Source: Flavobacteriales bacterium (GTDB taxonomy: Bacteria > Bacteroidota > Bacteroidia > Flavobacteriales_D > Sanyastnellaceae). Taken from it: a DNA stretch of 35,525 nucleotides. A program made the translations under genes and the position numbers. The notes beneath the pieces were generated by a model, which did not search any database, was not told the origin of the DNA, and saw only the letters and a program-made list of their open reading frames with translations. Position 1 is the first letter of the stretch; every line of letters starts with the position of its first letter. The DNA is taken from the NCBI GenBank assembly GCA_947442505.1, contig CANEVR010000024.1:1-35525 (forward strand), in the 5' to 3' direction. This document shows positions 1-35,525 of this stretch, one piece after another.

Positions 1-202
1 CCCGATGCGGATGGACACCTACACCCGGAGGTATATGGGATGGAGGAAAGTAATGGGGTGAATTGTAATCCAACATGATGAATGGATTCATGCGCTGCAT
101 TCCCACCATCGAGGGTATATAATTGTGGACCCTAAAACCATCACCCACCATGTGCGGTGGAGGAGGAGATAAGGCCAAATCTAAAGTTTTTATGTTTTCC
201 AT
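1..202 (-). CDS. Pirin family protein, N-terminal part (cut by left window edge)
   Basis: The minus strand is open from an ATG at 202 to the window edge, giving 67 codons. It begins MENIKTLDLALSPPPPHMVG and ends at the edge with HPHRG. The run PPGVGVHPHRG, preceded by MNPFIMLDYNSP, is the N-terminal cupin signature of pirins, where His residues of HPHRGF bind the metal. Pirins are cupin-fold iron proteins; some act as quercetin 2,3-dioxygenases and others as redox sensors or regulators, so the exact role is open. The start lies one base after the TAA of the upstream repeat-protein gene (204-539), so it is almost certainly co-transcribed with it and with the 3-hydroxyacyl-CoA dehydrogenase gene. 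About three quarters of the protein lies outside the window. Confidence 0.88.
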   Translation of the reverse strand, partial: MENIKTLDLALSPPPPHMVGDGFRVHNYIPSMVGMQRMNPFIMLDYNSPHYFPPSHIPPGVGVHPHR

Positions 203-203
203 G

Positions 204-539
204 TTAATACATCAAATGCATTTTGCTTTTGTCTCTCCATCCCGCCTGATGCGCGTAGGGTACAAAAAATATTTTGAGATTCGCTTGATGATCATATTGA
301 ACAAAAAAGATTTTCTTTTGCGCTTGATGGTCATATTTTACAAAATACCAAAGGCCATTGTTGTCCTTGGCTTGATGATCGTAATCCACTTTGAAGACTT
401 TTAAATCGGCCTGGTGTTCGTATTGAACAACAAATACCTTGACGTCTGCCTGGTGCTCATATTGCACGGAAAACATTTTCTGTCCCTTTGAATCTAGGAA
501 GAAAAATGTCAATGTGATGATAGCGATGAGCTGCTTCAT
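204..539 (-). CDS. Small secreted protein of six HQA repeats (Septknot/DUF6150-like)
   Basis: The 111-residue product starts with a signal peptide (MKQLIAIITLTFFFLDSKGQ), followed by six copies of a motif of the form F-x-V-x-Y-[ED]-H-Q-A-x-x-K-[VI]. HQA occurs at residues 29, 42, 55, 71, 84 and 97, so the period is 13 residues with one 3-residue insertion after the third copy. The regular short beta-strand pattern matches what I recall of the Pfam 'Septknot' (7(1) septoil knot, formerly DUF6150) family, predicted to fold into a deeply knotted small beta-protein; this assignment is from memory. The function is unknown. The start ATG overlaps the TGA of the upstream dehydrogenase (ATGA), which suggests translational coupling, and the stop is one base from the pirin start. 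Confidence 0.8.
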   Translation of the reverse strand: MKQLIAIITLTFFFLDSKGQKMFSVQYEHQADVKVFVVQYEHQADLKVFKVDYDHQAKDNNGLWYFVKYDHQAQKKIFFVQYDHQANLKIFFVPYAHQAGWRDKSKMHLMY

Positions 540-1663
540 CTGGTGCGTTGAATGAGTCCACTACTGGCGCGATATCTGTCCTCCTGATAATGTTCCATGA
601 GTTGGTTCAAACGTTGATGCACGTTTTTAAATCCCCATTCATTTCCCCAAGCAAACAATCCTTTGGGATAATTCACCCCTTTGGTCATGGCCAAATCAAT
701 GTCTTCTTCACTGGCCAAACCCAAATAATGGGCATCACAAGCCTCGTTGATCAACATGCATAAAATACGTTCCTGGATGAAGGTTGCTTTTTCAGCGGTT
801 AATTCAACAGCAGGGCAACCGGAGGGATAAGAATAAAATCCACGACCTGTTTTTTTTCCCAACCATTTGGCTTCAACCAATTTCTTTTGGGTAATGCTGG
901 GTTTGAAACGGGGGTCAAAGTAAAAGGCTGAGAACACGCTTTCTGTGACGGCATAATTGACATCGTGTCCAATCAAATCCATCAATTCAAATGGGCCCAT
1001 CTTGAATCCTGCCATGCGCATGGCGGCATCAATCTCTGGTTGTGAAGCCAACCCTTCATCAAAAAAGCGCAAGGCCTCACTGTAATATGGACGAGCAACG
1101 CGATTGACAATGAATCCAGGCCAGTCCTTGGCCAATACTGGAACTTTCTTCCAGGCCGTCATGAGGTCTTTTAATACAACCGGTATTTTTTCGTCAGTCT
1201 GTGTAGCAGGTATGATTTCCACCAAAGGCATGATAGTGGCAGGATTGAAAAAATGCAAACCAACGACACGCTCTGGAAATTGACATACCGATGCGATGGC
1301 CGTGATGGAGAGCGAAGATGTATTGGAAGCCAAAATCACTTCTTTGTCTAACAAGGCATCCAAGGCCTGAAACACACTTTGCTTGACATCCATTTTTTCG
1401 ACAATGGCTTCAATGATGAGTCCACAACCGATGAAATCATTGGTTTGGGTTGATGTTACAATATTCGCAATGACTTGTTGACTTTGTTCTGCTGTGAATT
1501 TGCCTTTCTCAACCAATTTGGCCAAGCCACCATTGATTTGATCTGTAGCTTTGATCAATTGCGCTTCTTGAATATCGACCAATACAACTGCATGTCCTGC
1601 TTGTGCTGCAACCTGAGCAATACCTGCGCCCATGGCGCCACCGCCCAAAACCCCTATCTTCAT
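536..1663 (-). CDS. 3-hydroxyacyl-CoA dehydrogenase (3-hydroxybutyryl-CoA dehydrogenase type)
   Basis: This enzyme oxidises or reduces 3-hydroxyacyl-CoA with NAD(H) in beta-oxidation, butanoate or phenylacetate metabolism. The N-terminus carries the Rossmann nucleotide motif GGGAMGAGIAQ (residues 7-17). The 3HCDH signature HFFNPATIMPLVEI lies near residue 136, with the catalytic His in HFFNP and the Glu in VEI, and GFIVNR carries the conserved Asn. At 375 residues it is longer than a minimal 282-residue Hbd, because a second, partial 3HCDH C-terminal helical domain (ERILCMLINEACDA onward, with GVNYPKGLFAW) follows the first, as in PaaH-like proteins. It is the first gene of a minus-strand operon with the repeat protein and pirin, and is divergent from the OmpA-family gene at 1722. 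Confidence 0.93.
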   Translation of the reverse strand: MKIGVLGGGAMGAGIAQVAAQAGHAVVLVDIQEAQLIKATDQINGGLAKLVEKGKFTAEQSQQVIANIVTSTQTNDFIGCGLIIEAIVEKMDVKQSVFQALDALLDKEVILASNTSSLSITAIASVCQFPERVVGLHFFNPATIMPLVEIIPATQTDEKIPVVLKDLMTAWKKVPVLAKDWPGFIVNRVARPYYSEALRFFDEGLASQPEIDAAMRMAGFKMGPFELMDLIGHDVNYAVTESVFSAFYFDPRFKPSITQKKLVEAKWLGKKTGRGFYSYPSGCPAVELTAEKATFIQERILCMLINEACDAHYLGLASEEDIDLAMTKGVNYPKGLFAWGNEWGFKNVHQRLNQLMEHYQEDRYRASSGLIQRTR

Positions 1664-1721
1664 GTCTTACTTTTTTTTGCTAATTTGAGCGAAAACGTTG
1701 AATTATCTCCATTTTTGTTCC

Positions 1722-3512
1722 ATGCGTTTTATTCTTTTTATCAACTTGCTTTTGGTGACCTTTTTTGGTTGGTCCCAATCTCCTCAATATTGGGAAAAGC
1801 ATGGTGATGAACAGAAGTCCAATTCCAATTGGCCAGGAGCATTTGAAGCTTATCAAAGAGCTTTTGAAATGGACTCCAGCGTTTTCGAAAGAAGGTACAA
1901 GTTGGCTGAAATGGCATACGAAATGAGAGAGGACCCTTTGGCCATTCAATTGTTTCAATCTTTGGTGAAGATTGATCAAGGAAAGATTCATCCCACTTCA
2001 TATTTTTATTTGGGTCAATTGATGCAGCGCAATGCCCGTTATGACGAGGTTGTCTTTTACGTCAAAAAGTTTAAGCAGAAATCAAAAGGCAAAAAAGAAT
2101 TTTCAGAGGAAGGAAAGATGGCAGAGTGGTTATTGAATGCTGCGCAGTGGGCCATGGATCAAGTGCCTGTAGATAGTATTCAGTGGAGTGACTTTGCATT
2201 CCAAACACCGGAGGGAGAAGGTCAACCATATTGGGAAAGAGACAGCATATATTACTCCACTTGGCAACATTCAGAATGGAAGATGATGAAAACCGATTCA
2301 GCGCAAAAGGAAGTCAAGTCGTTGGGTGAAAGTTGGAATGATTATCCGGTGTTGCATATGGTGTCTTACAAAGATGGAAATTGGGGTGTGGGAAAGGCAG
2401 ACGATGGTCATTCTGTTTTGTTGCACCGATCGGTCAATGCCACCCAATGGGAAATGGATGCAGCAATGAATGTTTCGGATGCCATGAGCTCCATGCCTTT
2501 CATGGCGGAGTGGAATGGAGTAGTTTATCTGTTGTTCTCTTCCAATCGCGATGGAGGTGTTGGAGGTCAGGATATTTGGCTTTCACGTTATACTGAAGGG
2601 GAATGGGGAAAGCCATTTAACGCAGGTGTTATCAATACAGCATGGGACGAAATTGAACCGAGGTTCATTCAAGGTCAGTTGTATTTTAGTTCCAACGGTC
2701 ACCTGGGATTTGGTGAGTTTGATGTGTTCAAGGTCAGCGGATCTCCGGGAGCTTGGGGAACGCCCGTTAATCTTGGCTTGCCCATCAACTCCTGCAAGAA
2801 CGACATTGGATTTGATGTGCTGAAGGTAGAAGATGGAGAACGTTGGCTGTTGGGTTCTTCGCGAAAAGACAATGGCTGCTGCCAAGATATTTTTGTTTAC
2901 CAATGGTTCAAAAAGCAAGGAGTGGAGATCGATACAATTCCATTGGTCTATAAACGCATCCAACAATGGCTTCCACTGAAGCTGTATTTTCACAATGATG
3001 AACCCAACCCCAATTCGTGGGATACGCTGACCCAATGGACTTTTACTGAATGCCAAATTTCATATCTCGACAAAGAACCAACTTATATTCAGCAATTCAA
3101 TGGTGACTTAGCTGCACAAGAGGATTGGGAATCTTTTAAAGATGTTGAATTGGTAAAAAACTTTAATCGTCTCCAATCCATTATGGTAGTTTTGGAGAAT
3201 CGATTGATGTTACGCGATACGATTACCCTAGTCGTGCGGGGTTTTGCTAGTCCTTTAGCGGATGGCAAATACAATAAGAATTTAACGAGCAGGCGAATAG
3301 AATCGTTGAGGAATGAAATTAAGAAATTTCGCAATGGCGCGTTGGTTCCTTACCTCGATAGCACACTGTTTATACAAGCAATACCTTATGGGGAAAGCAA
3401 TTCAAAAAAAGTGAGCGACGATAAAAAGAATCAAAAGCAAAGTGTATATAGTAGTTCCGCTCGCTTGGAACGCCGAATTGAAATAGAAGCCATCGAGTGG
3501 CGCACGCACTGA
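1722..3512 (+). CDS. TPR / PD40 / OmpA-family envelope protein
   Basis: The product is 596 residues from the ATG at 1722. A TTG at 1698 is in frame but would put eight residues in front of a clean signal peptide (MRFILFINLLLVTFFGWSQS), so the ATG is preferred. Order: signal peptide; a TPR-like helical segment (about 25-130); a PD40-type propeller with SSNRDGGVGGQDIW (about 271), YFSSNGHLGFGEFDVF (about 321) and GSSRKDNGCCQDIF (about 377); and an OmpA-like peptidoglycan-binding domain at the C-terminus (GFASPLADGKYNKNLTSRR near 505, then ARLERRIEI). This architecture is common in Bacteroidota, where such proteins anchor to peptidoglycan and some serve in type IX secretion or gliding. It ends one base before the convergent porin gene. 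Confidence 0.88.
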   Translation: MRFILFINLLLVTFFGWSQSPQYWEKHGDEQKSNSNWPGAFEAYQRAFEMDSSVFERRYKLAEMAYEMREDPLAIQLFQSLVKIDQGKIHPTSYFYLGQLMQRNARYDEVVFYVKKFKQKSKGKKEFSEEGKMAEWLLNAAQWAMDQVPVDSIQWSDFAFQTPEGEGQPYWERDSIYYSTWQHSEWKMMKTDSAQKEVKSLGESWNDYPVLHMVSYKDGNWGVGKADDGHSVLLHRSVNATQWEMDAAMNVSDAMSSMPFMAEWNGVVYLLFSSNRDGGVGGQDIWLSRYTEGEWGKPFNAGVINTAWDEIEPRFIQGQLYFSSNGHLGFGEFDVFKVSGSPGAWGTPVNLGLPINSCKNDIGFDVLKVEDGERWLLGSSRKDNGCCQDIFVYQWFKKQGVEIDTIPLVYKRIQQWLPLKLYFHNDEPNPNSWDTLTQWTFTECQISYLDKEPTYIQQFNGDLAAQEDWESFKDVELVKNFNRLQSIMVVLENRLMLRDTITLVVRGFASPLADGKYNKNLTSRRIESLRNEIKKFRNGALVPYLDSTLFIQAIPYGESNSKKVSDDKKNQKQSVYSSSARLERRIEIEAIEWRTH

Positions 3513-3513
3513 T

Positions 3514-4590
3514 TTATCGAAGCATACCTGATTTGGAGAGGCTGAATAAAACAAGTGTATTGTTCTCTTTGCCAATATTTGTCTTTTCCGAAAGCATTTG
3601 CTTGCATTCTAATCGACATCGAAATTTTCTTTTAGAAGTGTATTGTGCCGTCAAACCCACCGTTGATTTTTGCGTGATAAGATTTTTGTTATCGATGAGG
3701 ATCATTGAGTAATCATCTTTCATTGATTCTACGCGGAATGTTGCTTGCCATTGTTCATTCAAAGTGCGAGATAAAATCACAACTGGAGAATACCAATTTT
3801 GTGCATTGGGTTGGTTTTTGATTTGTCCGAAATCAAAACCCACTATGCATTTCCAGGCGTCATTTTGAATCGTTGAGTAAAAGTTGTGGTAGGATTTGGG
3901 TTGTATGCCTGTTGCATTTTGATACCCCCAGAATCCATTGTAAGACAAAAGGATTTGAGGATTCAATTGATAGGATGAACTCCAGCCCCAAGAAGCCTTT
4001 CTTACAGGAATAGCCAAATGCGCTTGCTGCCAGCCCGTCAATGCCAAAATCCCCAAAGTCAATTTTCCATTCTTGGATGAATATTGGGTATGAATGCCGC
4101 TCTCATAGTAAGGACTATTCTCTGCCAATAAACTTCGGGTTAAGGTCAAATTGTTTTGTACCCAAGCACTTTCAAAACCAATGTGGGATGGGAAAATACC
4201 AGCGGTCATCTTAAGTTGGTTCCATTTTCTTGGGGTGAATTGAATTTGCGCGGAGGAAATCAATCGTGACCACGTCGGCTGATCACTATAATTGCGTCGA
4301 ACATAGTCACCGTCGTGAATTCCCAATTGAAATTGCCATTGATTGAAACTTTTTTTCCATTCGAGTTGTGCGTAGTTGATGCGCGGAGCTTGTAACGAAT
4401 GGTGGTTGAAATAGTGAGGCGATTGGGTCTTGTTGTTTTTAAAGTCAATCCCATAATACGTCTCTATGTTGTAACCAATGTTTTGAAATGGAGTTTGAGA
4501 CTGACTTTGAAAATGTATCATCATCAATGTTACAATCATGAAAAGTCTGACTGAATGAAAAGTTTTAGTAGTAAAATTAATTTCTTTCAT
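3514..4590 (-). CDS. Outer-membrane beta-barrel porin, OmpL-like (BBP2 family)
   Basis: The 358-residue protein has an N-terminal hydrophobic export segment (VRLFMIVTLMMIHFQSQSQ) followed by alternating amphipathic strands rich in W, Y, N and Q. The stretch GIFPSHIGFESAWVQNN followed by NLTLTRSLLAENSPYYESG is the recognisable signature of the putative porin BBP2/OmpL-like family. The end of the protein (NNTLVLFSLSKSGMLR) does not match the strict terminal-aromatic rule for barrels, but late strands such as RKFRCRLECKQML are consistent with a barrel. Substrate unknown. It is the last gene of the minus-strand run that begins at 7575, 12 bases after rlmF, and it converges on the OmpA-family gene with a single base between stops. 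Confidence 0.82.
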   Translation of the reverse strand: MKEINFTTKTFHSVRLFMIVTLMMIHFQSQSQTPFQNIGYNIETYYGIDFKNNKTQSPHYFNHHSLQAPRINYAQLEWKKSFNQWQFQLGIHDGDYVRRNYSDQPTWSRLISSAQIQFTPRKWNQLKMTAGIFPSHIGFESAWVQNNLTLTRSLLAENSPYYESGIHTQYSSKNGKLTLGILALTGWQQAHLAIPVRKASWGWSSSYQLNPQILLSYNGFWGYQNATGIQPKSYHNFYSTIQNDAWKCIVGFDFGQIKNQPNAQNWYSPVVILSRTLNEQWQATFRVESMKDDYSMILIDNKNLITQKSTVGLTAQYTSKRKFRCRLECKQMLSEKTNIGKENNTLVLFSLSKSGMLR

Positions 4591-4602
4591 AATACGATAT
4601 GA

Positions 4603-5517
4603 TTACCAACGCGCCAATTTCCATTCCTTTTGCTGTTGTGGTGTCAAGAACGTCCACGCCAAGAAGCGGGTTTGTTTATTTCCATTGACCCATTCGATGG
4701 TCTTTTGTTGTTTTATGGGCAGGTCTTCCAAGGTTTTTTGCAGTGGAATAAAATGATCTTTTTGAGAGACCAATGTGGTGAACCAAAAGCAATTCTTGGC
4801 GTAATCCGCACTCTCCAACATCATGTTCTGAATGAATTGAACCTCTCCGCCTTCACACCACAATTCTTGGTCCTGCCCACCAAAATTCAACACAAGTGGC
4901 GCGTTTTTTTCTCCTGTTAAATTCTTGATTTTCCGCAGCGATTGTTGCTGCGCTGCTTCAGCAGAGGAATGAAAAGGAGGATTGCAAATGGTGATGTCCC
5001 AACGTTCTTGGGGCTTCATGACGCCTTTAAAAATTTGATTGGTATAAGTTTGTTGGCGCAATGCTATATGGCTCAGTGCTGTTGAATTGCGATCAATGAT
5101 TTTTTTTGCATTCGCCAAGGCGCGCGGTTCTATATCCGTCGCCACAAATTGCCATCCGTAGCTTGATGCTCCGATGATGGGATAAATCAAATTGGCTCCT
5201 GTACCAATGTCCATAACCGTTACTGATGATGGGATTTTCTTTAGTCCCATGAGTTCAGCAATCCGATGAATGTATTCGGCTCTTCCCGGGATGGGTGGAC
5301 ACAGATAACCTTCAGGAATATCCCAAAATTGCAGACCGTAGTCTTTTTTCAAAATCGCCCGATTGAGCATTTTCACCGCTTCGGGATTTCCAAAGTCGAT
5401 GGTCTCTGTGTTGTATTCATTAACAACAACGAAAGGGTTCAGTTGCGGCTCAGCGATGGTCAGCGCTGCGAAATCATACTCCCCTTGGTGTAAATTCTTG
5501 GGATGAAATTCAGTCAT
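4603..5517 (-). CDS. rlmF: 23S rRNA (adenine(1618)-N(6))-methyltransferase RlmF
   Basis: RlmF methylates N6 of A1618 in 23S rRNA using S-adenosylmethionine. The product starts MTEFHPKNLHQGEYDFAALT, the conserved RlmF opening, and continues with NPEAVKMLNRAILKKDYGL. The SAM-binding motif I is VMDIGTGANLIYPI and the catalytic amino-methyltransferase motif IV is NPPF at residues 179-182. The RlmF-typical LNFGGQDQELWCEGGE follows. I chose the ATG at 5517 (304 residues); a TTG at 5547 would add ten non-conserved residues and deepen the overlap with the upstream gene. The remaining 8-base overlap with the SDR gene suggests coupled translation. Confidence 0.95.
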   Translation of the reverse strand: MTEFHPKNLHQGEYDFAALTIAEPQLNPFVVVNEYNTETIDFGNPEAVKMLNRAILKKDYGLQFWDIPEGYLCPPIPGRAEYIHRIAELMGLKKIPSSVTVMDIGTGANLIYPIIGASSYGWQFVATDIEPRALANAKKIIDRNSTALSHIALRQQTYTNQIFKGVMKPQERWDITICNPPFHSSAEAAQQQSLRKIKNLTGEKNAPLVLNFGGQDQELWCEGGEVQFIQNMMLESADYAKNCFWFTTLVSQKDHFIPLQKTLEDLPIKQQKTIEWVNGNKQTRFLAWTFLTPQQQKEWKLARW

Positions 5518-6163
5518 GATTTGCAATGAAGAGTTCTTTTCCTTCAACGATGTGCCAACCCAAAGACGTGCTTTTGCTCATCTCAATCATCTTAGCAGCC
5601 AACTGATTTGCCTTAATAGGCCGATAGCGATGGGGGAGTAGCCAAGAGAAGATTGGCATTATCCATTGCCCCATTTGTTCAGCCATTCTGTTTTCTTGAC
5701 GCTTGCCCAGCAATAGGGATGGACGCATAACAATGGTTCGTGGCAATTGTAGTTTTTCAATGGCCACTTCTATTTCTCCTTTCAATTTCAAATAGAAGTT
5801 GGCGCTATTGGATGCTGCGCCAACGGCGGAAATGAAAATGAAATGGGAACACAATTTCTGTTTAGCCGCTTCTGCCGCGTGAATCGTGATATCAAAATCA
5901 ATTTTTCGATAGGCAAGTAAGTCTCCATGAACTTTTTTCTGTGTTGTGCCGATGCAGGAGAAAACCACACTTTGATCCAAGATGTTCGCTTGAAATTCAT
6001 CAGCGCGTTCGAAGTCCACAACGACTTGGGTGAGCTTGGGATGACTTACGGATAATTTTTTTCTGACCAATATTTGTACTTGCACAAATATTGGGTCATT
6101 GAGAAGTTGATTCAAAAGATAACTTCCTACCAAACCGGATGAGCCAATGAGGGTTGCTTTCAT
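5510..6163 (-). CDS. NAD(P)-binding SDR protein, HTATIP2/TIP30-like
   Basis: The 217-residue atypical short-chain dehydrogenase begins MKATLIGSSGLVGSYLLNQL, with the GxxGxxG dinucleotide-binding turn. It has CIGTTQKK, typical of the TIP30/HTATIP2-like group, then FISAVGAASNS and the YLKLK segment (YxxxK) in the catalytic position. The C-terminal part (RPSLLLGKRQENRMAEQMGQ, then PIKANQLAAKM) is also characteristic of this group. Substrates of bacterial members are not established. The start ATG overlaps the stop of the upstream membrane-protein gene (ATGA), and the 3' end overlaps rlmF by eight bases. The three genes therefore form one transcription unit, although no pathway obviously joins them. 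Confidence 0.85.
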   Translation of the reverse strand: MKATLIGSSGLVGSYLLNQLLNDPIFVQVQILVRKKLSVSHPKLTQVVVDFERADEFQANILDQSVVFSCIGTTQKKVHGDLLAYRKIDFDITIHAAEAAKQKLCSHFIFISAVGAASNSANFYLKLKGEIEVAIEKLQLPRTIVMRPSLLLGKRQENRMAEQMGQWIMPIFSWLLPHRYRPIKANQLAAKMIEMSKSTSLGWHIVEGKELFIANHD

Positions 6164-7575
6164 TGTAATTTTTTTTCAATTGTATTTCTATATCGTTTGG
6201 TAAGTGCAAACAAAATGAACGATGCACCATAAGGCAACAACCAAACCACCCGCGCCTGCAATCTTCCATAAGGAGAATTCAATCCGCCGGTAATCATGGC
6301 GTTGATGAAAATACCCAACAATACAAATACAATAAGATCTTTGACATTTCCGCTGATTTGCGCAGATAAGGATGGCGTAAAAAAGATGTAAATCAATAAG
6401 AGGCAACTGAAAGCGATCCACAAAAGTTGCAACAAATTGATCCACTCAAAATTCAGATCTTGACCATTCCATCGGTTTTGTCGGCTGTTCTTATAATTGT
6501 TTTCTTCTAACGGAAACCACCTTTGTATTTGCTCCAATGGGGTGGTATTTTGATAAGAGGTAAGTCCATGGCCAATTTCAATTTGACCCATTTGAACAAA
6601 TCCATATTGAACAAATTTATAGGCATTCATGGACAAATATTTGGGCTCAATGATGGTTTGATGAATAATCTGATCAAATGGCGCTTTGCTGTTTTTCCAT
6701 CCGCCACAAGAATCAACCAAATGACTTCCCCAGATAAATCCTGCTGCGTCGCTGGGAAGTGAATCTTTGTATGGGCACAGGGGATGAGATTGCCATTCTG
6801 GTTCATTGCAATGTTCACACAGGAAAGGTTTTAGTATTCCTGCATCATTCAAATGTGCCATCAGAAACACATGGGATCCCTTGGAGATGTTGTATTCTTT
6901 GTCAACGACTCTATTGATCACCGCTAAGGAACACCATGAAAAAATTACAACTCCAATGCAGTAAAGGAGTTTCATTTTTGCATCACGACCAATGGATTCT
7001 CTCTTAACGAGCCAATAGATCATGACCATTATCGCAAAACACAAACCCATCAAAAGGTTGGAAAGATGGGCAATGAATCCAAAAATTAATAGAAGGGTGA
7101 GCAGTGTTTTATTGATCCAGGATATTTTTTTATTGTTCATTAAGACAAACAAAATCAAGATGACCAACGGAGTGATGAAGTCAGGCATCAATTGATTGGA
7201 ATACCAGGCTATTCCAGAGAAGAATGTCAAGGTCAATACAGATAGGAGTTGAGCGCGTGCAATCATTCGCCGATCTTGAATCAATGTGCTGACTGTAGAA
7301 TGCAATACGTAAGAAGTAATGAGGTTTTGCATCAAAATGACCAACCAAGGAGATATTTCCATTGAGGTAATCCTTAAGAATAGTCCATAGGCTATGGGTC
7401 TATCCAATGGAACAAACATTTCAAATCCACTGGATATATAGGTCCCTGTATCTGAATATACCAATGGGAACCCATTGTACAATGCCACAAGTGAAAGCAG
7501 GGCAGCACCAAGAATGATCACTAAACTATCCGAAATATTGTCTTTTTGCATGCTTAAAAAATGAAAGCTTTTCAT
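6160..7575 (-). CDS. Polytopic membrane protein, possibly GT-C-like, function unknown
   Basis: I do not recognise a named family. The 471-residue protein has about seven hydrophobic helices in its first half (near residues 18-40, 75-95, 108-125, 130-148, 155-172, 174-190 and 203-222). A soluble segment of roughly 150 residues with several Cys (FLCEHCNEPEW, HPLCPYK, DSCGGW) follows, and then three C-terminal helices. The first loop holds YSDTGTYISSG close to helix 1 and DRPIAYGLFLR after it. This resembles the acidic first-loop layout of GT-C glycosyltransferases, but that is inference. The ATG at 7575 is used; an ATG at 7551 (MQKDNISDSL) is a possible alternative. It is the first gene of the minus-strand run through the SDR protein, rlmF and the porin. 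Confidence 0.75.
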   Translation of the reverse strand: MKSFHFLSMQKDNISDSLVIILGAALLSLVALYNGFPLVYSDTGTYISSGFEMFVPLDRPIAYGLFLRITSMEISPWLVILMQNLITSYVLHSTVSTLIQDRRMIARAQLLSVLTLTFFSGIAWYSNQLMPDFITPLVILILFVLMNNKKISWINKTLLTLLLIFGFIAHLSNLLMGLCFAIMVMIYWLVKRESIGRDAKMKLLYCIGVVIFSWCSLAVINRVVDKEYNISKGSHVFLMAHLNDAGILKPFLCEHCNEPEWQSHPLCPYKDSLPSDAAGFIWGSHLVDSCGGWKNSKAPFDQIIHQTIIEPKYLSMNAYKFVQYGFVQMGQIEIGHGLTSYQNTTPLEQIQRWFPLEENNYKNSRQNRWNGQDLNFEWINLLQLLWIAFSCLLLIYIFFTPSLSAQISGNVKDLIVFVLLGIFINAMITGGLNSPYGRLQARVVWLLPYGASFILFALTKRYRNTIEKKLQ

Positions 7576-7591
7576 AATACGTGCGTATTAT
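7574..7591. promoter_or_regulatory. Inverted repeat overlapping the start codon of the membrane-protein gene
   Basis: A perfect 8-bp inverted repeat with a 2-base centre, ATAATACG-TG-CGTATTAT, includes two bases of the ATG at 7575 of the gene at 6160-7575. At that position it could be a repressor site or an RNA hairpin that hides the start codon. No cognate regulator is identifiable here. Confidence 0.45.
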
Positions 7592-7682
7592 CTCGGAAGT
7601 GAAGGTACATTTATTTACTTGTATAATGATCTTCAAAATCGGATGACCTGCATGGTTTACATCTTAAAAGTATATCCAAATC

Positions 7683-8120
7683 TCACATTGCTTTAAAGTA
7701 CAATTCTGATTCAGCCTTTCTTCTTCTTATCAAACCATTGAGGACGGCGCCATTGCCTGTAATGTGTGAGGTTTCCATCCATTGGCGTATTTCACTTTCT
7801 TTAGCACCTTGATTGATCAGGGCAAACAAGATGTCTGACCCCCCAGTATTGTAGGTATGGGAGACCAACGCGTCAAATTGATTTTGATTTAAAGGTGTAC
7901 TCACTTTCTGGAGCACTTTTCTTTCATAGGGAATCAATGCTATTTCAAACAAGTCATCGGCCTCAGAAAGGGTTATCTTATCATCTGCCTCCACTAGGCG
8001 ATCTCCTATTTGCGTATTGCCAAAGCCGATGGTCCATTTGCCGGCAGGGCATTGGTAGGCTTCCAAACGAAGTCCTTCGAATTGTTGGATGAAATTTTTA
8101 CCAGCTTGCGATGTTTTCAT
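7683..8120 (-). CDS. GH24 lysozyme (R21/phage-endolysin type)
   Basis: The enzyme cleaves the MurNAc-GlcNAc beta-1,4 bond of peptidoglycan. The 145-residue product shows FEGLRLEAYQCPAGKWTIGFG: catalytic Glu15, eight residues, Cys24, five residues, Thr30. This is the E-x8-D/C-x5-T triad of R21-type endolysins, with Cys in place of Asp. Later motifs LNQNQFDALVSHTYNTGG and GLIRRRKAESELY are typical of GH24. There is no signal peptide or signal-anchor helix, so export would need a partner such as a holin. The 53-codon two-helix ORF ending 19 bases upstream (8140-8301) is a candidate. No other phage genes surround it, so it is probably a domesticated endolysin. Confidence 0.9.
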   Translation of the reverse strand: MKTSQAGKNFIQQFEGLRLEAYQCPAGKWTIGFGNTQIGDRLVEADDKITLSEADDLFEIALIPYERKVLQKVSTPLNQNQFDALVSHTYNTGGSDILFALINQGAKESEIRQWMETSHITGNGAVLNGLIRRRKAESELYFKAM

Positions 8121-8139
8121 GGAATATTGATCTGATATT

Positions 8140-8301
8140 CTATTTTAAAAGGCTGTATATAATAATCCAGATAAGAGCGAAGTATATCCCGAAAAGGATT
8201 TCGGATCTAAATCTTTTGATTGAGCGGTGTTTTATTATTTTCCAAATAATCCATGCTCCATAGATTGTCATCAAAAGAAAGGGGAGATAGAAACGCAACA
8301 T
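8140..8301 (-). CDS. Small two-helix membrane protein upstream of the lysozyme
   Basis: The minus strand encodes 53 residues from an ATG at 8301 to a TAG at 8140. Helix 1 is LRFYLPFLLMTIYGAWIIW (residues 2-20), a basic loop KIIKHRSIKRFRSE follows (21-34), and helix 2 is ILFGIYFALIWIIIYSLL (35-52). The basic loop predicts that both ends face the periplasm. The gene sits between the rpoD terminator and the lysozyme gene, 19 bases before the lysozyme start. Only about 26 bases separate it from the terminator stem, so its promoter must be very compact, overlap the hairpin, or depend on read-through. Size, topology and position resemble small class II holins, but no sequence family is recognised; a lysozyme-linked membrane helper is inference. 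Confidence 0.55.
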   Translation of the reverse strand: MLRFYLPFLLMTIYGAWIIWKIIKHRSIKRFRSEILFGIYFALIWIIIYSLLK

Positions 8302-8327
8302 GAGGGGATTATTGATATAAAAATAAG

Positions 8328-8353
8328 AAAGGTTGTCATTTCTGACAACCTTT
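8328..8353 (-). terminator. Rho-independent terminator after rpoD
   Basis: A perfect 11-bp stem (AAAGGTTGTCA / TGACAACCTTT) closed by a GAAA tetraloop on the minus strand, followed by a U-rich tail (CTTATTTTTATAT). It lies 22 bases beyond the rpoD stop and ends the rpsO-pnp-rpoD block. Confidence 0.85.
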
Positions 8354-8374
8354 TTCGATACTTTATTATGTTTA

Positions 8375-9244
8375 TTATCCCAAGTAGGATTTCAACATTC
8401 TACTGCGGCTGGTGTGTTTCAAACGACGAATCGCTTTCTCTTTGATTTGTCTGACGCGCTCGCGGGTCAAATCAAAACGTTCACCAATCTCTTCTAAGGT
8501 CAACGGATGTTCGCCATTCAAACCAAAGTACAATCTCACCACATCGGCCTCGCGAGAGGTCAAAGTTTTCAATGAACGCTCGATCTCTTTTCTCAAAGAT
8601 TCGTGCAACAGATCATTGTCCGGTGAAGGAGTGTCATTGGTTTGCAATACATCATACATGGTTGAGCTACTCTCATCTCCATCTTTCAAAGGAGCATCCA
8701 TGGATACGTGACGACCGCTGTTTCTCAAACTTTGCTTGACTTCGTCCAAGGTCATTTCCAAAACCTCAGCCAATTCTGCTGGCGTGGGAGGTCTTTCAAA
8801 TTCTTGTTCCAATTTCGCAAACGCCTTGTTGATTTTGTTGATAGAACCAATCTTGTTCAATGGTAAGCGCACGATGCGCGATTGCTCTGCCAACGCTTGT
8901 AAGATGGATTGGCGAATCCACCATACTGCATAAGAAATAAATTTGAAACCTCTCGTTTCATCAAAACGCTGGGCTGCCTTGATCAATCCTAAGTTGCCTT
9001 CGTTGATCAAGTCAGGCAAAGACAAGCCTTGGTTTTGATACTGCTTGGATACGGATACCACGAATCGGAGGTTGGCTTTGGTTAATTTTTCAAGGGCCAC
9101 TTGGTCGCCTTGCTTGATCCTACGTGCCAACTCTACTTCCTCTTCCGCGGTAATCAAATCCACGCGACCGATCTCTTGCAAATATTTGTCAAGTGATGCG
9201 GTTTCCCGGTTGGTTACCTGTTTGGTGATTTTTAACTGTCTCAT
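8375..9244 (-). CDS. rpoD: Primary RNA polymerase sigma-70 factor (Bacteroidota type)
   Basis: This sigma subunit directs RNA polymerase to housekeeping promoters. The 289-residue protein lacks region 1.1 and the non-conserved insert found in E. coli RpoD, as is normal for Bacteroidota. Region 1.2 is [14 protein letters not shown] (from residue 19). Region 2 includes [32 protein letters not shown] and [17 protein letters not shown]. Region 3 includes [10 protein letters not shown]. Region 4 has the helix-turn-helix [20 protein letters not shown]. It lies 44 bases after pnp and may be read from the rpsO-pnp transcript. The -7 boxes of TAnnTTTG form seen elsewhere in the window are those expected for this sigma factor. 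Confidence 0.96.
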
Positions 9245-9288
9245 GCTGGATGAAAAGTTCCTTTAGCTTTATATAACGTAATTTATTT

Positions 9289-11454
9289 TTATTGGTTGCC
9301 TTCCGCAGGAGATTCTGTGGTTTTTTCTGGTTTTGGCAACAATACCTTGCGAGACAACTTCAATTTGTTGTTCTTAGGATCTCTTCCCAAAACTTTGAAT
9401 TTCACGATATCACCAACTTTCAACACCTTGCTCACATCATCCACACGGTTCCATTCTAACTCACTCACGTGAATCAATCCATCTGTGCCTGGAAGGATCT
9501 CAACAAAAGCTCCAAAGGGTTGGATGGTTTTTACTGGACCTTCATAGATTTCACCAATCTCCACTTGTGGAGGCCATACGATGCTCTTCACACGGTTTAC
9601 AGCCGCATCCAAGCTGGCTTTGTCAGACGAAGAAATTTCTACAACACCTTTTCCATCTTTTTCATCTATAGAGATGGTAGCGCCTGTAGTCTTTTGAATT
9701 TCTTGAATCACCTTTCCACCAGGTCCGATAACTGGACCAATCATATCTGAAGGAATCTCAAAGCTTACGATGCGTGGTGCATGTGGTTTGTAATCTTCTC
9801 TTGGTTTGTCAATGGTTTTGGTGATTTCGCCCAAGATGTGCAAACGACCTTCTCTGGCTTGATCCAAGGCCTCTGTCAATACTTGCATTGACAAACCTTT
9901 GATCTTGATGTCCATTTGACATGCGGTGATACCTTTGGAAGTTCCAGTTACTTTGAAGTCCATGTCTCCCAAGTGATCCTCGTCTCCCAAGATGTCACTC
10001 AAAACGGCATATTTTCCTGAAGTTTCATCGGTGATTAATCCCATGGCGATTCCTGATACTGGAGCGGTGATAGGAACACCTCCGTCCATCATGGCCAAAG
10101 TTCCGGCACAAACTGTCGCCATTGAAGACGAACCGTTTGATTCTAGAATGTCAGATACGATACGGATGGTGTAAGGACAATCTTCTGTCTTGGGCAATAC
10201 TGGCTTCAATGCGCGCAAGGCCAAGTTACCATGTCCAATTTCTCTTCTTCCTGTTCCTCTGATCGGACGAGCCTCACCAGTGGAGAAGGGTGGGAAGTTG
10301 TAGTGCAACAAAAACTTGTCGTAACGAACAGCAGAAACACCGTCAATCAATTGCTCATCCAACTTTGTACCCAAAGTCAATGTGGTCAACGATTGTGTTT
10401 CACCACGGGTAAACACGGATGATCCGTGTGCACCTGGCAAATAATCTACCTCACACCAGATAGGACGAATGGTGCGTGTATCGCGACCATCCAAACGAAC
10501 ACCATCATTTAAGATCATGTTGCGCATGGCGTCCTTCAAACAGTCATGGGTATATTTTTTCAAAAGAAATGCTTTCTCTTTCTTCTCTTCGTCAGAGAAT
10601 TGAGCGATGAAATCCACCTCAATTTGGTGGAACATATCACTGCGCTCATGCTTTTCTGATGGCTTCTTGGCAGCATCATAAAACTTTTGGTAGCACTCGG
10701 TCCAAACGCGGGCTTTCAAATCCTCATCTTTGGCCTCATGGCAATACTCGCGCTTTGGACCATTTTTGCCCACCTTAGTGGCCAATTCCAATTGCGCTTG
10801 GCATTGTACTTTGATCGCAGCATGCGCCACTTCAATGGCTGCAACCATTTCAGCTTCGCTTACTTCTTTCATTTCACCTTCAACCATCACGATACTATCA
10901 GCGCTTCCAGCAACCAACAAGTCGATGTCTGCATGCTCTAACGCACTGCGGGTAGGGTTGACAATCAACTCACCATTGATGCGCGCAACGCGAACTTCAG
11001 AGATGGGTCCGTTGAAAGGAATATCAGAAACAGCTAGTGCAGCAGAAGCCGCCAAACCAGCCAAACTATCGGACATGTTTTCCTTATCTGTAGAGATAAG
11101 GCTAACGATGACTTGCGTGTCACTGTGGTAATCGTCAGGGAACATAGGGCGCAATGCTCGGTCAATCAAACGAGAAACCAAAATTTCATCGTCGTAAGGA
11201 CGGGCTTCACGCTTGAAATAGCCACCTGGAAATCTTCCAGCAGCAGCATATTTTTCACGGTACTCAACGGTTAAAGGAAGGAAATCCATTCCTTCTTTGG
11301 CATCAATGTTTGATACCACGGTTGCAAGGAGCATCGTATCTCCTTGTCTCACAACCACAGACCCATGTGCCTGCTTGGCCAACTTACCGGTTTCAATGGT
11401 AATGGCGCGTCCATCTCCATGGTCAATGGTCATGGTAATTGCTTCTACTTTCAT
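9289..11454 (-). CDS. pnp: Polyribonucleotide nucleotidyltransferase (PNPase)
   Basis: PNPase degrades RNA 3' to 5' by phosphorolysis and can add 3' tails. The 721-residue product has the standard order. It begins with a first RNase PH domain ([40 protein letters not shown]), followed by an alpha-helical linker. The second, catalytic RNase PH domain holds [39 protein letters not shown] and [20 protein letters not shown] with its conserved Asp residues. A KH domain ([20 protein letters not shown]) and an S1 domain ([28 protein letters not shown]) follow. It lies downstream of rpsO, the classical arrangement, and upstream of rpoD. Confidence 0.98.
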
Positions 11455-11494
11455 CTTATTTTTCGTCTTAATTTAATTCTTCTAAAAAACGACA

Positions 11495-11518
11495 AAAGGC
11501 AATATAAAATTGCCCTTT
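11495..11518 (-). terminator. Hairpin between rpsO and pnp (terminator or processing site)
   Basis: On the minus strand AAAGGGCAAT pairs with ATTGCCTTT (one bulged base, 5-base loop), followed by TGTCGTTTTTT. It lies 29 bases past the rpsO stop and about 40 bases before pnp. In E. coli the rpsO-pnp gap also holds a terminator and RNase III sites, so partial termination or processing is plausible here; that is inference. Confidence 0.65.
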
Positions 11519-11546
11519 GCCAAATGGTGTATGGAAAGGAGCTGAC

Positions 11547-11816
11547 TTACCTGCGTAAATCCAATTCCTTAACAATGGCACGATAACGATTGATCTCAGT
11601 CTTGTGCAAGTAGTCCAAAAGACTTCTGCGCTTACCAACCAACTTGATCAAAGATCTTTGCGTGTTGTAATCTTTTTTGTTTCTTTTCAAGTGCTCAGTC
11701 AAGTGGCTGATGCGGTATGAAAAAAGAGCAATTTGCCCTTCTGAGCTACCTGTATCAGTAGCTGACTTGCCATGCTTGGCGAAGATTTCTTGTTTTTTTT
11801 GTGTAGTTAAATACAT
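11547..11816 (-). CDS. rpsO: 30S ribosomal protein S15
   Basis: S15 binds helices 20-22 of 16S rRNA early in 30S assembly. The 89-residue product has the normal length and family motifs: the N-terminal [20 protein letters not shown], the central [20 protein letters not shown] and the C-terminal [21 protein letters not shown] convincing promoter lies upstream at 11861-11891. The leader of about 40 bases contains a short GC-rich hairpin with a GAAA loop (CCC-GAAA-GGG), which might be an S15 autoregulatory element, though this is not demonstrated. It is followed by a hairpin and then pnp. Confidence 0.97.
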
Positions 11817-11860
11817 GCTAATACTTTTTAGTGATTGTTATGTAGCCCTTTCGGGGTCGG

Positions 11861-11891
11861 CAAATATAGTCAAAACAAATGGTTTTCAAAA
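11861..11891 (-). promoter_or_regulatory. Predicted rpsO promoter (Bacteroidota -33/-7)
   Basis: On the minus strand TTTTG (11891-11887) is followed after 18 bases by TATATTTG (11868-11861), a perfect TAnnTTTG -7 box. A start of transcription near 11857 would give a leader of about 40 bases before the rpsO ATG at 11816. Confidence 0.7.
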
Positions 11892-11904
11892 GTTTATTGA
11901 CAAT

Positions 11905-12942
11905 TTACTGCAAAACAAATTTGATGGGCAAGGTGAATCGACAACGCACTTTTCGTCCATTGTGCATCGCGGGTTGAAATTGATGATCCAAACTTTTCAA
12001 GATTCTAATCGCCTCCTTTTCAAAATTCTTTGACCCAGGAACATTTCTTAAAACTTTTATTTCACTGATGCTTCCATTGCGCTCAATAATGAATTGAGTA
12101 TAGAGCGTACCTTGAATACCCATTTCCTTTTCATACTGGGGGTACTGGATTTTTCGGGCAATTTCTTCCCTTAAATCAACGGGATAAATGGCCATTTGTT
12201 CCACTATTTCATAAACGGTCGTGGAATCATTCATGTTTGGTTCATACTCCTCCATCACAGGGACAGGAACATCTTCCATAGTTTCAACGGGCGGGTAACT
12301 TTCCTCCATTGGTATCTCTTGAATGTAAGGATCCATTACTTCAATTTTTTGATGCTCATAGGGATAAGCAGGCTCTACAATTCCCTCATATGGCACAGGG
12401 GCGGGCCTATAATAGCGCTTTACTTTGATGCCTTCTGTCAAATACCAATCTTTTTTATGGTGGATACAAGATTTTAATTTGATGGTCAAGGTATCCTTGT
12501 CATCGGCTATCCGAAAAAGGACATCGTAAGTCCACATGTATCCTTCACGGTCTGGATCAATTTGGTGATCAATGTAACGAGATGCCTCCATGTTGAATCC
12601 ATACTCAGCAATGTCAGCCAGGGCTCCGTAGTATTTTTCCTGAATTTTTTTTTCAAGCATGGTTGTCATTTCAGCCGTTTTCTTGGGGTCGCTCAACTCT
12701 CTCATGACCATTTCTGGAGTCACTCCTTGAACGTGTTTGCTGTACTCCGTTATAACTTCTATGAATGCCTCAGCGTTCATGATGTGCGGCTCAAGGAATT
12801 TTCTGTTCTCCTGTTTGAGTGCTTTATAGACATTCTTGGTCAGTGTTTCGTAATGGCTGGTATCCAAGGGAGCGTATTCTTGGGCAACAGTTTGAAGATA
12901 GAAAACAAAAAAGAAAAGAATGCAGAAAGAGCAATGTTTCAT
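11905..12942 (-). CDS. Secreted protein with C-terminal TonB-like domain
   Basis: The start is placed at the ATG at 12942 because it opens a signal peptide (MKHCSFCILFFFVFYLQTVA); the same frame extends upstream without a plausible leader. The 345-residue product has an unrecognised N-terminal helical/beta domain (about residues 22-200), then a proline- and glutamate-rich linker (PVPYEGIVEPAYPYEHQ, SYPPVETMEDVPVPVMEEYE). It ends in a TonB C-terminal-like domain (GIQGTLYTQFIIERNGSIS, SEIKVLRNVPGSKNFEKEAI, FQPAMHNGRKVRCRFTLPI). It has no N-terminal membrane anchor, so it is unlikely to be an energy-coupling TonB. Many Bacteroidota carry such periplasmic proteins of unknown function. It is divergent from the transketolase genes. 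Confidence 0.85.
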   Translation of the reverse strand: MKHCSFCILFFFVFYLQTVAQEYAPLDTSHYETLTKNVYKALKQENRKFLEPHIMNAEAFIEVITEYSKHVQGVTPEMVMRELSDPKKTAEMTTMLEKKIQEKYYGALADIAEYGFNMEASRYIDHQIDPDREGYMWTYDVLFRIADDKDTLTIKLKSCIHHKKDWYLTEGIKVKRYYRPAPVPYEGIVEPAYPYEHQKIEVMDPYIQEIPMEESYPPVETMEDVPVPVMEEYEPNMNDSTTVYEIVEQMAIYPVDLREEIARKIQYPQYEKEMGIQGTLYTQFIIERNGSISEIKVLRNVPGSKNFEKEAIRILKSLDHQFQPAMHNGRKVRCRFTLPIKFVLQ

Positions 12943-13043
12943 GTCAATGCGTTTAAAATTATTCCGAACAAAAATAGACCAAGGCAAGTCGCTTGTTTTC
13001 CACAATTGGTGAACACCATTCGTTTTAACAATTGCCTTTGTTC

Positions 13044-13051
13044 TAATTTTG
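13044..13051 (+). promoter_or_regulatory. Predicted -7 box of the transketolase operon
   Basis: TAATTTTG matches TAnnTTTG. Transcription would start near 13055, about 13 bases before the GTG at 13068. A good -33 element was not identified, so this is moderately supported. Confidence 0.5.
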
Positions 13052-13067
13052 CCAAAACCCAATTGAA

Positions 13068-13916
13068 GTGTCCAAATCAATTTCAGAATTACAAAGTATT
13101 GCCTCTCAAGTGAGAAGGGATATTGTTCGCATGGTGCATGCGGTAAACAGCGGCCATCCTGGTGGCAGTCTTGGTTGCACCGACCTATTTGTCTCGTTGT
13201 ACTTTAAGCAAATGAAGCACAATCCTGAGGCATTTGACATGAATGGAACGAACCAAGATTTGTTCTTCTTGTCCAACGGTCACATCTCTCCGGTATGGTA
13301 TTCCGTATTGGCCCGTAGTGGATATTTCTCTGTGGCTGAATTGGCGACATTCAGAAAGTTGAATACACGTCTTCAAGGACATCCCACCACGCATGAGCAT
13401 TTGCCAGGCATCAGAATTGCCAGCGGATCTTTGGGTCAAGGACTTTCTGTATCGATTGGTGCTGCAAGAGCCAAAAAATTAAACAATGATTCTCAGTTGG
13501 TTTATGTGCTTCAAGGTGATGGAGAAATTCAAGAGGGTCAAGTTTGGGAAGCAGCCATGTATGCGGCGCACAATAAAATTGACAACTTGATTGCCTTTAT
13601 CGATTGCAACGGACAACAAATCGACGGCTCAACAGAACAAGTATTGTCTTTGGGCAATATCAAAGCCAAGTGGGAAGCATTTGGTTGGGTGGTATTGGAA
13701 ACCAATGGAAATGATTTATTGGCTTTGAATACAACCATTGAAGAAGCCAAGCAATTGACAGGTCAAGGAAAACCCATCATGGTTTTGATGACCACATCAA
13801 TGGGCAAAGGGGTAGACTTCATGGAAGGAACCCACAAATGGCACGGTGTAGCGCCCAACGACCAAGAGTTGGCCAATGCACTTTCACAATTAGAAGAAAC
13901 TTTAGGAGATTATTAA
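13068..13916 (+). CDS. Transketolase, N-terminal (thiamine diphosphate-binding) subunit
   Basis: With the following gene this makes a split transketolase, which moves two-carbon ketol units between sugar phosphates in the pentose phosphate pathway. The 282-residue product carries the substrate-site SGHPGGSLG (residues 28-36), NGHISPVWYSVLA, RIASGSLGQGLSVSIGAA and the thiamine diphosphate/Mg motif GDGEIQEGQ through to DCNGQQIDG. The start is a GTG giving MSKSISELQS; the first in-frame ATG (residue 22) would remove conserved sequence, so GTG is favoured. The C-terminal partner begins nine bases after this stop. Separate N and C genes are usual in many Bacteroidota and other bacteria and do not indicate a frameshift. 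Confidence 0.95.
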   Translation: MSKSISELQSIASQVRRDIVRMVHAVNSGHPGGSLGCTDLFVSLYFKQMKHNPEAFDMNGTNQDLFFLSNGHISPVWYSVLARSGYFSVAELATFRKLNTRLQGHPTTHEHLPGIRIASGSLGQGLSVSIGAARAKKLNNDSQLVYVLQGDGEIQEGQVWEAAMYAAHNKIDNLIAFIDCNGQQIDGSTEQVLSLGNIKAKWEAFGWVVLETNGNDLLALNTTIEEAKQLTGQGKPIMVLMTTSMGKGVDFMEGTHKWHGVAPNDQELANALSQLEETLGDY

Positions 13917-13925
13917 TCAGCGAAT

Positions 13926-14873
13926 ATGTTAACATTTGAATTGTCCCCCGCCAACGATACCCGTTCAGGATTTGGTGCAGGTTTATTGGAAGTCGGAAAG
14001 AAGAATGATCAAGTAGTGGCTTTGTGCGCTGACTTAACAGGATCTTTGAAGATGGATGCTTTTCAAAAAGCATTTCCAGAACGTTTTTTTCAAACCGGTA
14101 TTGCAGAGGCCAATATGATTGGTTTGGCTGCAGGGTTGACCATCGGAGGAAAGATTCCTTTCACGGGAACATTTGCCAACTTTAGCACGGGTCGTGTTTA
14201 TGACCAGATTCGTCAGAGTGTGGCTTACAGTGGAAAGAATGTCAAGATCTGTGCATCCCATGCGGGATTGACATTGGGAGAGGATGGCGCGACACACCAG
14301 ATATTGGAAGACATAGGCATGATGTCCATGTTGCCAGGAATGACGGTCATCAATCCATGTGATTACAATCAAACCAAGGCGGCCACTATGGCCATTGCTG
14401 AGTTTGATGGACCAGTTTACTTGAGATTCGGACGACCCAAGGTGACCAATTTCACAGCGGTAGATCAAAAGTTCGAAATTGGAAAAGCATGGCACATCCA
14501 TGCAGGAACTGATGTCACCATCATCGCAACAGGACATTTGGTATGGCCAGCGGTAGAAGCTGCATTGCAATTGGAAGCGGAAGGGATTTCGGTTGATTTG
14601 ATTAACATCCATACCATCAAACCATTGGATGAGGCGGCCATTGTGGCCAGTGCCAAGAAGACCAATCGTGTCATTACCGCGGAGGAGCACAATATCATTG
14701 GTGGTTTGGGCAGTAGAGTAGCGCAAACATTGGCGCAACACCATCCATGCCCAATATCTTTCATCGGAGTCAACGATTCCTTCGGAGAGTCAGCCACACC
14801 CGATCAACTCATGGAGAAGTACGGCTTGGACAGCAAGAGCATTTATGCCCGCGCCAAGTCGATGATGGGGTGA
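13926..14873 (+). CDS. Transketolase, C-terminal (pyrimidine-binding) subunit
   Basis: The 315-residue partner supplies the pyrimidine-binding and C-terminal domains. Key motifs are [36 protein letters not shown] with the Glu that contacts the cofactor aminopyrimidine, [39 protein letters not shown] and the C-terminal-domain segment [19 protein letters not shown]. It is nine bases downstream of the N-terminal gene and certainly co-transcribed. The stop is followed immediately by an 8-bp tandem repeat array and then a long hairpin that may end the transcript. Confidence 0.96.
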
Positions 14874-14876
14874 GGA

Positions 14877-14947
14877 GATGAAGGGATGAAGGGATGAAGG
14901 GATGAAGGGATGAAGGGATGAAGGGATGAAGGGATGAAGGGATGAAG
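14877..14947 (+). repeat. Tandem repeat of GATGAAGG (8 full units plus 7 bases)
   Basis: Eight perfect copies of the 8-mer run from 14877 to 14940, followed by a ninth copy whose last base differs. The array starts three bases after the transketolase stop and lies wholly outside coding sequence. The reverse complement CCTTCATC recurs at 15187-15194, with a one-mismatch copy at 15195-15202, in the signal-peptide codons of the next gene. Such arrays change copy number by slippage. Confidence 0.95.
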
Positions 14948-15032
14948 ATATGCAGGGACAAGGGTTAATGCGTGAATATTCATTTTCATTCAGTTTTATT
15001 CTCGCTCTAATTTTAATTAGCTCAGTAGGTTT

Positions 15033-15070
15033 TATTTCCCCTCCTGCCCTCAGGGATAGGAGGGGAAATA
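15033..15070 (+). terminator. Long hairpin downstream of the transketolase genes
   Basis: A perfect 13-bp stem (TATTTCCCCTCCT / AGGAGGGGAAATA) encloses a 12-base loop that can itself pair CCC with GGG. No uridine tract follows directly (CTCGTCTTCTTACTC), so it may be a strong 3'-end stabiliser, an atypical terminator or a dispersed palindromic repeat. It is the only candidate end for the transketolase transcript. Confidence 0.6.
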
Positions 15071-15129
15071 CTCGTCTTCTTACTCTTTTTCACTTTCCTT
15101 GTCCTATTTTAGCCTAAAATTAGAAAAAC

Positions 15130-16329
15130 ATGAGAACGTTTTTAACCCGATTCCTTCAACTCCTTATCGCTTTTTTAATACTCGTCCCTTCATCCCTTCA
15201 TTCCCAGTCACCTTCAGGTATTCCCTATCAGGCTGTAATGCGCAATGCCGATGGAAGTGTCATTGCGAGTAGTGCAGTGAGCTTGACTTTCATGATCCAC
15301 GACGGTTCAGCAACCGGAACGGTGGTGTATCAAGAAACCCATGCCTTAACCAGCAACGCCCAAGGATTGGTTTCTTGTGTGGTTGGGAATGGGGTTGTCT
15401 CCCAAGGCAATTTTGCTAATATCAATTGGGGCAGTGGTGCCAAGTTTTTGCATGTGATGATGGGTAGCACGGATTTAGGAACGCAGCAGATGTTGAGTGT
15501 GCCTTATGCTTTGTATAGCCAAACAACAAAAGTTTCCATCAGCCCAACGGGAGATACTTTGAGCATTGGAGGAAATAGTGTGATTGTTCCGGGGATTAGT
15601 GCAGCTAATCCAAACAGCAGCATTTCAACAAGCGGATTGGGTTCTCAAGTACTACCCGGAAATGCAACTTGCGCCAATGAGTACATCAGCGTAACTGGTT
15701 GTGGAGGACAAACTTCATTGACCTACGATGGCAGAACGTATGATTTAGTTGAGATAGGCGGGCAGTGCTGGTTTGCAGATAATTTGGCTACGGATCAATA
15801 CCGCAACGGTGATTTGATTCCAACTGGCTTGGATAACGAATCATGGAGCACAACAACCAGCGGCGCTTATGCAATTTACAACAGCGATCTGGCGAATGAT
15901 GTTACGTATGGCAAGTTGTACAATTGGCATACGACAGTGGATTCAAGAGGTCTTTGTCCCACCGGTTGGCACGTGCCCACAGATTGCGAATGGATGTATT
16001 TGGAGGGGAGTTTGGGAATGTCTGTAGCAGATCAGGAGACTGCAGGATGGAGAGGAACCAATGAAGGAGGAGTATTAAAGGCCACTACCAATTGGAACTC
16101 ACCCAACATTGGGGCCACCAATAGTTCAGGTTTCGCCGCCCTCCCAGCCGGTTCCCGCTACAGCCTTGGTTCATACCTCTCCATTGGTATCTACGGTGAT
16201 TGGTGGAGTAGTACAGAGTTCGATTCTGTTTCCTCTTGGATTCGCGAACTAAACTATAACCGCTCCGATATAATTCACTACAGGCCCATTAAGCAAAACG
16301 GCTTCAGCGTGCGATGCCTTAGGGATTAA
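15130..16329 (+). CDS. Secreted protein with Fib_succ_major domain
   Basis: The 399-residue product has a signal peptide (FLQLLIAFLILVPSSLHSQ). Next comes an N-terminal beta domain common in Bacteroidota surface proteins (GIPYQAVMRNADGSVIASSA, VVYQETHALTSNAQGLVS, LSVPYALYSQ). From about residue 195 it has a Fibrobacter succinogenes major paralogous domain: YDGRTYDLVEIGGQCWFADN, YGKLYNWHTT, GLCPTGWHVPTDCEWMYLEG, LPAGSRYSLGSY, WWSSTEF and the terminal GFSVRCLRD. The function of this C-type-lectin-like domain is not established. The gene lies between two hairpins and appears monocistronic. Its last codons form the left arm of a terminator stem. Confidence 0.92.
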   Translation: MRTFLTRFLQLLIAFLILVPSSLHSQSPSGIPYQAVMRNADGSVIASSAVSLTFMIHDGSATGTVVYQETHALTSNAQGLVSCVVGNGVVSQGNFANINWGSGAKFLHVMMGSTDLGTQQMLSVPYALYSQTTKVSISPTGDTLSIGGNSVIVPGISAANPNSSISTSGLGSQVLPGNATCANEYISVTGCGGQTSLTYDGRTYDLVEIGGQCWFADNLATDQYRNGDLIPTGLDNESWSTTTSGAYAIYNSDLANDVTYGKLYNWHTTVDSRGLCPTGWHVPTDCEWMYLEGSLGMSVADQETAGWRGTNEGGVLKATTNWNSPNIGATNSSGFAALPAGSRYSLGSYLSIGIYGDWWSSTEFDSVSSWIRELNYNRSDIIHYRPIKQNGFSVRCLRD

Positions 16330-16335
16330 GGCATC
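16313..16335 (+). terminator. Terminator overlapping the end of the Fib_succ_major gene
   Basis: A perfect 9-bp stem (GATGCCTTA / TAAGGCATC) with a GGGAT loop, followed by TTTCC. The left arm encodes the last residues and the right arm begins with the TAA stop codon. Confidence 0.7.
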
Positions 16336-16348
16336 TTTCCATTAACCA

Positions 16349-16639
16349 TCAAAATCCCGAACTCACCTTCAATTGAAGACTTCCTCCAAGGCCATCATGA
16401 ATGATGCGCAAGAGGGTGGATAAACGAATGTCGCTGGCATTGTTTTCTATGCGTGATATATATGTTTTTGTTGTCCCACACTTGTTGGCCAAGGCTTCCT
16501 GGGTGAGACCTTTTTCCTTGCGCAATTCTTGAATCATGACACCCAATCGAAAAGCTTCAAACTCTTGCTCAAAGATTTCACGCTTTTTATTTCCCCTCTT
16601 CCCGTATTGTTGATCCAGGTGTTCTGCTAAACTAGTCAT
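16349..16639 (-). CDS. HigA-type XRE antitoxin
   Basis: The 96-residue product from the ATG at 16639 begins MTSLAEHLDQQYGKRG, the usual opening of Bacteroidota HigA-like antitoxins. An in-frame ATG at 16660 would add seven residues. The helix-turn-helix is GLTQEALANKCGTTKTYISR followed by IENNASDIRLSTLLRIIHDG. Such proteins bind and neutralise the cognate RelE/HigB-type toxin and repress their own operon. The start overlaps the toxin stop by eight bases, the normal toxin-first order of hig loci. The antitoxin frame is intact whereas the toxin's 5' end is damaged, so it may survive as an orphan regulator. Confidence 0.9.
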   Translation of the reverse strand: MTSLAEHLDQQYGKRGNKKREIFEQEFEAFRLGVMIQELRKEKGLTQEALANKCGTTKTYISRIENNASDIRLSTLLRIIHDGLGGSLQLKVSSGF

Positions 16640-16990
16640 CTTTCTTGTGTTGTTTTTCATAACAATATTGTTCTTTTAGACGTTCCGCTGTTTTTATTTG
16701 GTTCCGAGGTGTTTTCAATGATTTCTTCTGAAAACCATTCAATAAAATGATTAATTTACCTTCTTCAAAAAAACAGAACACCCTATATATATCAGATGCG
16801 TTTTCCACCCTCACCTCGAACAAACCCTTGCTTCCAGTAATGTGTTTCAAATACTTTTCAGGTACTCTTTCCACTGTTGCAATGAGAAGCAGTGTCCAAT
16901 TGAATTTCTTTTGAACTGCTGGCTTTAACTCTTTGAAGAAATTGAGATAATGATCTTCATAATACAGTACTTATCGATAAAATTGGTCAT
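16632..16990 (-). pseudogene. RelE/HigB-type toxin, disrupted near its 5' end
   Basis: The HigB-like core is intact: VLYYEDHYLNFFKELKPAVQ, VERVPEKYLKHITGSKGLFE, IYRVFCFFEEGKLIILLNGF and QKKSLKTPRNQI. Toxins of this family cleave mRNA on the ribosome. The core frame has no ATG: it opens at 16970 right after a TAA (16973-16971). The ATG at 16990 encodes MTNFIDK in the neighbouring frame and would join VLYYEDHY if one base were added, for instance in the AA before GTACTG. An in-frame ATG at 17012 (MSEKDKINDQFYR) instead runs into the TAA. A GTG at 16874 could start an 80-residue fragment that lacks the first helices. A single-base deletion best explains the data; a sequencing error is also possible. 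Confidence 0.75.
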
Positions 16991-17014
16991 TTATTTTGTC
17001 CTTTTCACTCATGG

Positions 17015-17022
17015 CAAAGTTA
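17015..17022 (-). promoter_or_regulatory. Predicted -7 box of the toxin-antitoxin locus
   Basis: On the minus strand TAACTTTG matches TAnnTTTG exactly. It predicts a transcript starting near 17011, which excludes the ATG at 17012 and favours the ATG at 16990 as the original toxin start. No clear -33 element was found. Confidence 0.5.
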
Positions 17023-17235
17023 GCTAATTAGATAACAGTTGATTATATTTTCTTGTTAATTTCCAATGAGAATCATACAATGACAACTTTCATATAAGGT
17101 CGCATAATGCTTTTATACTCGTTTATGCTTTTAAAATGAGTTTCCCATTTAAACCTTTACTCCTTTCATTTTCTTAATCCCTGTTATGGCTCGAACTCTT
17201 TCCTTTTTTCTGCCTTCCCAAAATCACTTTTCCCT

Positions 17236-17243
17236 TATCTTCG
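17236..17243 (+). promoter_or_regulatory. Predicted -7 box of the DUF2723 gene
   Basis: TATCTTCG differs from TAnnTTTG at one base. It would start transcription near 17247, 17 bases before the ATG at 17264, and supports that start over the ATG at 17186. The gene-free stretch from 16991 to 17263 otherwise holds only the toxin -7 box and AT-rich sequence. Confidence 0.45.
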
Positions 17244-17263
17244 CTCACGTACTAATAACTGTT

Positions 17264-20200
17264 ATGAATTACAATAAACTGAACGTGATTTTGGGTTGGG
17301 CCATGTTTGTGGTGGCTACCGTTGTTTACACTTTAACCCTTGAACCTACCATGCCTTTTTGGGACTGTGGTGAGTTCATTGCTTCCGCTTACAAATTGGA
17401 AGTGGGCCATCCGCCCGGAGCTCCGCTCTTCATGATGATCGCCCGTTTGTTCTCCGCCTTTGTCGATCCCGCGCAAGTTCCCTTCATGGTCAACTTCCTT
17501 TCGGCCGTTTCTTCTGGCGCGACCATCATGTTCCTCTTCTGGTCCATTACCCACTTGGCCAAGAAAATGGCCGGTCATGATGCCGAAAGTGATGCTGGAA
17601 AAATGTGGGCTGTTTTGGGTTCTGGTATCATCGGTGGTTTGGCTTATACTTTCAGCGATACTTTCTGGTTCTCCGCTGTTGAGGGCGAGGTTTATGCGAT
17701 GTCTTCTTTGTTCACTGCTGTAGTGTTCTGGGCCATCCTCAAATGGGAAAGCATGGTCACAAAAGACAACAACGAATTGCGTTGGGTTATCTTGATCGCC
17801 TATTTGATGGGTCTTTCCATCGGGGTCCACTTGTTGAACCTCTTGGCCATCCCTGCGATTTGCTTCGTGTATTATTTCAAGAAATACGATGTCAACATCA
17901 AGGGAATGATTTACACCCTGTTGGTTTCTTTGGGTCTCTTGACCTTGATGCAAACGGGTATCATCATTTACTTTGTGAAGGCCGCCGCCGCCACTGAGAA
18001 ATTGTTTGTCAATGGTTTTGGTTTGGGCTTCAATTCTGGTGTGATTTTCTACTTGTTGTTGGTCACTGCTTTGATTGTTTTGGGTCTTCGTTATTTCAAA
18101 AAGAAGAACATGTTGTCCTTGCATACTTTGGTTTTGGGTATCACTGTAGCCATCATCGGGTATACCACCTTTGCGGTTATTTTGGTGCGTTCTCAAGCCA
18201 ACACGCCCATGGATGAAAACAATCCAGAGAACATGTTTGCTTTGTTGAGCTACTTGAACCGTGAGCAGTATGGCGATCGTCCGTTGTTGTTTGGTCAATA
18301 TTTTAATACGCCTGAGGATGTAATCAAACCCTACAGCGATGGGGGAGAAGTGTGGATTCCTTCTTTCAGCGTGCGCGATGCAAAAGGAAAATTGGTCCAG
18401 TCTTGCCGTGAGAAATACCAAGCGGAAGAATACATTGCAGACAACAAAGACCAAAAATTGTCTGTTGTACAAGAATACATCGAGACGGGTGAGAAGAAGA
18501 ATTCCAAAGTGAACTACCGCAAAGAGTTTTCAGGATTCTTGCCTCGCATGCACAGCAATCAACCCAGCCACGTGCAGGAATACAAGAAGTGGTCCAACTA
18601 CCACGACTGGAATACAGAGAGCGGCGAAGAGAAGATCAGAAGAAAAGAGCAGCAGATTGCGCAAATGGAAGCGCAATTGAATCAAGCCAAGTCCAAACAA
18701 GAGTTGAACATGATGATGCGTTCCTTGGATCGTTTGTACGATGATATGAAACCTACAGCCGGTGAAGATTATCGCTTCATGATGGATTATCAAATCAACT
18801 TCATGTACTGGCGTTACTTCATGTGGAACTTTGCCGGTCGTCAGGATGACAGCCAAGGCAACGGTGATTTCTTGGATGGCAACTGGATGAGCGGAATCTC
18901 CATGGTGGATGAAGCGCGTTTGGGCAACATGGAAAAACTTCCCGAAATGGAGAAGAACAACAAAGCCCGCAATTTCTATTATTTCTTGCCTTTCATTTTG
19001 GGATTGTTTGGATTGATTTATCAATTGATCAAGAACTATAAAGACTTTATTGTGGTCGGACTTTTGTTTGCCTTGACTGGTTTTGCGATTTTGATTTATT
19101 TGAACCAGACACCATTGCAACCTCGTGAGCGTGATTACGCCTATGCTGGTTCGTTCTATGCCTTTGCCATTTGGATTGGATTGGGTGTTTATGCGTTGTA
19201 TTATTTTGCAACGCAATTGACCCAAAAATCATTGACCAAAATCTTTACCTATGCTGGCGGAACCGCTGCTGTATTTTATGTGTTGGAAATTGTAACTGGT
19301 TCAGGACATGGATTGTCCTACAGTTTGATTGCTATTTTGGTCATTGGAGGCATTTGGATGGGATTGGCTTGGATTCTTCAAGAATTAAAAGTGTCGGCCA
19401 TGATGAAATCTTTTGTGGTGATTGCAATGACCTTGCCTGTTCCATTTTTGATGGCCAAGGAAGGATGGGACGATCACAACCGTGCGGGTAGAGAAACTGG
19501 TTTGGCAATGGCCATCAACTATTTGCAAAGCCTGGCGCCCAACGCCATCGTCTTCACCAATGGAGACAACGATACTTTCCCATTGTGGTATGCACAGGAG
19601 GTAGAAGGTATCAGAACGGATGTTCGTGTGGTGAATATGTCCTTATTGAATACAGACTGGTACATCGATCAACAAAAGCGCAGAGCTTATGAGAGTGCGC
19701 CAGTTCCGTTCAGCATGAGCGAGCAGAAGTACCGTCAAGGAACACGCGATGTGGTTTACACCCAAACGGATGAAGAAAAACCAGGTTACATGAGTCTGAA
19801 TCAAGCCATGAAATTTGTTCAGAGCGATGACAAGAAGGACATGTTGGATTTCGGTTCTCGTTTTGTGAACTATTTCCCCAATCACCGTTTTTACATCAAT
19901 GTTGATTCTACAAAGGCTGAAAAGTTCAGAGGAATGATGAATGAAGGAGATAGCTTGGTGAAAACCATCGCCTTCCAAATCACTGATGAGCGTGGACGTC
20001 CAAGAAGATATTTGACCAAATCACAAATGATGATTTTGGACTTATTGAACAACATGGATTGGGATCGTCCTGTTTACTTCGCGGTAACTACCGGTAGTGA
20101 TACCTACATGGGATTGGAGCAATACTTCCAGTTGGAAGGTTTGGCTTACCGCTTTACGCCCATCTTGCACAAGCGCGCCACCAATCCTTATGTGGACGGT

Positions 20201-20830
20201 GGAGTGAATAGCGACATCATGTACAACAACATGATGACCAAGTTCCAATGGGGCAACATGGACAAGGGCGATATCTATTTGGATGAAAATAACAGAAGAA
20301 TGACGGCCAACCTACGTTTGCAATTCTCTCACTTGGCCGAGCAGTTGATTGACGAAGGCAAGAAGGACAAAGCAGCTGAAGTATTGGACAAGTGCATGTC
20401 GGTGATTCCAGACAAATTGGCTCCATTTGAACAGCCACAGATTCTTTGGAGATTGACGGAGTTGTATTTTGATGCAGGCAAGAAAGAGAAAGGTTTGGAA
20501 TTGTCTGAAAAGTTGGTTCAATTGAATCAACAAGAGATTGATTTCTTCCAATCCTTGGACAAAGACAAGCAGGCAGTGATGGAGCGCGATATGCAAATGC
20601 GCATGCAGGTCAATGACCGCATGATTGAGAAGATATTACAAGTGGATCCCAACAATGCCAAGGCAAAGGAATGGAAAGCCAACCAAGAGAGTTTGTTGAA
20701 GGAATTGGGATTTGAGGTGGAAGACAGAAGACCACGTCCAGTTCAAAAGCCCAAGGCCATTCAGGACACTACAAAACCACAGGTACCGGGAGGGGCAGCC
20801 GCTCCGCAATCGGATACTGTAAAATTTTAA
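17264..20830 (+). CDS. DUF2723 / TMEM260-like membrane protein (probable protein O-glycosyltransferase)
   Basis: The 1188-residue protein is taken from the ATG at 17264 (MNYNKLNVILGWAMFVVATV), where homologues normally begin; an upstream in-frame ATG at 17186 adds 26 non-conserved residues. After helix 1 comes the GT-C-like signature PFWDCGEFIASAYKLEVGHP followed by PGAPLF (about residues 31-55). About a dozen hydrophobic helices follow in two groups, separated by a charged hydrophilic region (roughly residues 390-560). The C-terminal half has FTNGDNDTFPLWYAQEVEGI and ends in a TPR-like segment (AAEVLDKCMSVIPD) and a Pro-rich tail. The family includes TMEM260, a protein O-mannosyltransferase, so O-glycosylation of exported proteins is the likely role; acceptor and donor are unknown. 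A strong terminator follows. Confidence 0.9.
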   Translation: MNYNKLNVILGWAMFVVATVVYTLTLEPTMPFWDCGEFIASAYKLEVGHPPGAPLFMMIARLFSAFVDPAQVPFMVNFLSAVSSGATIMFLFWSITHLAKKMAGHDAESDAGKMWAVLGSGIIGGLAYTFSDTFWFSAVEGEVYAMSSLFTAVVFWAILKWESMVTKDNNELRWVILIAYLMGLSIGVHLLNLLAIPAICFVYYFKKYDVNIKGMIYTLLVSLGLLTLMQTGIIIYFVKAAAATEKLFVNGFGLGFNSGVIFYLLLVTALIVLGLRYFKKKNMLSLHTLVLGITVAIIGYTTFAVILVRSQANTPMDENNPENMFALLSYLNREQYGDRPLLFGQYFNTPEDVIKPYSDGGEVWIPSFSVRDAKGKLVQSCREKYQAEEYIADNKDQKLSVVQEYIETGEKKNSKVNYRKEFSGFLPRMHSNQPSHVQEYKKWSNYHDWNTESGEEKIRRKEQQIAQMEAQLNQAKSKQELNMMMRSLDRLYDDMKPTAGEDYRFMMDYQINFMYWRYFMWNFAGRQDDSQGNGDFLDGNWMSGISMVDEARLGNMEKLPEMEKNNKARNFYYFLPFILGLFGLIYQLIKNYKDFIVVGLLFALTGFAILIYLNQTPLQPRERDYAYAGSFYAFAIWIGLGVYALYYFATQLTQKSLTKIFTYAGGTAAVFYVLEIVTGSGHGLSYSLIAILVIGGIWMGLAWILQELKVSAMMKSFVVIAMTLPVPFLMAKEGWDDHNRAGRETGLAMAINYLQSLAPNAIVFTNGDNDTFPLWYAQEVEGIRTDVRVVNMSLLNTDWYIDQQKRRAYESAPVPFSMSEQKYRQGTRDVVYTQTDEEKPGYMSLNQAMKFVQSDDKKDMLDFGSRFVNYFPNHRFYINVDSTKAEKFRGMMNEGDSLVKTIAFQITDERGRPRRYLTKSQMMILDLLNNMDWDRPVYFAVTTGSDTYMGLEQYFQLEGLAYRFTPILHKRATNPYVDGGVNSDIMYNNMMTKFQWGNMDKGDIYLDENNRRMTANLRLQFSHLAEQLIDEGKKDKAAEVLDKCMSVIPDKLAPFEQPQILWRLTELYFDAGKKEKGLELSEKLVQLNQQEIDFFQSLDKDKQAVMERDMQMRMQVNDRMIEKILQVDPNNAKAKEWKANQESLLKELGFEVEDRRPRPVQKPKAIQDTTKPQVPGGAAAPQSDTVKF

Positions 20831-20839
20831 TTGGATTGG

Positions 20840-20871
20840 ACAAGGACTGGGCATTGTGGCTCGGTCCTTGT
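20840..20871 (+). terminator. Rho-independent terminator after the DUF2723 gene
   Basis: ACAAGGACTGGGC pairs with GCTCGGTCCTTGT (13 pairs including two G-U) around an ATTGTG loop, followed by TTCTTAT. It lies nine bases past the stop codon. Confidence 0.85.
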
Positions 20872-20889
20872 TTCTTATAAGAAAATTGG

Positions 20890-21288
20890 ATGCACATGCT
20901 AAGAAAATTATTGTCTCTTGTTCTCTCCACCACAGTTTTTGTTTTGTTGTTGTCATTTCAAATTGATCCCACGTGGAAACGCGAAGTGATGCGCAAGCAT
21001 CCCAACGGAAAGCCATATGTGATCATCTTTTTTGACAGCAAGACAGACAAAATGATGCGTGAGGAAGTTTATTTTCCGAATGGAAAAATGCAATGGGAAG
21101 GCAATTATAAAAACATGTTGGAGGATGGAAAATGGGTGTATTATTTCGAAAATGGAAGAACCAAATCCATCCAGTACTACACCAAAGGCAAGGAGAATGG
21201 GGTTTGTCAAGACTTCAATGAATCAGGCAAGTTGATCAAAGAGAGCACCTGGGTGAATGGCAAGGAGACGAAGGTGGTGAAGTATTGA
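20890..21288 (+). CDS. Exported MORN-repeat-like protein
   Basis: The 132-residue product opens with a hydrophobic export or anchor segment (LRKLLSLVLSTTVFVLLLSF) without a lipobox Cys. Repeats of the MORN/YwqK type follow: YFPNGKMQWEGNYKN, DGKWVYYFENGRTKSIQYYT and KENGVCQDFNESGKLIKEST. In Bacteroidota such proteins are common and lie at the envelope; the automatic label 'toxin-antitoxin system YwqK family antitoxin' carried by many of them has little functional support. The start could be the ATG at 20890 or the one at 20896 (MLRKLL). A terminator separates it from the DUF2723 gene, so it is probably transcribed on its own. Confidence 0.8.
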   Translation: MHMLRKLLSLVLSTTVFVLLLSFQIDPTWKREVMRKHPNGKPYVIIFFDSKTDKMMREEVYFPNGKMQWEGNYKNMLEDGKWVYYFENGRTKSIQYYTKGKENGVCQDFNESGKLIKESTWVNGKETKVVKY

Positions 21289-21413
21289 GATTGATTCGAA
21301 TGGAGTGAATTGGTTGGTTTGTTTGTATCATGGTCAATTGCATTGATTCTTATGATCCCTTTCTAAGAGAAATTCGAGAATTATATTTAACTTTTGATAC
21401 ACACATCTTTGCG

Positions 21414-21522
21414 CCCTCTGCGTGATCATGGCGTTCTCTGCGTTAAATAAAAAGATTTTACCGAGTAGATAACCTATTATTTAGCGCAAAGAACACAAAG
21501 AATGCGTAAAGGTCGCAGAGGG
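21414..21522. repeat. Imperfect inverted repeat in a gene-free stretch (possible dispersed element)
   Basis: The arms are 21414-21450 and 21477-21522. Outer ends CCCTCTGCG (21414-21422) and CGCAGAGGG (21514-21522) match perfectly. The inner pair TTCTCTGCGTTAAATAA (21434-21450) matches the reverse complement of 21477-21493 at 15 of 17 positions. The sequence resembles 'CTTTGCG...CTCTGCGTTAA' repeats known to recur in many bacterial genomes. There is no ORF inside. The remainder of 21289-21586 shows no recognisable gene. Confidence 0.65.
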
Positions 21523-21586
21523 ATTAGTCCTTTTATAGTTGTCTGCACAACATCATATGGGACTTTGTTATATCAACAGTAGCTCA

Positions 21587-22936
21587 TCACAACAAAATTA
21601 CCTGAGGATAGGTGAAGGAAAGAATCCCTTCTTTACCGAGTTCAGTGCCGTATCCTGATTTTTTGATTCCGCCAAAGGGCAGGTGAGGAGCGCTTTTTAC
21701 GATGTTGTTGAAGACAATCATGGGCTCTTGAATGTGATGAATTCTCTTGATCCATTTCTCAGGGTCAGCTGTATAAATGCATGTACCCAAAGCATATTGA
21801 TCATGCGCACGAAGTTTGAGACATTCTTTCATATCCTGCCATTTCATAAAAACGACCAAGGGACCAAAGGTTTCTTCATGCCACAATACATTTTGTGCAT
21901 TGTTCAATAGTACAATTCCAGGTAAAACCATTGCCCCGGATCTCTGCAAAGGAACAATGACCTCAGCACCTTGCTGAATTCCTCTTTGGTATTGTTTTTC
22001 GATTTGTTCAGCAGCATCCAAATTAACCAATGGACCGATGAAAGTATCTTGTTCCAATGGGTCACCACTCTTCAAATTCTTGATCCGCTCAGTAATGGCC
22101 AGTTGTACTTCGTGCCAACGCGATTCATGTACCAAGATTCGTTTCGCTGCTATACACGATTGGCCGGAATTGAGCAATCGGCCTTGAACGATTCCTTCAA
22201 TGACCTCCAATAAATCGGCATGTTCATCTACAATCATGGCATTGCTTCCACCCAATTCTAAAATGCTCATTTTGATGTTTCTTCCGGCAAGTGCAGCCAC
22301 GCTTCTTCCAGCTGATTCACTACCGGTAAGAGAGACACCTGCAACAGCCGGATGTGAAATCACTTCGTCTACTTGATGCGATGCGATCAATAGAACCTGA
22401 AATAAATGCTCATTGTACCATGCGGCGTCAATGGCTTCTTGAATTTTTAAAGCACAACCAGTTGTGTATTGGCTGTGTTTCAATAGAATGGTATTGCCTG
22501 CGATCAATGCCGGAATAGCGTAACGAAACACTTGCCAAAAAGGGAAATTCCAGGGCATGATGCCCAACCAAACGCCAAAGGGACGACGTCTCACTTGCGT
22601 AATGACTTCATCTTTTTCTTTGTGAATAGTGGCTAAATAATCATCTGCATTTTCAATGTAATGCTGACAAAGTGAAATACATTTCTCAATCTCGGCCAAT
22701 CCCTGGGCGATGGGCTTTCCCATCTCAATGGCCATCAGTTGCGCAAAGTCCAATTTTCTTTCATCGAGAATGGCCTTCAATCTTTCAAGACCTTCCAATC
22801 TCTCTGGCACAGACAGTACTTTCCATTTGGAAAAAGCCCTGTCCGCTTTGACTATTTTTTGGACAATGAGTTCACTGTTATCGTTGTCATATTTGGCAAC
22901 AACGTGTTGGCGATATGGATCGATGGATCTGAGCAT
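21587..22936 (-). CDS. NAD(P)-dependent aldehyde dehydrogenase (succinate-semialdehyde dehydrogenase-like)
   Basis: The 449-residue protein is of the short Sad/YneI-like aldehyde dehydrogenase group, which oxidises succinate semialdehyde and related aldehydes. Visible motifs are IMPWNFPFWQVFRYAIPALI (conserved Asn), GVSLTGSESAGRSVAALAGR, the general-base Glu in LELGGSNAMIV, the catalytic Cys in LNSGQSCIAAKR, EETFGPLVVF and the C-terminal PFGGIKKSGYGTELGKEGI. The ATG at 22936 overlaps the TAA of the tryptophan dioxygenase gene by one base (TAATG), so the two are coupled. The genuine substrate is uncertain; in this operon an aldehyde from tryptophan or kynurenine breakdown is conceivable but unproven. 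Confidence 0.9.
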   Translation of the reverse strand: MLRSIDPYRQHVVAKYDNDNSELIVQKIVKADRAFSKWKVLSVPERLEGLERLKAILDERKLDFAQLMAIEMGKPIAQGLAEIEKCISLCQHYIENADDYLATIHKEKDEVITQVRRRPFGVWLGIMPWNFPFWQVFRYAIPALIAGNTILLKHSQYTTGCALKIQEAIDAAWYNEHLFQVLLIASHQVDEVISHPAVAGVSLTGSESAGRSVAALAGRNIKMSILELGGSNAMIVDEHADLLEVIEGIVQGRLLNSGQSCIAAKRILVHESRWHEVQLAITERIKNLKSGDPLEQDTFIGPLVNLDAAEQIEKQYQRGIQQGAEVIVPLQRSGAMVLPGIVLLNNAQNVLWHEETFGPLVVFMKWQDMKECLKLRAHDQYALGTCIYTADPEKWIKRIHHIQEPMIVFNNIVKSAPHLPFGGIKKSGYGTELGKEGILSFTYPQVILL

Positions 22937-23928
22937 TAACCTTTGAACCCTAATGACTGGTTCAAAGATAAAGGAAGCTCGGGCAATAATGTGCGGTTGA
23001 CCATGTAACTATTCAACTCAGCAAATCCGCTGAAGATGTAATGCTTCATGGCAGCCTCACGCAGATATCCCTTTCCAGTGCTGCCTCCAGTTCCGCTTCT
23101 CATGCCAATCATGCGGTGAACCATGTTCATGTGACGCCATCTCCAAGTGGCCATCAGTTCGTCAATGTCCAGGAGGTGATTGATGATGCGGTAGGCATTT
23201 TGAAACAAAGGCATGTCGCGGTAAAGACTGATGAGCATGGCGGATCGTCTTGCACCCAATGATAAAGTAGCACCCTCTTTTTCCTCAAAGAACATCTGGT
23301 CAAAATGGGTCATATTCCCTTTCTCCTCTTCGCGCAAAGTACCTTCATAAATGCTGCGATACGTTTTCCAAAAATCACCTTCACTGCCGATGGTGACATT
23401 ATCAAAAAATGGCATACGAGACAACCAACCGTCAATCAATGTCAATATCGAGGTGTTGGCCGAAGCATTTTTGATGTGTTCCAAATCTTTGATGTTCAAT
23501 TGGCTGGTATAGTAAGACTGACCATGGCGTTGCTCCATTTTCAACCCCAACAAACTTTCCAATTCTTTGAACTGAACACTTTGAAAACCGGAAGCAGGAC
23601 GCAATAGATCGCGAAACTCCAAAAAGTCAATGGGAGTCATGGTTTCCAAGATGTCAATCTGGTGAACCAAAACGCGCAATATCTCGACGATTCGGTTCAT
23701 GCGACGAACAGCAGTAGCTGTTTCGGGTGCGTTGTCATTGATAGTTGTGCTGGAAAAAATATGATGAATGGACTTGGCTTCAAATAAAATTTGCTTAAAC
23801 CACAACTCATAGGCCTGATGAATAACGATGAACAACATCTCATCGTGGGCATGTTGGTTGACTTTGTCACTTTCTAAATGCTGTGCATCTAGAATTTTAT
23901 CGAGTTGTAAATAGCTTGAATAGTACAT
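22936..23928 (-). CDS. kynA: Tryptophan 2,3-dioxygenase
   Basis: This heme enzyme opens the indole ring of L-tryptophan to N-formylkynurenine, the first step of the kynurenine route to NAD or anthranilate. The 330-residue product has the family blocks LQLDKILDAQ, DEMLFIVIHQAYELWFKQIL with the substrate-contacting active-site His, LLRPASGFQSVQFKELESLL, the heme-ligand region ATWRWRHMNMVHRMIG and the substrate-carboxylate loop GTGGSTGKGYLREA. No other kynurenine-pathway gene is present in the window. The gene lies between an NrtR-type regulator (44 bases upstream) and an overlapping aldehyde dehydrogenase gene. Confidence 0.96.
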   Translation of the reverse strand: MYYSSYLQLDKILDAQHLESDKVNQHAHDEMLFIVIHQAYELWFKQILFEAKSIHHIFSSTTINDNAPETATAVRRMNRIVEILRVLVHQIDILETMTPIDFLEFRDLLRPASGFQSVQFKELESLLGLKMEQRHGQSYYTSQLNIKDLEHIKNASANTSILTLIDGWLSRMPFFDNVTIGSEGDFWKTYRSIYEGTLREEEKGNMTHFDQMFFEEKEGATLSLGARRSAMLISLYRDMPLFQNAYRIINHLLDIDELMATWRWRHMNMVHRMIGMRSGTGGSTGKGYLREAAMKHYIFSGFAELNSYMVNRTLLPELPLSLNQSLGFKG

Positions 23929-23972
23929 GGTGCAATGATAATAGAATTATAGACCCCGATGGATGATTGAGG

Positions 23973-24653
23973 TCACTGTTTTTTTCTTTTGACAGAGAAT
24001 AACTGAGCGGGCTTGTGCAAAACACCGCTTTGTTTTTCCTCCAGAGGTTCTACTGTATTGGTTCGTAAAATATTTTTTCTGAAATTTCTCTTGTCCAATT
24101 TTTTATCCAAGATGATTTCATACAATTTCTGCAGTTGAGAGAGGGTGAATTTTTCTGGGAGTAATTCAAAACCAATATGGTCCGCCATCAATTCATGACG
24201 CAACACTTTGAGCGCTTCAGCAACAATTTCATTGTGATCAAAAGCCAAATTGGGAATCTTATAAACATCTACCCATTGCGCTTTCCTAGCAAAAGAAGCT
24301 GCCTGTGGATTGAAATCGTCCATTTTTACCAGGGAATAGTAACCAACAGTAATGACCCTTCGTTCTGGATGTGTTCTAAAGCTGCGCAACCAATCGCGGT
24401 CCTTCAAACCACTCACGCGATTGGGATCGCCAAAGGAATGGAATTGCTTTAAATAAATACCTTGTAAACTGGTTAATTCCTTTAAAATACGTTGAGCAGC
24501 TTCGTCAAGACCTTCGTCTTCTTGCACCAAATCTCCGGGCGCAGCTTTTTGTGGTTTGATGGTTTTTCCATCTGGTTGTTTTTGCTCAATAAGCAATACT
24601 TTTAGTTCGTCATCATCAAATCCAAAGACAACGCAGTCAACCGATACATCCAT
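23973..24653 (-). CDS. NrtR-family regulator (degenerate NUDIX sensor plus winged helix)
   Basis: The 226-residue protein begins MDVSVDCVVFGFDDDELKVL, with a NUDIX domain to about residue 150. The C-terminal winged-helix domain follows (LPEKFTLSQLQKLYEIILDK, LDKRNFRKNIL). The NUDIX box keeps Glu47, Arg55 and Glu59 but has Ile56 and Leu60 where catalytic Glu residues are expected, and Ser62 for Gly. It is therefore probably a ligand sensor rather than a hydrolase, as in other NrtR-like repressors. Family members control NAD biosynthesis (effector ADP-ribose) or sugar use (AraR-like). It leads an operon with tryptophan dioxygenase and an aldehyde dehydrogenase and is divergent from pfkA. A perfect palindrome lies 57 bases upstream of its start. 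Confidence 0.9.
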   Translation of the reverse strand: MDVSVDCVVFGFDDDELKVLLIEQKQPDGKTIKPQKAAPGDLVQEDEGLDEAAQRILKELTSLQGIYLKQFHSFGDPNRVSGLKDRDWLRSFRTHPERRVITVGYYSLVKMDDFNPQAASFARKAQWVDVYKIPNLAFDHNEIVAEALKVLRHELMADHIGFELLPEKFTLSQLQKLYEIILDKKLDKRNFRKNILRTNTVEPLEEKQSGVLHKPAQLFSVKRKKQ

Positions 24654-24710
24654 TTGTTTGAGGGTTATTCGTGGTAGTTTGATGCGAAAATACGTGATGT
24701 TGAAAAATAG

Positions 24711-24731
24711 TTAGTGTAAAAAATACACTAA
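24711..24731. promoter_or_regulatory. Perfect palindrome, candidate NrtR-type operator
   Basis: TTAGTGTA-N5-TACACTAA, with an all-A spacer on the plus strand, lies in the divergent gap between the NrtR-type regulator (start 24653) and pfkA (start 24758). It ends 13 bases before the pfkA -7 box, so a bound protein would cover the pfkA -33 region. Its symmetry and 8-bp half-sites suit a dimeric winged-helix repressor. The cognate regulator is inferred from adjacency. Confidence 0.7.
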
Positions 24732-24744
24732 GTTGGAATTTTGC

Positions 24745-24752
24745 TATATTTG
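24745..24752 (+). promoter_or_regulatory. Predicted -7 box of pfkA
   Basis: TATATTTG fits TAnnTTTG exactly. Transcription would start around 24756-24757, directly before the ATG at 24758, so the pfkA mRNA may be leaderless or nearly so. Confidence 0.6.
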
Positions 24753-24757
24753 CGATA

Positions 24758-25744
24758 ATGAATAACAATGGCATTAAGCGAATAGGTGTGCTCACCAGTG
24801 GTGGTGATGCGCCAGGAATGAACGCTGCAATACGTGCGGTGGTTAGGGCGTGTGTATTTCACAACATCGAGGTAGATGGTATTTTTCAGGGGTACACGGG
24901 ATTGATTGCTGGAGATTTTAAAAGATTGAACGAACGTTCTGTTGCACGTATTTTGGGTCGTGGAGGCACCATCTTAAAGAGTTCGCGCAGCAAAGAATTT
25001 TACGAGGCTGAAGGAAGAGCCAAAGCGGCGGAGCAATTGAAGAAGCACGGCATAGATGCATTGATTACCATTGGAGGAAATGGTACATTCACAGGAGCGC
25101 ACATGTTATATCAAGAACATGGGATTCCGGTCATGGGTATTCCTGGTTCCATTGACAATGATTTGTATGGCACAGATCACTGCATTGGTTTTGATACTGC
25201 CACAAACACCGTGGTGGACGCCGTTGATCGCATCAGGGATACGGCCACCTCACACAATCGATTGTTCTTTGTTGAAGTCATGGGAAGAAATAGTGGTTTC
25301 ATTGCACTGAAGTCAGGTATTGCTGCAGGAGCCATTGCCATCATTTTGCCTGAAGATGAAATGAGTGTGGATGAATTGGTGGATACATTAAAGGCCAGTG
25401 AAGAAAGCGGAAAGTCCTCCAGTATCGTCATTGTGGCTGAGGGAAGTAAAAGTGGAGGAGCATACGAATTAGCGAAAAAAGTTACTGAGAAATATGCTGA
25501 ATACGAGACGCGTGTTTCTGTGTTGGGACATTTACAGCGCGGAGGAGCCCCCAGTTGTTATGATCGGGTTATTTCAAGCCGAATGGGAGTAGCTGCCGTT
25601 GAAGGAATATTACAAGGTAGAAAAGACGTGATGGTAGGTCTTGTCAATGATCAAGAAACCTATACATCCTTAGAAGAAAGTATCACGAGGAGAAATATGC
25701 CTAATCGTGATGAGTTGCGCATTGCCCGCATTCTTTCGATTTAA
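24758..25744 (+). CDS. pfkA: ATP-dependent 6-phosphofructokinase
   Basis: This enzyme phosphorylates fructose 6-phosphate to fructose 1,6-bisphosphate in glycolysis. The 328-residue product shows the nucleotide loop LTSGGDAPGMNAAIRAVVR, GRGGTILKSSR, the catalytic PGSIDND (residues 129-135; Asp133 corresponds to the E. coli base, with Ser where Thr is usual), GFDTATNTVVDAVDRIRDTA, VEVMGRNSGFIAL and LGHLQRGGAPSCYDR. In the ATP motif GGNGTF (106-111), Asn108 replaces the Asp of the canonical GGDGS; the following Gly still points to ATP rather than pyrophosphate use. It is divergent from the NrtR-type regulator, with a palindrome between them, and 40 bases upstream of gapA. Confidence 0.95.
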   Translation: MNNNGIKRIGVLTSGGDAPGMNAAIRAVVRACVFHNIEVDGIFQGYTGLIAGDFKRLNERSVARILGRGGTILKSSRSKEFYEAEGRAKAAEQLKKHGIDALITIGGNGTFTGAHMLYQEHGIPVMGIPGSIDNDLYGTDHCIGFDTATNTVVDAVDRIRDTATSHNRLFFVEVMGRNSGFIALKSGIAAGAIAIILPEDEMSVDELVDTLKASEESGKSSSIVIVAEGSKSGGAYELAKKVTEKYAEYETRVSVLGHLQRGGAPSCYDRVISSRMGVAAVEGILQGRKDVMVGLVNDQETYTSLEESITRRNMPNRDELRIARILSI

Positions 25745-25752
25745 ATAATAAC

Positions 25753-25766
25753 AGAACAATTGTTCT
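25753..25766. promoter_or_regulatory. Palindrome between pfkA and gapA
   Basis: AGAACAATTGTTCT is a perfect 14-base palindrome without a loop, 8 bases after the pfkA stop and 18 bases before gapA. It is better suited to a DNA-binding dimer than to an RNA hairpin. Its protein partner is unknown, and the sequence is unrelated to the palindrome upstream of pfkA. Confidence 0.45.
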
Positions 25767-25781
25767 AAAAAACAAAATTAA

Positions 25782-26768
<987 letters not shown>

Positions 26769-26799
26769 ATTTGAATGGATTTTGAATAATTAAATAAAA

Positions 26800-26836
26800 G
26801 GACAACAGCCTTTTGAATAGCAATCGGCTGTTGTCC
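26800..26836 (+). other. Hairpin between gapA and the kinase gene
   Basis: A perfect 11-bp stem (GGACAACAGCC / GGCTGTTGTCC) with a 15-base loop lies in the 89-base gap between gapA and the kinase. On the plus strand it lacks a U tract and is flanked by A-rich sequence. It could be a weak terminator, an mRNA stabiliser at the gapA 3' end, or a leader structure of the maltose genes. Confidence 0.6.
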
Positions 26837-26857
26837 AATAAAACAAAACAAGAAACG

Positions 26858-27724
26858 ATGATTTTAATTGCAGACAGCGGATCCACTAAATGTGATTGGG
26901 CCCTGATTGACAGGCAAGGCAAACGCTTGGGGAATTTTGAAACCATGGGATTGAATCCTTATTTTCATAATGAAACAGTTGTAGAATCTTCCATTCGTGG
27001 TAATGCTCCTTTGGCATTGTATGCGGATAAAGTGACACACATATTCTTTTATGGAGCGGGTAGTAGCACGGATGTGATGTGTGCCATCATTGAACGTGGT
27101 TTGAAAAAAGTATTTCCCAAGGCTGAGATTATGGTTGACCATGATTTGGTTGGTTGTGCATATGCTACCTATGATGGACAAGATTGTATTTCTTGTATTT
27201 TGGGAACAGGCTCCAATAGCTGTTCTTTTGATGGAAAAGAAATTCATGAAGAGGTACCATCTTTGGCCTTCATTTTGGGTGATGAGGCATCTGGCAGTTA
27301 TTTTGGGAAAATCTTGTTGAGAGAATACTTCTACCGCAAGCTGCCTGCTGATTTAAAAGAGGCTTTTGAATCAACGTTTTCCATTTCAAAAGATGAGTTT
27401 ATTTCTCGTGTTTACCGTGAACCCAATGCCAATGTTTTTTTGGCCAGCTTTACCCGTTTTATCGGCGAGCATGCGCATCATCCGCATGTTATCAATTGGG
27501 TAGTTCGTGGCATGCGAGAGTTCATTGATATTCATGTTAAGTGTTTCTCCAATTGGGAAACAGCTCCTGTACATTTTGTTGGTTCCATTTCACACTATTT
27601 TAAACATTGTTTGGAGATTGCTGCACAAGAAGAGGGCATTCATTTGGGACGTGTGATCAAAAAGCCCATTGATGGTTTGGTGGATTACCACGTCAAGTAT
27701 GTTTTTGCTAACGCGATTTCATAA
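26858..27724 (+). CDS. BadF/BadG-type ATPase, N-acetylglucosamine kinase-like sugar kinase
   Basis: The 288-residue ASKHA-fold protein starts at the ATG at 26858 (MILIADSGSTKCDWALIDRQ). The upstream extension in the same frame lies in the hairpin and is rejected. Phosphate-1 motif: DSGSTKCDW. Phosphate-2 region: CILGTGSNSCSFDG. Then LAFILGDEASGSYFGKILL. The family phosphorylates N-acetylglucosamine, glucosamine or glucose. It stands three bases before beta-phosphoglucomutase and maltose phosphorylase. The free glucose released by maltose phosphorolysis needs a kinase, so a glucokinase role is a reasonable inference. Confidence 0.88.
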   Translation: MILIADSGSTKCDWALIDRQGKRLGNFETMGLNPYFHNETVVESSIRGNAPLALYADKVTHIFFYGAGSSTDVMCAIIERGLKKVFPKAEIMVDHDLVGCAYATYDGQDCISCILGTGSNSCSFDGKEIHEEVPSLAFILGDEASGSYFGKILLREYFYRKLPADLKEAFESTFSISKDEFISRVYREPNANVFLASFTRFIGEHAHHPHVINWVVRGMREFIDIHVKCFSNWETAPVHFVGSISHYFKHCLEIAAQEEGIHLGRVIKKPIDGLVDYHVKYVFANAIS

Positions 27725-27727
27725 TAC

Positions 27728-28387
27728 ATGTTGGAGGCTTGTTTGTTTGATCTAGATGGCGTGCTGGTGGATACCGCACGCCATCATTTTTCTGCTTGGC
27801 AGCGTCTGTCTCAGAAGCGTATAGGGGTGACCTTTACCCATCACGACAACGAACAATTGAAGGGACTTTCTCGTTTGGAAAGCCTCAATTATATCTTGTC
27901 CAAGACCGACCAGTCCTTTTCAGATGAAGCGATGCAAGAGATGATGCAAGTGAAGAATGATTGGTATTTGGAATTGGTTGCACAACTCACTCCGGAAGAG
28001 GCTTTACCAGGAGCAAAAGACCTGCTGAAGGCTTTGAAGGACGCGGGGATTAAAACTGGTTTGGGATCTGCATCGAAGAATGCGCCCCTCATTATTGAAA
28101 AATTGGGTATTGCCCATTTATTGGATGTTGTCATTGATGGCAACGTTGTTTCCAAGTCAAAACCAGATCCCGAAGTCTTTCTCAAAGGAGCGGCGGCTTT
28201 GAACGTTTCTCCATCACATACCGTCGTTTTTGAAGATGCCGTCAGCGGAGTGGCTGCAGCAAAGACAGGCGGTTTTTTCTGCGTAGGCATTGGTCAAGCA
28301 GAAGATTTGATAGATGCGGACTTTGTTGTTCGCGATTTGTCTCAAATCAATATTGAATTATTGAACAAAACATTTTTCAGTCATTAA
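27728..28387 (+). CDS. pgmB: Beta-phosphoglucomutase
   Basis: This HAD-superfamily enzyme converts beta-glucose 1-phosphate to glucose 6-phosphate. The 219-residue product has FDLDGVLVDTARHHFSAWQR with nucleophile Asp8 and acid/base Asp10, the cap-domain LKGLSRLESLNYIL, GSASKNAP (motif II), SKSKPDPEVFLKGAAAL (motif III Lys) and FEDAVSGVAAAKTGGF (motif IV acidic pair). The FDLDGVLVDTA opening and the RLESL cap segment are typical of beta-phosphoglucomutases rather than general phosphatases. It is followed after 12 bases by the GH65 phosphorylase that makes its substrate. Confidence 0.94.
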   Translation: MLEACLFDLDGVLVDTARHHFSAWQRLSQKRIGVTFTHHDNEQLKGLSRLESLNYILSKTDQSFSDEAMQEMMQVKNDWYLELVAQLTPEEALPGAKDLLKALKDAGIKTGLGSASKNAPLIIEKLGIAHLLDVVIDGNVVSKSKPDPEVFLKGAAALNVSPSHTVVFEDAVSGVAAAKTGGFFCVGIGQAEDLIDADFVVRDLSQINIELLNKTFFSH

Positions 28388-28399
28388 TACCGTTTTTGT

Positions 28400-30607
28400 A
28401 TGATACAGTATTTAAAAACAGATCCATGGAAAGTCATTGAGCAAGGATTTGATGCGTGCTACCACCAGAGTTCTGAAAGTATTTTTAGCATAGGCAATGG
28501 TAAGTTTGGACAACGTGCCAATCATGAAGAGGATTACAGTGGAAAGCATTTGAAAGGCTCTTACGTTGCCGGTGTATATTATCCAGACAAGACAAGAGTG
28601 GGGTGGTGGAAGAATGGCTACCCAGAGTATTTTGCCAAAGTCTTGAATGCAACCGCTTGGCATGGTGTGCGCATTTTGGTGAATGGGGAGGAATTGGATT
28701 TGGACCATGTCCGCGTCTCTGATTTTGTTCGAGAATTGGACATGAAACGAAGTGTTTTGAAACGCACGTTTATTGCCCATTTTGCCAATGGAGTGGATTG
28801 CCGATTTGAATTTGAGCGATTCATCAGTATGGCGGATGAGAGTGTGGCTGCTATAGAGATTAAAGCACAAGCATTGTCCAATGGCGTCACCATCACCATG
28901 GTTTCATCCTTGGATGGCAATGTCAAAAACCACGACGCCAATTATGATGAGATGTTTTGGGAACCCATTGCTGAACAAATTAAAGAAGGCTCGGGTTACG
29001 TGGCATCAAAAACAAAAAAAACAGGATTTGATTTGTCGGTTGCTATGGCCCATCATACAGAGGGTCTTAATTGGATCAAAGATGAACAACAAACTTCTTT
29101 TGTTTCATCTTCGTTTGAGGGACATTTGAATCTAAACGAAACCGCCACGTTGCATAAATTCATTGGTTTAGAAAATTCGTTGTACGCTAGCGATGTTGTT
29201 GAACAATCTAAGATCCATTGTCTTCGAGCACAACAAACAGGTTATTCTTCATTGTTGGAGAATCATACCGCGGCTTGGTCCAGTATATGGGAGATGGCAG
29301 ACATTGTCATTGAAGGCAACGACGAAGCACAGCAAGGAATTCGTTTCAATATTTTCCATTTGAATCAAACTTACACAGGAACCGATGCGCGATTGAATAT
29401 CGGACCCAAAGGATTCACAGGTGAAAAGTATGGTGGATCAACCTATTGGGATACCGAGGCATACTGCATTCCGTTCTACATGGCCACTAAGAATCAAGAT
29501 GTCGCCAAGCAGCTCTTGCATTACCGCCACAAGCAATTGGGCAAGGCCATTGAGAACGCAGAGAAATTGGGCTTTACCAATGGTGCAGCGTTGTATCCGA
29601 TGGTCACCATGAACGGCGAAGAGTGCCACAATGAGTGGGAAATTACCTTTGAAGAGATTCACCGCAATGGAGCAATCGCTTATGCCATTTACAATTACAC
29701 GCAATACACCGGTGATGAAACTTATGTCAATGAAACTGGTTGGGAAGTATTGTTGGGCATAGCCCGTTTTTGGGCGCAGCGGGTGCACTGGAGTGCGCAC
29801 AAAGAAATGTATGTGATGCATGGAGTGACAGGTCCCAATGAATATGAGAACAACGTCAACAACAATTGGTACACCAATTACATCGCTACTTGGTGTTTGG
29901 GTTATGCCTATGACATCATCGAAGGATTAAAGGATACACATCCTCAGCAATATGCCAGAGCACAGAAGGACTTCCAATGGACGATGGAAGAAGGTGCGCA
30001 GTGGTTGTCCATCATTGCCAGAATGTATTATCCTATGCATGAAAATGGACAAATTTTCTTGCAACAAGATGGATTCTTGGATAAAGTATTGATGAAGGCC
30101 TCGGATTTGGATCCAACAGTGCGCCCCATCAATCAGCATTGGAGTTGGGATCGAATTTTACGCAGTTGTTTTATCAAACAAGCGGATGTTTTGCAGGGAC
30201 TTTACTTTTTTGAAGATCAGTTTTCAGATGAAGTAGTGAAGGCCAATTTTGACTTCTACGAACCCATGACGGTTCATGAGTCCAGTTTGTCTCCATGCGT
30301 TCACAGCATTTTGGCGGCCAAGTTGGGGTATGAAGAAAAGGCCATTGAAATGTACATGCGTACCTCTAGATTGGACTTGGATGATTACAACCACGAAGCG
30401 CATGAGGGATTGCATATCACGTCAATGGCAGGAACTTGGATGTCCATCGTTCAAGGGTTTGGGGGAATGCGTGTTAAGAATGGCGAGTTGTCATTTAATG
30501 CAATGCTACCCAAACAATGGAACTCCTATACCTTTAGAATATTGTTCAGAGATCAAGTCGTTGCCGTAAGGGTTGATGAAAAAGGGACTACAGTAACCAA
30601 GATCTAA
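28400..30607 (+). CDS. GH65 maltose phosphorylase (or related disaccharide phosphorylase)
   Basis: The enzyme cleaves maltose with phosphate to beta-glucose 1-phosphate and glucose. The 735-residue product has the N-terminal beta-sandwich (SIFSIGNGKFGQRANHEEDY), then an (alpha/alpha)6 barrel with GEKYGGSTYWDTEAYCIPFY, MNGEECHNEWEITFEEIHRN and GVTGPNEYENNVNNNWYTN. Glu481 in GPNEYE is the expected general acid, and a C-terminal beta domain follows. Similar GH65 enzymes act on trehalose, kojibiose or nigerose. ECHNEWEITFEEIH is what I associate with maltose phosphorylases, and pgmB next door fits any inverting GH65 enzyme. It is the last gene of the kinase-pgmB-phosphorylase operon and converges on the MBOAT gene with four bases between stops. 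Confidence 0.92.
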   Translation: MIQYLKTDPWKVIEQGFDACYHQSSESIFSIGNGKFGQRANHEEDYSGKHLKGSYVAGVYYPDKTRVGWWKNGYPEYFAKVLNATAWHGVRILVNGEELDLDHVRVSDFVRELDMKRSVLKRTFIAHFANGVDCRFEFERFISMADESVAAIEIKAQALSNGVTITMVSSLDGNVKNHDANYDEMFWEPIAEQIKEGSGYVASKTKKTGFDLSVAMAHHTEGLNWIKDEQQTSFVSSSFEGHLNLNETATLHKFIGLENSLYASDVVEQSKIHCLRAQQTGYSSLLENHTAAWSSIWEMADIVIEGNDEAQQGIRFNIFHLNQTYTGTDARLNIGPKGFTGEKYGGSTYWDTEAYCIPFYMATKNQDVAKQLLHYRHKQLGKAIENAEKLGFTNGAALYPMVTMNGEECHNEWEITFEEIHRNGAIAYAIYNYTQYTGDETYVNETGWEVLLGIARFWAQRVHWSAHKEMYVMHGVTGPNEYENNVNNNWYTNYIATWCLGYAYDIIEGLKDTHPQQYARAQKDFQWTMEEGAQWLSIIARMYYPMHENGQIFLQQDGFLDKVLMKASDLDPTVRPINQHWSWDRILRSCFIKQADVLQGLYFFEDQFSDEVVKANFDFYEPMTVHESSLSPCVHSILAAKLGYEEKAIEMYMRTSRLDLDDYNHEAHEGLHITSMAGTWMSIVQGFGGMRVKNGELSFNAMLPKQWNSYTFRILFRDQVVAVRVDEKGTTVTKI

Positions 30608-30611
30608 TACA

Positions 30612-32093
30612 TTAGAACTGCAAATAGATGGGAGGAATGATGGTGTCTGACTTGTAATAAGCATACACCATCAACATGCTTATTCCAATGAATACATATA
30701 CAAAGGAATGTCTCTGTGAGAGCCATTGAATAGCGCGTTCGTTCCAACGCAAAGGCATTTGATGCAATGCAATAGCCAAAACAATCATCCAAAGAACAGC
30801 TTGATAATGGCTCACAAAAGCACTTAATGTCGTTACATCAAAGTTGAACAAGATTTGATTCAAAATGATTTGACTCTTCTCCAATGAATCTGGACCGAAG
30901 AATATCCAGCAGAAAATCACAAAGTGAAAGGTTAAGAATACAGCCAACCATTTTGGAAGTGCCCATTGGATATTGTTTTTTTTGAAAAAGTCCAAGCGCC
31001 ATTTGTCCAAGGCCAATGCACCACCATGCAGGGCCCCCCAAATGATGAAGGTCCAATTGGCCCCATGCCAAAAACCACCCAACAACATGGTGATAAAAAG
31101 ATGCACATAGGTTCGAAACAAACCTTTGCGATTGCCACCCAAAGGAATGTACAAATAATCGCGGAGCCATGAAGAAAGAGAGATGTGCCATCTCCTCCAA
31201 AACTCGGTAATGGACTTGCTTTGATAGGGTGCTAGGAAATTCGTATCAATCTTCAAACCCATCCAACGGGCAATACCGATGGCCATGTCGGAGTAGCCGC
31301 TGAAATCACAATAAATGACCAATGCATAGGCATAAACGGCGGTTAATCCATAAACCCCATTGTATCGCGTAGGATCATCAAAAACTACGGAAACAATTTG
31401 GTTGTACAAATAATCACTGATCACCACCTTCTTGAAACAACCCGTGAAAATGTAGAAAAATCCAAAAGCAATGTCATCTCTTTTTAATTCCCATTGTTGT
31501 CTGATTTGCGGGAGAAAGTCAGCCGCACGTACAATGGGACCCATCATCAATTTGGGGAAAAAGGACAAAAAGAAAATGTAATCCAACCATTTCTTGACAG
31601 GCTTAAAATGTCCTCGATAGACATCCACTGTGTAACTCAGATTTTCAAAAGTGTAAAATGAAATGCCGACGGGTAGAATCAAGTGCAACATTGAAACATG
31701 GTGACTTCCCCATTGATTCCAAAGTTGAATAAAGAAGTCGGTGTATTTGAAGTAAAACAGCAATCCCAAATTCAGAACAATGCTGAATACCAAGAGGGCC
31801 TTTTTTCGGCTGACGTTTTTACTTCCATCAATCCAATGACTGATATAAAAATCAACCACTGAGGCCAACAGAATCAATCCAACATAATAACCACATGCCT
31901 TGTAAAAGAAATACAAGGAAAAGAGAACTACCCAGGACAGACGCCAAGTTGTTTTTTTGTACAACCAAGCATAACCAATAAAAAAGAAGGTGAAGAAAAA
32001 CAGAAAAAAGGAAGAGTTGAAAACCAACGGTGAATCAGCTTGATACATCAGCTGATCTGTAATCAATTCCAATATTTGCTTTTGTTCCGCCAT
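30612..32093 (-). CDS. MBOAT-family O-acyltransferase (AlgI-like)
   Basis: The 493-residue polytopic protein transfers acyl (usually acetyl) groups across the membrane toward an extracytoplasmic glycan or other acceptor. It has about ten hydrophobic helices, starting near residues 27-43. The AlgI/MBOAT signature is PVGISFYTFENLSYTVDVYR (141-160), PIVRAADFLPQI, ITEFWRRWHISLSSWLRDYL (295-314), IPLGGNRKG and LLGGFWHGANWTFIIWGALH with the conserved active-site His343. Two SGNH-hydrolase-like proteins lie immediately upstream (11 bases). This fits an AlgI-AlgX/J or PatA-PatB style two-step O-acetylation system. The modified polymer cannot be named from the window. Confidence 0.92.
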   Translation of the reverse strand: MAEQKQILELITDQLMYQADSPLVFNSSFFLFFFTFFFIGYAWLYKKTTWRLSWVVLFSLYFFYKACGYYVGLILLASVVDFYISHWIDGSKNVSRKKALLVFSIVLNLGLLFYFKYTDFFIQLWNQWGSHHVSMLHLILPVGISFYTFENLSYTVDVYRGHFKPVKKWLDYIFFLSFFPKLMMGPIVRAADFLPQIRQQWELKRDDIAFGFFYIFTGCFKKVVISDYLYNQIVSVVFDDPTRYNGVYGLTAVYAYALVIYCDFSGYSDMAIGIARWMGLKIDTNFLAPYQSKSITEFWRRWHISLSSWLRDYLYIPLGGNRKGLFRTYVHLFITMLLGGFWHGANWTFIIWGALHGGALALDKWRLDFFKKNNIQWALPKWLAVFLTFHFVIFCWIFFGPDSLEKSQIILNQILFNFDVTTLSAFVSHYQAVLWMIVLAIALHQMPLRWNERAIQWLSQRHSFVYVFIGISMLMVYAYYKSDTIIPPIYLQF

Positions 32094-32104
32094 GCTTCGT
32101 TTTA

Positions 32105-33319
32105 CTAGGGCAAATGGTTGTCAATGGCATTGCGCATTCCTTCTCCCAAGATTTGGTAACCTTTGGGCGAAAAGTGAATACGCTTTTTGTCAGTCATCCC
32201 CAATTGCGCCCAATTCTTCATGCTATCCTCACCACCCATGTAAGTGTACAAATCATAAATGGGAATGTTTAATCTCTGTCCAATATCCATGATGACGGCC
32301 CTAACCCGAGGCACCAACGGATTGGGGGTGAAATAAGACTTTTTATTCTTGTATTGTACTTTGCTCACTGCAGGTGGGGTAGTAAGAACGATGATGGGTT
32401 GCGATTCCAAGCTGCTGAGCATCTGAACCAGATTCAAACTTTGATCAAAAAAGGTGGTGTCGTCAAAATCGCCGAACTGAAAAGCCTCATTGGTTCCCAA
32501 GGAAACCACAACCACATCCGGTTTCAACATTTCCAATTGATTTCTGAATGTGACACTCTCTGCATAATGGTTGTAGGTAGCTCCGTTGACACCAATGGCC
32601 GAGATGATGGCTCCGGGCTGACCATTGCTGACTTTGACTCCGTAAATCGTCGATGATTTTTGAAAGGCAAATTGTTGTTCATGTAGCAAGTCAAAAACAA
32701 AAGTTGGTTTTTCAAATGCAAAAACAGAATGGCAAGCATCAGACAAGTGACGCAATGGCTTGGCATACTCACCAAATTCACTCACGATTTGGTATTGATA
32801 ATTGGAATCCAAAACATTGCCGTGAAAAATTTCGATGCGCTGCACTTGATCATCATAAGACAGCGAATCAAATTCCCAAGTGATTTTGGCATTGACATCC
32901 TTAGAGTGGATGGTGTATCCGCAAATACCGACAGGAAATTCTTTTTTAGCGTGAATGATTTTACTGACTTCCCAAGCGACATTGGACTTGGTTTGGTAAC
33001 CATCGTGCCCGTTGGTCTTGGCCACCTGATAGGGAAAAGCCAGGCCGTAACCCGCATCCCCATAAACTGAATGCAGGGCTTCGCTCAATGGAATGGTCAT
33101 GCCTCCTGGTTGAATGTGACTATCTCCCAAATGCAGGACAAACAATTCACTATTCAGTTGTTTTTTGAGAAGAAAACGATCTTCCAAGGCTTGGGTAAAT
33201 CCGGATAGGCTATCATTCAAAGAAATGCGTTGCCCCAAAACCGTGCTGCTCATCGCAATTGTGAGCAAACAGATGAGAAAGATCGAAATACTATTTTTTA
33301 TTTTCCAGATAATGGGCAT
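32105..33319 (-). CDS. Exported SGNH-hydrolase-like protein (first of two)
   Basis: The 404-residue product begins with a signal peptide (ending near SSTVLGQ, residue 30). It has block I LHLGDSHIQPGG with Ser67, a central beta-rich insert (about 100-230), block III VVVSLGTNEAFQFG and block V KRIHFSPKGYQILGEGM. The block V His is present, but the Asp usually three residues earlier is Lys, so the triad may be incomplete or altered. Next to an MBOAT gene this is probably the soluble partner that moves an acyl group to, or removes it from, the acceptor. Its start lies 29 bases inside the upstream SGNH gene, which indicates coupled translation. Confidence 0.87.
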   Translation of the reverse strand: MPIIWKIKNSISIFLICLLTIAMSSTVLGQRISLNDSLSGFTQALEDRFLLKKQLNSELFVLHLGDSHIQPGGMTIPLSEALHSVYGDAGYGLAFPYQVAKTNGHDGYQTKSNVAWEVSKIIHAKKEFPVGICGYTIHSKDVNAKITWEFDSLSYDDQVQRIEIFHGNVLDSNYQYQIVSEFGEYAKPLRHLSDACHSVFAFEKPTFVFDLLHEQQFAFQKSSTIYGVKVSNGQPGAIISAIGVNGATYNHYAESVTFRNQLEMLKPDVVVVSLGTNEAFQFGDFDDTTFFDQSLNLVQMLSSLESQPIIVLTTPPAVSKVQYKNKKSYFTPNPLVPRVRAVIMDIGQRLNIPIYDLYTYMGGEDSMKNWAQLGMTDKKRIHFSPKGYQILGEGMRNAIDNHLP

Positions 33320-34604
33320 AAGAATCTTGAAGGTATTGGTAAATGTATTGTGCTAAATAATCAGAACCCTTGTGGGTCATGTGTGTATAATCGGTGTTGG
33401 CCAATTTGGGAATGGAGTCTTGCACCCAGCTGCGCATGGATCCCACACCGCCCATGGCATCAAATAAACTAAAGAAAGCAACGCCTTGTTCTGCGGCTAT
33501 TTTCTTTTGGCTGCGCAAGAGATGAAGCACCGTTGGATCGGTGTCCCATTTGCCTTTCTCTTTGTAAGCCTTATCTGTCATGCCTACCAGAAGGATGGAG
33601 GAATTGGGGAAACATTTTTTCAAATGTTCCAAAGTTCTTCCCATGGTGATTTCATAGTTTCTATAGTCATCCACGCCGTGACCAATGACGTTCAGTCCAT
33701 AGTGTACAATGACCAAAGGTATGCGCATGGCTGAATCCACGGACTGCATCATGTCGATGTTGAGCAAGCTTAATGAATTTCCTGAGTTGCCTCGAAAGCC
33801 AAAATTGTCCACATAGATTCCATCTCCTTTTTCAAAGTTAATGCCGTACAATTGAGGATTACCTTCCTCAACAATTAGCGTCATTTTCTTGAAAGACTTG
33901 TCCCAAATTTTTTGGGTGAAACTAGGGCTTAGTGAATCGGGCCAGTGCAAACTGGCTTCATTGTTATCAAATGTGCATTGGATTTTTCCTTTGGAATTAG
34001 GGTGGCCGATAAGGTGAACTTCTTCAAAAGGGTAGGAGCGGGCAGTAAAACTGCATCTTGCTCCGGGTGATCCTCCGAAAACTTGACCTGTAGGTCCTAC
34101 CGGAAAAGGTTGTTTTTTATGATAACTTAGAAAATCTGTGATGCGCCACAAATCATTGAATCCATGGTTGATGGTCACCCTAAAACCAGCCACGATGGAG
34201 GTAATGGGCATCCAGCCAATTCCATTTCCACCAAATTTCTTTTGTAATCTTCCGCGCAATCCTTGGGTCAATAAGTCTCCTTCAATTTGAGAGTCACCAA
34301 AATAGGCAACGTGGTATCGACCACCATCTTTATTCAAAGTATCCAAGCATCGAAAGAATACATCTAGCTTACCTCCTTCCTCGCGTTGACCTTGAAAAGC
34401 AGCGGTATCACCTGAAGGTTTTTCATAGGCCGCCAAAGCCGCTTTCAAATCAGAAGTGGTGTTATCACTTTTGATTTCAGACAGGTAATCCAATCGATCG
34501 AATCTTTTATCGGAAGATGAAAAAATAGAAATGAAGGAAGTGCCCACAACAATGGACAGAAGCATTAACGCCAACTTTTGGTATCCGGTAAACTGCCTAA
34601 ACAT
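33291..34604 (-). CDS. Membrane-anchored SGNH-hydrolase-like protein (second of two)
   Basis: The 437-residue product has an N-terminal helix (LALMLLSIVVGTSFISIF, residues 11-28) that probably anchors it in the inner membrane. Block I is YFGDSQIEGDLLTQGLRGRL with Ser105, block III-like is VHYGLNVIGHGVDD (Asn present), and block V is NTDYTHMTHKGSDYLAQYIY with a normal Asp-x-x-His. A beta-rich insert (about 150-270) separates blocks I and III, as in acetyl-transfer SGNH proteins. It therefore appears more complete catalytically than its downstream neighbour. It lies 38 bases after the MBL-fold gene and upstream of the second SGNH gene and the MBOAT gene. Confidence 0.86.
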   Translation of the reverse strand: MFRQFTGYQKLALMLLSIVVGTSFISIFSSSDKRFDRLDYLSEIKSDNTTSDLKAALAAYEKPSGDTAAFQGQREEGGKLDVFFRCLDTLNKDGGRYHVAYFGDSQIEGDLLTQGLRGRLQKKFGGNGIGWMPITSIVAGFRVTINHGFNDLWRITDFLSYHKKQPFPVGPTGQVFGGSPGARCSFTARSYPFEEVHLIGHPNSKGKIQCTFDNNEASLHWPDSLSPSFTQKIWDKSFKKMTLIVEEGNPQLYGINFEKGDGIYVDNFGFRGNSGNSLSLLNIDMMQSVDSAMRIPLVIVHYGLNVIGHGVDDYRNYEITMGRTLEHLKKCFPNSSILLVGMTDKAYKEKGKWDTDPTVLHLLRSQKKIAAEQGVAFFSLFDAMGGVGSMRSWVQDSIPKLANTDYTHMTHKGSDYLAQYIYQYLQDSYAHYLENKK

Positions 34605-34642
34605 GACTCAGTCTGCAATTTACGGGATATTTAGAGTGAGTT

Positions 34643-35525
34643 TTAGGGTTGCATCAAAAATATATTTTCGCCCAATTGGGGAATGAGGAGGCGATCCTTT
34701 TGTGGGTGTTGTTCTTTAATGCTGCGGTAAACGCGAATGGGGTCTTGCATGCTCTCATTGCTGAGGTCAAAACAACCGTAATGCATGGGAATCATGCGTT
34801 GGGCATTCATCTCATCAAAAGCCTTGATGGCATTGGTTGGACTGATGTGGTTGCTTTCCATGAACCATTCTGGCTGGTAAGCACCAATGCCGATTAGCGC
34901 ATAATCAATGGACAATCTTTCACCATATCGTTTGAAATGACTGCCGTAACCAGTGTCGCCCGAGAAATAAATATTTTTGTCTTTGGTTTGGATAATAAAG
35001 CCACCCCACAGACGATCGTTAAAATCAAAAAGTCCACGCTTAGACCAATGACGTGCGGGAACAAAAATGATTTTGAATGGTGTTTCTATGAAAACCTGAT
35101 TCCAACCCGCGCATAGGATATGGTTTTTCTTGAAAACTTTCTTTAACAAGCCATCCATTTTCAATCCAGAATACACTTTCATTTCAGGATTATTTTTCTT
35201 CAGTTGTCTCAGTGAATCAAAATCCAAATGATCTCGGTGATCATGAGACAATAGAATAAAATCAATTGAAGGTAGGTTATTGACAGCAAAGGGAAGTTGA
35301 CTTTTTCTGGGATAAAATGGGGTGGCAGATCCAAATACTGGATCTGTGATAAAACGAATTCCATCAATTTGAAAAAGAAAGGTGCAATGTCCCAACCAAA
35401 CACAATAGTCCTCCTTAGAGAACAAGTTTTGCGGCTGTTGGCTTAACGGAACCGACCATATGGCATTCTTCTTCTCATCAGCATAGGGATTAACTTCATT
35501 TTTCCATCTGCGAAAATCCTTGTAG
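34643..35525 (-). CDS. Metallo-beta-lactamase-fold hydrolase, NAPE-PLD/UlaG-like (5' end beyond right edge)
   Basis: The frame runs open to the window edge: residues upstream of the TTG at 35425 read YKDFRRWKNEVNPYADEKKN, then AIWSVPLSQQPQNL, so that TTG is not the start and the gene is 5'-truncated. The visible 293 codons contain WLGHCTFLFQIDGIRFITDP, the zinc motif LLSHDHRDHLD (HxHxDH), PARHWSKRG, IYFSGDTGYGSHF and the C-terminal MIPMHYGCFDL. This pattern is that of NAPE-PLD-like N-acyl-phosphatidylethanolamine phospholipase D homologues and L-ascorbate-6-phosphate lactonase-like proteins. Bacterial substrates are mostly unknown; a lipid phosphodiester is plausible. Confidence 0.9.
   Translation of the reverse strand, partial: YKDFRRWKNEVNPYADEKKNAIWSVPLSQQPQNLFSKEDYCVWLGHCTFLFQIDGIRFITDPVFGSATPFYPRKSQLPFAVNNLPSIDFILLSHDHRDHLDFDSLRQLKKNNPEMKVYSGLKMDGLLKKVFKKNHILCAGWNQVFIETPFKIIFVPARHWSKRGLFDFNDRLWGGFIIQTKDKNIYFSGDTGYGSHFKRYGERLSIDYALIGIGAYQPEWFMESNHISPTNAIKAFDEMNAQRMIPMHYGCFDLSNESMQDPIRVYRSIKEQHPQKDRLLIPQLGENIFLMQP

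Follow-up and report, generated by a model that had tools for sequence, protein, structure and literature searches.

What kind of protein does the gene at 204..539 of the window encode, and why does this protein repeat one short turn sequence in each of its six units? The window is the whole 35,525-nucleotide stretch of Flavobacteriales DNA analysed here. We address these questions through the gene and its neighbours, the family to which it belongs, the pattern and origin of the matching between units, and the predicted fold.

A six-unit repeat gene

The repeat gene is an ORF on the minus strand with an ATG start that encodes 111 aa. The motif YxHQA begins at residues 27, 40, 53, 69, 82 and 95 with spacings of 13, 13, 16, 13 and 13, exactly as described in the first-pass annotation, which had claimed six units with a 13-residue period and a single 3-residue insertion. 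This sole insertion sits between units 3 and 4. By inspection we agree with the signal peptide proposed there, which would cover residues 1-19 and leave a mature protein starting at Gln20. A Gln is found at the mature start in 254 of 255 relatives. Under the Q-rule described for Bacteroidetes, the Gln exposed by signal peptidase I is converted to pyroglutamate (PMC5837995), and the mature Gln start of DUF6150 proteins fits this rule. The features discussed below are:

204..539, minus strand: DUF6150 gene encoding a predicted exported six-unit repeat protein of 111 aa, stop codon at 204-206 (from the ORF, the Pfam match and the congener copy)
483..539, minus strand: putative signal peptide, residues 1-19, with mature Gln20 (by inspection and the Q-rule)
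450..461, minus strand: unit 1 code YEHQ, residues 27-30
411..422, minus strand: unit 2 code YEHQ, residues 40-43
372..383, minus strand: unit 3 code YDHQ, residues 53-56, followed by the 3-residue insertion
324..335, minus strand: unit 4 code YDHQ, residues 69-72
285..296, minus strand: unit 5 code YDHQ, residues 82-85
246..257, minus strand: unit 6 code YAHQ, residues 95-98
536..1663, minus strand: 3-hydroxyacyl-CoA dehydrogenase (HBD) gene, overlapping the repeat gene by ATGA; a genus-local neighbour outside the system
2..202, minus strand: pirin gene, truncated where the window ends, 1 base past the repeat gene; a genus-local neighbour

The protein matches Pfam PF19647 (DUF6150) well above the curated cut-off (E 7.5e-25, 87.2 bits vs 27, profile positions 4-98 of 98), which was the profile check suggested at the outset. 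Together with a copy in a congener that is 97% identical, this match indicates on sequence grounds that the repeat ORF is not a chance reading. The annotation had likened the protein to the Septknot (7(1) knot) family; the DUF6150 match and the fold match to Q9PR55 given below agree with this likeness, and the name in the Pfam entry is DUF6150. Neither 'septknot' nor 'DUF6150' was found in the open-licence full texts searched. Given the signal peptide seen by inspection, the protein would be exported, and it may be highly stable in the periplasm or at the cell surface.

Distribution of DUF6150 genes

Of 60 close relatives, 18 have a DUF6150 gene. The counts are 51 of 114 for genomes in the taxonomic family, 205 of 399 for the order and 20 of 395 for genomes drawn from the phylum (19 of them above the cut-off), and 14 control genomes had none. 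The window's genome, which is 96.7% complete, has a single copy. A scan of GTDB contigs gave at least 443 relatives, from among which 80 loci were used, and a scan of IMG/VR with the family alignment gave 16 relatives. A tblastn search of phage and plasmid sequences, with the mature protein of the window as query, yielded no match, and PHROGs and NCBIfam held no convincing family for it. One relative (L018, 985-1701, minus strand) carries a DUF6150-like repeat of YAYE units lacking a signal peptide. Read by eye, it runs on into a linker rich in Ser, then a probable membrane helix and finally an SH3b-like end, so larger membrane proteins may contain the repeat too.

The gene neighbourhood is local to the genus

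The annotation had the repeat gene translationally coupled to HBD and abutting pirin, and the layout agrees: its start codon and the stop codon of HBD overlap (ATGA, 539-536), and a 1-base gap lies between its own stop codon and the pirin ATG. The window copy of pirin scores below the Pfam Pirin cut-off (E 1.9e-4, 21.9 bits vs 26.1) because the gene is cut at the window edge; the full copy in the congener G002 is 94% identical over the part present in the window. G002 and G003 share the order HBD-repeat-pirin with the window's genome. In G001, HBD is joined directly to pirin and the repeat gene lies elsewhere; in both G001 and G004 the repeat gene is flanked by a sigma-factor gene on one side and an epimerase-like gene on the other (names assigned by eye). 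HBD gave no match at E 1e-60 in G004 (64% complete), G005 (60% complete), G006, G241 or G430. Across 110 loci, some with just 1.5 kb of flank, no cluster of neighbouring genes occurred in more than 6, and Pfam assignment of 10 of the 67 close same-strand neighbours gave mixed families. The conserved gene order asked about in the annotation is thus not supported: the order is local to the genus, and G001 departs from it. In the window itself, an ORF on the minus strand at 7683-8120 that resembles a phage-type lysozyme by eye also adjoins a sigma-factor gene.

These loci bear on whether the repeat protein could be a functional part of the HBD-pirin operon, in fatty-acid or redox metabolism. The ATGA overlap, the 1-base spacing and the shared order in G002 and G003 speak for such a role, as does a distant pirin, approximately 25% identical to the full G002 pirin, that follows the gene at two loci from another family (L103, L104). 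However, HBD and pirin occur together apart from the gene in G001, the G001 and G004 copies lie in other surroundings, and no neighbour cluster recurs, so we give an operon role very little credence. The gene thus moves from locus to locus as a single unit, and the genes around it offer no hint of function.

Most proteins repeat a turn code of their own

Most relatives repeat a tetrapeptide of their own in all six units. In the window protein this is YEHQ or a near variant; elsewhere we observe YESQ, YENQ, YASQ, YESR, YKSD, SKYD, AEYK, ADYK, AAYQ, SEYS, SEWQ, SEWK, QSYN, RESY, NQAY, VASR, DKYN, YKYD and others. Our final set holds 257 distinct proteins, of which 2 with an incomplete unit were dropped to leave 255, with four distant code-less proteins kept; an earlier count had left out 5 of 219, namely one whose units were not all complete and the four distant code-less proteins, chosen by hand for that lack of a code (two of L114, L113 and the second of L126). 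We found that the triplet at offsets 0, +2 and +3 is the same in all six units of 181 of the 255 proteins and in at least 5 units of 211, among which there are 21 different triplets, so that the family uses at least 20. When whole units were dealt randomly among proteins, the mean number of fully matched proteins was 0.2 and the maximum 3.

Unit identity at the three positions is 0.86, 0.85 and 0.84 within a protein vs 0.42, 0.26 and 0.36 between proteins (weighted, 255 proteins). Offsets -5, -3, +5 and +6 behave in the opposite way, with identities of 0.62-0.77 per unit between proteins and 0.08-0.34 within a protein. Offset +1 is partly matched (0.59 within vs 0.23 between proteins), and offsets -4, -2 and -1 are matched slightly.

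A six-unit match is missing in 74 of the 255 proteins. Relatives from viral contigs carry one triplet throughout in only 2 of 10 distinct proteins, and among the relatives with the weakest E-values (1e-30 to 1e-10, including two viral-contig proteins) 1 of 8 is fully matched. Matching therefore belongs to the main group of relatives and does not extend to all DUF6150-like proteins. Relatives were retrieved with a profile (A1) made from 16 proteins whose units match or nearly match, which favours that kind, and the trend of matching with E-value means that this bias can act on the counts. Two groups of viral contigs are of separate note: in L239-L246 the units are unmatched and the strand pattern is kept by eye, making them a natural contrast group, and L233 and L234 carry YKYD in six units near 5001-5273 of IMG/VR contigs of 344,634 and 348,222 bases.

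The conserved His-Gln-Ala that the annotation offered as a metal or ligand site is not supported in the family. The triplet YHQ is found in 5 of the 211 proteins with a clear triplet; Ala is common and Gln frequent, and His is one of many states, which makes a family-wide His metal site unlikely.

The main rival reading is that the triplets line a six-fold symmetric binding site for an ion, a small molecule, a glycan or the symmetric surface of a partner. A change of triplet would then be a change of specificity, with the knot as a rigid frame. Several observations are in line with it. Paralogs with different codes lie side by side, as YESQ and AEYK in L075 and YKSD and ADYK in L182 and L183, and larger sets of two or three adjoining paralogs, each internally matched or nearly so, occur in L184 (RESY, NQAY, RESY), L185 (NQAY, VASR, RESY) and L186 (NQAY, RESY). 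L200 and L139 are identical at 63 of 74 positions outside the code and differ at 18 of 18 code positions, and the six His of the window protein could hold a metal. On the other hand, triplets are fairly stable in some genera, such as g20, where 8 of 9 loci carry AEYK and the ninth, a second copy in G552, carries YENQ, although genus g4 has three triplets (YSQ, YNQ and AYQ). Additionally, no conserved partner gene was seen in the 110 loci, and the composition of the triplets, described below, resembles the filling of a volume. We consider a symmetric binding site possible but on the unlikely side; it could also be compatible with a packing role for the same residues.

Matching is better explained by selection than by DNA homogenisation

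Equal units could also arise without any selection on the match itself, if gene conversion or slippage homogenised the repeats in the DNA. Identical codons at equal unit positions are slightly more frequent than in shuffles (0.526 vs 0.507, with a maximum of 0.519 in 200 shuffles), and this excess, largest in L070 (0.77 vs 0.60), is what homogenisation would produce; we read it as a trace of shared origin or of rare conversion. Other features of the genes run against homogenisation as the cause. Positions a few codons away from the code remain unit-specific, third-base agreement at the code positions is close to expectation (0.601 observed vs 0.587 expected), and among the 84 proteins with six Ser at +2, 37 mix TCN and AGY codons. 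In the window gene itself, codon identity between units is 0.417 observed vs 0.436 expected.

Code changes can be followed in pairs of relatives. L025 and L046 represent the same locus, as neighbours c115-c118 are shared, and differ by N to S at six units. Five of these changes are AAY to AGY and one is AAC to TCT, out of 15 differences in 92 residues overall. Similarly, 12 of 92 residues separate L187 from L199, and half of these differences are the N to S changes of the six units. A tree built on the 62 columns outside the code requires at least 48 code changes, a rough figure given the low resolution of the tree, in which 11 of 201 inner branches are starred. The codon choice and the separate point substitutions in L025 and L046 argue against gene conversion. 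On these codon data, selection acting on individual residues accounts for the matching better than homogenisation of the DNA, which we regard as a most improbable explanation by itself.

Predicted fold and relation to the 7_1 knot

The structure prediction proposed in the annotation gave confident models. With AlphaFold2, the mature window protein together with 77 relatives reached a pLDDT of 92.8 and a pTM of 0.79, and the relative L075 with a different code (AEYK) reached 95.7 and 0.84; the alignments behind the two predictions have most rows in common. For each of the two proteins, 2 of 5 models had pLDDT <41. In both predicted structures, the units are modelled as a short strand plus a turn, and it is the turn that holds both a 3-residue helix and the code residues.

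In a Foldseek search, four chains of Q9PR55 from Ureaplasma ranked at the top, although with E-values of 0.013 to 0.12 and an rmsd of approximately 10 A. VIA-align superposed the window model on Q9PR55 over 60 residues (25-84) with Z 6.2 and an rmsd of 2.1 A, and the L075 model over the same 60 residues (25-84) with Z 6.7 and 1.8 A; by the guidance of VIA-align itself, a Z below 8 alone is middling. Among the 164 and 116 PDB chains compared for the two models, only Q9PR55 entries reached Z of at least 2. The identity in the aligned part is 20-22%, and within its aligned range 1-82 the window model holds 22 more residues than Q9PR55, roughly one unit plus the insertion. Sequence searches of PDB sequences by phmmer and by profile for a link to Q9PR55 gave chance matches or none, and a viral structure library gave no match (best E 0.29). 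The 7_1 knot of Q9PR55 is, to our knowledge, the most complex protein knot solved to date. The aligned stretch of Q9PR55 (25-84) covers its published knotted core, 27-83 (PMC9278004).

These models support a Q9PR55-like fold for the window protein, and the matched-turn repeat protein is probably knotted, with 5_1, 7_1 and 9_1 as candidate knot types. An unknotted fold would require that the models reflect a preference of AlphaFold or a memory of known structures. AlphaFold can indeed misjudge topology and ignores the barriers to chain passage (PMC10672856), and the low-scoring models point the same way. Against this, two proteins with different triplets agree in secondary structure and have Q9PR55 as their one PDB match, though from mostly overlapping alignments, and the knot of Q9PR55 was itself first predicted and then confirmed by crystallography (PMC13352647, PMC11223836). 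We judge an unknotted fold to be improbable.

A proposed closed ring of matched turns

The triplets also follow a rule of composition. Exactly one F, W or Y is present, at 0, +2 or +3, in 18 of the 21 consensus triplets, where shuffling gave a mean of 10.0 and reached 18 in 18 of 20,000 shuffles. The earlier 214-protein set gave one aromatic in 18 of 20 triplets (3 of 20,000 shuffles) and in 1256 of 1284 units. Counted per unit in the final set, one F/W/Y is found in the code of 1455 of 1530 units, none in 49 and two in 26. L056, with YYQ in five units and SYQ in one, looks like a step between S-Y-Q and Y-S-Q layouts. The triplet thus appears to combine an aromatic, a small and a longer polar residue that can exchange places but stay equal across units, as in a packed symmetric layer.

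We favour, as a fairly probable reading, that the window protein is an exported single-domain DUF6150 tandem repeat with a Q9PR55-like fold whose six turns are matched because they pack in a closed ring. Each 13-residue unit would form a short strand and a turn holding the 3-residue helix, and the chain would most likely wind twice about a common axis in the fashion of a (2,q) torus knot. We propose that this double winding brings the six turns together into one closed, pseudo-symmetric layer. There, every unit would pack its residues 0, +2 and +3 on their equivalents in other units, so that the units must match. Once one unit had changed, the remaining five would come to take up the same substitution. 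That the six turns pack on each other in this way, and hence must match, is probable; the knot type and the ring contacts are inferred.

A chain that passes twice round, with the termini in the seventh place, would set the turns in the order 4-1-5-2-6-3. This order was derived from geometry ahead of the counts, though the first sequences had already been seen. Several shared deviations in the first set were in line with it. The enlarged set contains the first; in it, predicted pairs took up 10 of 20 double deviations, where the single deviations lead to an expected fraction of 0.30 (P 0.049), with 3 of the 20 coming from a code-less protein; pairs at separation 3 alone account for 7 of 20 (P 0.10). 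Correlations at offset +1 rank the path 4-1-5-2-6-3 only 328th of 360. The counts give a hint of this ring order only.

Repeat knots require p and q to be coprime (PMC10598012), and nine-crossing knots are mentioned for the AlphaKnot database with no family named (PMC11184937). A bolder version of our reading, which we hold to be doubtful, is that six-unit DUF6150 proteins are natural torus knots one winding beyond Q9PR55, possibly 9_1. The triplet would then be an evolvable six-fold symmetric code giving at least 20 interchangeable cores, each of which might have a ligand or a self-recognition of its own.

If the turns do form such a ring, mutants with mixed units should misfold or lose stability. 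An obscure family would in this way become a natural test of how symmetric knots evolve, and its hundreds of natural members with co-changing triplets provide direct material on how deep knots fold and persist. As judged from the codon data, the family is also a clear case of repeats matched by single-residue selection more than by DNA homogenisation.

Comparison with known systems

The PF19647 entry describes DUF6150 as a 'Family of unknown function', and its text has nothing that we saw on a knot or on the matching of units, which the family of the window protein displays. We likewise found no description of the unit-matching rule in the titles and opening lines of abstracts of the open-licence literature on Q9PR55 and knotted repeats; the JBC 2024 paper on Q9PR55 lies outside this scope and may discuss its repeats.

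The closest known structure is the 7_1-knotted Q9PR55 (PDB 8IWA, 8IWB, 8JRM), of which all 60 residues from 25 to 84 align with both models at approximately 2 A. The differences are the low identity, the lack of a link by sequence search and the 22 additional residues of the model. A small uncharacterised protein with a predicted 5_1 knot, P73136, was paired with Q9PR55 by Brems et al. (PMC9278004). Designed kcTRP proteins also form (2,q) torus knots from equal repeats (PMC10598012); these are helical, designed and built from 3 or 5 repeats, whereas DUF6150 proteins are natural, are modelled as strand-and-turn and have six units. Finally, the stacking of identical residues from successive repeats is known from the asparagine ladders of leucine-rich repeats and amyloids (PMC4877655, PMC7556116). 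Such ladders use asparagine or glutamine, whereas in DUF6150 the set of residues varies from protein to protein, mostly in all six units together.
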